NCBI GenBank assembly: GCA_024227975.1
Contig: JAAETV010000163.1
Location: 1-56,363, forward strand
Length of the DNA stretch: 56,363 nt
DNA from: Actinomycetes bacterium
GTDB lineage: Bacteria; Actinomycetota; Acidimicrobiia; Acidimicrobiales; SZUA-35
Direction: 5' to 3'
A program made the translations under genes and the position numbers. The notes below the pieces were generated by a model, which was not told the DNA's origin, did no database searches, and saw nothing but the letters and a program-made list of their open reading frames with translations. Positions 1 to 56,363 of the stretch are shown here, piece after piece. Position 1 is the stretch's first letter; each line of letters opens with the position of its first letter.

Positions 1-2531
1 CACGCCAGGAAGGCAAGCATCGAGAGTTGTTGCGATGTCAGTTCCGGGGCACCGACAGCATCGACATGGCCCAATACCCGGATGGTGATCGCCTTTCCCA
101 CCTCCACAGGTTCGTCTGGGGTAGCTGGCTCAGCTTCAACCGGTGGACTCGAAACAGAGGCCAGAAGGGCGGGATCTTCTCCCTGCTGGGAGCCGGACTG
201 ACGATGGTCGGGGCCAGCAGGGGTCGGGGTGGTGAGAGCTGTCTCCGCCTGATCGAGGCGGGACCGCAGGTCAGAGACTGAGGCCGAGAGCTCGACCCCG
301 ACGATGAGTGGCTGCTCCTTACCTGACTCGGCATCAGCCAGGAGGTGGCCAAGGGCCTCGGCCACCTCCTCTTCCAGCAGTTGGGGCTCGATGGTCGTAT
401 CCCATGGCTGGATCGAGGCGCGGTGGGCATCGACCTCGATGGTGAATTCGCCGTCGGTCTGGCCGGCCACGATCATGGCCAGAGGTAGGGACCGGCTACG
501 GGCGTATTCCGTCAGAGGGTCGAGGTCGGCCAAGGTGGTCTCGTCAGTCACGATGACAACCGGGCCCAGCGGCTCGGGTGTGTTCACCAGCCGATGGGCA
601 TAGGCATTTGTCGACTGACCATCATCGAGCCGTTGACCGATGTCCTCTAGCCAGGGCACCAGCTCATTGACCATGGCCTGGGGTGTCTGCACCTGAACCA
701 GGCCATAGGTCTCGGTTCCTGCGATCGCCATCGTTGATCGGACATCGATGGTCCCGGCCTCGGACGAGGTGGCCAACTCGTGGACCAGAGAGCGGATCAG
801 GTCCATAGGGCTCGGCGCTGGCCCGTAGACGACCAGGAGCCCTGTCGCCTCCAGGTTGATCATCGTGTCGACTCCGATCGTGACCATTGTCGGCACCGGC
901 CCACGACCGGGACCGGGACCGGGAGGAAGGTCCTCAATCGGAACCAGCCGGGGCAGGTGCCAGTGGTGGCCATCGTCGGGGGTGACCCAGGGAAGGGGAG
1001 CCGCCATGGTGTCAGGGGTGCTGAATTCCACATCGAGGTGGTCGCCGTCGAGGGTGGCGATCACAGGCTGGGCCACTTCCTCCCCCTCCCAGACCGGCCG
1101 GGCACCCAGCGACGCCATCGCCGCCTGGAGCCAGGCAACCGATTCCTCATCGCCATGGCGTATCAGAGCCAACTGGACTGGGTCGAGCTCGGAGAGGGGT
1201 GGATCCGGAACCGTGCCCGGTGTGCGGTGGGCCATCCGATATCGACGGCGGCGGCGTAGGAGTCCTGCGGCCCCGGTGGCTAGCAACGCCCCGGCTGCCC
1301 CCAGAGTGACCGATCCGATGGTGCGATAAGGCTCAGCCAGCATGAGGGGCTCGGGCTGGTCCTCGTTGGCGGCGCTCGAAGTCTCGTGGGCGAGCTCGAT
1401 GTCGTCGACGGCGGTACTCGAGTGGGGAACGGGGCCGCTGCCATCGCCCTGACCCCCGACCCCACCCTGGCTGGCCGAATGGTCGACGGCCGAGCCGGCC
1501 GTTGGGCCTCCCCCCAACCCCGGTCCGCCGGGAACAGACCCCGCATCAGCGCTCCCCTGCTCGGCAAGGTCGGGAAAGGAGAAGACCTGGCCGGGATAGA
1601 TCAGGTCTGGATCGTCGATTGCCTGATCGTTGGTGGCCACCACCTCGTTGACATAATCAAGCACGACTGCATTGGACGGATTGGGACCGCCCGGTTCCAG
1701 CTGCCGCTCCGAGAGCCGCCAGAGATTGTCACCCTCGGAGATGGTCACCTCGGAGGAGTCGACCGAATCGGCCCCGCCGTGGTTCACCTCCTCGGTCTCA
1801 GGATTGGCCAGGCGAGATCGGACCCCCGGTACCAGCAGGTCCCAGCCCTGTTCGACCCGGGTGAACGCCTCCGACAAGATGGTGCCGTCGGCCATGACCC
1901 GCCCGGCGTTGGCATCACGGATGGCTTCCCACCTGTTGCCGTCACCGAGGTGCGCCTCAGCCAGACCCCACAGGGTATCTCGACGGCCCACCATGATCCG
2001 GATGTGATCCTCGGTAGCTTCATCGGCCGCGAAGTGGGCAGGATCGTTGTCAATGACCGCCGAGCTGGCAAGACCATCGGCTTCGAGCACGATCGCTGCC
2101 ACCGGGAGCGGAGGCAGAACGGCGCTGGCGGGAACAAGGCTCGACTGGACCAGAACCGAGGCCGCGATACTGCCCTGGGTGACGATCCTGGCTGCCAACC
2201 ATTGGGTCGCTCCGAGACCACGAATTGCTCTCGCCTTGCCCCCACGGATAGCGGCTAGGAGCTCGATGACGAAGCTGACGCCAAGTTGGGCCCAGGCCAA
2301 CCAGGCGACCAGGGCCAGCCCCTTGATCCAGGTCCAGGAGTCGATCTGGCCATTGGTCATGGCGAAGGAGATCTCGTCCCACGAGGGGATGACGGTTGGA
2401 AGCGGATTCCCGACGAAACTCACGAGCACGAGGGGTGGCCCGATGATCAGGGCGCTCCCGATCAGGGCCAGAAGTGCTGCCCGAGACAGTGATCGAACCG
2501 CGGCGGTAAAGGGTTGGGAGACAAAACTCAC
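1..2531 (-). CDS. Membrane LysM protein with C-terminal winged-helix (BTAD-type regulator), partial
   Basis: The reading frame runs from a GTG at 2531 to the left edge of the window (about 843 codons, C-terminus missing). An AAGGA-like ribosome site lies just upstream of the GTG; the ATG seven bases earlier is in a different frame. Two hydrophobic segments lie near residues 10-35 and 60-90. Two LysM-like modules follow (about 180-240 and 262-320; motifs DTLWGLAEAHLG and DNLWRLSERQL), then a third membrane segment near 400-425 followed by an Arg-rich stretch. At the window edge begins what looks like an OmpR-type winged helix (ITIRVLGHVDAVG). This architecture is known in actinobacteria from proteins beside Tad-pilus genes, and a prepilin peptidase follows divergently. 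A membrane-held transcription regulator sensing the cell wall is an inference. Confidence 0.8.
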   Translation of the reverse strand, partial: MSFVSQPFTAAVRSLSRAALLALIGSALIIGPPLVLVSFVGNPLPTVIPSWDEISFAMTNGQIDSWTWIKGLALVAWLAWAQLGVSFVIELLAAIRGGKARAIRGLGATQWLAARIVTQGSIAASVLVQSSLVPASAVLPPLPVAAIVLEADGLASSAVIDNDPAHFAADEATEDHIRIMVGRRDTLWGLAEAHLGDGNRWEAIRDANAGRVMADGTILSEAFTRVEQGWDLLVPGVRSRLANPETEEVNHGGADSVDSSEVTISEGDNLWRLSERQLEPGGPNPSNAVVLDYVNEVVATNDQAIDDPDLIYPGQVFSFPDLAEQGSADAGSVPGGPGLGGGPTAGSAVDHSASQGGVGGQGDGSGPVPHSSTAVDDIELAHETSSAANEDQPEPLMLAEPYRTIGSVTLGAAGALLATGAAGLLRRRRRYRMAHRTPGTVPDPPLSELDPVQLALIRHGDEESVAWLQAAMASLGARPVWEGEEVAQPVIATLDGDHLDVEFSTPDTMAAPLPWVTPDDGHHWHLPRLVPIEDLPPGPGPGRGPVPTMVTIGVDTMINLEATGLLVVYGPAPSPMDLIRSLVHELATSSEAGTIDVRSTMAIAGTETYGLVQVQTPQAMVNELVPWLEDIGQRLDDGQSTNAYAHRLVNTPEPLGPVVIVTDETTLADLDPLTEYARSRSLPLAMIVAGQTDGEFTIEVDAHRASIQPWDTTIEPQLLEEEVAEALGHLLADAESGKEQPLIVGVELSASVSDLRSRLDQAETALTTPTPAGPDHRQSGSQQGEDPALLASVSSPPVEAEPATPDEPVEVGKAITIRVLGHVDAVGAPELTSQQLSMLAFLA

Positions 2532-2696
2532 AGGACATCGTCCTTCCCTATGAGACGGTGCTGATGGCCGGCGCTTGCCGACAAGTGTCATGTCTTCGAT
2601 GCCGACCCGGAAGGAACAGTCCTCAATCCTCGGGCCGAGCCAGCTTAGCCTTCTACCACCACAAGGACACGACTACTTCTCTCTCGATAACGTTGA

Positions 2697-3173
2697 ATCA
2701 TCATCATTGTCGTTACCTTCGCCATCGGGGGCACCCTCGCCGTTGTCGCTGCCGCCGATGACGCCCGGACCCATCGCCTCCGCAATCATTACACCGGGCC
2801 CCTGGCTATGGTCGCCATTGCCGGGTTCGCCCTGGCCGCCGTGGTCGGCCGGATGGGGTTCCCGGTCAGCGATCTCGTGGTCAGTGTTGCCATCTTCGCT
2901 GGCCCCTGGTTCGCCGCCTGGTTGATCTCTCCGGCCAACATCGGCTTCGGGGATGTGAAGCTCGGTGCCGGCCTCGGCCTGTATCTCGGATGGCTCGGGA
3001 TCGACGTCGCCTTCACCGGTTTCGTCGCCACCACCACCCTGGCCGGGCTGGCGGCGTTGTTGATGGTCGTCCTCGGCCGCCGCCAGACCTTGATGCCCTT
3101 CGGCCCTGCGCTGGTCGGCGGGGCCATCGTCGCCGTTGCCCTGCACATCTCCGGCGCTGGGCTCGTGGCCTGA
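2697..3173 (+). CDS. Prepilin peptidase (A24 family, TadV/CpaA-type), start codon uncertain
   Basis: This small membrane aspartyl protease would cleave the leader of Tad-type prepilins at the inner face of the membrane. The first catalytic Asp is seen in the DDARTHRLRN segment and the second in GFGDVK, both typical of the A24 family. Several hydrophobic segments fill the remainder of about 158 residues. The open frame begins after the TGA at 2694-2696 with three ATC codons and an ATT at 2706. There is no ATG, GTG or TTG before 2808, and starting at 2808 would delete the first catalytic Asp. An ATT/ATC start or a sequence error is therefore likely. It is divergent from the LysM/winged-helix gene, which fits a pilus region. 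Confidence 0.7.
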   Translation: MIIIVVTFAIGGTLAVVAAADDARTHRLRNHYTGPLAMVAIAGFALAAVVGRMGFPVSDLVVSVAIFAGPWFAAWLISPANIGFGDVKLGAGLGLYLGWLGIDVAFTGFVATTTLAGLAALLMVVLGRRQTLMPFGPALVGGAIVAVALHISGAGLVA

Positions 3174-3182
3174 ACGTTCCGG

Positions 3183-4649
3183 TCAGCCCGTCAGGTACGG
3201 ATCGGAGGGGAGCTGGCAGCGAGGATCGGAGCCCATGGGATTGGTGGCCGCCGATCGCCCAGGGGCAATGGCACATGGGATCTGATAGTCGCTGGGGCGG
3301 TTCCAGTCGGGAGGCAGGATCTCCAGACGGGACCAGTCAATCTGCCACAGGACCTCCCAGTCAGGGGTCCCGTCGTAGAAGGCGCCCCACGGATCCTCTG
3401 ACCCGAACCCGTTGTCGGTCGCCGTTCGACCACTCTCGGCCTGGAAGCAGAAGCAGCCGGCAACATCTTGGAGTACCAGTCCATAGTCACGAGCAGCGAT
3501 GGCAATCATGCGAGCATAGGGATGGGTGATGGAGTCGACGTCGTAGTCAAGAGGCAGACGCATGTACTGGCCTTCGAGCAGGCAGTTCTCAGCTCCTCCC
3601 ATGGAGTCGGCGACATGGGCGTGGTACGCATCCGGCGGGGGTTGACGGGAGGAGCAGATCCCATCATTGCGAGTGGCGGGGAAGGAGAAATCGGTGCCCT
3701 GCTGATTGTCGATGGCGATCTCCGACGAGACCCCGATGGCATGATTGATCTCGCCCCGCCGCAGGTCTTCGAGGGTGATGGTCAAGCCGGCCGAAGACAT
3801 GCCGGAGGCGGTCACGCCCACCGGGAAGGGGAAGACGCCAGTGCCGCCTGCGGCATAGTCCTTGGTGACACCACCCCAGCAGACTTCGATCCCCGGGCGT
3901 CCGGTGATGTTGTTCGGCTTGGCTCGCCATAGCTCGATGAGTACATCGCGGCGCCAGTCGTAGATCATCAGGTGGAAGTCGCTGTCATCGGAGTGCATCC
4001 GGAAGTCAGGAGGAAGCGGCACCCCCACTGCGCCGATATCGGCATAGGCCCCATTGATGTAGGGCTCGAATTCGTCCGGGCCCCATCCCCACCAGGTATC
4101 ACTCCCACAATCCTGAGGTCGGAACACAATGGGTGTGAACTGCTCTCGATCAGAATCAACGAGGACGATATGGGGGGCGTTTCGATCCTCCTCGATCCCG
4201 CTGCCATAGGAATAGAGGCGATCACCCCGGATGATCTCGTTGATGTGGCTAGCGATGACATCAGAGTTGCTGACTGTTGGCGTGTCTTGCGGGAGCGGCC
4301 TATTGAACAGAATCTGACTCGACCCCATCCACGCTAGGGCATCGTCTGGAGCGCCAAGGGTGGAGAAATAGGTACCGGACTCGTTGCGGAATGCCTCCGC
4401 CCCTCCCCCACTCGAGGATGGCCTCGAGCTCGAGGCTCCGCTTTCGGGCCCGTCCGGGTTCTCGGCGCCATCGACCCCTCCCTCGTTCTCGGGACCGTCG
4501 ATCACCGATTCGTCGCCGGAGGCCTGGCCCGCCGTCTCACTGTCTGGGAACTCGACGCTCGTGGTTTGCTCGGCGGAGGGCCAGGTGAACAATAGGGCAA
4601 ACGCCGTCACTGCGAGGGCCAGGAGCCTCTTTGCCACTGATTGAACCAT
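3183..4649 (-). CDS. Secreted protein of unknown function
   Basis: I do not recognise the family. The chosen ATG at 4649 gives a classical signal peptide (MVQSVAKRLLALAVTAFALL, then WPSA), whereas the open frame extends upstream without a convincing start. After the signal comes an acidic, Ser/Gly/Pro-rich linker to about residue 90. A folded domain rich in Trp, Asp and Tyr follows, including a HLMIYDWRRD segment, a CWGG motif and a TASGMSSAGLTI segment. The C-terminus has four to six Cys, suggesting disulfides outside the cell. The segment MIAIAARDYGLVLQD resembles one I have seen in other secreted actinobacterial proteins, without a known activity. It is convergent with the prepilin peptidase, only 9 bp apart. 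Confidence 0.75.
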   Translation of the reverse strand: MVQSVAKRLLALAVTAFALLFTWPSAEQTTSVEFPDSETAGQASGDESVIDGPENEGGVDGAENPDGPESGASSSRPSSSGGGAEAFRNESGTYFSTLGAPDDALAWMGSSQILFNRPLPQDTPTVSNSDVIASHINEIIRGDRLYSYGSGIEEDRNAPHIVLVDSDREQFTPIVFRPQDCGSDTWWGWGPDEFEPYINGAYADIGAVGVPLPPDFRMHSDDSDFHLMIYDWRRDVLIELWRAKPNNITGRPGIEVCWGGVTKDYAAGGTGVFPFPVGVTASGMSSAGLTITLEDLRRGEINHAIGVSSEIAIDNQQGTDFSFPATRNDGICSSRQPPPDAYHAHVADSMGGAENCLLEGQYMRLPLDYDVDSITHPYARMIAIAARDYGLVLQDVAGCFCFQAESGRTATDNGFGSEDPWGAFYDGTPDWEVLWQIDWSRLEILPPDWNRPSDYQIPCAIAPGRSAATNPMGSDPRCQLPSDPYLTG

Positions 4650-4763
4650 GTTTGCGTAGGGTACCTCACCTTGGATGACTGCCCCCTTCGGCCGGGGTAG
4701 CCCAGGCCCGAGCGGCCATGTGGACCAATCGATGGGGCCGGGCGTGGATACTGACCGACGATC

Positions 4764-4804
4764 CGCCCAGGTGCAGTAGGCATTGGCCCTACCGCACCTG
4801 GGCG
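4764..4804. promoter_or_regulatory. Long imperfect hairpin upstream of the secreted-protein gene
   Basis: The arms CGCCCAGGTGC (4764-4774) and GCACCTGGGCG (4794-4804) are perfectly complementary over 11 bp. After one mismatch the stem continues for five more pairs (GTAGG with CCTAC), leaving a 7-nt loop. No T-run follows on either strand, so a simple intrinsic terminator is not convincing. It lies in the leader region of the minus-strand gene starting at 4649 and could be a terminator of the small upstream gene, an attenuator or an operator. Confidence 0.5.
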
Positions 4805-4822
4805 TACTCGGCTTCAAGTGAC

Positions 4823-4864
4823 CACAGCTCTGGCTACTGGGAGGTAGGCACAGCTCTGACTACT
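4823..4864. repeat. Direct repeat, 16 bp, two copies 26 bp apart
   Basis: CACAGCTCTGGCTACT at 4823-4838 recurs as CACAGCTCTGACTACT at 4849-4864 with one mismatch. The 26-bp spacing is about two and a half helical turns. The pair lies just beyond the 4764-4804 hairpin in the same intergenic region, so a regulator-binding role is possible but unproven. Confidence 0.45.
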
Positions 4865-4909
4865 CGACGGCTGAACCCCCGGACACCGTTGGCCGGGGAG
4901 AAGGCTTGG

Positions 4910-5092
4910 TCAGTCGCTGGCCAGGACCGCCTCGGCCGCGGCCAGAGCGGCCTCGAGCTCTTCGAGGAAGGAGGCATTGTCGGACGCCATGTCCTCCAAG
5001 AGTGTTGACATGCCCTTTTCGATGCTCCTCAGACCATCTTGCAGGGAGCTGAGTATCTCGTTGACTTCCTGCTCCGGCTTGATGTTCTCCAT
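4910..5092 (-). CDS. Small acidic helical protein, hypothetical
   Basis: This is a 60-residue ATG-started frame rich in Glu, Leu, Ala and Asp with heptad-like spacing of Leu and Ile (EILSSLQDGLRSIEK, then LEELEAALAAAEAVL). It is predicted to form one or two helices, possibly a coiled coil. A competing overlapping frame on the same strand is Arg/Gly-rich and looks like a shadow. No ribosome site stands out. The AT-rich region upstream is a plausible promoter. I do not recognise a family. Confidence 0.5.
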   Translation of the reverse strand: MENIKPEQEVNEILSSLQDGLRSIEKGMSTLLEDMASDNASFLEELEAALAAAEAVLASD

Positions 5093-5171
5093 TCCGACAA
5101 CCTAGGCCGACAAATCCCATTTGTTAAGGCTTTTTGGTCGAATACTTTGGGTAATAGATACCGATCTACTT

Positions 5172-5199
5172 GGATCTATTTGACCTATTAGATAGATCC
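5172..5199. promoter_or_regulatory. Operator-like inverted repeat in an AT-rich promoter region
   Basis: GGATCTAT (5172-5179) and ATAGATCC (5192-5199) form a perfect 8-bp inverted repeat around a 12-bp spacer that contains TTGACC. The surrounding 5100-5230 stretch is clearly more AT-rich than the rest of the window. It separates a small minus-strand gene from the plus-strand gene at 5270, so it could serve a divergent promoter. No downstream T-run is present. Confidence 0.45.
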
Positions 5200-5269
5200 T
5201 TCATCCTCCACCTTGTTCCTTGTTGCTCCGACACAAGGCTGTTTATGCTCCCTGCTACCATGACGAGCC

Positions 5270-5947
5270 GTGAACCAGGCCGAGGCGGCTGGGGCCCTCT
5301 TGGCCCGCCGGCACCAAACAGAAGTTGGATCAAAGCGCGGCGGCATCGGCAAGTTCGCCGAAGCTCCCCGGACCGCAGAGTGGACCCTGCGGTCGGCCCT
5401 CGTGCGCTTCGCCCAGCCCGAGCCAGTGCGGGCGGCCGCGTTGCTCGACCTGGTCAGACGATGCGAGTGGGCCATCCATCCCCTGGTACGGGTCATCGAG
5501 CGTCATTTGGTCCTGGGGGATTGTCGGCCCTCGCTACCTAGCCGCGCCGAGAACACCAGTGGGGGTGACGACCCGGCCGGAGAACACGTCGATGGATGGG
5601 TTGCCGTCAACTCACCCGATCGGAGGGTTGAGGCCCGCATCGTCGACCTGGCCCGGCTGGTGAATCACCATCCGGATCTGGCCGAGGAGATCATTGCCGC
5701 CTACCAATCATACATCGAGCTCGAGACCGAGGAACTGGAGGCGCTGGCCATCTTGGGCCCGATCCTGGTTCTTGACGAGTTGGCCGACACCCTCACTGCC
5801 TGGGCCCCCTACGCTCCGGCCGACCCACCACTGACCGTGGTCGACGAGGTATGCCTCGAACTGAACGCCAGGCTGTCCGAGCTTGGGGTGACGGCAGCCA
5901 TCGACCCTGCCCGTGCCGGTCGATCAGGTCAGCCCCGGCCCAGCTGA
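5270..5947 (+). CDS. Hypothetical helical protein
   Basis: This is a 225-residue frame with a GTG start. It is rich in Ala, Leu, Glu and Asp and has no signal peptide or membrane segment, so it is probably a soluble, mostly helical cytoplasmic protein. A run of acidic helices lies near residues 120-170 (LAEEIIAAYQSYIELE, then LEALAILGPILVLDEL). I do not recognise a family. An AT-rich promoter-like region with an inverted repeat lies just upstream. The ribosome site is weak, so the start could lie further in. Confidence 0.55.
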   Translation: MNQAEAAGALLARRHQTEVGSKRGGIGKFAEAPRTAEWTLRSALVRFAQPEPVRAAALLDLVRRCEWAIHPLVRVIERHLVLGDCRPSLPSRAENTSGGDDPAGEHVDGWVAVNSPDRRVEARIVDLARLVNHHPDLAEEIIAAYQSYIELETEELEALAILGPILVLDELADTLTAWAPYAPADPPLTVVDEVCLELNARLSELGVTAAIDPARAGRSGQPRPS

Positions 5948-6039
5948 GATAGGGCGGAGAGCCTGGTCCCGTCTGGCGCCGTGACAGGAGGGGTGGGCGG
6001 CGCCAGACGGGAGAGCAACGCTCGGCCCGGTAGTGTCGG

Positions 6040-6702
6040 TCAGGCCAGCTGGGGACGGCGGCCGGAATCTAGATCCCGGGCCAAGGCGAGAAGGTCGACG
6101 GGGCCGAGCCCGGTGCTCAGCGGTGAGTCGGCCAGGTACCAGTCGCACAATCCGTCGACGTCGAGTGAGAAGTCGCCCTCGATCCCGGCCAGGTAGTCGA
6201 CGGTCAGGGTGAGGGCGAAGATATCCAAGTCCTCGACCGAGGAGCGGACGAGGACCCGTTCACAGATGATCCGAGCCGTCTCGATCGTCGTCGGCCCATC
6301 GTCACCCCAACAGAAGGCATAGGCCGGATGGTCAACTGTCGGCTGGAGTCGCAACCGGAGCCGAGAGGGTGTCAGTAGGAGAAGGTGACGACCACCCTGA
6401 TCGTCGGTGATACCGACGATCTCGGCTGAACCGTCGCGGCTCGATACCTCGTGGCGCAGGGTCTGGAGTGCCTCGAGGGAGGATGAGTCCAGGGCTAGCC
6501 CTGCCCCCTGGAGGTGGTTGGCCACGGCATCGACGGTCACGAACTCGGCCAGCCTCGTCCCGAAGCGCTTGACCGGAGGGGGATAGGTTCCAAGGTGATC
6601 GAAGAGCTGGAGCAAGGCTACATAGGACTGGAGTCCATGGTCCCAGAACACCTTGCCGTCGAGACTGCCGGCCCGAATCGAGATCACCTTATTCATCGTC
6701 AT
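6040..6702 (-). CDS. Hypothetical protein
   Basis: Starting at the ATG at 6702 (MTMNKVISIR) gives about 220 residues. The longer open frame upstream would overlap the start of the divergent pepN gene and looks non-coding. The protein is soluble with no signal peptide. A central part reads like alternating strands (GGRHLLLLTPSRLRLRLQ), followed by an acidic helical C-terminal half. I do not recognise a family. It is divergent from the aminopeptidase N gene with about 80 bp between them. Confidence 0.6.
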   Translation of the reverse strand: MTMNKVISIRAGSLDGKVFWDHGLQSYVALLQLFDHLGTYPPPVKRFGTRLAEFVTVDAVANHLQGAGLALDSSSLEALQTLRHEVSSRDGSAEIVGITDDQGGRHLLLLTPSRLRLRLQPTVDHPAYAFCWGDDGPTTIETARIICERVLVRSSVEDLDIFALTLTVDYLAGIEGDFSLDVDGLCDWYLADSPLSTGLGPVDLLALARDLDSGRRPQLA

Positions 6703-6785
6703 ACGAACAACAAGCGCGCTGGAGGCCCAAACTGTTACGCCGATTCCAATGCCAGGCGGCGGTTCGAGAGCGCTAGCATCGCGCC

Positions 6786-9347
6786 GTGTCAATGGATCCT
6801 CACCGCCTGCCCACTGACGTCGTACCCGAGCACTACCAGATCTCGCTCGACCTCGATCTGGAAGCCGAGCGGTTCTCGGGAACGGTGTCCATCACCGCAA
6901 ACGCGACCACACCCGCCGGTGCGGTGGTACTCAATGCCGACGGCTTGACCGTCAGCTCGGTCTCTATCCGCCGCAAGCCCAGCGATGCCGGGTCACCTTG
7001 CGACTACGACCTCGACGCCGAGCTGGAGCGGCTGGGTGTTCACCCCGCCTCCCCCATCGAAGCAGGCCCGTTCGTACTCGATATCGCCTTCGAGGGGGAA
7101 TTCAATGATCATCTCGTCGGCCCGTATCTGAGCCGCTTCACCGACGACGACGGCCGCGAGCTGAAGCTGGCAACGACCCAATTCGAGGCCACCCATGCCC
7201 GCAAGTGCTTCCCCTGCTGGGACGAGCCGTCGTTGAAGGCAACCTTCGCTCTCGATCTGACCATCGACAGCGCCCACGATGCGGTGGCCAACAGCACCGA
7301 GATCGCACGGACCGAGCTGGAAGGCGGGCGTACCAGGATCGACTTCGACACCACCATGGTCATGAGCACCTATCTGGTTGCCTTCGCCGCTGGCCCGCTG
7401 GAGATTACCGACCCCATCGATGTCGACGGAACCCCGATCCGCGTCGTGCACGTGCCGGGCAAGGGTGAGCTGACCAGCTTCGCTCTCGATGTTGCCACCC
7501 ACGCCATGAGGTACTTCGCCGACTACTTCGCTCTTCCATACCCTGGCGACAAGATCGACCTCGTCGCCATTCCCGACTTCGGCTTCGGAGCCATGGAGAA
7601 CCTGGGCTGCATCACGTTTCGTGAGGTCCTACTCCTCATCGACCCGGTCAAAGCCACCCAGAGCGAGCTCCAGCGAGCGGCCGACGTCGTCAACCATGAA
7701 CTGGCCCACATGTGGTTCGGTGACCTCGTCACCATGAAGTGGTGGAACGGGCTCTGGCTCAACGAAGCTTTTGCCACCTTCATGGAGATGAAGTGCACCG
7801 ATGCCTACCAGCCCGAGTGGCAGCGATGGGTCGACTTCAGCCTGGCCCGATCCCAAGCCTTTGACATCGATGCCTTGGCCACCACCCGTCCCATCGAGTT
7901 CACGGTGGTCAGTCCAGAGGATGCCGAGAGCATGTTCGACGTCCTCACCTATGAAAAGGGAGCAGCCGTCGTCCGCATGTTGGAGCAGTATCTCGGCGCC
8001 GACGAGTTCCGAGCCGGCATTCGTCGCTACATGCTCCAACACCGGTACGGCAACGCCGAGACGACCGATCTGTGGGATGCCATCGAGTCCGAGAGCGGAG
8101 AACCGGTCCGTCGCATCATGGATAGCTGGATCTTCCAGGGTGGCTTCCCCCTCGTCTCCGTCAGCCAAGATGGGCCCGAGGTCACCTTCTCCCAGGAGCG
8201 GATGACCTACCGCGGAGGCGACGAGGCCCCAGATGAGCTCTGGGCCGCACCCATCCTGTTCCGCTGGCAGGGTGATGACGGCGACCCCGTGACCGATCGG
8301 GTGCTCGTCGATGAGCAATCGACAACCGTGACGTTGGCGTCAACCCCCGATTGGCTGGTGGCCAACGCCGAATCGACCGGATTCTTGCGGGTGGCCTACG
8401 CCCCGGACCAGCTCGATCGCCTGGCCGATGTTGCCATCGACGAGCTGAGCGCGGTCGAGCGCTACGCCGTGCTCGACGACGCCTACGCCGCCCTCCTAGC
8501 CGGCAGGACCTCATCCATGGCCTTCTTGAACCTGATCGAGGCCATGAGCGGGGAGGGTGATCGGTCCGTCTGGCAGCGTCTGATCGGGGGGCTGCGTCAG
8601 CTCGATCGCCTGGTCGACGGCGAGGCCCAGGAACGACTCCAAGACATCGCCCACGACATCCTCGCTCCCCCTTTGGCCAATCTCGGACTCACCCCCCGAG
8701 ATGACGACGATGCTCGCTCCCGCCAGCTCCGGGGTGATCTGGTGAGGGCGTTGGGCACGGTGGCCAACGATCCCGAGATCCAGGAGGAGGCCAAGCGCAC
8801 GGTGGCCATGGGCCAGCGTGATCCAGAGCTCGTCGACGCCGCCCTGATGGCAGCCTCGGTCGAGATCGTGGCCTCCATCGGCGACGGGGCAGATTTCAAC
8901 GACTATGTCGAGGCCTGGAAGCTGGCCAGCACTCCTCAAGAGGAGATCCGCTATCTCTATGCCCTCAGTGACTTCGGCCATCCAGACCTGGCCCGCCAGG
9001 TCCACCAGTTGATCCTCGATGGCGAGATCCGGACCCAGAATGCACCCTTCCTCCTGGCCCGGGGCCTGAACAACCGCCATCTTGGTCTCCAGACATGGGA
9101 GTTCATCGTCGAGCACTGGAGTGGCCTCAATAGTCTCTTCGCCTCCAGCTCGATCGTGCGCATGCTGTCCGGGATATCAGCTCTCGACCGCTCGGAACAA
9201 GCAGAGGCGACGGCGGCATTCTTCGACGCCAACCCAGTGTCGACCGGGGCCAAGACCTTGTCCCAGTTGTTGGAGAAGCAGCGGATCCATGTCGCCCTCC
9301 GGCAACGGGAAGCAGCTCGTTTCGCCGCCTTCCTCACCGCTTCTTGA
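6786..9347 (+). CDS. pepN: Aminopeptidase N (M1 family zinc metallopeptidase)
   Basis: This cytoplasmic exopeptidase removes N-terminal residues from peptides. The 853-residue length is normal for actinobacterial PepN. The substrate-anchoring GAMEN motif is at residues 268-272. Zinc ligands are in HELAH (304-308), with the third ligand Glu327 in WLNEAFA. The likely transition-state Tyr is near 389 in the LTYEKGAA segment. The N-terminal beta domain and the C-terminal ERAP1-like helical domain are both complete. The start is GTG at 6786, or the ATG two codons later. The stop overlaps the TTG start of the next gene by four bases, implying translational coupling. Confidence 0.95.
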   Translation: MSMDPHRLPTDVVPEHYQISLDLDLEAERFSGTVSITANATTPAGAVVLNADGLTVSSVSIRRKPSDAGSPCDYDLDAELERLGVHPASPIEAGPFVLDIAFEGEFNDHLVGPYLSRFTDDDGRELKLATTQFEATHARKCFPCWDEPSLKATFALDLTIDSAHDAVANSTEIARTELEGGRTRIDFDTTMVMSTYLVAFAAGPLEITDPIDVDGTPIRVVHVPGKGELTSFALDVATHAMRYFADYFALPYPGDKIDLVAIPDFGFGAMENLGCITFREVLLLIDPVKATQSELQRAADVVNHELAHMWFGDLVTMKWWNGLWLNEAFATFMEMKCTDAYQPEWQRWVDFSLARSQAFDIDALATTRPIEFTVVSPEDAESMFDVLTYEKGAAVVRMLEQYLGADEFRAGIRRYMLQHRYGNAETTDLWDAIESESGEPVRRIMDSWIFQGGFPLVSVSQDGPEVTFSQERMTYRGGDEAPDELWAAPILFRWQGDDGDPVTDRVLVDEQSTTVTLASTPDWLVANAESTGFLRVAYAPDQLDRLADVAIDELSAVERYAVLDDAYAALLAGRTSSMAFLNLIEAMSGEGDRSVWQRLIGGLRQLDRLVDGEAQERLQDIAHDILAPPLANLGLTPRDDDDARSRQLRGDLVRALGTVANDPEIQEEAKRTVAMGQRDPELVDAALMAASVEIVASIGDGADFNDYVEAWKLASTPQEEIRYLYALSDFGHPDLARQVHQLILDGEIRTQNAPFLLARGLNNRHLGLQTWEFIVEHWSGLNSLFASSSIVRMLSGISALDRSEQAEATAAFFDANPVSTGAKTLSQLLEKQRIHVALRQREAARFAAFLTAS

Positions 9348-10483
9348 CCATGTTCTTGACCACGCGTCTCCCGTGGACGAGCTCCCCCCTTCAGGTCTGG
9401 GCGGTTGAAGACACCTCGGTCCAGGTCACCTGGGGAAACCTCCCACCGGGTGAGGTCACAGCTTGGGTCGGCGACGCCAGAACCTCGATCGAGCACCGGG
9501 GGGGTCCCGGTGGGCTCGATCTGAAAGATCTCACGCCCGATCGCTCCTACCGAATCGACGTCAGCTGGGTCGGGGGTCGAGGCCAGGTCGAAACCCGCAC
9601 CGTTGCCTCGCCGCCGGGTGAGCTCATGTGCCGCATCGCAACCGTCAGCGACCTCCACCTCGGGGCCCAGAATTGGGGTGCCTCGAAGATGATGGTCGAC
9701 CGCAGCGGCCACGAGGTCCCATTCGCCCTGCGCTGTGCTCAGGCCGCCATCAAGGAAGCGACCGAGTGGGGGGCAGAGCTGCTTCTGATCAAGGGCGACG
9801 CCGCTCATCGCCAACACACTGACAACTTCGCCCTGCTCGGTGACCTCTTGGACAGCATCGACCTGCCGGTCATGCTCATCCCGGGCAACCATGACGTGGA
9901 TGCTCGGGGGAGAGGGATGACACCGAGCAAGGTTGGCGAACGGGGCATTCCCTTCATTCGTGGCGTGGCCTGCCAGGACCTTCCTGGCATCCGGGTCATC
10001 GCCGCCGACACGACGGTTCCTGGTCACGGGGTGGGCTCAGTCGAGCGGGTGGCGGCCGACATCGTCGATCTGGCCAGTCTCGGTTCAGGGCCTTTCCTCC
10101 TCGGCATCCACCATCAGTTGCAGCGTTACCGATTCCCGACCCACTATCCCCTCGGCGTCCGAGGAGACGAAGCGACAGGCCTCCTGGAAGACCTGTCGTG
10201 GACCGGTACGTCCGGCCTGATCACCTCTGGCCATACTCACCGCAACCGGGCCAGGAGCCATGGTTCACTCCTGGTCAGCGAGGTGGCGTCGACCAGGGAC
10301 TGGCCAGGGGTATGGGCCGGCTACGCCGTACACGAGGGCGGGATCCGCCAGGTCGTCCGCCGAACAGCGGCCCCCGATGCCATGGACTGGCACGAATACA
10401 GCCGTCGTGCTCTGCTCGGTATCTGGGAACGTTGGTCTGTAGGGCGTCTCGATCAGCGCTGCTTCGTGCACCGCTGGCTCTGA
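9344..10483 (+). CDS. Calcineurin-like metallophosphoesterase with N-terminal Fn3-like domain
   Basis: This is a predicted two-metal phosphoesterase of unknown substrate. Residues about 15-88 look like a fibronectin-III/purple-phosphatase-type beta domain (TSVQVTWGNLPPGEV). The metallophosphatase motifs follow: DLH at 103-105, GD at 151-152, GNHD at 181-184, HH at 256-257 and GHTH at 296-299, all intact. No signal peptide is visible. The start is a TTG that overlaps the pepN stop. The MFS gene follows four bases later, so all three are likely one transcript. Confidence 0.85.
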   Translation: MTMFLTTRLPWTSSPLQVWAVEDTSVQVTWGNLPPGEVTAWVGDARTSIEHRGGPGGLDLKDLTPDRSYRIDVSWVGGRGQVETRTVASPPGELMCRIATVSDLHLGAQNWGASKMMVDRSGHEVPFALRCAQAAIKEATEWGAELLLIKGDAAHRQHTDNFALLGDLLDSIDLPVMLIPGNHDVDARGRGMTPSKVGERGIPFIRGVACQDLPGIRVIAADTTVPGHGVGSVERVAADIVDLASLGSGPFLLGIHHQLQRYRFPTHYPLGVRGDEATGLLEDLSWTGTSGLITSGHTHRNRARSHGSLLVSEVASTRDWPGVWAGYAVHEGGIRQVVRRTAAPDAMDWHEYSRRALLGIWERWSVGRLDQRCFVHRWL

Positions 10484-10487
10484 CCCC

Positions 10488-11912
10488 ATGACAACCAAGA
10501 GCAGTCTCGCCGAACCGAGCGAGGCCATGGCCCACCCGATCCCCCGACGCTCCTGGTTGACCCTCTGGACCACCTCGCTCGTCGGGTTCATGGTCAGCCT
10601 GGAGATCACCGTCATCGCCTTGGCCCTGCCCGAGATCCGCCTCGCCTTCAACACATCGGCCGAGTCGACCCTGTCATGGATCATCACCGCCTACAACATC
10701 GGACTGGCCGCCCTCCTCCTTGTCGCCGGGTGGGCCGCTGACCGTTTCGGCCGAAAGCGGCTCTTCCTCACCGGGCTGGTGGTATTCGCCATCGGGTCTG
10801 CCCTGGCTGGTGCCGCCCCCAACGTCGGCGTCCTCATCGGAGCCCGCCTGGTGCAGTCGATCGGGGGCGCCATGCAGTTCCCCAGTGGCCTAGCCCTGCT
10901 ACTGGCAGCGTTCCCACCCCAACGCCGCCAGATGGCCATTGGGGTGTGGGGAGCCATGGGGGGCCTGGCGGCCGCCGTCGGTCCACCTCTGGGGGGCTTC
11001 CTGGTGGGAGGTTTCGGCTGGCGCTCGGTGTTCTGGGTCAATGTTCCGATTGCCCTTGCCGCCACCGCCGGTGGCAACCGCTGGCTCACCGAGAGCCGGT
11101 CCGGCGAGATCCCGAGCCGGGTCGACCTGATCTCGATCCCCCTGGGAACAATCGGGGTCGGCTCGATCGTTGCTGGCATCGTCAAGGCCCCTGACTGGGG
11201 CTGGGGCTCGGGTCAGACCATCACCGTCTTCGCCATCGGAGCCGCCCTCATCGCCCTCTTCGTCTACCGGTCGAAGCACCATGAAAGCCCCCTGTTCGAC
11301 CTCGACTTGTTCAAGGCGCGGAGCTATACCCTCGGCAATCTGGGGTCGGTCTGTTTCGTCGTCGCCTTCTTCGCCTACTTCGTGCCCCTCCCCACCTTCA
11401 TCCAGCAGATCTGGGGTTGGTCGGTGCTGGAGACGGGCCTCATCCTGATTCCGGGTCCCCTCCTGGCTGCCCTTCTGTCTCCGGTGAGCGGCCGTCTGGC
11501 CGATCGGTTCGGGGTGGCCCCCGTCCTGACCATCGGAGGGGTGGCGGGAGCGGCGTCGATGACCCTTCACCTGCTCCTGACCGGGATCGAGCCAGCCGCC
11601 CTCCAGGGGATGGTCCTGCCAGGAACCGTGCTCGGGATCTCAGCTGGATTCAGTTTCGCCATGCTGGTCGGAGCAACCATGCAGGACGTAGCTCCCGGCC
11701 AGTTTGCCATGGCCGGTGCCGGGCGCACGACAGTGTTCCAACTGTCCATCGCCATGGCCATAGCCGTCGGCGTTGCCATCATCGGCCGCCCAGCAGGGGC
11801 AGCCGATCATCTCGACGCCATCCGGGTGGTGTGGCTGTTGGCTCTGGTTCTCTTCGTCTCCCAGGCCGTGATATTCGGTGTGCTGTTTCCAGCCCCTTCA
11901 TCGACACGTTGA
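10488..11912 (+). CDS. MFS exporter, DHA2 (14-helix) family
   Basis: This 474-residue membrane protein has about fourteen hydrophobic segments. The MFS motif A region follows helix 2 (GWAADRFGRKRLF) and a motif C-like glycine-rich helix follows (GGLAAAVGPPLGGFLVGG). This matches the EmrB/QacA-type drug:proton antiporters. The substrate cannot be told from sequence. It starts four bases after the phosphoesterase stop and is probably expressed with pepN and the phosphoesterase. No TetR-type repressor is adjacent. Confidence 0.9.
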   Translation: MTTKSSLAEPSEAMAHPIPRRSWLTLWTTSLVGFMVSLEITVIALALPEIRLAFNTSAESTLSWIITAYNIGLAALLLVAGWAADRFGRKRLFLTGLVVFAIGSALAGAAPNVGVLIGARLVQSIGGAMQFPSGLALLLAAFPPQRRQMAIGVWGAMGGLAAAVGPPLGGFLVGGFGWRSVFWVNVPIALAATAGGNRWLTESRSGEIPSRVDLISIPLGTIGVGSIVAGIVKAPDWGWGSGQTITVFAIGAALIALFVYRSKHHESPLFDLDLFKARSYTLGNLGSVCFVVAFFAYFVPLPTFIQQIWGWSVLETGLILIPGPLLAALLSPVSGRLADRFGVAPVLTIGGVAGAASMTLHLLLTGIEPAALQGMVLPGTVLGISAGFSFAMLVGATMQDVAPGQFAMAGAGRTTVFQLSIAMAIAVGVAIIGRPAGAADHLDAIRVVWLLALVLFVSQAVIFGVLFPAPSSTR

Positions 11913-11998
11913 CCTGGTTGCTCAGGCGAATATCTGCTAAGCCGTGACAGTCAGGCGTGTGCGACGCCTTTCACATCTGCTGAGTCTGAGAGGTCACC

Positions 11999-13096
11999 AT
12001 GAAAGCTGCTGTGCTCAACGAGATCCCGGGCGATCTGATCATCGAAGACATCTCGGTCGACAAGCCAGGACCGGGAGAAGTATTACTTCAGACGGCCAAC
12101 GCCGGGTTGTGTCACAGCGACCTCCACTTCATGGACGGCCAGTGGAGCCGGCTGCCTTTGCCAGCAGTCATGGGCCACGAATCGGCGGGCATCGTCCAAG
12201 CCGTCGGCGACGGGGTCGACTATGTCAAGCCCGGTGACCACGTAATCACCTGCTTGAGTATCTTCTGCGGTCACTGTGAGCACTGCCTCACCGGTCACCC
12301 CAACCGCTGCCAGAACCAGGCCGCCACCTCTCGAGCCAAGGGAGCACCCCCCCGTCTCAATCGGGGTGATACCCCGGTCGGTCAGTTCGCCCGTCTCGGC
12401 GGCTTCGCCGAGGAGATGCTGGTGCATGAGAATGCGGTGGTGAAGATCCGTGAGGACATGCCCCTCGACAAGGCCGCCCTGATCGGCTGTGGGGTTACCA
12501 CCGGGGTCGGTGCCGTGTTCAAGACGGCCAAGATCGAAGCCGGGACCACCGTCTGTGTCGTTGGGGCCGGAGGTATCGGCCTCTCCGCTATCCAGGGGGC
12601 CCGGATCGCCGGTGCCAGCCGGATCATCGCCGTCGATCTCGGGTCGGCCAAGCTCGAGACCGCACAGGTCTGTGGGGCTACCGATGTGATCGACGCCAGC
12701 GAGACCGACGATGTGGTCAGCGCCGTTCGGGAGATGACAGGAGGCGGGGTCGACTACGCCTTCGAGGCCATCGGCCGCAAGGAGACCGTCGAGCAGGTGT
12801 GGAAGATGAGTCGCTTGGGTGGTACTTCGGTCGTGATCGGCATGATGCCGTTCGGCCAGAACATCGAGATCCCGGGCTATGAGATCTTCATGCTGGAGAA
12901 GACCCTCAAGGGCTCGAACATGGGCTCGAATGCGTTCCGGGTCGACATGCCCCGCTACTGCGACATGTACCTCGATGGCCGGCTCAAGCTCGACGAGATG
13001 ATCTCCCATCACATGCCGCTGGAGGACATCAACGAAGGCTATGAGCTGATGCGGACCGGGGCCTCGAACCGGGCCGTCATCGATTTCGACTCCTGA
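11999..13096 (+). CDS. Zinc-dependent alcohol dehydrogenase, class III-like
   Basis: This NAD-dependent medium-chain dehydrogenase has 365 residues. The catalytic zinc Cys lies near residue 38 in GLCHSD, followed by GHE near 60. The structural-zinc lobe is complete with four Cys (CGHCEHC, then NRC). The Rossmann motif GAGGIGLSAIQG lies near 180. The sequence resembles the Rxyl_3153/formaldehyde-dehydrogenase-like group of actinobacteria. The ATG is preceded by GAGAGG-like bases (GAGAGGTCACC). It stands alone on its strand with an 86-bp gap before it, and the substrate is unknown. Confidence 0.9.
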   Translation: MKAAVLNEIPGDLIIEDISVDKPGPGEVLLQTANAGLCHSDLHFMDGQWSRLPLPAVMGHESAGIVQAVGDGVDYVKPGDHVITCLSIFCGHCEHCLTGHPNRCQNQAATSRAKGAPPRLNRGDTPVGQFARLGGFAEEMLVHENAVVKIREDMPLDKAALIGCGVTTGVGAVFKTAKIEAGTTVCVVGAGGIGLSAIQGARIAGASRIIAVDLGSAKLETAQVCGATDVIDASETDDVVSAVREMTGGGVDYAFEAIGRKETVEQVWKMSRLGGTSVVIGMMPFGQNIEIPGYEIFMLEKTLKGSNMGSNAFRVDMPRYCDMYLDGRLKLDEMISHHMPLEDINEGYELMRTGASNRAVIDFDS

Positions 13097-13209
13097 CCCC
13101 ACCTTGGCCGCTATCAGGTCACGGCCACTGAAATCATTCAGAATCTGGGAACTGGTGTACGACCCTCGTCGTTGAGCCTCTAGGAGCAGAGGCAATCGAG
13201 GAGGGTGTC

Positions 13210-13716
13210 GTGTTCATCGTGATCGGAAGCATGGGTGTCACCTTGTTGGTGTTCGCCCTGCTGTTCGACGATCTCCTCGACGGCATCATCCCCGAGAATC
13301 CTTGGCTGTCGACGACGGCCATTGCCACCTTCCTCACTGCCTTCGGGTTCGGGACCTACCTGATCGATTCGACGACAGCACTGCCGAGCGGAGTGGCCGC
13401 CGCTGGAGGTTTGGGCGTCGGCGTGGGATTCGGCTTCGTGGCCTTTCGCTGGAGCCGTTCGTTGGCCAATATGGCCACCGACGCCACCCCGACTGTTTCC
13501 GACCTCGTCGGCTGCCGAGGCCGGGTGGTGACCCCCATCGCGCCGGGCTCGACGGGGGAAGCCATAGTCCAGTTGGCCGGCCAGCCAGTCAAGATCACGG
13601 CTGTGGCCAGCGACAACCAAGGCGATGAGATCGGCCTTGGCACCGAGATCGTCGTGGTGCAGGCTCTCTCTCCCAGCCGGGTCGAGGTCACCACGGCCGA
13701 GATGTTCTGGCACTGA
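13210..13716 (+). CDS. NfeD-like membrane protein paired with flotillin
   Basis: This 168-residue protein has three or four hydrophobic segments in the first 85 residues. A soluble OB-fold-like domain follows (LVGCRGRVVTPIAPGSTGEAIVQLAG), which is the NfeD C-terminal pattern. NfeD proteins typically sit beside flotillin/stomatin genes and help organise membrane microdomains, and the flotillin gene starts 58 bp downstream. The GTG start at 13210 is preceded by GAGGAGG. A 6-bp hairpin (GCCTCT with AGAGGC, 13176-13193) lies just before the ribosome site. Confidence 0.85.
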   Translation: MFIVIGSMGVTLLVFALLFDDLLDGIIPENPWLSTTAIATFLTAFGFGTYLIDSTTALPSGVAAAGGLGVGVGFGFVAFRWSRSLANMATDATPTVSDLVGCRGRVVTPIAPGSTGEAIVQLAGQPVKITAVASDNQGDEIGLGTEIVVVQALSPSRVEVTTAEMFWH

Positions 13717-13774
13717 CCGCCGCCCCCTTCGCCTCCGCCAACCCAGTTCCCCCCGAGAAAGGAAACCCAATACT

Positions 13775-15268
13775 GTGCCCACCCTGCTCATTGCTCTCGG
13801 AGGTCCCATCATCCTCCTGGCCATCGTCGGCCTCATCGTCTTGTCGCGCTTCAAGGTGGCTGGTCCCAACGAGGCATTCATCATCACCGGCCGCAAGGGG
13901 AAGGCAGTCACCAACCAGCAGACGGGAGCTGTCAGCACCGACCTCTCGGGCCAGAAGGTCGTTATGGGGGCCAGCACCTTCGTGCTGCCGGTCGTCCAGA
14001 AGCTCGCCGTACTCGATCTGTCGTCTCGCCAAATCGCGGTGGCGGTCGGCTCAGCAGTCTCGGCCCAAGGGATTCGCTGCTCCCTCGAAGGGGTAGCCGT
14101 GGTGAAGGTCGGGGGAACCGAAGACGCCATCCGGGCGGCGGCCCAGCGCTTCCTTGGCCAGCAAGACGAGATCGAGCACTTCACCCAGGAGGTACTGGCT
14201 GGCTCGCTGAGAGCCATCGTCGGTCGGCTCTCGGTTGAAGAGATCGTCAAGGACAGGGCGGCCTTTGCCCGCGAGGTGGCTGAGGAGGCCGAGTCGTCGC
14301 TGACCAACCAGGGGCTGGTGCTCGACACCTTCCAGCTGCAAGACATCAAGACTGAGGGCAGCTACCTCCATGACCTTGGTCGACCAGAGGCGGCCAGGGC
14401 CGAGAAGGAGGCGGCCATCGCCGAGGCTGTGGCCCGGCGCGAGGCCGAGCAGGCACGACTCAAGGCGGAAGAGGAGGTGGCGATCGCCAACCGTGAGCTG
14501 GCCCTTCGTCAGGCCTCGATCAAGGCCGAGACCGACGCCGCACTAGCCGAAGCCGAGGCCTCAGGGCCGATCGCCAAGGCGGCCCGGGACCAGGAAGTGA
14601 TCGCGGCCCAGGAGAAGGTAGCCGAGCGTCAAGCTCAGCTGAAGGAGAGGGAGTTGGACACCGAGATCCGCAAGCCAGCGGATGCCCAGCGCTACGCGGT
14701 CGAGCAAGGAGCAGCGGCCAACAAGAACCGATCGATCCTGGAGGCAGAAGCCCACCGCCAAGCCACGATCGCAGCCGCCGAGGCCCAGGCTGAGGAGTCC
14801 CGATTGGTCGGGGCAGGTGAGCGTCAGCGCCGTGAGGAGTTGGCCAAGGCAGCCGAGATCGAGGGGCGGGCTCAGGGCGAGGGCGAGAAGTCTCGCCGCG
14901 AAGCGGTAGCCGCCGCCGTGCGAGCTGAAGGTGATGCCGAGGCTTCAGCCATACTGGCTCGAGGCCAAGCCGAAGCCGAAGCAATGACGAAGAAGGCCGA
15001 TGCCTATGAGCAGTACGGCCATGCGGCCATCGTGGATCTGCTGGCCACTGTGCTTCCCGATGTCATCCGTGAAGCTTCGGCTCCCATGGCTGGGATCGAC
15101 AAGCTGACCGTCATCTCCACCGACGGCGCCTCCGATCTCACCAGGTCGGTGGCCAGCAACGTCGCTCAAGGCATGGAGCTTGCCTCCGACGTCCTCGGTG
15201 TCGACATGGCCACCCTGTTCAACCAGTTGGCCAGCCGGCCGGGTTCAGCGGCCTCGGTCGGGAGCTGA
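13775..15268 (+). CDS. floT: Flotillin (SPFH-domain membrane scaffold)
   Basis: The chosen GTG at 13775 follows an AGAAAGGAAA ribosome site and gives 497 residues. The upstream open frame belongs to the shadow of the NfeD gene. A single N-terminal membrane segment (residues 3-25) is followed by an SPFH domain (PNEAFIITGRKG, then LDLSSRQIAV). A long Glu/Ala/Lys/Arg-rich coiled coil from about 190 to 430 contains the repeated EA dipeptides of flotillins. A short C-terminal domain ends the protein. Flotillins scaffold membrane microdomains and oligomerise through the coiled coil. Together with the NfeD-like gene it forms the usual pair. Confidence 0.92.
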   Translation: MPTLLIALGGPIILLAIVGLIVLSRFKVAGPNEAFIITGRKGKAVTNQQTGAVSTDLSGQKVVMGASTFVLPVVQKLAVLDLSSRQIAVAVGSAVSAQGIRCSLEGVAVVKVGGTEDAIRAAAQRFLGQQDEIEHFTQEVLAGSLRAIVGRLSVEEIVKDRAAFAREVAEEAESSLTNQGLVLDTFQLQDIKTEGSYLHDLGRPEAARAEKEAAIAEAVARREAEQARLKAEEEVAIANRELALRQASIKAETDAALAEAEASGPIAKAARDQEVIAAQEKVAERQAQLKERELDTEIRKPADAQRYAVEQGAAANKNRSILEAEAHRQATIAAAEAQAEESRLVGAGERQRREELAKAAEIEGRAQGEGEKSRREAVAAAVRAEGDAEASAILARGQAEAEAMTKKADAYEQYGHAAIVDLLATVLPDVIREASAPMAGIDKLTVISTDGASDLTRSVASNVAQGMELASDVLGVDMATLFNQLASRPGSAASVGS

Positions 15269-16042
15269 TCAGCTTCCGGCGCGACTGGCCTGGGGCAGGG
15301 TCGGAGGGCCAGCGAAGGCCTGGGCGATCCCGATCCACTCCTCAGCCAGCGCTCCTTCGGCCTCGAGCCCGGTGTCAGCCGGGTGGCGCCGCTGGGTGGC
15401 AACGAGACAGAAGTCGAGAGCTGAGCCGGTCACCCGGTTCTCCGCATTCTCGGGACCCCACGTCCATACCTCTCCCGAGGGTGCTGTCAACTCCACCCGG
15501 ATATCGCCGGCTGGGATCTCTTGGCCCCGGTTCACATAGCTCCAGCCTCGGGTGCTGACCCCGATGTGGGCCACGTGGCGGATCCGCTCAGAGGGGGGCC
15601 AAGGGGCGCCAACGGCATCGGCAACATCCAAGCCGTGCGACCAGGTCTCCATCAGGCGAGCCGTTGCGAACGACAGGGTGCTCATGTCAGGCCCGAACCA
15701 GGCGATCCGATCCTTGGGCCCGCGACCACGGAAAGCATCGAGCATCTTGGTCCGCTCCTGGCGCCACCAGGCCAACACCTCTGCTCCCGTCTTGCCGGTC
15801 TTGTCGCCGAAGACTCCCTCGAAGCCCTTGGTCGCCATATCGGCTTTGGCCTGCTGGAAGCGGTCGGGGTCGGTGACGGCCAGACGGGCGGCCATGTCAG
15901 CTTGGATGAGGTGAACGACGGTGTCGGCCACATCCCATCCCTCAGCTGCAGTGTCGAGGGCCCACTGGTCTTCGGTCAACGTCGCCACGATCGCATCGAG
16001 TGCGTCGTGTTCGCTTGCCAGGTCGTTGCAGATCTGTTCCAC
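15269..16042 (-). CDS. DinB/MDMPI-type metal-binding protein, TIGR03084 family
   Basis: From the GTG at 16042 the product is 257 residues, starting VEQICNDLASEHDALDAIV. This matches the mycothiol-dependent maleylpyruvate isomerase-like (DinB fold) proteins of actinobacteria. Metal-ligand candidates are His in TVVHLIQAD near residue 43 and His in ETWSHGLDVADA near 150. The C-terminal half is the small domain seen in this family. The true activity is unknown for most members; thiol-dependent detoxification is the usual guess. The frame stays open further upstream but lacks family similarity there. It is divergent from the M50B gene and convergent with flotillin, with no gap. Confidence 0.8.
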   Translation of the reverse strand: MEQICNDLASEHDALDAIVATLTEDQWALDTAAEGWDVADTVVHLIQADMAARLAVTDPDRFQQAKADMATKGFEGVFGDKTGKTGAEVLAWWRQERTKMLDAFRGRGPKDRIAWFGPDMSTLSFATARLMETWSHGLDVADAVGAPWPPSERIRHVAHIGVSTRGWSYVNRGQEIPAGDIRVELTAPSGEVWTWGPENAENRVTGSALDFCLVATQRRHPADTGLEAEGALAEEWIGIAQAFAGPPTLPQASRAGS

Positions 16043-16120
16043 AGCGTGATGGTAGATCAGGGGGCGTGTCGTCGTCCCATTGACGACCGACCCCGTCGAG
16101 AGCCAACTACTCTTGGGCCG

Positions 16121-16876
16121 GTGATTGACGGGGACGGTTGGTCGGAGACCTTGACGGGGACGGTGGCGGATCTCAGCGAAGGGCAGCTGATACGGGTGTT
16201 CTGGGCTGCCGTTGTCCTGAGCTTGGTCGTGCCCCGTATCCCATACGGGCGCCTCCTCCTCTACCCGTTCGCCCTGCTCGGTACTTGGGCCCACGAGATG
16301 GGCCATGGGGTTACGGCCTTGCTGGCTGGTGGGTCGTTCCGCCGTCTCGAGATCCATCGCAACCTCGATGGGCTGGCCTGGTCAAGCGGGGTCGGGCCCT
16401 TCGGTCGAGCCGTGGTCGCCGCCGGCGGCTTGCTGGCACCAGCGGTTGCAGGGGGGATGGTGATCGTGCTGGGGGCCCGAGAATCGACGGCCCCCTGGAT
16501 ACTGGCCGGTCTGGCGGTGGCGGTGCTGGCCTCGGTCGTACTCTTCGTCCGCAATGCCTTCGGCTGGATCGCCCTCACCCTGACGGGGCTCGTCCTGATC
16601 CCTGCGGCCTGGCTGGTGCCCGAAGTGGTCCGGGTGTTCATCGCACAGCTCGTCGGCATCCAGTTCTGCGTAGCCAGCTGGGGCAGCCTCAACTACATGT
16701 TCACCAAGAACTTCCATCGCAACGACGGCACCTTGACCGACTCCGACACCCAAACGATCGCCAACGTCTTGTTGCTCCCCTACTGGTTCTGGGGAGGTCT
16801 CATCGCTGCGCTGTCGCTGCTGATCCTGGCCGGATCGTTCTACCTGGCCTGGATCTACCCCAACGGCACACTCTGA
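16121..16876 (+). CDS. M50B-type membrane metallopeptidase
   Basis: This is a predicted integral membrane zinc protease of 251 residues with about six hydrophobic segments. The HEMGH motif lies near residue 52 (GTWAHEMGHGVTALLAGG) and gives the zinc ligands. The family (peptidase_M50B) is common in actinobacteria without known targets. GTG at 16121 is used as start; a TTG or GTG a few codons inside is also possible because the ribosome site is weak. It is divergent from the DinB-type gene with 78 bp between them. Confidence 0.8.
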   Translation: MIDGDGWSETLTGTVADLSEGQLIRVFWAAVVLSLVVPRIPYGRLLLYPFALLGTWAHEMGHGVTALLAGGSFRRLEIHRNLDGLAWSSGVGPFGRAVVAAGGLLAPAVAGGMVIVLGARESTAPWILAGLAVAVLASVVLFVRNAFGWIALTLTGLVLIPAAWLVPEVVRVFIAQLVGIQFCVASWGSLNYMFTKNFHRNDGTLTDSDTQTIANVLLLPYWFWGGLIAALSLLILAGSFYLAWIYPNGTL

Positions 16877-16907
16877 GGGGCCAGAGCAGTCAGAACCCCT
16901 ACAGCTC

Positions 16908-16931
16908 GTTGGCCCCATTGCTGGGGCCAAC
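16908..16931 (+). terminator. Perfect 9-bp hairpin after the M50B gene
   Basis: GTTGGCCCC (16908-16916) pairs perfectly with GGGGCCAAC (16923-16931) around a 6-nt loop. It lies 32 bp after the stop of the membrane peptidase. No T-run follows, which is common for actinobacterial terminators, so a terminator role is likely but not certain. Confidence 0.5.
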
Positions 16932-17051
16932 AGCCAGGTCCGCCGGCCGCAGCCTCCGGCCCGCCCGCAGTGGGGCCAGAGACTGTACCTAGCGGCCTCA
17001 GACAATCCGGACAGACGAGACCGCCGCTGTCGCAGGCTGTCTGGGGGAACA

Positions 17052-17071
17052 TTCTAGTCGGTCAACTAGAA
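17052..17071. promoter_or_regulatory. Operator-like palindrome
   Basis: TTCTAGT (17052-17058) and ACTAGAA (17065-17071) form a perfect 7-bp inverted repeat around CGGTCA. It sits in a relatively AT-rich part of the 424-bp gap before the YqeY-like gene. The size and symmetry suit a dimeric regulator. A 7-bp hairpin with a bulged extension, GCGGGCA with TGCCCGC at 17173-17196, lies downstream. Confidence 0.4.
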
Positions 17072-17300
17072 AGGGTAAATGGCCAATCTTCAGGATTAAC
17101 AACGATTCTTGTCGCCATACCACCGGATATCGACAGCAGCAAGGGGTCTGGCGGATAGGGACCGCTCGGTTTGCGGGCACCCAGAGGGTTGCCCGCATCG
17201 GGCTATCGGGTCGGTGTCCGGCACCCCTTCGGATTTCCTATCGGCGCACCTCACAAAGCTCCTCGCTGCAATCCTGCGGGCCTGCTATGCAAGAGTCATC

Positions 17301-17747
17301 ATGTTGATAGAAACAATCCGCCAGGATCTGACCAAGGCCATGAAGGCCCGCGATGAGTTGCGGCTCCGCACCCTGCGGGCCGTGATCGCCGCCGTCCAGG
17401 AGGCCCAGGTCTCGGGGGCCGAGGCCCGCCAACTCGATGACGATGAGGTCGAGAGGATCATCTCATCTCAGGTCAAGCGTCGAGTCGAGGCGGCCGCGGC
17501 CTTCACCGATGGTGCTCGTCCGGAGATGGCCGAGGCCGAATTGGCCGAGAAGGCGGTCCTGGAGGAGTATCTGCCGGCATCGCTGTCAATCGAGGAGCTG
17601 GAGTCGATCGTCGACACCACCCTGACCAAGGGGGGATGGACGGCCAAGGCCGACATGGGTCAGGCCATGAAGGCCATCAACGCCGAAGTGGCAGGCCGAG
17701 CCGACGGCAAAACGATCGCAGAGCTGGTCAAAGCCCGGCTCTCGTAG
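17301..17747 (+). CDS. yqeY: GatB/YqeY domain protein
   Basis: Starting at ATG 17301 (MLIETIRQDLTKAMKARD) gives 148 residues, the normal YqeY length. The pattern is conserved: LRTLRAVIAAVQ near residue 22, a central EEYLPASLSIEELESIV segment and a C-terminal helical GKTIAELVKARLS tail-like domain shared with the tRNA amidotransferase subunit GatB. The molecular role is unclear; a tRNA-amidotransferase-like RNA interaction is usually suggested. Longer in-frame starts back to 17109 look non-coding. It stands alone. Confidence 0.88.
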   Translation: MLIETIRQDLTKAMKARDELRLRTLRAVIAAVQEAQVSGAEARQLDDDEVERIISSQVKRRVEAAAAFTDGARPEMAEAELAEKAVLEEYLPASLSIEELESIVDTTLTKGGWTAKADMGQAMKAINAEVAGRADGKTIAELVKARLS

Positions 17748-17838
17748 CTGGGATCTGACCCACCAGGGCCAGGTTCAATCCAATTGGGCCTGGCGGCGGT
17801 AGCCATCGAGCGCCTACGAGGTCAAGGGTGGTGCTGGA

Positions 17839-18996
17839 TCAATCCGAGATCTTCACCCCTTCGAAGATCGGAAGCTCGATCTCCACCCTCCCTCTGGGGC
17901 CAGCCTTGATCGAGATGGAACCCTGGTGAGCGGCCAGCAATGTCCTGGCGATGGCCAGTCCGAGCCCGGCCCCACCGGGCCGACTACGGGCATCGTCGGC
18001 TTGGGTGAAGCGCTCGAAGGCGTGGGGTACGAACGAGCCAGGGAACCCGGTCCCCTCGTCGACGATCTCGATCCTGGCCATTGACTCATCAGAGTGATCG
18101 ATGATGGTGACGTGGCCTCCAATCGGTGAGTAGCGGATGGCGTTGTCCAACAGATTGCGTAGGACCCGACCGAGGGCGCCATGATCAGCCCCTACCTCGA
18201 GAGGGCCGGTGAGCTCGGCAACGACGACCACTCCGGTCAGGGAGGCGACAGGCTCAACGGCTTCCACCGCCTCATCGACGAGCTCGGCAAGATCGAGGGG
18301 CTCGCGGCTGAGACCGAGGTTGCCCGAGTCGGCTCTGGCCAGCAGGAATAGGTCACCGACAAGGGTCTCCAGGGCCAAGACATTGCCTCGCATGGCCCTG
18401 ATGTGGGTATCAGGATCCCCGATCTCGTCTTCCAAGGCATCGACCGAGACCAACAACGAGGCCAGAGGGGTACGGAGATCATGGCTGAGAGCGCTGACTA
18501 CAGCCCGCCGCTCATCATCGGCGGCTGCCCGTTCCTTCTCGGCCCCGGCCAATGATCGGCTCAGGTCATCGACGGCCTTGGCCAGGCTGCCGACCTCACC
18601 AGAACGATCGAGACCGGTCCTGGCCCCCCGATCGCCATCGGCCACCGACCGCAGGGTGTTCGACACCTGATCGAGATCTCGAGCGATGGGTCTAGCCAGG
18701 CGAAGCCCGACCACGATGGAAGCCGCACCCGTCGAGGCGGCAACCAGGAGGGCGTACCAGATGTCATGGCCGGACAACGTCATGGCCATGGTGCCGATCA
18801 GCCCACCCACCGTGGCCAGGAGTGGCCCAACGAGAGCCAGGGCCGGCACGCCTCGGCGCAGGGGCAGTCGGCGCAGCACCGATGGCAATCCAAGGGCGGC
18901 AAGCGCTGACACCCCGACCACCAGCACAATGAAGACCACGACCGATGGCCCGTCGTCCATCATGGCTCCTGAACCCAGCCCAGGCTCGTCGATCAT
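17839..18996 (-). CDS. Two-component sensor histidine kinase
   Basis: The ATG at 18996 overlaps the response-regulator stop (ATGA), which fixes the start and gives 385 residues. Two or three N-terminal membrane segments (about 17-37, 51-72 and 79-98) are followed by a HAMP-like linker. The dimerisation box has phospho-acceptor His172 in SHDLRTPLAS. The ATP-binding domain has an N box (RNLLDNAIRYSP), G1 (VDEGTGFPGS) and G2 (GGAGLGLAIARTLL). There is almost no extracytoplasmic sensor domain, so the signal is probably membrane-borne. It is the partner of the upstream OmpR-type regulator. Confidence 0.92.
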   Translation of the reverse strand: MIDEPGLGSGAMMDDGPSVVVFIVLVVGVSALAALGLPSVLRRLPLRRGVPALALVGPLLATVGGLIGTMAMTLSGHDIWYALLVAASTGAASIVVGLRLARPIARDLDQVSNTLRSVADGDRGARTGLDRSGEVGSLAKAVDDLSRSLAGAEKERAAADDERRAVVSALSHDLRTPLASLLVSVDALEDEIGDPDTHIRAMRGNVLALETLVGDLFLLARADSGNLGLSREPLDLAELVDEAVEAVEPVASLTGVVVVAELTGPLEVGADHGALGRVLRNLLDNAIRYSPIGGHVTIIDHSDESMARIEIVDEGTGFPGSFVPHAFERFTQADDARSRPGGAGLGLAIARTLLAAHQGSISIKAGPRGRVEIELPIFEGVKISD

Positions 18997-19691
18997 GGGC
19001 CCGGATCGAATCGGTAGCCAACCCCATAGACGGTGACGACATGGTCTGGCTTGGACGGTTCGGATTCGATGGCCCGACGAAGGCGGCGGACATGGACCGT
19101 GACCGTTCCCGGATCCTGCCATTCCGAACTGGAGCCCCACACCTCGCGCAACAGATCTTGGCGGCTCATGACCTCGCCCGGAGATGAGGCCAGGTGAACC
19201 AGCAGATCGAATTCCTTGGGGCGCAGCTCGACGAGCTCACCCCCACGGGTGACCCGGCGAGCCGACACATCGACCTCGATCGTTCCGAAGGCAAAGGTGG
19301 TAGGGCCGACCGGCTTCGATCGGCGAAGCACGGCCCTGACTCGGGCTGCGATCTCGCGTGGCGACGCAGGCTTGGCCACATAGTCGTCCGCCCCCAGTTC
19401 GAGGCCAGCCACCCGATCGGGTTCGCTTCCTCGGGCGCTGATTACGATCACTGGGACCTCATCGCCTCCGTCTCGGAGCTTGCGCAACACGTCGAGCCCA
19501 TTGACCCCAGGCAGCATCAGATCGAGGACCAAGGCATCAGGCCGCTGGCGGCCGATCTCGACCAGGGCTTCGTGGCCGTCGGCCGCGGATCGAACCGAGA
19601 AACCCTCCCGCTCCAGATAGGTAGCGACCACCTGGCGCACCTGGGGCTCGTCATCGACGATCAAGACGTCGGGGCGCCCAGAGCCTCGCAT
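18993..19691 (-). CDS. OmpR/PhoB-family response regulator
   Basis: This 232-residue regulator has a receiver domain with acidic pocket residues Asp13 and Asp14, phospho-acceptor Asp57, Ser85 and Lys107. A winged-helix DNA-binding domain follows from about 130 to the end (ELRPKEFDLLVHLASSPGEV, then VYGVGYRFDP). Its stop overlaps the kinase start by four bases, so the two are co-translated. The regulon is unknown. No binding repeat was identified near its own start. Confidence 0.93.
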   Translation of the reverse strand: MRGSGRPDVLIVDDEPQVRQVVATYLEREGFSVRSAADGHEALVEIGRQRPDALVLDLMLPGVNGLDVLRKLRDGGDEVPVIVISARGSEPDRVAGLELGADDYVAKPASPREIAARVRAVLRRSKPVGPTTFAFGTIEVDVSARRVTRGGELVELRPKEFDLLVHLASSPGEVMSRQDLLREVWGSSSEWQDPGTVTVHVRRLRRAIESEPSKPDHVVTVYGVGYRFDPGP

Positions 19692-19728
19692 GGTGTCGAC
19701 GATACCCGACCCAGGACGGGGGGTGTAG

Positions 19729-20253
19729 TCAGCCCTGTTCGAAGTACGCCCTGACCAGGGGCAAGGCCAGAAGTTGGGAGTCAGGACACAGGGGCCGTAC
19801 AGCCATCCAGTCCTCGATCATGGTGATGGGCACCGTGTCGACGGCAACCACTTCACCGTCGGGACAGCTCAGGGGTCCGTCGTAGCGAACCAGGTAGGTC
19901 CGGCCGATGACATGACCTTCCTCGCCATCGTAGGCGACCGGCCCGAGCTCGATCAGTTCCTGACCAGTCACCCCAGCCTCTTCGGCCAGCTCGCGCTCGG
20001 CTGCCACCAGCCACGGCTCGCCGACCCCACACACCCCGCCGAAACAGACATCCCAGTAGCTGGGAAAGACGTCTTTCCAATCAGCCCGCTGGTGGACCAC
20101 GATCTGCTCATCGGCGGTAACGACGGCGACGTAGGTACAGCGATGGCGCAGGTTCTCGGCCCTCAGCCGCTGCCTGGTGACGATCTCCACCACAGCACCA
20201 TCGACGTCAACCACCTCGACCAGCTCGGACGCGGCGTCGACGGCCTCAGTCAT
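19729..20253 (-). CDS. Nudix hydrolase
   Basis: Starting at ATG 20253 (MTEAVDAASELVEVV) gives 174 residues. The Nudix box is complete: Gly, five residues, Glu, seven residues, then RELAEEAGV. The flanking domain (HRCTYVAVVTADEQIVV, then DVCFGGVCG) is that of the IPP-isomerase-like Nudix group (YfcD type). The substrate is unknown; nucleoside diphosphate derivatives are typical. An alternative ATG at 20322 adds 23 residues. It lies downstream of the selenoredoxin gene on the same strand but behind a hairpin, so it may have its own promoter. Confidence 0.85.
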   Translation of the reverse strand: MTEAVDAASELVEVVDVDGAVVEIVTRQRLRAENLRHRCTYVAVVTADEQIVVHQRADWKDVFPSYWDVCFGGVCGVGEPWLVAAERELAEEAGVTGQELIELGPVAYDGEEGHVIGRTYLVRYDGPLSCPDGEVVAVDTVPITMIEDWMAVRPLCPDSQLLALPLVRAYFEQG

Positions 20254-20460
20254 GTCGGTCGATAGCGTCGGCCCCGGTTGCATCGGTTGGTCAGACTGCG
20301 CCGATCCGGCTCGCTCAATCATTTTCAAACGAAGCTGCTCTCGGACAAGTCGAAATCGACTACAACCCTCATGCTGCGCTCCCCTGCTCATGCGAGGCCC
20401 CAGAGCCACGACCAACTGCGCAAAGTCTAGGTTCCCAACCTGAGGTGCGCTCACTGAGGG

Positions 20461-20491
20461 GGTCCTGGGTTTGGGCTTCAGACCAGGGACC
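20461..20491 (-). terminator. Hairpin directly after the selenoredoxin stop
   Basis: GGTCC-TGG (20461-20468) pairs with CCA-GGGACC (20483-20491) with one bulged base. The stem begins at the base next to the gene's stop codon on the minus strand. A terminator or 3' stabiliser is likely. No clear T-run follows. Confidence 0.35.
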
Positions 20492-21130
20492 TCAGGCCGT
20501 CGCCACCAACTCCAGGACCTCATCGGTGCCGAAGAAGCCGAGCCAGCTGTTGATGGGCTCTCCGGTCGAATCGACCAGGATCGCCGTCGGCTGGCCCCGG
20601 ACGCCGTAGTACGACCAGGTCTCGAAACTGACATCCCAGATCATCAGTGGAGTCTGCAGACCCGTGGTCTCGACGAATCCTGCGGCCTGTTCGAGGGTGT
20701 CCTGCGCCCCCATACCAACCACCCTGACCTTGTCTCCATGCTCTTGAGCGAACTGCTCAACGGTCGGGCTCTCAGCCCGACATACGGGTCAATGGGGAGC
20801 CCAGAACCAGAGGAGGACAGGCAGATCTCCGCCCGCCAGCTCGGTCGAGAGGTTGACCGTCGAGGAGTCAGAGATGTTCACGACCTCGATGTCGGGGAAG
20901 AGGTTGGTCTCAGCCCCGGCGTTGGACGATTCAGACGGCCCTGGTGCCTCTGGGGCTTCGCTTGTTCCCTCATCGGCCGCTGGACCAGTGCCGACACCGT
21001 CGGCTGCTGGCCCTTGGGCGGTGGTATCACCGACAATCTCGGCACCACCACAGCCAGCCCCAACCATGGCGATGGCCCCGGCGAGGGCTATCAATCGTCG
21101 TCGCTGACCTCGGCGTGTGACTTTGGGCAT
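20492..21130 (-). CDS. Thioredoxin-like lipoprotein with in-frame UGA (putative selenocysteine 114)
   Basis: This is a TlpA/DsbE-like redox protein predicted to be lipid-anchored outside the membrane. From ATG 21130 the signal sequence ends in a lipobox (AMVGAGC), followed by a Gly/Ala/Glu/Pro-rich linker and the thioredoxin fold. The redox motif reads W-A-P-H-[UGA]-P-V-C-R-A-E, so the UGA at 20791-20789 stands exactly where the first Cys of CxxC belongs. The frame then continues for 99 more codons, including the cis-Pro loop GQPTAILVD, to a UGA at 20494-20492. A perfect 8-bp hairpin follows the internal UGA. A nonsense mutation is the alternative, but conserved sequence beyond it and the hairpin argue for selenocysteine. 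An upstream ATG at 21163 is possible. Confidence 0.82.
20763..20781 (-). promoter_or_regulatory. SECIS-like hairpin of the selenoredoxin
   Basis: In the mRNA sense the stem GTCGGGCT pairs perfectly with AGCCCGAC around the loop GAG. It begins 8 nt after the UGA, so the apical loop starts at the 16th base after it. Bacterial SECIS elements lie just inside the coding region with a G early in the apical loop and roughly this spacing. The stem is unusually strong for a random coding stretch. Confidence 0.65.
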
Positions 21131-21345
21131 AGCTTGATCCAACCGCTGGACCCCGAGGCGCATTCCGTTTCTCGAGCATTCGACGTTCTGAACATGTGAT
21201 GAACTGAGGCCTCTCGAGCCAACGGCCGAATGCACGGGCCGACACACTGGTTGACAACCATCATGAACCATCACGGTTTCCACTCGGCAAGCGGTTGGTG
21301 GTTCTGAATCTAGTTTGGTACCAAGACTGAAGGGGGTTCGAGGCC
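21131..21345. promoter_or_regulatory. Divergent promoter region between selenoredoxin and molybdopterin oxidoreductase
   Basis: This 215-bp stretch separates the two divergent genes. On the plus strand it contains TTGACA at 21251-21256, an exact match to the housekeeping -35 hexamer, although no good -10 is visible at the proper distance. AACCATCA occurs twice, 10 bp apart (21256-21263 and 21266-21273), which suits a regulator bound on one helix face. Both ideas are tentative. Confidence 0.3.
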
Positions 21346-23010
21346 ATGACTACAACCGACGAGAGAACTGAGGTGGTCGGTGCCGGGGTGATTCCAGCCG
21401 GTCTAGCCGGCGCTCTGGCTGCGGGGGCTGCCCTCAGTATCGGCGAGCTGGCAGCCGCCCTGGCCGCCCCCCGACCGGGGCCGGTGGTGGCGGTCGCCAA
21501 TCGGGTCCTCGACAATGCTCCAAGCTGGTTCGTCGACTTCGGGAAGGCCGTGTTCGGCTTGGCCGACAAGCCAGCCCTGGTGATGGGCACCGCCATCATC
21601 TCTGTGCTGGTTGCTATTGGCCTCGGAGTAGCCTCCCGACGCAATCTGATGCCCGGCATCGTCGGTATCTCCGTGTTCGGTCTGATCGGGTTGTTGGCCA
21701 TCGGTGTCGATAGCCAGGGGGGCTGGGCCGCTGCCGTTCCCGTCTCTCTTGCCGCCATCTTCGCCGGCGTAGGGGCTCTGATCATCCTGATGGGAAAGGC
21801 AAGGAGCCTGCGAGCGACCGGCCACAGGACCGTGGTCACGGTCGTGGCGGAGGGTGACGTCCCAGGCGAAGGCGACGGGGCCCGCCGCCCCACTTTTCCC
21901 ATTGATTCCCCCGTAGACCCTGCTGTCAGCCGCCGAAGCTTCCTCAATGCCGCCGGGGCTATCGGGGCGACGGCCGCCGTTGCGACAGTGGGGGCCAGTG
22001 TGTTGCGATCCCGCTCGTCGGTCAATGATGCCCGCGACGCGGTCCAACTCGATTCGGCTCTGACCGCAACCGAACTGGAAACTCGCATCTCCGATGCCGC
22101 CAGCTCTGATGTGGCGATCACCTCGGGGATCAGCCCCCTGATCGTCGACAACGACGACTTCTACCTCATCGACACGGCCATCCTCACCCCCCAGGTCGAT
22201 CCGGCCAAATGGGAGCTGACGATCAAGGGGATGGTCGACAACGAGGTCGTGTATACCTACGAGGAACTGCTCGACCGAGCCAACCTGGTTGAGCCGGTCA
22301 CGTTGTCGTGTGTGTCGAACGAGATCGGGGGGACCCTGGTCGGCAACGCCATATGGCAGGGGGTGGCCCTCACCGAGCTCCTCGATGAAGCAGGCGTTGA
22401 CCCGGCGGCCACCCAGATCGCCAGCCGATCGGTCGACGGCTGGTCCTGTGGCTTCCCGACCGAGGTGGCCTTTGACGGTCGCACCTCCATGGTCGCCATA
22501 GCCATGAACGACGAGCCGCTCCCCCTCCGCCACGGTTTTCCCGCCCGTCTCGTGGTCTCCGGCCTCTACGGCTACGTCTCGGCCACCAAGTGGCTCTCTG
22601 AGATCGAGCTGACCACGATGGAGGACTTCGACGGCTACTGGATTCCCCGAGGGTGGTCGAAGCTGGGCCCGGTCAAGACCCAGTCACGGATCGATACTCC
22701 GCGCCAGGGAACCTCGGTCAGGGCCGGCGCCGAGATCCCGATCGCCGGGGTGGCCTGGGCTCCCCATCGTGGCATCGAACGGGTTGAGATCCAGATCGAC
22801 GATGGCCCCTGGCTCGAAGCCGACCTCGGTGAGTCACTTGGCGAGAACGCTTGGTGCCAATGGCGCCGGGCCTGGACCACAACCCCGGGCCGGCATCTGA
22901 TCCGGGTGCGAGCCACCGACGGCACAGGCGAGACCCAGACCCCCGATCTGGCCTCACCAGCACCGAGTGGGGCGACAGGATGGCACGAGATCAGTGTGAC
23001 CGTCACCTGA
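21346..23010 (+). CDS. Membrane-anchored molybdopterin-dependent oxidoreductase (sulfite oxidase-like)
   Basis: This 554-residue protein has an N-terminal region of about four membrane helices (residues 15-160). A Tat-like SRRSFLNAAGAIG motif comes before another hydrophobic stretch near 205-225. The catalytic domain follows, with the molybdenum-ligating Cys in TLSCVSNEIGG near residue 324. A Mo-co dimerisation (immunoglobulin-like) domain lies from about 450 to the end. It is thus an extracytoplasmic Moco enzyme of the sulfite oxidase superfamily with an unusual membrane anchor. The substrate is unknown. It is divergent from the thioredoxin-like selenoprotein, and moaA, moaC and glp/moeA lie 22-26 kb away in this window. 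Confidence 0.9.
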   Translation: MTTTDERTEVVGAGVIPAGLAGALAAGAALSIGELAAALAAPRPGPVVAVANRVLDNAPSWFVDFGKAVFGLADKPALVMGTAIISVLVAIGLGVASRRNLMPGIVGISVFGLIGLLAIGVDSQGGWAAAVPVSLAAIFAGVGALIILMGKARSLRATGHRTVVTVVAEGDVPGEGDGARRPTFPIDSPVDPAVSRRSFLNAAGAIGATAAVATVGASVLRSRSSVNDARDAVQLDSALTATELETRISDAASSDVAITSGISPLIVDNDDFYLIDTAILTPQVDPAKWELTIKGMVDNEVVYTYEELLDRANLVEPVTLSCVSNEIGGTLVGNAIWQGVALTELLDEAGVDPAATQIASRSVDGWSCGFPTEVAFDGRTSMVAIAMNDEPLPLRHGFPARLVVSGLYGYVSATKWLSEIELTTMEDFDGYWIPRGWSKLGPVKTQSRIDTPRQGTSVRAGAEIPIAGVAWAPHRGIERVEIQIDDGPWLEADLGESLGENAWCQWRRAWTTTPGRHLIRVRATDGTGETQTPDLASPAPSGATGWHEISVTVT

Positions 23011-23049
23011 ACCTGACAGACCTCAGTCCGGGGCCTCCAGGCCGATACC

Positions 23050-23092
<43 letters not shown>

Positions 23093-23117
23093 GTCATTGT
23101 CGGCCCCGGGGCAAGGA

Positions 23118-24401
23118 TCAGGGGAGATAGGGGCGCGGGTCGGTAGCAACGCCTCCCAGGCGGATCTCGAAATGAAGGTGGTTGCCGGTGGCCGTCCCGG
23201 TCGCCCCGACGAGGCCGACGATGTCACCCCGATCGACGATGGCGCCGACGGGAACTATGAGCTGAGACAGATGGCCATAGAGGCTGCTGATGCCAGCTCC
23301 ATGATCGATGATCACCGTATTGCCATAACCACCACGCCACCCCGAGGAGATAACGACACCACCACTGGCGGCCGTCACCGGGGTACCACCGGGAGCAGCC
23401 ACATCGAGTCCCGAATGTAGCTTCCGGGTGCCGTAGACCGGATGGATCCGGTAGCCAAAGGGGCTACTGATACGGCCTACAACCGGCCACTGGTAGCCGA
23501 GCAGGGAGGGCTCGGCGGGAGCCGGAACCGCGACCGGAGTGGCGGCTGTGTCAGCAATCAGCTTCTGGATGGCACTGTCCTCGGCGGCGTAGGCCGTCAG
23601 CTCGGCCTCCCACTTGGCGATACGGGACTCGGCCTCGCCCTTGAGGCGGAGCTGAACCGTCGACTGCTCTCGCAGGGTCTCGAGCTCAGCTACCAACTGG
23701 GCTTCGAGCGCCTCGGCATCCTGGGCCGCCTGGATGGCTTCGGCCTGGTCGACCTGGCGGTCCTCCAGGAGGGCTCGGAGGTCCTCCAACAGCTCAGCCG
23801 TCGTCTTGTTGGTTTGCTCCAGTAGGACCGCTTGTCGGATGGACTGGTTGATGTCGCGTTTGCTGAAGAAGGGGCCCGGATCGTCGAGCCCGGTCTTGAA
23901 GCCCTCGACGGCCTTGGCCCGTAGTTGGTCCTCGATCTCGATCTGCTCGTCGTTGGACTCGGCCAGCTCCGTGGTCGCGGTCGCCATTGTCTCGCGAGCC
24001 ACCTTGAGCCGGCGCTGGGCCTGGTCGATTTTGGACTGGGTGGTCTGAGCAGCCTCGTTGATGCTGCCAAGGGCGGCGGCGATCTCAGAATCGGCAGCCT
24101 TGGCCGCGTTCAGGTTGCCGGCCGCCTGGGCCTTCTTGGCCCGATCTTCGGCACTGAGGGTGCTCGGTGTCTGGCTGGTGGTGGACGTTGTACTCCCGGT
24201 CTGAGCCTGCGAGGGGAGGGCGGCCGCTCCTACCAACACGACCAGGGCGACAGCGGCGCGCCGGAGACGGCGCCGGTGCACCCGCACCCACGGTTGATCG
24301 CTATCAGCGGCCGATGTCGACGATCCAGGCACCGCCGGGACCAGATAGAGAGTTTTGGCCGCGAATCGCAAGAGAAGTGATCGGCGCGATCGATTGTCCA
24401 C
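23118..24401 (-). CDS. M23 murein endopeptidase with coiled coil (EnvC/NlpD-like)
   Basis: The GTG at 24401 follows GGCGGAGAC and gives 427 residues, starting VDNRSRRSLLLRF. A signal/anchor segment lies after an Arg-rich stretch near residues 44-66. A long coiled coil follows from about 95 to 290. The C-terminal M23 domain (from about 310) has zinc ligands in HSGLDVAAP and HLHFEIR. Such proteins cut peptide cross-bridges or activate amidases during cell separation. The coiled coil suggests control by a divisome partner. The longer ATG frame to 24521 overlaps the next gene's upstream region and is less likely. Confidence 0.88.
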   Translation of the reverse strand: MDNRSRRSLLLRFAAKTLYLVPAVPGSSTSAADSDQPWVRVHRRRLRRAAVALVVLVGAAALPSQAQTGSTTSTTSQTPSTLSAEDRAKKAQAAGNLNAAKAADSEIAAALGSINEAAQTTQSKIDQAQRRLKVARETMATATTELAESNDEQIEIEDQLRAKAVEGFKTGLDDPGPFFSKRDINQSIRQAVLLEQTNKTTAELLEDLRALLEDRQVDQAEAIQAAQDAEALEAQLVAELETLREQSTVQLRLKGEAESRIAKWEAELTAYAAEDSAIQKLIADTAATPVAVPAPAEPSLLGYQWPVVGRISSPFGYRIHPVYGTRKLHSGLDVAAPGGTPVTAASGGVVISSGWRGGYGNTVIIDHGAGISSLYGHLSQLIVPVGAIVDRGDIVGLVGATGTATGNHLHFEIRLGGVATDPRPYLP

Positions 24402-24523
24402 GTAGTCTCCGCCAGGTGTTGGTGAATCGTTGATCGCTGTGCAAGGAGCGACACGCTGCCCGACAGTGGACTGTAATCGGTTCCGCCCCAAGATGGAACC
24501 CGTTGCCAGAAAGAGGAGCACCC

Positions 24524-25039
24524 ATGACCAAACCCCCCGAGATCGAGCGAGAGACCATGAATTGGTCCACCTACGGGATCGCAGCCCGCCAGCTAGCCCA
24601 GACCATCGCAGATAGCGACTTCAGCCCCGACATCATCTTGGCCATCGCCAGGGGTGGACTGTTCGCTGCCGGCTCCCTCGGCTACGCCCTCTCGGTGAAG
24701 AACCTCTACGTAATGAACCTGGAGTTCTATACCGGTGTCGATGAGCGACTCGATGTGCCAGTAATGCTACCTCCATATTTGGACAAGCTTGACTTGGCAG
24801 ACGCACGGATACTGGTGGCTGATGATGTTGCAGATACCGGCCATACACTCAAAGTTGTCCATGAATTCTGCCAAGATGTCGTTGCGGAAGCGAGGACAGC
24901 TGTGTTGTATGAGAAGTCACATTCCCAGGTCAAGTGCGATTACGTCTGGAAGAGAACAGATGCGTGGATAAATTTTCCCTGGTCAACAGAGCCTCCAATT
25001 GTCACCAAAACATCGCAAAAGACAGTATTAGACGCATAG
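24524..25039 (+). CDS. Phosphoribosyltransferase (PRTase type I)
   Basis: The ATG at 24524 follows AGAGGAG and gives 171 residues. The PRPP-binding loop ILVADDVADTGHTL near residues 103-116 carries the two acidic residues and the TG turn of type I enzymes. The N-terminal IARGGLFAAG segment is the PPi loop. The acceptor base is not clear; the closest feel is archaeal/actinobacterial xanthine-guanine or hypoxanthine types. From about 24740 onward the base composition drops sharply while the frame remains intact, unlike its first half. It is divergent from the M23 gene. Confidence 0.85.
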   Translation: MTKPPEIERETMNWSTYGIAARQLAQTIADSDFSPDIILAIARGGLFAAGSLGYALSVKNLYVMNLEFYTGVDERLDVPVMLPPYLDKLDLADARILVADDVADTGHTLKVVHEFCQDVVAEARTAVLYEKSHSQVKCDYVWKRTDAWINFPWSTEPPIVTKTSQKTVLDA

Positions 25040-25128
25040 TTGTGGACATGCTTGTCCAAATAAGTGAAATTCAGGGGATGCGCAATAGCCATATTCCATC
25101 TATTGTTTAAGAGATGGAGGCCACAGCA

Positions 25129-26763
25129 ATGACAAAGCGAATCATTTACGGAGTATTCCTTCTGATTGCCCTGGGCGCTCTGGGGCTCATCCTCGCCGGC
25201 GCCCTGACGAGCGGCGAGCAACTCATCGTCCGCTTTCTCACTGCCATTATCGTTGCCGCCCTCGGGCTCTATGTGATCAGCGACCTGCGACTACAGGCCG
25301 ATGACCATGCCGTCGCGACCAAAGCGAGGGCGACCACCCACTCCCGTCGGGCTCTCAACTCAGACCAGCCACCCCCTGACAGCACGGCCGCCTTCATGGC
25401 TACCGTGACAGGCAAGCGGTCGGCCCAGCCAGTCGATCCAGCCAGCTTCGACGCCGCCACCGTTGGCGACGGAGGGCTGACCAATACCGTCCACGATACC
25501 GCCGATCGGATACCGGTACCGGCCCTGGCCGGTACTGGCGAGCCAGACCTTCGCACCGGGATCGCTGACGTGGTGGCCGATTCCGAGCCGACCGTCGAGC
25601 TGGTCGCTCCAGGCCGGCCAGGGATCAGCCAGGGGGCTGAGACTGCGCCGGCCAGCTCCTCCCCGAGCCTCGGATCGGGAATACCCACCCCCACGGGTGA
25701 CCAGTCAACCGCTGCCAGCCCTGCCACTACGGAGGCCTTGGGCAGCGTGGCCGTTTCATCCAGCTGGGATCCCCCCGCAGTCGCCGAGCCCGACGGGTCG
25801 CCATACCAGGCCGATCTCGACGAGGCCGAGCTCTGGCCCTTCAACGCAAGCCCCGAGACTGTGGTGGCGACTACAGACAATGCCGAAGACGAGGTCGACG
25901 GCCTGGTTGCAATTTTCGCCCGCAAGACCGAGCAAGAACTGTCCCAGCGCCAAGCGGCCGACACCGAGCTCGAAGGGGTCGATGGTGCGATCACCGAGGA
26001 CAATGGTGAAATGGTGCCAGAGGTCCGTGAGGGTGCACCGGGAGCGGCCCTCCTCGAAGGGGTCGGCGACTTCTTGAACCGCGGCCCAGCACTGGAGGCT
26101 CGCGACGAGACCGATCCCGTCGAGGCTTCGATCGACAGCGACGAGGAGCAACCCGAGCCGACGTCAGGCGAGATTGTCAGCTCCCGCCATTTGCCCAATG
26201 AAGCCACCACAGTTGGTGACCATACGACCTCTTACAGCGATGAGACCACAGACCGTATTTCTACAACCACAAATGGTGAGAAGGTCTCGTATGAACCACC
26301 TACGGGGCTGACGCCGACCGATACGACGGCATTGGTGCCCCAGGCCGACGAGCGGATCGCCCCAATCATCGATCTCCGGACAGCCCAGTTGGCGGCTCAA
26401 GCCACGACCAATGAGCCCGCAGGGCGGACAACATCCACCGCCGAGGATCTCGAAGCAGCCATACAATCCGGTGAGTTCGAGGTGATCTCGTCACTCATCC
26501 AGCAGCGCCTACTGTCATCCGAGGGCCCAATCTCGGATCGTGATGTATCCACGATGGTCTATGTAGCGTTCACCTCAAACGAGTTGCGGAAGATCCTGTT
26601 GGCCGGGGGCACCCTCGACGGTGATCTGTCCCAGCTCGATCTCGGCGATGTCGAGGTCTTCGTCGATCCCACCGACGAGGAGCTCGAGACCCTACAAGAG
26701 TCAGCGGCCATGATCGATCTGCGAACAGCTGACCTCGTTACCGTCGATTCTCAAGCCCTGTAG
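25129..26763 (+). CDS. Membrane-anchored acidic low-complexity protein, hypothetical
   Basis: The ATG at 25129 follows GGAGG at good distance; an ATG five codons earlier is the alternative. Two adjacent hydrophobic helices (residues about 4-25 and 29-48) lead into a long acidic, Ala/Thr/Pro/Ser/Glu-rich region to about residue 420 that looks disordered. The C-terminal 100 residues look folded. They contain the segment IDLRTAQL, recurring as IDLRTADL at the end, and a helical EDLEAAIQSGEFEVIS stretch. I do not recognise the family. The 3' end overlaps the convergent acyl-CoA dehydrogenase gene by 13 bp. Confidence 0.75.
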   Translation: MTKRIIYGVFLLIALGALGLILAGALTSGEQLIVRFLTAIIVAALGLYVISDLRLQADDHAVATKARATTHSRRALNSDQPPPDSTAAFMATVTGKRSAQPVDPASFDAATVGDGGLTNTVHDTADRIPVPALAGTGEPDLRTGIADVVADSEPTVELVAPGRPGISQGAETAPASSSPSLGSGIPTPTGDQSTAASPATTEALGSVAVSSSWDPPAVAEPDGSPYQADLDEAELWPFNASPETVVATTDNAEDEVDGLVAIFARKTEQELSQRQAADTELEGVDGAITEDNGEMVPEVREGAPGAALLEGVGDFLNRGPALEARDETDPVEASIDSDEEQPEPTSGEIVSSRHLPNEATTVGDHTTSYSDETTDRISTTTNGEKVSYEPPTGLTPTDTTALVPQADERIAPIIDLRTAQLAAQATTNEPAGRTTSTAEDLEAAIQSGEFEVISSLIQQRLLSSEGPISDRDVSTMVYVAFTSNELRKILLAGGTLDGDLSQLDLGDVEVFVDPTDEELETLQESAAMIDLRTADLVTVDSQAL

Positions 26764-28010
26764 GCGGCCTGGCTCTCCTTCCAGGAGCCGGTGTCAGCCC
26801 TCGGTTCCTTGGGTAGGCCGAGCACCCGCTCACCGATGATGTTCCGCTGAACCTCGCTGGTCCCGGCATAGATGGTTCCCGGCCTCGCTACGAGGAAGCT
26901 ACTCATCCAGTTGGCCGGGGTGTTCTCGATGCCGATGGCGGGAGCCGCTATCCCGCTTCGGGTCTCCTGACCGAAGCCGACCATCGCATCGGCCCCGATC
27001 ATGTTCATGGCAGCCTCGGTCACCTCATGGTGATAGTGGCTCCAGAACAGCTTCCCGATCGATGACTCTGGCCCCGGCTGCTTGCCTTCGAGGAATCGGG
27101 TGAGGGCTTGCATACCCCGGTAGCGCATGATCTGGACCTTGGTATGGAAGCGAGCGATGTCCTGGCGGACGATGGGGTCGTCGATCTTGCCCTGCTTGCG
27201 GGCCATGTCGATGAAGAGCTCCAGCTCGGCTGCGTAGCCCAGGGCCGTTGTCGTCGCCCCCACACCCCGTTCATAGCCGAGGAGGGTGTTACCAACGGCC
27301 CACCCGTTGTTGAGCCCACCGAGCACATTGTCTTTGTCGCAGACAGCATCGGTGAAGAAGACCTCGTTGAAGTGATCATGACCGGCGATGTTCGTGATGG
27401 GGCGGAGCTCGACCTCGGGCTGGTCCATCGAGACCAGGAGGAACGAGATCCCCTTGTGCTTCGGTACGTCGGGATCGGTGCGGGCCAGAACGAAGATCAT
27501 GTTGGCGGTGTGGCCGCTCGAAGTCCAGATCTTCTGGCCATTGATGACCCATTGCTCACCGTCGAGCTCGGCCTTGCAGCCCAGGTTGGCCAGGTCGGAG
27601 CCGGCATTGGGCTCGGAGTAGCCCTGGCACCAGACATCGTCACCGGACAGGATGCGAGGGATGTAGTGGCTCTTCTGCTCCTCGGAGCCCCAAGCCAGGA
27701 TAGTGTTGCCGACCATGCCGATACTGAAGCCATCATTGGGGCCCGAAGTGGGGACGCCACGCTTGGCGAACTCCTCGTTCAGTACGACCTGTTCGAGGTG
27801 GGTGAGTCCACCGCCCCCGTACTCGGCAGGCCAGTTGGGGGCCAGCAGCTTGTTGTCCCGTAGGGTCTCCCGCCACTCATCCTGGAAGCGAGTTCGTTGC
27901 TCGTCTTCGAGGGCGCCGATCCCATTCCAGTTGCTCGGAAGATACTCATCGAGGAAAGAGCAGATCTTTTCGCGGTACTTCTCGGTCTCGGCCGCATAGG
28001 TGGGTTCCAT
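26751..28010 (-). CDS. Acyl-CoA dehydrogenase
   Basis: This flavoprotein oxidises acyl-CoA to enoyl-CoA. From ATG 28010 (MEPTYAAETEKYRE) it has 419 residues; a GTG at 28052 would add 14. The domain order is standard: N-terminal helices, the FAD-contacting QGYSEPNAGSDLANL motif near residue 130, the beta domain with WVINGQKIWTS, and a C-terminal helical domain ending in GTSEVQRNIIGERVLG. This last is a family signature before the C-terminus. The length and PNAGSDLA motif suit the FadE subgroup acting on larger or branched substrates. It is convergent with the preceding acidic-protein gene. Confidence 0.93.
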   Translation of the reverse strand: MEPTYAAETEKYREKICSFLDEYLPSNWNGIGALEDEQRTRFQDEWRETLRDNKLLAPNWPAEYGGGGLTHLEQVVLNEEFAKRGVPTSGPNDGFSIGMVGNTILAWGSEEQKSHYIPRILSGDDVWCQGYSEPNAGSDLANLGCKAELDGEQWVINGQKIWTSSGHTANMIFVLARTDPDVPKHKGISFLLVSMDQPEVELRPITNIAGHDHFNEVFFTDAVCDKDNVLGGLNNGWAVGNTLLGYERGVGATTTALGYAAELELFIDMARKQGKIDDPIVRQDIARFHTKVQIMRYRGMQALTRFLEGKQPGPESSIGKLFWSHYHHEVTEAAMNMIGADAMVGFGQETRSGIAAPAIGIENTPANWMSSFLVARPGTIYAGTSEVQRNIIGERVLGLPKEPRADTGSWKESQAAYRA

Positions 28011-28105
28011 GACCCCAAAGGTAATCCCCACCCCCATCTCATGCGAGCTCACGACCGCTCGGGGCGGCCAACCGTAAGGTCTCAGGCGACTAGGGTTCGA
28101 GGGCT

Positions 28106-28951
28106 ATGAGCGGACAAGTCCCTTTCCGAGCCAATGTCGACCCGCCCCACGAGCAAACGCCCCACTATGAGGTCTACGCCCTCAAGTACGCCGAACGCCA
28201 GGCTCGCCGCCCTGAGCACTTCATAGGTGGCGACCCCCACGACCAGCCCATGGACATGGACTATTTCGTGTGGGCCATCGTCGGCCCCGACTCGACCTGG
28301 ATCGTCGATACCGGCTTCGACCGTCTCGATGCCGCCCGCAGGCAACGAACCCTGGTCAGATCCGTGACCGAGGCTCTGGCCACCATCGACCTCGATGCCG
28401 CCAGCGTCGACAATGTCATCTTGACCCACCTCCACTATGACCATGTCGGCGGGTTCGCCCAGTTCCCCCGGGCCACGTTTCACCTCCAGGACGACGAGAT
28501 GGGCTACGCCACCGGCCGCTACATGACCCATCACGGGTTCAGCAACGCATACACCCCTGATCATGTTGCCGACCTGGTCCACCTCGTCTACGACCAGCGA
28601 GTCTCCTTCATCGACGGTGACGCCGCCCTGGCTCCCGGGCTCAGTGTCCATCTCGTCGGCGGTCATACCAAGGGACTCCAGGTGGTCAGGGTGGCGACCG
28701 CATTCGGTTGGCTCGTCCTCGCTTCCGATGCCAGCCACTTCTACGAGAACATGGAGACGGGGCGCCCCTTCCCCATCGCCTTCAGCCTGGGCCCCATGCT
28801 GGAAGGCCATCGCCGCTGCTACCAGCTGGCCTCCTCCGCGGAGGCCGTCATCCCCGGTCATGACCCGCGGGTCTTCGATCTCTTCCCACCGGCCCGGCCC
28901 GGCCTCGATGGGATCGCCGTGCGCCTGGACATCGAGCCGACCGGGACCTGA
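28106..28951 (+). CDS. Metallo-beta-lactamase fold hydrolase, AHL-lactonase-like
   Basis: This 281-residue protein has the zinc motif HLHYDH near residues 109-114, then His in GGHTKGLQ near 190, Asp in ASDASHFY and His in IPGHDPRVF near 252. This pattern is that of N-acyl-homoserine lactonases (AiiA/AhlD) and related lactonases. Because it sits in a degradative region, hydrolysis of a lactone or ester intermediate is as likely as quorum quenching. No luxI or luxR lies nearby. It is divergent from the acyl-CoA dehydrogenase. Confidence 0.85.
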   Translation: MSGQVPFRANVDPPHEQTPHYEVYALKYAERQARRPEHFIGGDPHDQPMDMDYFVWAIVGPDSTWIVDTGFDRLDAARRQRTLVRSVTEALATIDLDAASVDNVILTHLHYDHVGGFAQFPRATFHLQDDEMGYATGRYMTHHGFSNAYTPDHVADLVHLVYDQRVSFIDGDAALAPGLSVHLVGGHTKGLQVVRVATAFGWLVLASDASHFYENMETGRPFPIAFSLGPMLEGHRRCYQLASSAEAVIPGHDPRVFDLFPPARPGLDGIAVRLDIEPTGT

Positions 28952-28987
28952 GCGGCATCTAGGAGTGATGGAGCCCGCAGGCCAGGA

Positions 28988-29851
28988 CTACAGCAAGCGG
29001 CGGATCACGGGCCAGTACTCCTGGCCGTAGCCGGCGTCGCGAGCAGCGGCCAACAGCTCACGGGTGGTTCTGGCCCCGACGGCGTCGATCCCGACTTCGG
29101 CCGCCAGATCCAGGGCGTAGTCGAGGTCCTTGATGGCGTACTCGGTCGAGAAGGCCTGGGCCGGGTAGGTGTCGGTGAGAACGGCCTTCATCCCATGGTT
29201 GGAAAGGGCGAAACTCCCACCCGAAGCCTCGGCAATGACGGAGAAGATCCGCTCGACATCGACCCCCAGCCCCTCAGCAATGGCGTGGGCTTCGGCGATG
29301 GCCCGCACATTGTTGAACAGCATCATGTTGTTCAACAACTTGGTCACCTGGCCCGCCCCCAGCTCACCGCAGTGGCTGACGTCGGTGGCCATGGGGGCCA
29401 GCATCGGCTTCAGTCGGGCGAACGCCTCGGCTGAGCCCCCAACCATGATGGCCAGGGTGCCATCGATGGCAGCCTGGCGGGTCCTGGCGATGGGAGCGTC
29501 GCAGTACTCGGCCCCAGCAGCCCGACACCGCTCCCCCAGAGCCCGGGACAAGGTCACGGGCGCTGTCGTGTGATCGACGATGAGCTTGCCCTCGACGTCG
29601 GCCGAGAGGATGCCGTCATCTCCACCAACCACGGCCTCCAACTGCTCACCCCCGGGGAGGCTCAACAACACAACCTCTGACTGCTCGACTACGTCGCTGA
29701 CCGAAGCGGCGGCCTTTGCTCCTTCCGCTACCAAGCGCTCGACGGGCTCGGGGCGCAAGTCAGTGACAACGACCGGGTCGGTCCCCCTAGTCACCAGGTT
29801 TCGGGCCATGGGTTCACCCATGACACCAAGGCCAATGAATCCGATGGTCAT
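28988..29851 (-). CDS. 3-hydroxyisobutyrate dehydrogenase-family NAD(P)-dependent oxidoreductase
   Basis: ATG 29851 (MTIGFIGLGVMGEPMARN) gives 287 residues with the nucleotide-binding GLGVMG motif at the very start. The catalytic Lys lies in GAGQVTKLLNN near residue 170. The helical C-terminal domain is complete (ALSNHGMKAVL, then DLDYALDLAAEVG). The family reduces or oxidises beta-hydroxyacids such as 3-hydroxyisobutyrate and tartronate semialdehyde. It begins four bases after the racemase stop on the same strand, so the two form an operon. The longer frame upstream is a shadow of the racemase gene. Confidence 0.9.
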   Translation of the reverse strand: MTIGFIGLGVMGEPMARNLVTRGTDPVVVTDLRPEPVERLVAEGAKAAASVSDVVEQSEVVLLSLPGGEQLEAVVGGDDGILSADVEGKLIVDHTTAPVTLSRALGERCRAAGAEYCDAPIARTRQAAIDGTLAIMVGGSAEAFARLKPMLAPMATDVSHCGELGAGQVTKLLNNMMLFNNVRAIAEAHAIAEGLGVDVERIFSVIAEASGGSFALSNHGMKAVLTDTYPAQAFSTEYAIKDLDYALDLAAEVGIDAVGARTTRELLAAARDAGYGQEYWPVIRRLL

Positions 29852-29855
29852 CGAT

Positions 29856-31001
29856 CTAGCCGAAGGCGCCAGCCGAACGGAGCTCAGCCACCTTCTCCTC
29901 CGACCAGCCCCAATCGGCCATGATGTCGTCCGTGTGCTGACCCGGATCGGGAACCGGCCCCTGGATGCGGCCCGGGGTGCGGCTGAAGCGGGGGGCGGGA
30001 CCCGGCTGTACCACCCCCTCGACCTCGACGAAGGTGCCACGCTCGGCGTTGTGAGGGTGCTCGGGGGCCTCAGCCATCGACAGCACGGGGGCGAAGCAGA
30101 CGTCGCTCCCCTCCATGATCTCGCACCACTCGGCCCTGGTCTTGTCCAGGAAGATGCCGGTCAGTTGCTTCTTGTATTCCTTCCAGCGGGTCCGATCCAT
30201 CCGATCAGGGATTCCCGACGGATCGAGCCCGAGCTTCTCCATCAGCTCGGCGTGGAACTTGCCCTCGATCGACCCGATCGAGATCCAGCCACCGTCGCTG
30301 CACTCATAGGTGCCGTAGAAGTGGGCTCCGGTGTCGAGCAAGTTGGTGCCGCGATCGAGAGACCAGTCCCCGGAGCCATAAAGGCCGTAGATGGCGCTCA
30401 GCAGGGAGGCGGCCCCATCGACCATGGCGGCATCGATGACCTGGCCTTGACCACTCTGGCGGGCTTCGAGCAAGCCGGCACACACCCCGAGGGCCAGGTA
30501 GAGGGCACCGCCGCCGAAGTCGCCTACGAGGTTGAGGGGAGGCACGGGAGAACCACCCTCGTTGCCGATGGCATCGAGCACCCCGGTCAGGGCGATGTAG
30601 TTGATGTCGTGGCCGGCGGCGTGGGCCATTGGCCCGTCCTGGCCCCATCCCGTCATCCGGCCGTAGACGAGCCGAGGGTTGCGGGCGTGGCACACATCGG
30701 GGCCCAGGCCGAGACGCTCGGTGACCCCCGGACGGAAGCCCTCGATCAGGGCATCGGCCTGCTCGACGAGGCCGAGGACGACCTCGATTCCCTCAGGGCT
30801 CTTGAGGTCGACGGCGATCGAGCGTCGCCCCCGGTTCAAGACGTTGAACTTGCGGCCCCGTTCGATGCCGAGGTCGACCTGAACTGGACGATCGACGCGG
30901 ATCACTTCGGCCCCCAGATCCGACAACAACATGGCACACATAGGGCCAGGGCCGATACCAGCCAGCTCGACCACCTTCACTCCGCTGAGTGGACCGCTCA
31001 T
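29856..31001 (-). CDS. Family III CoA transferase, alpha-methylacyl-CoA racemase type
   Basis: This 381-residue protein begins with GVKVVELAGIGPGPMCAMLL, typical of the CaiB/BaiF family. The GHDINYIALTGVLDAIG segment and the GDFGGGALYLALG segment match the alpha-methylacyl-CoA racemase branch, in which the His and Asp of these motifs are the two acid/base residues. The enzyme would interconvert 2R- and 2S-methylacyl-CoA so that branched chains can enter beta-oxidation. A 3-hydroxyisobutyrate-type dehydrogenase follows in the same operon, which suits methyl-branched catabolism. Confidence 0.9.
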   Translation of the reverse strand: MSGPLSGVKVVELAGIGPGPMCAMLLSDLGAEVIRVDRPVQVDLGIERGRKFNVLNRGRRSIAVDLKSPEGIEVVLGLVEQADALIEGFRPGVTERLGLGPDVCHARNPRLVYGRMTGWGQDGPMAHAAGHDINYIALTGVLDAIGNEGGSPVPPLNLVGDFGGGALYLALGVCAGLLEARQSGQGQVIDAAMVDGAASLLSAIYGLYGSGDWSLDRGTNLLDTGAHFYGTYECSDGGWISIGSIEGKFHAELMEKLGLDPSGIPDRMDRTRWKEYKKQLTGIFLDKTRAEWCEIMEGSDVCFAPVLSMAEAPEHPHNAERGTFVEVEGVVQPGPAPRFSRTPGRIQGPVPDPGQHTDDIMADWGWSEEKVAELRSAGAFG

Positions 31002-31146
31002 GTCGTTCTCCTTCGCTGCGACGGCTACGTCTGGAACCTGTCGGACTCCCGAATCCTCTCACGGACCAGGGGCTCGGTGCATCCTGGGGTAGCGCGGCCC
31101 CAGAGCCAGTTTCACCCCGTCGGAGATTGTGTCTAGGGTTCTCACC

Positions 31147-32211
31147 ATGCGCGCAGCTGTCCTTCGTCAGGGAGCCATGGTCGTCGATGACGTCCCCGAT
31201 CTGGATCCCGGGCCAGGCCAGGTACTGGTCGAGACGATCGCTTGCGGGATCTGCGGGAGCGATCTCCACACGGTCGGTCACGCCCACGAAATGGCCTCCA
31301 CCGCCCGGGAGGCCGGAATCGCCACCTTCAACTTCGACCCTGATCATGACCTGGTCATGGGGCATGAGATCTCGGTCCGAGTCCTCGACACCGGCTCGGA
31401 TGTCGAGGACGTGGCCGCTGGTGCCATCATGGCGGCAATGCCGGTGTTGACCACCACTGACGGGGGCCTCGCTGTCCCCGGCTATGACAACACCTACCCC
31501 GGAGGCTATAGCGAACGGATGTTGCTCGACCCGGGGGCCCTGGTTCCGGTGCCGAACGGTCTCGATCCGGTGTTGGCCGCCCTGACCGAGCCGCTGGCTG
31601 TAGGGCTCCATGCCGTGAACCAATCAGGGGCGACCAAGGGCCGACCGGCCATCGTCATCGGGGCCGGCCCAGTTGGCCTGGCCGTTGTCTCGGCCCTGGC
31701 TCTGGTCGGCGCCGAACCCATCATCGTCAGCGACTTCTCATCGAAGCGGCGCGAAATGGCCCTGGCCATGGGGGCCAGTATCGTGGTTGATCCAAGCGGA
31801 GCCCCGAGTCGGCGGGAGAGCTTCGGGGTAGCGGTAGACGCCTTATCCGATGAGGCTTCCGGTGAGACCCCACCTACCATCTTCGAGGCCGTCGGAGTGC
31901 CCGGAATGATCGACGCCATCATGTCGGGAGCACCGAACAATAGTGAGATCATGGTCGTCGGAGTCTGTATGCAAGACGACGACTTCCGCCCCATCATGGG
32001 CATCTACAAGCGCCTGAGCCTGCGGTTCGTACTTGGTTGGACCCCGGCCGAATTCGCCCAGTCGCTACAGAACATGGCCGATGGGCGGATCCAGGGTGAG
32101 ACCCTGATCACTGGTCATGTCGACCTCGACGGGGTGCCCGATGCATTCGACGCTCTGGCCGATCCAGACCAGCATGTGAAGATCATGGTCCGCCCGAACG
32201 GGACGTCGTAG
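31147..32211 (+). CDS. Medium-chain dehydrogenase lacking the structural zinc lobe
   Basis: ATG 31147 (MRAAVLRQGAMVVDDV) gives 354 residues. The catalytic-zinc region is present (CGICGSDLH, then MGHEISVRV near residue 77). The four-Cys structural-zinc loop found in typical alcohol dehydrogenases is absent and replaced by a hydrophobic stretch. The Rossmann motif GAGPVGLAVVSAL lies near 175. The substrate is unknown. The gene starts a plus-strand run with the NicX-like and ligase genes, and it is divergent from the racemase gene. Confidence 0.87.
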   Translation: MRAAVLRQGAMVVDDVPDLDPGPGQVLVETIACGICGSDLHTVGHAHEMASTAREAGIATFNFDPDHDLVMGHEISVRVLDTGSDVEDVAAGAIMAAMPVLTTTDGGLAVPGYDNTYPGGYSERMLLDPGALVPVPNGLDPVLAALTEPLAVGLHAVNQSGATKGRPAIVIGAGPVGLAVVSALALVGAEPIIVSDFSSKRREMALAMGASIVVDPSGAPSRRESFGVAVDALSDEASGETPPTIFEAVGVPGMIDAIMSGAPNNSEIMVVGVCMQDDDFRPIMGIYKRLSLRFVLGWTPAEFAQSLQNMADGRIQGETLITGHVDLDGVPDAFDALADPDQHVKIMVRPNGTS

Positions 32212-32262
32212 CCAAACCCGGGCCACAATGGGCGATGGCGAAGAGCCAAGGGAGGTTCCACG

Positions 32263-33477
32263 ATGCTCGTCGAGCGAATCGAATCGAAGTGGATCGATGC
32301 TTTTGCCACCACGTTCGAGCTATGCGATGTGCAGCCAGGCGATGTGTGTGCCGTACTGTCCGAGAGCCAGAGCAGGATCGTCAATGTCGAGCTGAGCGAC
32401 CTCGCCCTCCAACAGTTGGGGGCTCGGGTCTTCCACATCTCACTACCGACCCCTCGTCAGAGTGCACCCGTCCCCATCCGCTCGACGGCAGCTTCAGACG
32501 CCATCGGTGGTTTGGAGCCTGTCGTTGACGCCTTGGGAGGCTGCACTCTGGTTGCTGACTGCACAGTCGAGGGCCTGCTCCATGCCCGAGAGCTGCCCGC
32601 CATCTTGGGCCGGGGACCCAGGATCTTGATGGTGTCAAACGAACACCCCGAGGTGCTGGAACGCCTCGTCCCTGATCCGAGCCTGGAGCCGCTGGTCAAG
32701 CTGGGGACGAAGAAGCTCAAGGAGGCGGCTCGGATGCGGGTCACCTCGCCCGGGGGAACAAATCTCGACATCGACGTGTCGGCAGCACCGGCTGGATCGA
32801 GCTGGGGCTACACGACCCAGCCCGGGACCATCGCCCACTGGCCCGGCGGGGTGTGTCTCTGCTTCCCTGCTGCCGGTTCGGTCAACGGGACCCTCGTCCT
32901 CGATCGGGGCGACGTCAACCTCACCTTCAAGCGCTACGTGGAGTCCCCAGTCCAGCTGACCATCGTCAATGACTTCATCACCAATGTCGCAGGTGACGGG
33001 GTCGATGCGGCGCTCATGGACAGCTACCTCACCGCCTGGGGTGATCGGGAGGCCTACGCCGTGTCCCATGTCGGTTGGGGAATGAATCCGGCCGCCCGCT
33101 GGGACTCGTTTGCCCTGTACGACAAGAACCAGGTCAACGGGACCGAGCTGCGCGCCTTCGCCGGCAACTTCCTGTATTCGACCGGAACCAACGAGGTGGC
33201 AGGGCGTCACACCCTGGGCCATTTCGACATGCCAATGCGGAACTGCACCATTGAGCTCGATGGCGACCCCGTCGTCATCGACGGAGAGCTGCAGGGCGAC
33301 CTGCACCCACCAGATCTGCAGTTGAGATCGGGGCCCTCTGAGCCCCCGCCGGGCGACCCTTCCCCTACCACCGAACTAATGTCGCCTCCACCTCCTACTT
33401 TCGAAGACCAACCCCCACCTCCCAGCGCCGACCAACCTCCCCCTCCCAGACCTCCTGGCGATGGTGACGTGTCGTGA
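32263..33477 (+). CDS. NicX/M29-like metalloprotein with proline-rich tail
   Basis: This 404-residue protein resembles the 2,5-dihydroxypyridine 5,6-dioxygenase (NicX) group, which shares the fold of M29 aminopeptidases. The GDVCAVLSESQ start-like region, the conserved SVNGTLVLDRGDV segment and the VSHVGWGMNPAA segment with a likely metal His support this. The order HVGWG, then GTELRAFAGNFLYSTG, then HTLGHFDMPM carries further His and Asp candidates. The last 70 residues are a Pro-rich tail that looks disordered and is odd for the family. A ring-cleaving or hydrolytic role is plausible. Its GTGA overlaps the ligase start. Confidence 0.65.
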   Translation: MLVERIESKWIDAFATTFELCDVQPGDVCAVLSESQSRIVNVELSDLALQQLGARVFHISLPTPRQSAPVPIRSTAASDAIGGLEPVVDALGGCTLVADCTVEGLLHARELPAILGRGPRILMVSNEHPEVLERLVPDPSLEPLVKLGTKKLKEAARMRVTSPGGTNLDIDVSAAPAGSSWGYTTQPGTIAHWPGGVCLCFPAAGSVNGTLVLDRGDVNLTFKRYVESPVQLTIVNDFITNVAGDGVDAALMDSYLTAWGDREAYAVSHVGWGMNPAARWDSFALYDKNQVNGTELRAFAGNFLYSTGTNEVAGRHTLGHFDMPMRNCTIELDGDPVVIDGELQGDLHPPDLQLRSGPSEPPPGDPSPTTELMSPPPPTFEDQPPPPSADQPPPPRPPGDGDVS

Positions 33478-34979
33478 GCACCTCCGACCCACATTCCGAC
33501 CAAGGCCGACAGCAGGCCCCGTTCGGAATGTGGCTGGAGCACCAGGCAGGCCAGCGGCCCGATCATCCTGCCATCATCTTCGGCGACGAGACCCTCTCCT
33601 ACCGCCAGCTGGCAGCAGCGGTGGCGGCAGCGGAACGCTGGTTGGCAGGAAACGGGGTCGAGCCCGGCGACCGGGTGGCCTGGCTCGGAGACAATGACCC
33701 GGCCATGCTCCAGCTCCTCTTGGCCTCCACCCGGCTCGGGGCCGTCTTCGTACCCCTCAACTCCCGGCTGACTGTTGCCGAGCACGCCTACCAGCTCGGC
33801 CACTGTGAGCCTCGTCTGGCCGTGACCCAACCCCACTACCGAGCCCATCTCGAACAAGCGGCCCCTGGCTCGACGGTCATCGAGGTGGCCCCGTCGTTTC
33901 CAGCTCTCGGTCACGGTTCCGGGCACCCCAGTGCTGGAGCGTGGTCGCCTGGCCCCGGGGGCCACGATCCGGCCCTTCTCGTCTACACGTCGGGAACAAC
34001 GGGCAAGCCGAAGGGGGCCATCCACAGCCATGGCGGGCTCAACCACACCATCGACAACGGTGTAGTCGATCAGGAGCTCAGGGCCGACGATGTCGGCCTG
34101 GCGATCCTCCCCCTGTTCCATGTTGGGGGGCTCAACATTCAGGTGCTCCCCCTACTGTCGGTGGGAGCCACGGTCGTTCTCCACGACCGTTTCGATCCGG
34201 GACGGGTCCTGGCCGATATCGAGCACCACCAGGTGACGATCTCCCTCTTCGTCCCGGCCACGATACGAGCGGTGCTCAACCATCCCGCCTGGCCCGGAGC
34301 CGAGCTCGGCTCCCTGCGGGGCGTGATGTGCGGCTCGTCGATCATCCCCCACTCCTTGTTGGCGGGATTCGCCGAGGCCGGGATCAAGGCCGGGCAGGTC
34401 TACGGGTCGACAGAAACCGGGCCGACGTCGCTGGTACTACGTCTCGACGAGGCTCATCGGACGGGATCGTGTGGCCGCCCGGCCCACCATGCCTCGGTCC
34501 GGCTCAGCCCGGAAGGGGAGGTGTTGATCTCGGGACCTCACCTCTTCACCGGCTACTGGTATGACGAGGCCGCCACCGAGGCCGCCTTCGACGGGCCCTG
34601 GTACCGGACCGGCGACGTCGGCCATCTCGACGACGACGGCTACTACTGGATCGACGATCGGGTCGACGATCTGATCGTCAGCGGTGGAGAGAATGTCTAC
34701 CCGGCCGAGGTCGAATCCGTATTGGAGTCGGCCCCCGGGGTGGCCGAGGTCTCCGTGCTGGGCCGCCCCGATGACCACTGGGGTCAGGTACCGATAGTGG
34801 TCGTCGTTGCCGAACCAGGGGTGATCCCGGATCTGGCCACCATTCGCCACCACGGCCAGCAGGAGCTGGCCCGGTACAAATTGCCCCACGACCTGGTCGT
34901 AGTGGAGACCCTGCCCCGAACTGCACTAGGCAAGGTGAAGAAGCATGAACTCCGAGCCTTGCTCACGCCGGAGGCCTGA
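33474..34979 (+). CDS. Acyl-CoA ligase (AMP-binding, ANL superfamily)
   Basis: This 501-residue adenylate-forming enzyme activates a carboxylic acid to its CoA thioester. The P-loop motif YTSGTTGKPKGA lies near residue 170. The YGSTETGPT motif lies near 308, and the hinge region near 395 has WYRTGDVGHLDDDG and the following DLIVSGGEN. The C-terminal catalytic Lys is in RTALGKVKKHEL. It is closest to medium/long-chain or aromatic acid ligases. The GTG start overlaps the NicX-like stop by four bases, so both act in one operon, likely activating a product acid. Confidence 0.92.
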   Translation: MSTSDPHSDQGRQQAPFGMWLEHQAGQRPDHPAIIFGDETLSYRQLAAAVAAAERWLAGNGVEPGDRVAWLGDNDPAMLQLLLASTRLGAVFVPLNSRLTVAEHAYQLGHCEPRLAVTQPHYRAHLEQAAPGSTVIEVAPSFPALGHGSGHPSAGAWSPGPGGHDPALLVYTSGTTGKPKGAIHSHGGLNHTIDNGVVDQELRADDVGLAILPLFHVGGLNIQVLPLLSVGATVVLHDRFDPGRVLADIEHHQVTISLFVPATIRAVLNHPAWPGAELGSLRGVMCGSSIIPHSLLAGFAEAGIKAGQVYGSTETGPTSLVLRLDEAHRTGSCGRPAHHASVRLSPEGEVLISGPHLFTGYWYDEAATEAAFDGPWYRTGDVGHLDDDGYYWIDDRVDDLIVSGGENVYPAEVESVLESAPGVAEVSVLGRPDDHWGQVPIVVVVAEPGVIPDLATIRHHGQQELARYKLPHDLVVVETLPRTALGKVKKHELRALLTPEA

Positions 34980-35002
34980 CCGGGGCTCCCGAGCCTGTGC
35001 TC

Positions 35003-36103
35003 CTAGAGTTCGATGATGGAGCGGCCCAGGACCTTGCCCTCCTCGAGCATCTTGGTCGCCTCGTTGATCTCGTCGATCCCGACCCGGGAGGTCACGAGGG
35101 CGTCGAGATCGAGCTGGCCTTTCAGGTACCAGTCGAGAAACATTGGGATGTCCTCACCCGGGATCGATGTGCCCCCGAGGGTGCCCTTCACCTGACGCTC
35201 GTTGACCAACATCTCGATGGCTGGGAGCTCCAGGTTGGCCTGAGGCACCCCGACGATGACCGTGGTCCCACCGGGCTGGATGGTGCTGCGACTGGTCCTG
35301 GTCGAGCGGAAGGCCTGGCCGAACGACTGCTGGTTGGCTACTACATCGAAGGCAACATCGACTCCGGCGATGGGTGAACCCCTGAATCCGTAGGCCCCAG
35401 GAGGGCCGGGAGTGAGTGCCCGGACCACTTCGATGGGATCGGTGGTTGCGGCGTTGATCAGGTGGGTGGCCCCGAACTCTTGGGCCAGGGCCAGCTTCTC
35501 GTCGTCGAGATCGACGGCGATGACGGGGTTGGCACCAATGATGGAGGCGGCGGCAACGGCGTTGAGACCAACCCCACCGACACCCCAGACGGCAACGCTC
35601 TGGCCCTCGGTCACCTCACCCGAGCGGAGGACAGCTCCCGCTCCGGTCAGGACGGCACAGCCAACGATGGAGGTGACGTCGGTCGGTGTCCCAGCAGCCA
35701 TGGGAATGACGTACTGATCATCAGCGATGGTGTGGGTGGCCCAGGTGAAGATCTGGGGCGATACCGCCCACCCTCCCCCGTCGCCGAGGTCGACGCCGGC
35801 CACTTCGGGCTTGCGATCAGTATTGCGCAGGTCTCGGGGCTGGAAGGTGAGTAGTACATCATCACCAGGAACGACATGGGTGACCTCGGGGCCGACAGCC
35901 AGGACCTGACCGGTGGCCTCGTGACCGAGGACGACTGGCGTCGAGCGTTGACTGTGGATCTGGTGGAGCTGGCTATGGCAGATCCCGCTGGCGTACTCCT
36001 TGACCAGGACTTGATGGCCGACCGGGTCTGGGAGCTCGAGGGTCTCGATCGTCATCGGCCCCGGTTCCTGGGGCAACACCACCACTGCGGCCTCGGTTCC
36101 CAT
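35003..36103 (-). CDS. Zinc alcohol dehydrogenase (NDMA-dependent type)
   Basis: ATG 36103 (MGTEAAVVVLPQEPG) follows AGGGAG and gives 366 residues. The catalytic zinc region is GICHSQLH near residue 41 and GHEATG near 60. The usual four-Cys structural zinc lobe is missing (LTFQPRDLRN in its place). The nucleotide motif GVGGVGLNAVAAA lies near 175. The sequence resembles the NDMA-dependent alcohol dehydrogenases of actinobacteria, where a tightly bound NAD is recycled. Substrate alcohols may include terpenoid alcohols, but this is inference. It is convergent with the ligase gene and divergent from exonuclease III. Confidence 0.88.
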   Translation of the reverse strand: MGTEAAVVVLPQEPGPMTIETLELPDPVGHQVLVKEYASGICHSQLHQIHSQRSTPVVLGHEATGQVLAVGPEVTHVVPGDDVLLTFQPRDLRNTDRKPEVAGVDLGDGGGWAVSPQIFTWATHTIADDQYVIPMAAGTPTDVTSIVGCAVLTGAGAVLRSGEVTEGQSVAVWGVGGVGLNAVAAASIIGANPVIAVDLDDEKLALAQEFGATHLINAATTDPIEVVRALTPGPPGAYGFRGSPIAGVDVAFDVVANQQSFGQAFRSTRTSRSTIQPGGTTVIVGVPQANLELPAIEMLVNERQVKGTLGGTSIPGEDIPMFLDWYLKGQLDLDALVTSRVGIDEINEATKMLEEGKVLGRSIIEL

Positions 36104-36246
36104 CGCTCTGCTCCCTGGTAGGTCGGCTGAACAACCCGATTCTGCCACGCCCAGCAAGGGGCGACCAGAGGTCGAACCGCGGGCCGGCACAGTCCCTCTA
36201 GGGTCTTCAGAGCGATCCGACAACCAGGGAGAGGAGCGACTCGCCT

Positions 36247-37011
36247 GTGCGCATTGCCAGTTGGAATGTCAACTCGATCCGGGCGCGACGGGAACGGGTC
36301 CTGGCCTGGTTGGACTATCACCAGCCAGACGTGGTCCTGCTCCAGGAGACCAAGTGCGACAACGAGACCTTCGAGACGGCCTGGTTCGAGGAGCTGGGTT
36401 ATGAGGCTGAGCACTGGGGCGTCGACCACTGGAACGGGGTGGCCATCCTCAGCCGGGTCGGCCTAGCCGGTGTACAGCGGGGGTTCCCGGGTCACCAGCG
36501 ATCCCCCTACGACGAGGCTCGGCTCCTGTCGGCCACCATCAGCGGGGTTCGAGTCCACTCGGTCTATGTCCCCAACGGGCGGGAGCTCGGCGATCCCCAC
36601 TACCTGTTCAAGCTGGTGTGGCTGGAGCGGCTACGGGCGGCCATCGATGTGGGGCAGCCGACCATCGTGGCCGGAGACTTCAACGTTGCCCCGGCCGATG
36701 CCGACATCTACGACCCGAAGCGGTGGCGCCGTCGAACCCACGCCAGCCCTCCGGAGAGGGCCGCCATCGAGTCATTGCTCGATCTTGGACTGATCGACGT
36801 CACCCGACAGCACCAGCCCGAGCCCGGGGTATTCACCTGGTGGAGCTACCGGCCAGGCCAGTTCGAGCAGAACCGGGGACTCCGCATCGATCTGGCTCTG
36901 TGTACCCCCGACGTGGCCGACCAGGTGGACCGGGTGTGGATCGACACCGACGAACGGGCCGGGAAGGGCCCGAGTGACCATGCCCCGCTGGTGGTAGACC
37001 TCGAACCCTGA
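36247..37011 (+). CDS. xthA: Exodeoxyribonuclease III (AP endonuclease)
   Basis: This 254-residue enzyme of base-excision repair cleaves DNA 5' of abasic sites. Active-site motifs are in order: WNVNSIRAR at residues 6-14, LQETKCD near 35 with the metal-binding Glu, VYVPNGRE near 113, AGDFNVAP near 147, and SDHAPLVV at the end with the catalytic His. The GTG start at 36247 follows GGAGAGGAG. It stands alone and is divergent from the alcohol dehydrogenase. After it, 37012-37262 is a 251-bp gap in which no gene is seen. Confidence 0.95.
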   Translation: MRIASWNVNSIRARRERVLAWLDYHQPDVVLLQETKCDNETFETAWFEELGYEAEHWGVDHWNGVAILSRVGLAGVQRGFPGHQRSPYDEARLLSATISGVRVHSVYVPNGRELGDPHYLFKLVWLERLRAAIDVGQPTIVAGDFNVAPADADIYDPKRWRRRTHASPPERAAIESLLDLGLIDVTRQHQPEPGVFTWWSYRPGQFEQNRGLRIDLALCTPDVADQVDRVWIDTDERAGKGPSDHAPLVVDLEP

Positions 37012-37262
37012 GCCAGCACTCGCCGCCTGTCGTTTGGCGGTGGCGACAGAGCTCAGGGGCGAAACGACGGCCCACAGGTGGAGCCGAGCTGGGCGGCCAA
37101 GACCCCTCGAGCCGACTCAACGAGCTGAGCCTACAGGGGTCGGGTTTGACGCTGTCCGATGAGGTTCTCGAAGGCCTTGACCTGCCCTCGGGGTGAGGGG
37201 AGCGGCGGAGCGGACGATAGACCCCGATGGCAGCGTAGACGGGCTGCGCCAACCCTACCTCG

Positions 37263-39410
37263 CTAGTAGATTCGGCCGAGGACCCCGAGCCATTCCGTTT
37301 CAATGGAGGTCGTTGAACTGGCGTTGGCGGTGCGTTTCACCGGGCCTTGGGCGTTGCAAGGCAAGGGCGGCATGGTGTTCCTGGTGGATGAGGGCCTGTG
37401 ATTCAGGGTTGTATCGACAGTCCCGATCTTGTCGCCCGGCCTGCACTCGGTGGTGGTTGTAGTCGACCCCCCGCCCCCGGTGGTCGTGGTGGTCGTAGTG
37501 GCCGTTGTCGTTGTCGTTGATCCTGGCGGTGGGCCATTGCCGACCGTGGTAGAGGTCGAGCTACTGGTGGTAGTCGTGGTTGAAGGCGCCGGTTTGGTGG
37601 TAGTCGTGGTTGAAGGCGCCGTCGTCGAAGTCGAAGTCGAAGCAGCCGTAGTACTCGTAGTACTCGAAGGCGCCGTCGTCGAAGTCGAAGTCGTCGAAGT
37701 CGAAGTCGAAGTCGCCGTCGTCGTCGAAGTCGTCGAGGTAGCCGTAGTCGTCGAAGCAGCCGTAGTACTCGTAGTACTCGAAGGCGCCGTCGTCGAAGTC
37801 GTAGTCGTAGTCGTAATCGTAATCGTCGAGGCAGCCGTAGTACTCGTAGTACTCGAAGGCGCCGTCGTCGAAGTCGAAGTCGAAGGCGAAGGCGCCGTCG
37901 TCGAAGTCGTAGTCGTCGGGGCAGCCGTAGTACTCGTAGTACTCGAAGGCGCCGTCGTCGAAGTCGTAGTCGTCGGGGCAGCCGTAGTGACTGGTGTCGT
38001 CGTCCCTACTGCGATGGTGGTCGGAGTCTTGGGACCTTCCGGAACCGTTGTTGTCGCCGCTGGCAAGCTCGACGTGGGTTCCGAGCCGACCGACGCCGGA
38101 GCAGTGACTGCGGTTGTGGGTGGCGGATTGGTTGACGGAGCCAAGAGGACATCATCGTCATCCTCGGAGGTGGCTTCGCTGACAACGCCACCCAGGTCAC
38201 CGGGCAGGGCAACCGCCAGTTCGTCGGCTGAGCCAATACCGGCAACCAGGGCGACGACGGCGCCAACCGCGGTGACCGCCGCAACAACCCCGACTGTGAC
38301 CTGGGCTACCCCAGCCGTTCCGGCCGCAGCGCCCCCACCGCTCACGCCACCAGCCGCCTGACCCGGAAGGCACGACGTCGGGAGGTTGCCGACCGATTCA
38401 TGGCCGAGGATCGTCGATGTGGTGGACTGGCTGAACGGCTCGTGGCCAAGGACCGATCCGTCGGCTCGGCAGGCAACGAGGTCGCGACCAGTGGCATCTC
38501 CAAGCCACTTGGCTGGACGGGAGCGGCCGAAAAGGGCCCACATGGCAGCCGAGATCCCAGCGGCGGCAGTACCGACGGCTCCGATCCGGCGAAGCATGCC
38601 ACCGAAGCGTCGGCCCTGCTCGGCATCGAGGCGAATGGCGAATTCAGCCATGGTCTGGGGCCGGAATGCCGGTTCAGGATCCAGCGATTCGATCAGGAGC
38701 TTGCTGATATGGGGCGGAACATCAGCCGGGACGTCATGGCCAGATCGAGGCGTACCAACTATCGCCGGTTTGGGTGGGGCCCCGCTCAGCAACGCCCAGA
38801 GGGTCGCCGCCAGCCCGTATACATCGATCGCCGGCCCGTTGACCGCTGTCCCGGCGATCACCTCTGGGGCGGCATAGTCAATGATCGCCTTCGGGGCGTC
38901 GGCCAGATGCCGGCCAATGCCGTTGACACCTACATAGCCAGTGCCGAGATCGCTGATCTGAGGAGCCCCATCGTTGGCCAGCAGCAGATTGGAGGGTCGG
39001 ATGTCACGATGGAAGATGTCGGCCTCATGAGCCAGAACCAGGTTCCAGGCCACGGTCCTGACGATGGCAACGGCAGCATCAGGAGTCGGAGGATGGCCAG
39101 CCTCGATCATGGGCTGCAGCGAACCCTTCTCGAGTAGGGGAGTCACCACGTAGAGTGAGCTATCGGGCAGCTGCCCAGAAGCAACAATCGAAACGAAGCC
39201 GTTGGGCGGATCGATAGCGGCAAGAGCCTGGCGTTCGAAATGGAAGCGTTGCCCCAGGTCGCTGGTGGGCTGGGGGCGCAGGATCTTGAGGACAACAGCC
39301 TGCCGGCTGGCTATGTTCCAGGCCCGATACATGCTGGTTGAGCCGTGATCACCGATCTGCTCGAAGCCTTGTAGCCCTTCGAAAGCGCCCTCTAGATTCA
39401 TGTCACTCAC
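37263..39410 (-). CDS. Transmembrane Ser/Thr protein kinase with Thr-rich extracellular stalk
   Basis: This 715-residue Hanks-type kinase starts at GTG 39410. The ATP Lys lies in AVVLKIL near residue 40. The catalytic loop is HRDIRPSN, and the metal loop reads SDLGTG (DLG instead of DFG). The activation segment ends in APEV. A membrane helix near 370-395 (VTVGVVAAVTAVGAVVALV) separates it from an external region of about 240 residues. That region is dominated by Thr, Ser and Ala repeats with short TTTSTT and APSST blocks, like a glycosylated stalk. The last 60 residues have two Cys and no known domain. The sensed signal is unknown. Confidence 0.85.
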   Translation of the reverse strand: MSDMNLEGAFEGLQGFEQIGDHGSTSMYRAWNIASRQAVVLKILRPQPTSDLGQRFHFERQALAAIDPPNGFVSIVASGQLPDSSLYVVTPLLEKGSLQPMIEAGHPPTPDAAVAIVRTVAWNLVLAHEADIFHRDIRPSNLLLANDGAPQISDLGTGYVGVNGIGRHLADAPKAIIDYAAPEVIAGTAVNGPAIDVYGLAATLWALLSGAPPKPAIVGTPRSGHDVPADVPPHISKLLIESLDPEPAFRPQTMAEFAIRLDAEQGRRFGGMLRRIGAVGTAAAGISAAMWALFGRSRPAKWLGDATGRDLVACRADGSVLGHEPFSQSTTSTILGHESVGNLPTSCLPGQAAGGVSGGGAAAGTAGVAQVTVGVVAAVTAVGAVVALVAGIGSADELAVALPGDLGGVVSEATSEDDDDVLLAPSTNPPPTTAVTAPASVGSEPTSSLPAATTTVPEGPKTPTTIAVGTTTPVTTAAPTTTTSTTAPSSTTSTTAAPTTTTSTTAPSPSTSTSTTAPSSTTSTTAASTITITTTTTTSTTAPSSTTSTTAASTTTATSTTSTTTATSTSTSTTSTSTTAPSSTTSTTAASTSTSTTAPSTTTTTKPAPSTTTTTSSSTSTTVGNGPPPGSTTTTTATTTTTTTGGGGSTTTTTECRPGDKIGTVDTTLNHRPSSTRNTMPPLPCNAQGPVKRTANASSTTSIETEWLGVLGRIY
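37429..37990. repeat. Low-complexity repeat array inside the kinase gene
   Basis: Short blocks such as GTAGTACTCGAAGGCGCC and GTCGAAGTCGAAGTC recur many times in variable order. They encode the Thr/Ser-rich stalk of the kinase on the minus strand. The plus strand gives a Val-rich open frame across the same bases that is only a shadow. Copy number is likely to vary between strains. Confidence 0.85.
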
Positions 39411-40034
39411 AAGATCGCCCCTTGTCGAAGCATCGCCAATCTAGTGGGGGGAGGGCCTCTGCTGGCTGAGCGGTTGCACCTACGAAAGATCACGGTGAGC
39501 GGTCACTGATGTAGACCGATGGATCGTTCACCACCGTCGGGTCCCTATGTGACAGTTGGCCTGCGTTGCCCGGCCCTGGAGATGATCGATCCACTCTCGG
39601 TTGGTTGACTCTCGCCGCCCGTAGTTGTCAGATCGCGGCGCTGGATGACCTACGGTGTCAACCTGCGACCAGTCCGCGGGGCGGGTGTCGTATCGTGGCC
39701 GAGACCGGGAGTTCGTCACCCACCTCATCGACATGATCCGGGACTACGAAGCAGCCAAGACCAGCTTCTGTCTCTGCTGACGAGGCTGGAGAGCAATTTC
39801 GCCTAGCCCGGAATCAACCTTCTGATTTGGTCCATCGTGGCCCCGTGGAGATCGACTCTTGAGCCCGTCGGGTGGGCCCACCTGAGCCAGCATCGGAACC
39901 CAACATCCAGGGCGTTCGTGATCTTGACCTCACCGGTCTGTCGCTCCCGATTGGCGGCCTGTCGACTCATATCGCCTAATCTTTGTCGAGGGCAGAAGCA
40001 ACTGCCCTCGAAGGCCCGACTGGAGAATTGGCAT
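39411..40034. other. Intergenic region, 624 bp, no firm gene
   Basis: No frame here matches a known family. Two weak candidates exist. One is a 55-codon minus-strand frame at 39803-39970 (starts MSRQAANRERQ). The other is a short plus-strand frame ending at 39779 whose C-terminus reads EAAKTSFCLC. The thiolase promoter must lie in the last part of this stretch. Confidence 0.5.
39803..39970 (-). CDS. Possible small basic protein, unconfirmed
   Basis: The ATG at 39970 opens a 55-codon frame with many Arg residues (RQAANRERQTGEVK, then FRCWLRWAHPTG). No ribosome site is strong and no family is recognised. It is divergent from the thiolase. It is kept only because the region otherwise has no explanation and the composition is protein-like. 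Confidence 0.2.
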   Translation of the reverse strand: MSRQAANRERQTGEVKITNALDVGFRCWLRWAHPTGSRVDLHGATMDQIRRLIPG

Positions 40035-41213
40035 ATGCGAGAACGAGAAGCGGTATTCGTTTCGTACGCCCGCACCGGACTAGCAAAGTCCGGGCGTGGC
40101 GGCTTCAACATGACCCCCACGATGACGATGGCCGCTCATGCCATCAAGAGTGCCGTCGACAAGTCAGGCGTCGAGCCTGAGGCGGTCGAGGACTTGGCTC
40201 TCGGCAACGGCGCCCACGGTGCTGGCAATCTGGGGCGTCTCGCCGGCCTCCTGGCTGGTCTGCCCACCAGCACGGGCGGCAACACCATCCAGCGCCACTG
40301 CTCGTCGGGGCTCAACTCGATCGCCGTTGCCGCGAACCACATCAAGCTGGACGGCACCGAGGTTGCGGTCGCCGCTGGCGTTGAGTCGATCTCGATGCCA
40401 AACCCCGGCTTCGGCGGTTCGGCAAACATGGACCCGGCTCTCAGCGATGCCTACCCGGCCATCTACATGGCCATGATCGAGACGGCCGACATCGTGGCCG
40501 AGCGCTACAACGTGTCTCGTGAGTATCAGGATGAGTATTCGCTGGAGTCGCAGAAGCGGACAGCAGCCGCTCAGGAGAACGGTCTCTTCGAGGACGAGAT
40601 CGTCCCCATGAAGACACAGATGAAGCTGGTCGACCGGGAGACCAAGGAAGAATCCATCGTCGACTATGTCGTTGACAAAGATGAGTGCAACCGTCCGAAC
40701 ACCACCCTCGAAGGCCTGGCCAAGCTTGCTCCGGTCCGAGGTGAGGGCAACTACATCACCGCCGGCAACGCCAGCCAGCTCTCGGATGGTGCCGCTGCCG
40801 TTGTGATGATGTCAGACGAGGAAGCTTCTCGTCGCGACATCGAGCCGATGGGCGCCTTCAAGGGTTGGGCGGTAGGCGGTTGCGAGCCCGACGAAATGGG
40901 CATCGGACCCGTCTACGCAGTGCCGAAGCTCCTCAAGCGCCATGGGCTCACCGTCGACGACATCGACATCTGGGAGCTCAATGAGGCCTTCGCCTCCCAG
41001 TGCCTGTATTCCCGTGACACACTCGGAATCGACCCCGAGAAGTACAACGTCAACGGCGGTTCGATCTCGATCGGACACCCCTTCGGGATGACGGGTACCC
41101 GTTGCGCCGGGCACATCCTGCAGGAAGGCAAGCGTCGTGGCGCTCACTGGGGTGTGGTGACAATGTGCATCGGTGGTGGCCAAGGGGCAGCCGGTCTCAT
41201 CGAGATCTACTGA
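40035..41213 (+). CDS. Thiolase (acetyl-CoA acyltransferase)
   Basis: ATG 40035 (MREREAVFVSYARTGLAK) gives 392 residues; the frame upstream is non-coding. The nucleophilic Cys89 is in QRHCSSGLNSIAVA. The GHPFGMTGTR motif near residue 346 carries the active-site His, and MCIGGGQGAAG near 377 carries the second Cys. The NEAFA motif is also present. This is a degradative-type thiolase that cleaves 3-ketoacyl-CoA. It lies 41 bp before the LinD-like selenoprotein gene on the same strand, so they probably share a transcript. Confidence 0.93.
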   Translation: MREREAVFVSYARTGLAKSGRGGFNMTPTMTMAAHAIKSAVDKSGVEPEAVEDLALGNGAHGAGNLGRLAGLLAGLPTSTGGNTIQRHCSSGLNSIAVAANHIKLDGTEVAVAAGVESISMPNPGFGGSANMDPALSDAYPAIYMAMIETADIVAERYNVSREYQDEYSLESQKRTAAAQENGLFEDEIVPMKTQMKLVDRETKEESIVDYVVDKDECNRPNTTLEGLAKLAPVRGEGNYITAGNASQLSDGAAAVVMMSDEEASRRDIEPMGAFKGWAVGGCEPDEMGIGPVYAVPKLLKRHGLTVDDIDIWELNEAFASQCLYSRDTLGIDPEKYNVNGGSISIGHPFGMTGTRCAGHILQEGKRRGAHWGVVTMCIGGGQGAAGLIEIY

Positions 41214-41254
41214 CCCCGAGTCGGCACCGAGCAACCTAGTACCAGGCATCACGC

Positions 41255-42715
41255 ATGCTGTCCGACCGGTCGTTGGGGTGGCTTCGCTACCTCGATCGCA
41301 AAGCTCACACGCCAGACAACTGGAATCGTGATGGGCGGCCGCACTCCCATTGGGACGACCGGTCGGATCCGCCAATGGCGAGCTGGCACAGATTTGACCT
41401 CGTCGACTCGTCCTATGCCATGGGCCTCATGGCCCGTCGGACACCGGCCTGGACCGAGCCCTATGTCGCGATACTCGACCAGCTCATCGAGCGTCACACT
41501 GGATGGTGGTCCGCCGCTGACTGGTTGACCCAGTTTGGTCACGATCCGGATCGAGCGAGTTATCCCGAGGCGTACCGTCCCTTCATCCCCGAGGATCTCT
41601 GGGGTGATTATGACGTACCCGGGTGGACCGCCAACGGCATCGAGCCTTGGGGCCGGCAACTGGATCCGGTCGCCGCCGATGGGATGCTCTTCTACAAGGG
41701 CTTCTTCCTCGTTCTGCTGGGGATCCGATCGATGATCGACCCGAATGACCGGTGGAACCAGTCGTTCCCGATGATCCGCGATGGGGACGAGGGCTTCTCC
41801 TGGTCACACACCGAGATCGCCGAGCATCTTTGCAAACAGTGGCTGGCCGCCCCCATCGGCTGCCATTGAGAGAACACCAAGATCTGGCCATTTTGACTGG
41901 CTGGAGCGGGCCTCGGTCTGAGGTTCCACGACAATCGACACGGCACCGATTTCAACGCCCAAGCGTTCGGCCCATGGTGGGCCCACGCCCGGGCGCAGTA
42001 TCTCGACCTGAACCGCGATGCCCCGCCCCAGATGACGACGCTCTACTACGACCCCCATCTCAACGTGCATCACCGACTTCCGGTTCAGTCGGCCCTCACT
42101 ACGTCGTACTACGCGGCGCCACAAGCACCCGAAGATGCCCGTCGACTCTTCGAGGCCGGGATCGCCTCCATGGGTTTGGACTCGGCGCCCAAGTTGCCGC
42201 TACGACCGGGGCGAGGCTACGGGGCATCGTTGATCCTGGCCCGCGAGTGGGAAATGGTCGAACTCGAAGCCCGTCTCGCTCACGCCATCGAAGAGTCATA
42301 CGAACCGACATGGGACAGAGCCACCGGTGAGTTCACCTGGGGCATGGGCCTCGACGAGCAGCACCCCCGGGGACAGTTCAACGCCTTCCTGGCGGCGGCA
42401 GAAGCGGCGGGGCCGGGCCGGTGGACCGATCTATCAACGGCGCCCCTTGCGCTTTGCCCCCAAATCGTCGACGTCGACTTCCCGACCGTGGCCCTCAAAC
42501 GAGCCGAGTGGGTCAACGGCTGCCTCCTGTTGAGCGTGGCGCCACTCAAAGAAGACCCGAGTGTCTTCACCACCTTCCGCTTGATCGATGTCGAGCCCCG
42601 GCAGTGGTACCTGACCGGTATCGATGGTGCGACCACCGATACCCGGCCCGACACGTTGGTCTTCCGGGTACCGCTCATAGCCGGCGATCTCGAACTGGTC
42701 CCCGGCGCCTACTGA
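41255..42715 (+). CDS. Linalool dehydratase/isomerase-like enzyme with two in-frame UGA (putative Sec205 and Sec214)
   Basis: The frame from ATG 41255 is open for 487 codons apart from UGA at 41867-41869 and 41894-41896. The upstream part has DLVDSSYAMG (Asp48 and Tyr54, spaced as LinD Asp39 and Tyr45) and the MLFYKGFFLVLLG segment. The motif H-[UGA]-E-N-T-K-I-W-P-F-[UGA]-L aligns with the LinD-family CEPN...F..CN signature. Its two cysteines, nine residues apart, are catalytic; here both codons are UGA. The match continues after it (GLGLRFHDNRHGTDF). The remaining 272 codons contain no other stop and keep normal codon use. A hairpin with loop GGUCU lies 18 nt after the second UGA. A pseudogene with two nonsense mutations exactly at both catalytic cysteines is very unlikely. 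Pyrrolysine is not involved because the codon is UGA. Confidence 0.85.
41884..41904 (+). promoter_or_regulatory. Hairpin after the first UGA of the LinD-like gene
   Basis: CTGGCCA (41884-41890) pairs with TGGCTGG (41898-41904) over seven pairs, two of them G-U, around the loop TTTTGAC. The loop starts at the 22nd base after the first UGA and contains the second UGA. It could act as the SECIS for the first UGA, but it has no G in the first loop positions, so support is weak. Confidence 0.35.
41908..41926 (+). promoter_or_regulatory. SECIS element for the second UGA
   Basis: GGGCCTC (41908-41914) pairs with GAGGTTC (41920-41926), five Watson-Crick and two G-U pairs, closing the loop GGTCT (41915-41919). 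Eighteen bases separate the UGA from the loop. From memory, the E. coli fdhF SECIS has the same GGUCU loop, the SelB contact site, at the same distance. It does not overlap the hairpin at 41884-41904. Confidence 0.75.
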
Positions 42716-42775
42716 CCTACTGCTCGCACAGGGCAGCTCTCAGCTGGGGGTGACTCAGAGCGACGGCAGCGGCGA

Positions 42776-42923
42776 TTGTCGGAGGGGGAGATTCGAGCAC
42801 TGATCGAGCGCAACAGGGTGGCCACCCGGCAAGCGGTACGTCGTCGACCACGACACAGTCTCGAAGGAGCTGAAGCGGGCTGGTGTCAAGATGCCGTCTC
42901 CCAATTCGCCTAGAAGGAGCTGA
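42776..42923 (+). pseudogene. Frameshifted helix-turn-helix fragment (mobile-element remnant)
   Basis: From TTG 42776 one frame reads LSEGEIRALIERNRVAT. One base-step later another frame continues as RYVVDHDTVSKELKRAGVK and stops at 42923. Joined, they resemble the C-terminal helix-turn-helix found in site-specific recombinases and small excisionase-like proteins. The join requires a frameshift near 42820-42835. It lies 37 bp before the repeats attached to tRNA-Ala, a typical place for an integrated element to have decayed. The identification is tentative because the piece is short. Confidence 0.4.
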
Positions 42924-42960
42924 TGGTCGAACGGTCGTTGGAACACAGCGGGTTGTGGAA

Positions 42961-43227
<267 letters not shown>

Positions 43228-43287
43228 GAAGGGATCGCCCACCATAGCCTGGCCGACGACCATTGAGATGCCCGCTGCAAGGCGGCC

Positions 43288-44202
43288 CTACTGTTCGTTG
43301 ACGGCCTTGGCCCGGATCTCTCCGTCCTCCTCATCGAGTTGAGACTCGATGTAGATCGGCTTGGCCTTACGACGGAACCGTGTCGGCTCGTCCTTGGCCG
43401 CCCGACGGAAGATCGGCTCGACGTCGGCATCGATATCGCCGTCGCCACCTTCACCCTCTTGTTTGGGATTCTCAGCTTCCATGGCCTCGTTGGAGGCATC
43501 GACCTCAGCTGTGGTGTCGGCTTCTTCGGCTGAGGCGTTCTCGTCGGCGGTGGCAACGACCGTATCGACCGTTTCCTCCTCCACCGGTGGCGGCGAAGGA
43601 GTCGGCGTTTCGGCCAACTGGGATGCCAGCTCGGCCGCAACATCGAACGCAGCTGAACCCGATCCGCGAACCAGTTCGCTCTGCTCGTCGGACTCGCCGT
43701 CGGCTGAGGACGAAGGCGGTGTCTGGGCCCCAGCTCGCTCGGCCCGAATCGAGATACCACCGGACCGTTGGACCTTCTTCTTGGCCGCCTGGACGAAGAT
43801 CGCCCGTTCCACGCTCAGCATGCGGCCCCCGATGTAGGCGGCGACGAAGATGTGGACGAACAAGATCGTCATCATCAGAGCGAAGAGCAGGACGAAGCTA
43901 CCCCGCAGGGCAATAGCCAACAGGAAGGAAGCGAACGAGGCAAACATCGTTGCCAACATGAGTTGCCGGCGCCAGGCTGCCGCCGGTCGGCGAGCCCACT
44001 CGATGAAGGTGGCAACGACGGTCGAGTCACCAATCCCATGGCTGGCACGATCGGCCGACTCGTTGGTTGCCGACTCGGCCTGCCCATTGTCGAGTTGGCG
44101 ATAGTCGGAGCTGACAATCGATCCAGCAAGGGGCCTACCCAGAGCCCAGATCCACGCCAGAAGGAGTGCCCCAGCTACGACGATCTGGATCGTCGTAGCC
44201 AT
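43288..44202 (-). CDS. SepX/GlpR-like divisome membrane protein
   Basis: This 304-residue protein has a membrane segment at residues 5-24 and an Arg-rich stretch (EWARRPAAAWRRQ). A membrane hairpin follows at about 80-125, then a long acidic cytoplasmic tail. This architecture, and its place beside glp/moeA, fits the SepX/GlpR group. There, GlpR is known to bind the MoeA-like Glp and link it to FtsZ. Sequence identity is low, so the call rests on layout and context. Its ATG overlaps the moaC stop (TAATG), giving translational coupling. tRNA-Ala follows. Confidence 0.55.
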   Translation of the reverse strand: MATTIQIVVAGALLLAWIWALGRPLAGSIVSSDYRQLDNGQAESATNESADRASHGIGDSTVVATFIEWARRPAAAWRRQLMLATMFASFASFLLAIALRGSFVLLFALMMTILFVHIFVAAYIGGRMLSVERAIFVQAAKKKVQRSGGISIRAERAGAQTPPSSSADGESDEQSELVRGSGSAAFDVAAELASQLAETPTPSPPPVEEETVDTVVATADENASAEEADTTAEVDASNEAMEAENPKQEGEGGDGDIDADVEPIFRRAAKDEPTRFRRKAKPIYIESQLDEEDGEIRAKAVNEQ

Positions 44203-44714
44203 TACATGGATGACCGTTCGGTCCGGAAGGGGGTCTCGGCGCTACGGCGATAGGGGCCTGATTTGCCACCTGTCTTCTCCCATAGGGCTACCTCGCCGAT
44301 TTCCATACCCTTGTCCGCTGACTTGCACATGTCATAGATCGTCAGCGCTGCGATCGAACAGGCGGTGAGCGCCTCCATCTCCACCCCGGTTCGGTCGACC
44401 GTGTCGACCTGGGACTCGATCTCGATGTAGTCGTCCTTGATCCCGAAGTTGACCGAGACCGCCCCGATCATGACCGAATGACACAGGGGAAGCAGGTCTG
44501 AGGTCCGCTTGGCCGCTTGGATGGCCGCGACCCGAGCCACGGCCAGGACATCTCCCTTGGTCACGGCTCCACGAGCGACCAAGGAGGTCGTCTCAGGCTG
44601 CATGTAGACGCGACCACGAGCTACCGCACGTCGGAACGTGGGCTCCTTGGGGGTTACGTCAACCATTCGTGCTCGACCCAAAGGATCGAGATGTGATAAC
44701 TCTCGCTCGGCCAC
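44202..44714 (-). CDS. moaC: Cyclic pyranopterin monophosphate synthase
   Basis: This 170-residue protein performs the second step of molybdopterin synthesis, converting the MoaA product to cPMP. Conserved parts are visible: MVDVTPKEPTFRRAVARG near the start, DLLPLCHSVMIGAV in the centre, and VEMEALTACSIAALTIYDMCK with the catalytic Lys just after. The length is usual. It lies downstream of moaA and overlaps the following membrane-protein gene. The membrane Moco oxidoreductase in this window would need this pathway. Confidence 0.95.
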   Translation of the reverse strand: MAERELSHLDPLGRARMVDVTPKEPTFRRAVARGRVYMQPETTSLVARGAVTKGDVLAVARVAAIQAAKRTSDLLPLCHSVMIGAVSVNFGIKDDYIEIESQVDTVDRTGVEMEALTACSIAALTIYDMCKSADKGMEIGEVALWEKTGGKSGPYRRSAETPFRTERSSM

Positions 44715-44758
44715 TCCACCAACTTAGTGGGAAACAAGCGAGAAAAGGGGGCGATTCG

Positions 44759-45742
44759 TCAACCGCCCAATTGGCTCATCGACTTCGAGGGCCGCAAGAA
44801 GTGAACCTGGCCGATTGCGTGACCTGCCCATTTGCGACTGACCTCTCCCACAACGGCGGCAATGATGTCGTCGTCGCCACCTCCACCGCGCAGGACTCGA
44901 CGTAAATCAACGTGATCAAGGGCAAATAGGCAGTTGCGCAGCTGGCCTTCAGCCGTGAGCCGGATACGGTCACAGCTCCCACAGAACGGCTCGGTCACGC
45001 TGGCGATCACCCCGAACTCACCGGCCCCATCACTGTAGATGAACCGCTCAGCTGGGCTGCTCCCCCGCTCGACTGGCTCGAAGTCGAAGTACTCAGCCGC
45101 CACAGCCAGAATCTCGTGGTACGACACCACCAGGTCGGCCGACCACTTTCCCTGAGCATCGAGAGGCATGAACTCGATGAAGCGGACGATCACTCCCTTC
45201 TCCCGACCCAGGTGGAGGAAGTCGACCAACTCGTCGTCATTGATGCCCCGCATCAGGACGACGTTCACCTTCACTGGATCGAAGCCAACAGAAACGGCGG
45301 CGTCGAGCCCGTCGAGCACGGCTGGCAGCGAGTTGCGTCGGGTCAGCTCCAGGAAGCGGTCGGCTCGTAGGGTGTCAAGGCTGATGTTCAGTCGTTGCAG
45401 GCCGGCCAGTTTCAGATCATGGGCCTGTTCGGGCAGGGTCGCTGCGTTCGTTGTCATCGACAGGTCGACCTCGAGGGCGGCCAGCTTCTCGACCAGTAGG
45501 GGCAGGCGGGCCCGCACCGTGGGTTCTCCGCCGGTCAGCCGGATCGACGAGACCCCGCACTGCTCGACCAGTACCCGCGCCACCCGTTCGATCTCTTCGA
45601 ACGACAGCACCTCAGATCGTTCGAGCCACTCCATGCCCTCGACAGGCATGCAGTACTGGCAGCGGAAGTTACATCGGTCGGTCACAGAGATACGAAGATC
45701 GGTGTGACGACGCCCGAGGTCGTCGACGAGATCGTTGGCCAC
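44759..45742 (-). CDS. moaA: GTP 3',8-cyclase (radical SAM)
   Basis: This 327-residue enzyme starts molybdopterin synthesis from GTP. The radical SAM cluster motif is CNFRCQYC near residues 23-30, followed by RLTGGEPTVR for SAM binding. The second iron-sulfur cluster Cys lie in CGSCDR, then NCLFA, in the C-terminal half. The C-terminus ends in the double Gly needed for activity. It lies between glp/moeA and moaC on the same strand. Confidence 0.95.
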   Translation of the reverse strand: MANDLVDDLGRRHTDLRISVTDRCNFRCQYCMPVEGMEWLERSEVLSFEEIERVARVLVEQCGVSSIRLTGGEPTVRARLPLLVEKLAALEVDLSMTTNAATLPEQAHDLKLAGLQRLNISLDTLRADRFLELTRRNSLPAVLDGLDAAVSVGFDPVKVNVVLMRGINDDELVDFLHLGREKGVIVRFIEFMPLDAQGKWSADLVVSYHEILAVAAEYFDFEPVERGSSPAERFIYSDGAGEFGVIASVTEPFCGSCDRIRLTAEGQLRNCLFALDHVDLRRVLRGGGGDDDIIAAVVGEVSRKWAGHAIGQVHFLRPSKSMSQLGG

Positions 45743-45793
45743 TACCGCTCAGACTACTGCCGCCGATGGTGGCCAGACCAGCCCTTGGCCTCC

Positions 45794-47002
45794 TCAGCCG
45801 AGATAGATCACGGTGACAGTCCCACCCGCTTCGATCCCAGACCCGTCAGGCACGATGGCCAACCCGTTGGCTCCGGCCATGGCTCTGAGCTGATGTGACC
45901 CCTGCCCACCAGCCGAACGGGCGTGCCAAGCCCCGTCACCCTGCTGGGTCACCACGACCCGGATGAAGTGGGTCTTACCATCACGATGACGATGAAGTCG
46001 CTCGTCGACAATGGTCCGCAGATGGGGTCGTTCGGCGTCCTGACGACCCATCATGGTGCGGATGGCGGGCCGGGCGAACAACTCGAAGCTGACCATGGAG
46101 CTCACTGGGTTGCCGGGGAGCCCGAAGACCGGCGTACCCGACAGCAGGCCGAAAGCGAGGGGCTTGGCCGGCTTGATGGCCACCTGCATCCAGTTGAAAT
46201 CACCGAGCTCATTGAGGATGGCCTTCACCAGGTCGTAGTCGCCCATACTGACTCCGCCGGAGGTGATGATGGCATCAACAGTGTCAACCCCAGAATGCAG
46301 GGCGGAGCGGATGGCATCCTCGTCGTCGGCGATCAGACCGAGATCGACAGGCTCGAACCCAGCTTCGGCGGCCAGCGACAATAGTGTCAGCCGGTTGGAA
46401 TCACGGATCTGGCCCGGCTGGAGGGGGGCCGAGCCCTCGACCAGTTCGTCACCGGTTGACATGACCCCGACCCGGGGTCGGCGATGGACCTTGACGAATT
46501 GGCGCCCGATGCTGGCCAGGACACCGAGATGACCAGGGGTCAGCAGGGTGCCTGGGCTGAACACCTCGGCCCCGGATGTGATGTCGTCGCCGGCGGCACG
46601 GATGTGGTTACCGACCGGGACTTCGGCCAAGATCTCGACCTCGTCACCAATGGCCCGGGTCAGCTCGACCATGATGACAGCGTCAGCCCCTTCGGGCATG
46701 GGGGCACCGGTCATTATTCGCATCGCTTCGCCTGCCGACAGGGATCGCGGGGCGACCTGACCAGCAGCGATGGTTGCCCCGATGGGCAAAATGACAGAGG
46801 AGCTCTCAGAGGCCCCGCTGGTGTCAGCAGCTCTGACGGCAAAGCCGTCCATGGCGGTGTTTGCGAACGGCGGGATGTCATCGGCCGCCATCACTGTCTC
46901 GGTCAGTACCAGGTCTCGCGCCTGGCCAATTGGGACCTCGATCGACGGGAGGACGACGATGTCACGATTGATCCTGGCTCGCGCTTCTTCCAGCGGGATC
47001 AT
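45794..47002 (-). CDS. moeA: Molybdopterin molybdotransferase / Glp divisome protein (MoeA family)
   Basis: This 402-residue protein has the MoeA domain order: an N-terminal dimer domain, the NTAMDGFAVRAAD motif near residue 47, and the MTGAPMPEGADAVIMVE motif near 95. The MPT-binding domain follows with TSGGVSMGDYD near 240 and LPGNPVSSMVSFELF near 305. It inserts molybdate into adenylylated MPT. In actinobacteria the homologue Glp also binds FtsZ, and a GlpR-like membrane gene lies at the end of this cluster. Both jobs are possible. Confidence 0.92.
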   Translation of the reverse strand: MIPLEEARARINRDIVVLPSIEVPIGQARDLVLTETVMAADDIPPFANTAMDGFAVRAADTSGASESSSVILPIGATIAAGQVAPRSLSAGEAMRIMTGAPMPEGADAVIMVELTRAIGDEVEILAEVPVGNHIRAAGDDITSGAEVFSPGTLLTPGHLGVLASIGRQFVKVHRRPRVGVMSTGDELVEGSAPLQPGQIRDSNRLTLLSLAAEAGFEPVDLGLIADDEDAIRSALHSGVDTVDAIITSGGVSMGDYDLVKAILNELGDFNWMQVAIKPAKPLAFGLLSGTPVFGLPGNPVSSMVSFELFARPAIRTMMGRQDAERPHLRTIVDERLHRHRDGKTHFIRVVVTQQGDGAWHARSAGGQGSHQLRAMAGANGLAIVPDGSGIEAGGTVTVIYLG

Positions 47003-47031
47003 GCCGTCACGCTACCCAAGCAGAGACGCCC

Positions 47032-47916
47032 TCAGCTGACAAGGCCCTCACGCTCGACCACTTCAGCCAGAATCTCGCGGAACGCAGGACCAAGATCATC
47101 TCGTTCCAAAGCCAACTCGACGACGGCCCGCAGGTAGTCGATCTTCATCCCACTGTCGTAGCGGCCCTTGGAAAAGGTGAAGCCGAGGAGACGCTCGTGC
47201 TCCATCAGATGAGCCATGGCGTCGGTGATCTGGATCTCGCCCCCCTTGCCAGGTGCGGTCCGATCGATCTCCTCGAAGATCGCGGGGGTGAACAGGTAGC
47301 GACCCATGATGGCGAGGTTCGACGGGGCGTCGGCCGGGTCCGGCTTCTCGACCAGCTCGTTGACCTCGACCAGGGCCTCGCCAACCGGCACCGCACCAGC
47401 GCATCCGTACGATGAGATGTCGTCCTTGGGTACCTCCATCAGCCCCACGACCGAGCAGCCATGCCCCTCGTAGGCGTTGATCATGCCCTTGACGACCCCG
47501 GCTGAGGGATGCATGAGATCGTCACCCAGCAGAACAACGAACGGCTCGTCGCCGACATGGTTCCGAGCCATGCCGATTGCGTGACCCAGCCCGAGGGCCT
47601 CACCCTGGCGCACGAAATGGAGCTGAGCCAGATCGCTGAGGGCCCGTACCTCTTCGGCCTCTTCGTACTTACCCTTGGCTTCGAGGGCCTGCTCGAGGTC
47701 AGGCAGACGATCGAAGTGGTCCTCCAGCACCTTCTTGTGACGGGAGGTCACGATCAGGATGTCCTCGACCCCAGCATCGACGGCCTCCTCGATCACGTAC
47801 TGGATGACAGGCCGATCGACGATCGGGAGCATCTCCTTGGGCACGGCCTTCGAGAAGGGTAGGAACCTGGTGCCCAATCCCGCCGCTGGAATGACGGCTT
47901 TGCGAACTTTGGACAT
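47032..47916 (-). CDS. galU: UTP-glucose-1-phosphate uridylyltransferase
   Basis: ATG 47916 follows GGAGG and gives 294 residues. The nucleotide-binding motif AAGLGTRFLPFSKAVPKEML lies near the start. VTSRHKKVLEDHFD and the metal Asp in VLLGDDLM come later, then GEIQITDAM near 240. The enzyme makes UDP-glucose for polysaccharides and glycolipids. It is upstream of glp/moeA on the same strand, a gene order also seen in other actinobacteria. Confidence 0.95.
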   Translation of the reverse strand: MSKVRKAVIPAAGLGTRFLPFSKAVPKEMLPIVDRPVIQYVIEEAVDAGVEDILIVTSRHKKVLEDHFDRLPDLEQALEAKGKYEEAEEVRALSDLAQLHFVRQGEALGLGHAIGMARNHVGDEPFVVLLGDDLMHPSAGVVKGMINAYEGHGCSVVGLMEVPKDDISSYGCAGAVPVGEALVEVNELVEKPDPADAPSNLAIMGRYLFTPAIFEEIDRTAPGKGGEIQITDAMAHLMEHERLLGFTFSKGRYDSGMKIDYLRAVVELALERDDLGPAFREILAEVVEREGLVS

Positions 47917-48123
47917 AGGGGGAACCTCCGTGGCATCGGCTCGGCTGGGGTCTGTATCGATCTCCAGTCGGCAGGATGGGTGCGACAATGACCACGGTCA
48001 TTCCGCCAGCCGCTCGCAGCGTCTCAGGCTACCAAGATCGGGGGAGACAAGCGGTAGGGTGGAAGCTCGCCTCATTGGCGGTTCACTCGTCTTCCCAACT
48101 CCCACCCCTCGCACCAAGAGAAT

Positions 48124-48537
48124 ATGCCTACCTACGAATACAAATGCACCTTGTGCGATGGCCGATTCGATATCGAGCAGCGCATCACCGAAGACGCCCT
48201 GACCACCCTTGCCGGCTGCTCGGACGCGGGCGATGGCGATCACAAGTTGAAGAAGGTGTTCAGCGCGGTTGGGATCTCGTTCAAGGGTGATGGTTTCTAC
48301 CGCAACGATGCCCGCCCGAGCTCGAGCTCAAGCTCGAGTTCGAGCTCGACCGAATCATCCAACGGATCCTCGTCGACCACATCATCCAGTGACTCGTCGT
48401 CGAGCGGTGATTCATCGTCGAGCTCATCGGATTCGTCGACCAGCTCCGGCTCTTCCGATTCGAGCTCATCGAGTTCTGGTTCGTCGACCACCAGCTCCTC
48501 GACGTCAACCTCGAGCTCGACGTCATCGTCTGACTAG
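48124..48537 (+). CDS. FmdB-type zinc-ribbon protein with poly-Ser tail
   Basis: This 137-residue protein begins MPTYEYKCTLCDGRFDI, the FmdB zinc-ribbon start with Cys8 and Cys11. The second half of the ribbon keeps only one Cys (AGCSDAG), where most members have CxxC. The C-terminal 70 residues are almost only Ser, Asp, Thr and Gly and look disordered. The gene carries repeated GAGCTC-type stretches in this tail. The role is unknown; FmdB proteins have been linked to amidase regulation. It is divergent from galU. Confidence 0.8.
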   Translation: MPTYEYKCTLCDGRFDIEQRITEDALTTLAGCSDAGDGDHKLKKVFSAVGISFKGDGFYRNDARPSSSSSSSSSSTESSNGSSSTTSSSDSSSSGDSSSSSSDSSTSSGSSDSSSSSSGSSTTSSSTSTSSSTSSSD

Positions 48538-48616
48538 CGGGCCCTGCCCCCACCTCTTCTTCCCCCCAGACCTGCTTCCCGCCCACTCGTTGCGACGACC
48601 ATGACGAGGAGTTCCA

Positions 48617-49174
48617 ATGGTGGAGGTCTCGACCCCGACGCTCGGCGCCCTGGCCCGGCCCCCTTACCGGCGGCGACGCCTTCCATTGCGCCGCCAGCTA
48701 CGCCTGCGCATCCTTGGTCGCCGCCTGCTGGCGTTGGCTGCTGCTCTGATCCTGTTGGCTGCCGGTGGCCGGCTCTCCCCCACGGGCTCGGCCCATCCCA
48801 CGGACCAGACCGAACACACCACGAAAGGCCATGACCCAGCGAGCCCGGATCTCGATCAGGGGCTCGAATCGGTGGCTTCCCGCCCCCGGTCGCTGTGGCA
48901 TGATCTCAGCGCCGACGAGCGGGCCCTGGCCATCGCCGCCCCTCTGGCCCCCTTGCCTCTGGAGGCCGGAGACCGGATCGAGCTAGTAGGGGTCGCCGCC
49001 GACAGTCATGGGGTGGTCCGAGTGGAACCCCTGACCCCAGTTGTCGTGGTGTTGTCGGTATCGCCCGAGGTCATTGTGGTCGCCATCCCGGCCCTGACTG
49101 CGTCCCGGGTGATCGAATACCAGGCTCTGGGTGTGGTCGAGATGGTGGCCGTCCCCGAGCAGAGCTGGGGCTGA
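48617..49174 (+). CDS. SAF-domain protein (CpaB/RcpC-like)
   Basis: This 185-residue protein has an Arg-rich start, one membrane segment (LLALAAALILLAAGG, about residues 38-52), and a SAF-type beta domain. The hallmark LPLEAGDRIELVGV lies near residue 110, followed by VVVVLSVSPEVIVVAIPA. CpaB/RcpC proteins take part in Tad pilus assembly. No other pilus gene is adjacent; the prepilin peptidase is at the other end of the window. ATG 48617 is used. Confidence 0.75.
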   Translation: MVEVSTPTLGALARPPYRRRRLPLRRQLRLRILGRRLLALAAALILLAAGGRLSPTGSAHPTDQTEHTTKGHDPASPDLDQGLESVASRPRSLWHDLSADERALAIAAPLAPLPLEAGDRIELVGVAADSHGVVRVEPLTPVVVVLSVSPEVIVVAIPALTASRVIEYQALGVVEMVAVPEQSWG

Positions 49175-49232
49175 GCCAGACCAGGCGGGGCAACGCTCAG
49201 GCCCCATCGCTAAGCGGGCACTCGAGCCCGGA

Positions 49233-49973
49233 TCAGGTGGCGATGGGGTCGTCGACCGAGGGGACGATTCGGGGAGTCCAGCGACGTGGCTCGTCGAAAT
49301 GGTGCCCTACGATGCGTCCCTGGGCCATCGAGCCCAGAAACGATGCAGGACCGTCGAAATCTGGCATGACCAGATACACGGCTCCGATGGCTTCCGGAAC
49401 ATGGGCATCACTACCGGCCCCGACCATCAAGCCATGCTGGTGGCCGTAGTCGACGGCCTTCTGATTGAGCGAGGCAAGGCTGGTCTTGGCGTTCTTCCCC
49501 TCAATGGCATCGACGAGACCCTCCCCAACCAGCAGGTCGATCTCTTCGGGTCGAAGGCAGTTCCGCATCGGGTCGAAGGGATGGGGGATGTAGACGATCC
49601 CTCCTTGATCGCGGATTCGCCTGGCCGATTCGAGCGGACCGAGCCCTTGGGGCACCCGCTCGCTGAGGAACAGCCCGATCAGCTCACCTCCTCCTACTCG
49701 CATCTCCTCCCCGATGATCACCCGGCATGGCAACTCGCTGGCCAATTGGCTGGCCCCGGCGATCACATTGTGGTCGGTGATGCAGAGCACATCGATGCGA
49801 CTCGCTTCGATGGCGGCCGCCAGCTCATCGGGGGTCGTGGTGCAATCACCAGACCACATCGAGTGGCTGTGGCAGTCGACACGGACCCAGCCCTCTTCCA
49901 GTTCGTGGCCGAGATGGGGATGGCGTTCCTGCGCTGCCGACTGGGCGCTGGCCGCTGAGTGAGAACCTGTCAT
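49233..49973 (-). CDS. PHP-domain metal-dependent phosphoesterase
   Basis: ATG 49973 overlaps the TldE stop and gives 246 residues. The PHP motifs are DCHSHSMWSGD near residue 31, CITDHNVIAG near 60, IIGEEMRVG near 84, PHPFDP near 124, and GSDAH near 195, each with the metal His or Asp. The family includes nucleotide and histidinol phosphatases; the substrate is unknown. It is the last gene of a TldD-TldE-PHP run. Confidence 0.88.
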   Translation of the reverse strand: MTGSHSAASAQSAAQERHPHLGHELEEGWVRVDCHSHSMWSGDCTTTPDELAAAIEASRIDVLCITDHNVIAGASQLASELPCRVIIGEEMRVGGGELIGLFLSERVPQGLGPLESARRIRDQGGIVYIPHPFDPMRNCLRPEEIDLLVGEGLVDAIEGKNAKTSLASLNQKAVDYGHQHGLMVGAGSDAHVPEAIGAVYLVMPDFDGPASFLGSMAQGRIVGHHFDEPRRWTPRIVPSVDDPIAT

Positions 49974-51319
49974 GATGACCCGGACAGGGCGATGCCGCCC
50001 ACGATCAGCGACGGGGTGCTGACCCCACTCGGGAGGTGCTCCAGGTCCCCGCCGATGGTGGTGACATCGAGCAGGAGGCGTTGCAGGGTTGAGCCAATCG
50101 TGCACTCGCTGACCGGCTCGGCCAATTCTCCGTGGCGGATCATGCGCCCCTCTACCCCGACGGAGAAGTCACCGGACACGGGGTTCACGCCGCTGTGCAG
50201 ACCGGCCAGGCTGAATACCATCAAGCCAAGGCGGCACTGGCCAATGAGCTCGTCGAGCGAGCCCTGCCCGGGGGTAACCGATAGGGCGTGGACGCCAGGG
50301 GCGGGTAGGCCGCGGGTACCGCGGACAGCAGAACCGGTCGAACCGGCCCCCGATCGACGGCCAGTGTATGAGTCGTGAAGGAACCCTTGGAGGATCCCGT
50401 CGACAACGAGGGGAACTGGGCGACAGGCCAGACCCTCACCATCGTGGGAGTCGGCTCCCAACGAGGCTGGATTGGTTGCATCATCGACAAAGGTCAGGTT
50501 CTGGGCCGCCACCTGTTCCCCCACCCGATCGACGAACGGTGAGCGCCCCTTGATGACCCGGTCCCCGGTCAGGGTTCCGGCCACCAATCCGACGATGGTT
50601 GCGGCCATGTGCTGATCGAGCACCAGATCGACCGTGGCGGTCACCGGCTTGGTCGCCCCGATCAGATCGACAGCCTGGGATACGGCCCGGTCGACAACAT
50701 AGTCGACCCTCAGATCGGCCGGATCACGACCACCGTCGTAGGCGAACCCAGTCTGGGTCCTATCACCATCCAGGGCCAGGGCCTGAACCGAGATGCTGGC
50801 CGATGTGGCCTTGGTCGCTGCCTCCATACCCGACGTGCTGACCAGCGCAAATGAGCCCTCATTGTCGCCGTAGCTCGCTACTCGAACACCGGTTACCCGA
50901 GCATCGTGACCCCTGACCCGACGCTCCAAGTCGATGGCCAGGTCGATCTTGTCCTGGTTCGAGGTCTGGCTCACACCCGGTCGCCACAGCTCGATCTCCA
51001 CCGGTTCCACCCCGTCGGGGCGAGCGAGACCGACATAGGGATCCCCCTCGGCGAAGGCGGCATTGTCACGGGCCTCGCTCAACATGTCGGCAACCACATC
51101 TGGCGCGAGCGAACCAGCACTGGCGAAACCCTCGCGGCCATCGATCAAGACCCGGACCCCGATTCCACTGTTATCGGCCGTCGTCAGAGACTCGACCTCG
51201 CCCTCGTAGACCCGAATGCTGCGGGACTGTCCGTAGGAACAGGCAACCTCGATCTCCTCGTTGGCGTTGGCCTGGGTCACCACCCCACGGGCAACAGCCA
51301 ACAGATCATCGGGGGTCAT
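49970..51319 (-). CDS. pmbA: TldE/PmbA-type metallopeptidase subunit
   Basis: ATG 51319 overlaps the TldD stop (ATGA) and gives 449 residues. The PmbA_TldD fold is seen in the Tyr/Gly-rich DNSGIGVRVLIDGREGFAS start segment and the C-terminal GVNPVSGDFSVGVEG motif. It lacks the HExxxH zinc motif, as TldE subunits do. With TldD it forms a heterodimeric protease that degrades unfolded peptides and matures some ribosomal peptides. No precursor peptide gene is seen nearby. Confidence 0.9.
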   Translation of the reverse strand: MTPDDLLAVARGVVTQANANEEIEVACSYGQSRSIRVYEGEVESLTTADNSGIGVRVLIDGREGFASAGSLAPDVVADMLSEARDNAAFAEGDPYVGLARPDGVEPVEIELWRPGVSQTSNQDKIDLAIDLERRVRGHDARVTGVRVASYGDNEGSFALVSTSGMEAATKATSASISVQALALDGDRTQTGFAYDGGRDPADLRVDYVVDRAVSQAVDLIGATKPVTATVDLVLDQHMAATIVGLVAGTLTGDRVIKGRSPFVDRVGEQVAAQNLTFVDDATNPASLGADSHDGEGLACRPVPLVVDGILQGFLHDSYTGRRSGAGSTGSAVRGTRGLPAPGVHALSVTPGQGSLDELIGQCRLGLMVFSLAGLHSGVNPVSGDFSVGVEGRMIRHGELAEPVSECTIGSTLQRLLLDVTTIGGDLEHLPSGVSTPSLIVGGIALSGSS

Positions 51320-52704
51320 GATGCGGTTCCCCCGATCGTCAACTCTGCCACTTTCAGCGTTGGTACCCCATCGCCAACGGGGACACCCTGCCCGTCCTTG
51401 CCGCATGTTCCCGGCGGGCCCATGGCGAAGTCATTGCCGACGGCCTCGATCTCGCGCAACACCTTGGGACCATTGCCGATGAGCTGCCCCTCACGGAGAG
51501 GGGCCGTGATCGTTCCGTCTTCGATGAGGTAGGCCTCGACCATGCCGAACACGAAATCGCCGGAGGCCGTGTTGACCTGGCCCCCACCGAGGCGGGCGAC
51601 GTAGACCCCCCGATCAACACTGGCGATGATGTCGGCGGGATCGGTCGAACCTCCAGCCAGGTAGGTGTTGGTCATCCTCACCATGGGGAGATGGCGATAG
51701 CTCTGGCGGCGCCCATTGCCCGAGCTCGGCCGGCCATCCTGGCGGGATCGGATCCGGTCCCACAAATAGTCGACCAGGATTCCGTCCTCGATGAGGACAT
51801 TCCGCTGGGCCGGAGCGCCCTCGTCGTCGATAGCGAAGCGCCCCCACTCTTCGGCCATGGTTCCGTCGTCGATCAGGGTGACGATGGGTGACGCCACCTG
51901 GTCTCCCAGCCGGTTGGCGAAGGCCGACGCCCCCTTCTTGACCAGATCGGCCTCCAGCCCATGGCCACAGGCTTCGTGGAACAAGACCCCTCCCGAACCG
52001 GGCCCGATGACGACGGGAAGTGTCCCTGATGGGGCCGGACGGGCTACCAGTTTCGATAGGGCCCGCGCCGCGGCTCGGGCGGCCAACTTCTCGACATCGA
52101 ATCGGTCGAACAGTTCGAAACCGATCGAGAGGCCGACGGTTTCGTGGCCGGTCTGGAGTCCAGCGTCACCCGAAGCCACACAGTTGACCGAGAAAAGGGT
52201 CCTGGTTTGATCATCGGTGGCAAGCACCCCATCGGAGTTGGCAACGAGAACGCGGCGACGGCTCTCGGCATAGCGGGCGCTGACCTGAGAGATGGCGGGA
52301 TCCGCTGACCGGGCCACCTCCTCGGCCCTGCGCAATAGCTCGACCTTGGTCACCTTCGGTATCTCTTCTGGCGCTACCCCAATTGGCCCCGGCGTGGTTT
52401 CGACTGCTCGGACGCTGGCCTGGACTGCGTGCCCTGATCCTATGACGACATCGGCGGCTGCGCCCGCGGCCGAGAGCAAGCCATGTTCGGAGAGGTCAGC
52501 GGAATGGGCGAATCCCGTCGAGCCATCGGAGACCACCCGGATTCCCACTCCCCGATCACGACCGGAGGCCAAGCTCTCGATCCGACCATCGTCGAGATGG
52601 ACTGAGGCTCGCCGAACATCCTCAGCGAACACTTCAGCAAACTCGGCCCCGCCGGCCAGCGCTCTTCCGAGCACCGCTTCGACCACATCCTGGCTGATCA
52701 TCAC
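51316..52704 (-). CDS. tldD: TldD metallopeptidase subunit
   Basis: This 462-residue zinc peptidase has the HEACGHGLEADL motif near residue 247 giving HExxxH. The DRGVGIRVVSDGSTGFAHS segment is near the start, and the C-terminal ASGDFVFGMVEAYLIEDG part is usual. It pairs with the TldE gene directly downstream, four-base overlap. The start is ATG 52704 (MMISQDVVE), or the next ATG. Confidence 0.93.
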   Translation of the reverse strand: MMISQDVVEAVLGRALAGGAEFAEVFAEDVRRASVHLDDGRIESLASGRDRGVGIRVVSDGSTGFAHSADLSEHGLLSAAGAAADVVIGSGHAVQASVRAVETTPGPIGVAPEEIPKVTKVELLRRAEEVARSADPAISQVSARYAESRRRVLVANSDGVLATDDQTRTLFSVNCVASGDAGLQTGHETVGLSIGFELFDRFDVEKLAARAAARALSKLVARPAPSGTLPVVIGPGSGGVLFHEACGHGLEADLVKKGASAFANRLGDQVASPIVTLIDDGTMAEEWGRFAIDDEGAPAQRNVLIEDGILVDYLWDRIRSRQDGRPSSGNGRRQSYRHLPMVRMTNTYLAGGSTDPADIIASVDRGVYVARLGGGQVNTASGDFVFGMVEAYLIEDGTITAPLREGQLIGNGPKVLREIEAVGNDFAMGPPGTCGKDGQGVPVGDGVPTLKVAELTIGGTAS

Positions 52705-52819
52705 CTCACCCTAGCGGTCGAGGGTTCGCGGCCCGGATTCGACCGGTAGCCACCCCCGGCCCCGATCGAGGTCGGCGCTGAGGTTTGACCAACAGATCCT
52801 GGCAGGGCACGGTAGAGAC

Positions 52820-53200
52820 ATGTCTCCGGTGCCTGGGTTGGTCGCAACCACATCGCTCACTGTTTCCGGCCCTGATACGGCGCGAGAAATCGGGTCTGGA
52901 TCGGTCCTGGTTCTTGCTACTCCCCGGCTACTCGCTTTGTGTGAGGAAGCGACGATACGAGCGGTTGCCAACCACCTCGATCCAGGGCTGACAACGGTCG
53001 GCGTGCAGGTCAGGCTGGACCATGTCGGACCGAGCCCGATCGGTAGTCAGGTGTCGGCCGAGGCGACCCTGGAGAAGGTGGCGGGACGCAAGCTCTTCTT
53101 CACCGTGAGCGCCCATGATGACCGGGGCCTGGTTGCGGCGGGGAAGGTGACCAGAGTCATCGTCGACGAAGAGGAATTCATGGCCAAGTGCGATGCCTGA
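52820..53200 (+). CDS. Hotdog-fold thioesterase (FlK-like)
   Basis: This 126-residue protein has the pattern of fluoroacetyl-CoA thioesterase-like proteins: an early VLATPRLLALCEEATIRAV helix with the Glu, then TTVGVQVRLDHVGPSPIG, and KLFFTVSAHDDRGLVAAG at the back of the sheet. The cellular substrate is unknown; in most bacteria these are general acyl-CoA hydrolases. It stands between tldD (divergent) and dxs. Confidence 0.85.
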   Translation: MSPVPGLVATTSLTVSGPDTAREIGSGSVLVLATPRLLALCEEATIRAVANHLDPGLTTVGVQVRLDHVGPSPIGSQVSAEATLEKVAGRKLFFTVSAHDDRGLVAAGKVTRVIVDEEEFMAKCDA

Positions 53201-53289
53201 CAGTTCTGAGTCAGGATCGTCAGAGTTCTTGCCACCTCGGCCTCGTTACCAGCGCTCCCTAGCGCTACCGTTTCCACCGAGGTAGGCCC

Positions 53290-55173
53290 ATGATTCTCGA
53301 GTCAATCCAGCGTCCGAGCGACCTTCGTGAACTCGACACGAAGCAGCTGGAACAGCTGTGCGAGGAGATAAGGGAGTTCATCGTCGAGACGGTGAACCGC
53401 ACGGGTGGTCATCTCGGCTCCAATCTCGGCATCGTCGAACTGACCATCGCCTTGCACCGCGTCTTGTCATCACCTCGCGACATCATCTTGTTCGATACCG
53501 GGCATCAAGCCTATGTCCACAAGCTGCTAACAGGCCGCCAGGATATCTTCCCCTCGCTGAAGCAGGGAGGGGGGATGTCCGGCTACCCCAATCGGGCCGA
53601 GTCTGATCATGACTGGATCGAGAACAGCCATGCTTCGACCGTGCTCAGCTACGCCCACGGCCTAGCCACCGCCATCGAGCGGGGTGAGCCAACAGAAGGA
53701 GGCAGCTCCCGTCGGCGGCGCGTCGTTGCTGTCCTCGGCGATGGCTCCATGACCGGTGGTATGGCCTTCGAGGGCCTCAACAATCTCGGCCACTCTGGAG
53801 CCAATGTCACCGTCATCCTCAACGACAATGGGCGTTCCTATGCACCGACCGTCTCACAATTGTCGGACAGCCTGGTCAAGATCCGCTCGAATCCGGTCTA
53901 TATGCGCCGTCAACGGCGGCTGGAGAGCTTGACCGAGCGCATTCCCCTCATTGGGAGGCTCTCACTGAAAGGCATCCGAGCGTCGAAGGCCGCCATCCGC
54001 GAGGCGTTCGAGCCCCAAGCATTCTTCGAGCCCCTCGGGGTCCGCTACATGGGGCCTTTTGATGGGCACGACATCGCCGAAATGGAAACGGCTCTGGTCA
54101 ATGCCGGCAAGTTCGAAGGTCCCGTAGTCCTCCACGTCAAGACTCAGAAGGGGCGTGGCTACGCCCCGGCCGAAAACGACGAGATCAAGAAGATGCACGA
54201 CGCATCACCGCGCTTCCTCGACGGCGAAGTACGGCTGAGCCCGCCACCGGGCAAGAAGCCTGACAGCTACACCGAGGCATTCACCGAGGGCCTGGTGAAG
54301 CTGGGGGAAGCCCACTCTGATGTTGTAGCGATTACGGCGGCCATGCCCGATGCGACCGGCCTGTTGCCGTTCTGCGAACGATTCCCCGATCGCTTCTTCG
54401 ATGTCGGCATCGCCGAGCAGCATGCAGTAACAGCTGCAGCCGGAATGGCCATGGGTGGGCTCCGGCCCGTCATCGCCCTCTACTCAACGTTCCTCACCAG
54501 GGCCTTCGATCAGGTGAACCTCGATGTCGGCCTCCACCGGCTGCCTGTCATCTTCTGCCTCGACCGGGCCGGGGTGACCGGCAGCGACGGCCCCTCCCAC
54601 CACGGCATCCTCGACATGGTCTTGCTGTCGAAGGTGGCGGGAATGACGATCTTCTGCCCCTCGTCCTATCAAGAGCTCCTCCAGATGATGGAGGACGCCT
54701 ACGAGCTGATCGACGGCCCGTCCTGCATCCGCTGGCCCAAGACGCCTGCCCCCTCGGTGACCGCCGATCAGGTCGGCACCGGGCTGCGGGCTCGGCTGGT
54801 GACCCAAGGCGACGGTGAGCTGTGTCTGATCGGTGCCGGCAAGATGCTCGGCGCAGCCCAGGCTGCAGCCGAAGAGTTGGCAGCCGAGGGGATCTCAGCC
54901 ACGGTCTGGGACCCTCGGGTCATCAAGCCGATCGACGAGACACTGCTCGGGGCCGCAGCCGAGCACCGGATCGTGATCACCGTCGAAGACGGCTTGGCCG
55001 ACGGCGGCTTCGGCTCGATGGTCGGCCAGCAGCTGGCGGGGCGAGGCCCCACCATCCATGCCATGGGCGTCCCAACGGAGTACATCCCCCACGATGGGGC
55101 CGACGTCATCCTGGCCCGCCTCGGCCTCGACGGGCCCGGGGTTGCGGCCCTAGCCCGCCAAGCCCTGAGTTGA
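53290..55173 (+). CDS. dxs: 1-deoxy-D-xylulose-5-phosphate synthase
   Basis: This 627-residue thiamine-diphosphate enzyme makes DXP from pyruvate and glyceraldehyde 3-phosphate for isoprenoid synthesis. GDGSMTGG near residue 151 binds ThDP and Mg, and GIAEQHAVTAAAGMA near 375 has the catalytic Glu. HLGSNLGIVELTIALH near the start and GVTGSDGPSHHG near 430 are family motifs. ATG 53290 is preceded by GAGGTAGG. Its 3' end overlaps the convergent EAL gene by 24 bp. Confidence 0.96.
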   Translation: MILESIQRPSDLRELDTKQLEQLCEEIREFIVETVNRTGGHLGSNLGIVELTIALHRVLSSPRDIILFDTGHQAYVHKLLTGRQDIFPSLKQGGGMSGYPNRAESDHDWIENSHASTVLSYAHGLATAIERGEPTEGGSSRRRRVVAVLGDGSMTGGMAFEGLNNLGHSGANVTVILNDNGRSYAPTVSQLSDSLVKIRSNPVYMRRQRRLESLTERIPLIGRLSLKGIRASKAAIREAFEPQAFFEPLGVRYMGPFDGHDIAEMETALVNAGKFEGPVVLHVKTQKGRGYAPAENDEIKKMHDASPRFLDGEVRLSPPPGKKPDSYTEAFTEGLVKLGEAHSDVVAITAAMPDATGLLPFCERFPDRFFDVGIAEQHAVTAAAGMAMGGLRPVIALYSTFLTRAFDQVNLDVGLHRLPVIFCLDRAGVTGSDGPSHHGILDMVLLSKVAGMTIFCPSSYQELLQMMEDAYELIDGPSCIRWPKTPAPSVTADQVGTGLRARLVTQGDGELCLIGAGKMLGAAQAAAEELAAEGISATVWDPRVIKPIDETLLGAAAEHRIVITVEDGLADGGFGSMVGQQLAGRGPTIHAMGVPTEYIPHDGADVILARLGLDGPGVAALARQALS

Positions 55174-56097
55174 TCGAACCGGCAGCGGCCCCAGGGCACG
55201 ACCGGTGCCCTCGCTACATCCTGCCACCCTCATGGTACGGACGGCTTGGGCCGTCTCCAGGCCGTCGATCATGATCCGGCAGCGAAGACTCTGGGCCAGC
55301 TCGACAAGAGCGTCGAGGTCGGAGCTGGCCACGGTCTGGTTTCGCCTCCGATCGCGGTCAGGAAGGTCCTGACCGGCACTGAACGACATCGGGTCGATGC
55401 GGATCACGTCGAAGGGGAATCGTCGGAGCAGCTCGGTGGCTGGTGGCCCGATGACATCGCCCTCGAAGGCAACCCTGACCCCATGAGACTTGAGCCGTTG
55501 CAGGTTCGGCCATAGGGACTCGAACCCGATGTCGGGGTCGACGGAGAGCAGCAACTGTCTCGGTTCGACTCCGGCGCGACGTACAGCATTCTTCACCGTT
55601 GGCAAGAAGGACTCGTCGGCAATGAAGCGATCATCGAGCATGACGGTCACATGGACCTGGCCGCCGGTCTGACCCATGTTGAGCTGGTCCTCCACCCGAC
55701 TCAGGGAGCTGATGGCGCGCTCTACCAGCCAGGTATTGGCGGCAACAAGCAGGTCACGAGCCTCGACGGACCGTAGCAATCCGCGCCCACGCAAGGGCGA
55801 CGGGACCCCGATCGATGCCAGACCCCGCCTCCCCCCATCGACGACGGTATCGACGCCGACAAAGCGGTCAGAGGCCAGGTCGTAGATCGGGGCCAGTTCC
55901 AGACCGAGACGATTCCGATGGATGGCAGCCTTCAATTCCACCTGGTGTCGCTCGTCGACGCTGCGAGCGTGACCTCCGTGGTTGTCCTCCTCGGTTCCCA
56001 GGGCGGCACCGGGCCGGGGCGCCACCTGGAGGAGGCGTCGGGCCGGGGTTGAACCTGGGGCCAGCCGTTTATCGGCTCGGATACGGCGAGAGGTCAT
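55150..56097 (-). CDS. Degenerate EAL-domain protein
   Basis: This 315-residue protein has an Arg-rich N-terminus and an EAL-like barrel. The pattern is recognisable (LELAPIYDLASDRFVGVD, then FPFDVIRIDPMSF, then IDGLETAQAVRTMRVAGC). The EAL signature itself, the DDFG loop (FEGDVIG here) and the C-terminal QG motif (EGTGRALG) are altered. It probably does not cleave cyclic-di-GMP and may bind it or act as a protein scaffold. It is convergent with dxs and divergent from the lipoprotein at the right edge. Confidence 0.7.
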   Translation of the reverse strand: MTSRRIRADKRLAPGSTPARRLLQVAPRPGAALGTEEDNHGGHARSVDERHQVELKAAIHRNRLGLELAPIYDLASDRFVGVDTVVDGGRRGLASIGVPSPLRGRGLLRSVEARDLLVAANTWLVERAISSLSRVEDQLNMGQTGGQVHVTVMLDDRFIADESFLPTVKNAVRRAGVEPRQLLLSVDPDIGFESLWPNLQRLKSHGVRVAFEGDVIGPPATELLRRFPFDVIRIDPMSFSAGQDLPDRDRRRNQTVASSDLDALVELAQSLRCRIMIDGLETAQAVRTMRVAGCSEGTGRALGPLPVRSTQGLAG

Positions 56098-56222
56098 AGC
56101 AAGCGTCGTCCTGGTTCCAATGATCGGATTCCGACACCGACAACTTGAGCGGCCGCTGGTGAATCTCCCTGGTCAGGAGGGGGCGCCGACCGACCGCGGA
56201 GCAGGTCCGCTAGCGTTGCGAC

Positions 56223-56363
56223 GTGCCACTGGAGCGTCTTTACCCAACCGGCCTGCACCTATTCACCGGTGGAGCGGCTCTGGTGGCCCTGACCACCTTG
56301 GCCGCGGCTTGTGCCAGTTCGGTTGAAGGGACCCAGGCCGTCGTCGGCCAGTTGGGCGATGCG
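56223..56363 (+). CDS. Lipoprotein, partial at the right edge
   Basis: A GTG at 56223 opens a frame that stays open for 47 codons to the window end. The product starts VPLERLYPTGLHLF and has a hydrophobic stretch ending in a lipobox (LAAAC), followed by SSVEGTQAVVGQ. It is a probable lipid-anchored exported protein; the rest is missing, so its function is unknown. It is divergent from the EAL-like gene. Confidence 0.6.
   Translation, partial: MPLERLYPTGLHLFTGGAALVALTTLAAACASSVEGTQAVVGQLGDA

Follow-up and report, generated by a model that had tools for sequence, protein, structure and literature searches.

The gene at positions 41255 to 42715 of the window, which is the whole 56,363-nucleotide stretch of DNA that was analysed, raises the question of how a reading frame interrupted by UGA at two codons, both of them at positions occupied by the catalytic cysteines of linalool dehydratase/isomerase (LinD), should be decoded. 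According to PMC6600392, both LinD cysteines are essential and work as reduced thiols on an alkenol, and the mechanism of the enzyme is disputed between a covalent thioterpene and a carbocation. The explanation which we consider probable is that the gene encodes a LinD-fold protein in which both UGAs at the catalytic positions are read as selenocysteine (Sec), giving a predicted Sec205/Sec214 active site, a judgement that takes in the decoding, chemistry and history proposed below.

Reading frame and product

When the gene is read with TGA translated as U, it comprises 487 codons, with TGA at codon 205, codon 214 and the terminal codon 487 and with no TAA or TAG, which agrees with the original observation of a single frame whose only internal interruptions are the two UGA codons. 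The terminal UGA is an ordinary stop here. No hydrophobic leader was seen by eye in MLSDRSLGWLRYLDRKA of the window protein. The features of the gene are collected in Table 1.

Table 1. Coordinates of the gene, its two internal UGA codons and associated elements in the window.
Feature	Position	Strand	Description and basis
LinD-fold protein gene	41255..42715	+	486 residues and terminal UGA; two internal UGA codons; frame, Pfam match, purifying selection on both sides
Cys203	41861..41863	+	Two residues ahead of UGA 1; codon and residue comparison
UGA 1 (residue 205)	41867..41869	+	At LinD Cys171 position; predicted Sec; frame, codon comparison, profile alignment
Hairpin 1	41883..41905	+	Candidate SECIS element of UGA 1; stem 41883-41889 with 41899-41905; UGA 2 within the loop
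UGA 2 (residue 214)	41894..41896	+	At LinD Cys180 position; predicted Sec; frame, codon comparison, profile alignment
Hairpin 2	41909..41925	+	Likely SECIS element of UGA 2; stem 41909-41914 with 41920-41925; loop GGUCU 41915-41919; 18 nt after UGA 2
All-beta C-terminal part	42461..42703	+	Residues about 403-483, beyond the LinD-matching part; predicted strands, structure-model range 1-403

Elsewhere in the window, a 99-nt unit occurs twice in tandem (98% identical) at 42955-43227, beside a tRNA-Ala (cgc) gene at 43153-43227, and the first 25 nt of this unit recur within the tRNA gene as a duplicated tRNA end. Genes for MoaC, a MoaA-like radical SAM protein and MoeA (molybdenum cofactor synthesis) stand in a row at 44202-47002, and a molybdopterin oxidoreductase is encoded at 21346-23010.

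Membership of the LinD-fold family

The Pfam family Ldi (PF18566) matches the window protein, with the UGAs read as Cys, at 40 bits, above the cut-off of 26.1. The predicted structure has the (alpha/alpha)6 barrel fold of LinD, and when the model (range 1-403) is compared with known structures LinD stands far ahead of all others, at an identity of about 17-18%. A phmmer search of the PDB with the single window protein returned matches at chance level only, so that a profile was needed to reach LinD; NCBIfam gave no match for any of the three proteins tried. The profile alignment places residues 205 and 214 on LinD Cys171 and Cys180, nine residues apart. Pfam match, predicted fold and profile alignment therefore agree with the family assignment made at the outset, and the window protein is predicted to be a member of the LinD-fold family (Ldi PF18566).

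The active-site motif originally given stands only in part. LinD does have two catalytic cysteines spaced nine apart, but the accompanying pattern CEPN...F..CN does not hold, as LinD reads CEPDNYFVQCN and the window family UENTKIWPFUL, and besides the two C/U positions the Glu alone is common to both. Two further LinD residues differ: LinD Met125 corresponds to Phe146, and LinD His129, an active-site residue, corresponds to Phe150, which is found in all 43 of the UGA/UGA, Cys/UGA and Cys/Cys genes described below (named by their codons at positions 205 and 214). Because Phe150 stands in the place of His129, the window protein is not classed as a linalool dehydratase, and its chemistry may therefore differ.

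Codons at the two positions among relatives

A search of 5.8 billion proteins, in which 7,992 candidates were scored, gave 306 matches, of which the best 120 were used; the top two among these are 61% and 63% identical to the window protein. The expectation that the UGA columns would be Cys in homologues was borne out, since in the 121-row alignment (the query, with UGA as Cys, and the best 120 of the 306) Cys occupies column 205 in 116 rows and column 214 likewise in 116. The rows with other residues at columns 205 and 214 are P0002 (C, Q), P0003 (R, C), P0042 (G, R), and P0025 and P0067 (both S, H). The remaining exception, P0117, is a fragment which starts just past residue 214 and matches the C-terminal end of a nearly identical copy of the L003 gene; it exemplifies how UGA-bearing genes of this family stand cut at the UGA in protein databases.

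The codons themselves were compared in genomes. A scan of one genome per species over 84,980 species, with the query and six relatives aligned, yielded 30 loci: 23 UGA/UGA, three Cys/UGA (L003, L005, L027), two Ser/His (L024, L025) and two too short to class (L029, L030). In addition, 397 genomes of the order of G010, a sample drawn from a larger group, were read through stops, and 39 of them match. After removal of 14 duplicates there were 47 unique genes, the window gene included, of which 25 are UGA/UGA, 15 Cys/UGA, three Cys/Cys, two Ser/His and two too short; the two TGA codons thus recur at homologous positions in 24 genes besides that of the window. Two further Cys/UGA genes, L086 and L087, come from the same order. 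In the phylum of G026 (record titled Chloroflexi) two of 251 genomes match, one with the Cys/UGA gene already known and one with two Cys/Cys genes, and in the phylum of G029 (record titled Myxococcota) six of 235 match, with Cys/UGA genes L077 and L078, Cys/Cys genes L079, L080 and the distant L082, and one gene too short to class. UGA-bearing genes of the family occur in Acidimicrobiia as well as in MAGs whose titles name Myxococcota or Chloroflexi.

Several individual loci deserve mention. Genome G005 carries both a Cys/UGA paralogue (L005) and a UGA/UGA paralogue (L026), the latter starting at a contig edge. The fragment L088 (G130) is the one most like the window gene, at 87% over residues 2-195, and meets a contig edge just before UGA 1. 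The Cys/Sec pair has been lost in L024, L025, P0002, P0003 and P0042 (Ser/His, Cys/Gln, Arg/Cys, Gly/Arg). Among the 39 matches from the order, seven are fragmentary or eroded, and in L083 (G355) and L084 (G198) the active-site segment is gone. These relatives without the pair or the segment, whose frames are full or partial, are possibly pseudo-enzymes; the genomes of such relatives keep selA where this was tested.

The frame is under purifying selection on both sides of the UGA codons. For pairs of the 25 UGA/UGA genes the median NG86 dN/dS is 0.084 ahead of residue 205 (usable dS in 255 of 300 pairs) and 0.24 past residue 214 (272 of 300), values which are rough because the median dS, about 1.3, is near saturation. 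No further in-frame stop occurs in the 47 genes at window-aligned positions 1-477, a count that leaves insertions relative to the window aside and includes two fragments. Between the UGAs, the residues ENTKIWPF vary only at 210 (I/V), with third-base variation at seven of the eight codons. These observations bear on the possibility that the UGAs are true stops, belonging to a decayed gene, to a sequencing error or to separate short proteins. It could draw on the use of UGA as an ordinary stop here, the gene's own end included, and on the few relatives from which the Cys/Sec pair or the entire active-site segment is missing, but the same two codons recur in 25 genes and are never TAA or TAG, dN/dS is low on both sides, the eight-residue middle piece is conserved, and both the hairpin conservation and the co-occurrence with selA described below stand against it. 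True stops are consequently extremely improbable, and decay and sequencing error are rejected on the grounds of recurrence, selection and hairpin conservation; the argument originally advanced, that two nonsense mutations at exactly the two catalytic codons would be very unlikely, is strengthened by the recurrence and by the selection on either side.

Hairpins downstream of the UGA codons

The folding energy of the window region alone carries no signal (z 0.63 for 101 nt, and likewise for shorter pieces), and conservation was therefore used to evaluate hairpins; an Rfam scan of the window matched tRNA only. As given in PMC13188914, the bSECIS model specifies a loop of 3-9 nt, a stem of 4-16 bp, a G in the first two loop bases, a distance of 16-37 nt and an energy no higher than -7.5. 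Hairpin 2, whose core is CCUC-GGUCU-GAGG with the loop starting eighteen nucleotides 3' of UGA 2, agrees with the model in its 6-7 bp stem, its GGUCU loop, its 18-nt spacing and its energy in the window of -9.2 kcal/mol, an energy that is not below that of shuffles (z -0.50).

The 6-bp stem of hairpin 2 is paired in 204 of 204 cells across the 34 distinct rows that represent 40 UGA-bearing genes, with pair 45-57 changing from C-G to U-A in ten rows and pair 46-56 changed on both sides in one, a Chloroflexi gene in which both residues differ too. The paired fraction was reached by none of 500 shuffles and the number of two-sided pairs by 16, while the number of pair types was equalled by 496, so that this covariation measure is not above the shuffles; slid versions of the hairpin are paired at no more than 54.9%. 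Synonymous draws from each gene's own codon usage produced the stem and loop in 0.05 to 1.5% of cases over the 40 genes. With four later genes added, the full six-pair stem and GGUCU are present in all 44 UGA-bearing genes, whereas eight Cys/Cys genes form two to four of the six pairs, none with the full stem, and two of them have GGUCU. Hairpin 2 is likely the SECIS element of UGA 2, to which SelB would deliver Sec-tRNA via the conserved GGUCU hairpin.

The case of UGA 1 is different, in that hairpin 2 sits 45 nt from it, beyond the 16-37 nt of the published model (PMC13188914). Hairpin 1 starts 13 nt after UGA 1 and forms all seven pairs in 24 of the 25 UGA/UGA genes; its cells are paired at 99.3% in this class and at 69.2% in the 15 Cys/UGA genes. 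Synonymous draws match the observed pairing in 4-29% of cases per UGA/UGA gene, and because synonymous randomisation so often yields it, hairpin 1 is kept as a candidate. Its first loop base is G in 17 of the 25 UGA/UGA genes and A in the window, where G is absent from the second loop base as well; the spacing and the energy (-9.7 kcal/mol) in the window fit the PMC13188914 model, but the loop departs from the G-in-loop rule. Hairpin 1 could thus be an insertion signal for UGA 1, as its pairing faintly suggests, and UGA 1 would be served either by this second hairpin, with UGA 2 in its loop, or by the same downstream element as UGA 2.

It is also conceivable, if improbable, that UGA 2 is Sec and UGA 1 is decoded otherwise, through near-cognate readthrough or partly as a stop, with a main product that is not Sec/Sec. 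A conserved signal that is clear for UGA 2 only, the weakness of hairpin 1 with its departure from the G-in-loop rule in the window, and the existence of Cys/UGA forms with UGA 2 alone are all compatible with such decoding, but UGA, and no other codon, is fixed at the Cys171 position throughout the UGA/UGA class (25 of 25 genes), and the near-universal pairing of hairpin 1 in that class also speaks for insertion of Sec at both codons.

Selenocysteine machinery in relatives' genomes

The sel genes were searched with curated cut-offs in the 29 relatives' genomes of the first loci and in 14 control genomes. Above cut-off were selA in 28 of the 29, tRNA-Sec in 27, selB in 29 and selD in 28; since the misses are confined to G028 (selA, tRNA-Sec), G019 (selD) and G008 (tRNA-Sec), 26 genomes pass all four. 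Among the relatives' genomes with a UGA-bearing gene, 23 of 25 have all four, and G001, whose gene is nearest to that of the window (81%), is one that passes. Controls exceeded the cut-off for selA in one of 14 cases, and for selB and selD in two each; the tRNA-Sec cut-off is weak, as five of the 14 controls pass, and 26 of the 27 positive genomes reach 64 bits or more, the score of G029 being 50.7. ARAGORN reported tRNA-SeC (tca) at all three loci tried.

In the order sample, selA is matched in 247 of 397 genomes, 233 of them above cut-off. Of the 39 matching genomes, 27 have a UGA form (12 with UGA/UGA, one of which also has a Cys/UGA gene, and 15 with Cys/UGA), and selA is present in all 27, the weakest at E 1.1e-93; it is matched in none of the three Cys/Cys genomes (G213, G302, G396) and in all of the other nine (two Ser/His, seven with fragments or eroded copies). 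The exact p for co-occurrence of selA with the UGA form, 2.5e-4, is only indicative because the genomes are related and incomplete. The original claim that both UGAs encode Sec is therefore supported jointly by LinD homology, by the Cys of LinD in both columns, by the lack of decay, by the conserved hairpin after UGA 2 and by the Sec machinery in relatives' genomes.

The selD gene itself has one in-frame TGA in 26 of the 29 genomes, and selD is therefore probably a selenoprotein in these genomes too. In the three selD genes compared (L041, L042 and L043), the hairpins after that UGA carry loops other than GGUCU.

History of the two positions

A quick IQ-TREE analysis with SH-aLRT support only was run on 76 rows, with columns 205 and 214 excluded; L026, L029, L030 and L080 were left out beforehand, L081, L082, L086 and L087 were not included, and 27 of the best 120 proteins were used. 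The tree contains a 13-row Cys/UGA clade (support 100), an 18-row Cys/Cys clade (84) and a 33-row clade (99) which comprises all 24 UGA/UGA rows used, three Cys/UGA rows and six others and adjoins the Chloroflexi Cys/UGA gene. The exceptional proteins P0002, P0003, P0025, P0042 and P0117 lie within or beside the UGA/UGA clade (P0067 was left out of the tree).

From this layout it follows that UGA at 214 arose either once, with a loss, or twice, and UGA at 205 is seen only alongside UGA at 214. On the simplest reading, position 214 would have become Sec first and position 205 later, in one Acidimicrobiia clade. By the same reading, 205 would have reverted to Cys in L003, L005 and L054, and both would have been lost in the Ser/His and P0002 lineage, with several inner forks open.

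Proposed chemistry

If both codons are read as Sec, the Sec205/Sec214 pair would line the barrel active site as in LinD and would act on a substrate of the alkene or alcohol type, with one selenolate serving as a base or a nucleophile while the other residue, as a selenol, donates a proton. We tentatively suggest that Sec here takes the place of the two catalytic thiols in a (de)hydratase/isomerase fold that uses no cofactor, that selenium takes part in proton transfer or in a C-Se adduct rather than in redox or metal chemistry, and that two insertion signals are nested, hairpin 1 presenting UGA 2 in its loop.

A different use of the same two Sec residues, which we think rather unlikely, is as a pair for redox reactions or for metal(loid) binding, in the form of a diselenide or of a selenenylsulfide with Cys203, that takes no part in hydrating, dehydrating or isomerising a substrate. 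The majority of known selenoproteins have functions related to redox or metals (PMC13188914), Phe150 replaces LinD His129, and Cys203 is kept in 25 of 25 UGA/UGA genes; yet Cys203 is Val in seven of the 15 Cys/UGA genes, and the fold matches LinD far above all others, an enzyme whose cysteines (PMC6600392) are the reduced thiols described above. No conserved redox partner lies next door either: in 31 gene neighbourhoods, defined by mechanical ORFs and with flanks of unequal length, no protein cluster is common to more than three regions.

A Sec/Sec active site on the LinD fold would matter because explanations of selenocysteine mostly invoke redox or metal chemistry. The Cys/Cys, Cys/UGA and UGA/UGA forms would constitute a natural experiment on selenium in proton-transfer or covalent catalysis, and the series bears on the disputed LinD mechanism as set out in PMC6600392.

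Comparison with known systems

The available part of PMC13188914 catalogues 119 selenoprotein families, some with two or three Sec; Ldi/PF18566 is absent from these, and that part of the text has no match for linalool or dehydratase, nor does the text of the deep-Sep paper (PMC12013277). The literature searched contains no earlier report of a selenocysteine LinD-type protein, in keeping with the initial statement that no double-Sec member had been described, although an earlier description is possible. On the predicted decoding, the family would be new among selenoproteins, and the gene a Sec/Sec variant, likewise new, of a fold already known. Two-Sec bacterial selenoproteins (Prx-like UxxU, MbdU, the UxxxxU rhodanese/DsbD fusion TsoB and others) listed in Table 1 of PMC13188914 share with it the two Sec and the bacterial insertion machinery, but they are of thiol-redox, metal-binding or methyltransferase type, with no LinD-fold member among them.

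Among the nearest known systems is LinD (Ldi) of Castellaniella defragrans (PDB 5G1U, 5HLR, 5I3T, 7AD2), whose Cys171 and Cys180 are both UGA in the window gene. The C-terminal beta part is extra in the window protein relative to LinD, and LinD is periplasmic according to PMC6600392, in contrast to the leaderless appearance of the window protein. Closer in sequence are Cys/Cys homologues from Actinomycetota and other MAGs (for example P0006, P0031, L058, L061, L063), which are 50-56% identical over nearly the whole length and share the motif CHCENTK(I/V)WP(F/Y)C, with ordinary Cys codons and no full SECIS stem.

For the insertion signal, a close parallel is the SECIS element of E. coli fdhF, which has a GGUCU apical loop 18 nt after the UGA; hairpin 2 has the same loop and the same spacing. 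Compared with the fdhF sequence, hairpin 2 has no bulged U at the matching place, and the window gene has two UGA codons 27 nt apart, which raises the question of how SelB serves both.
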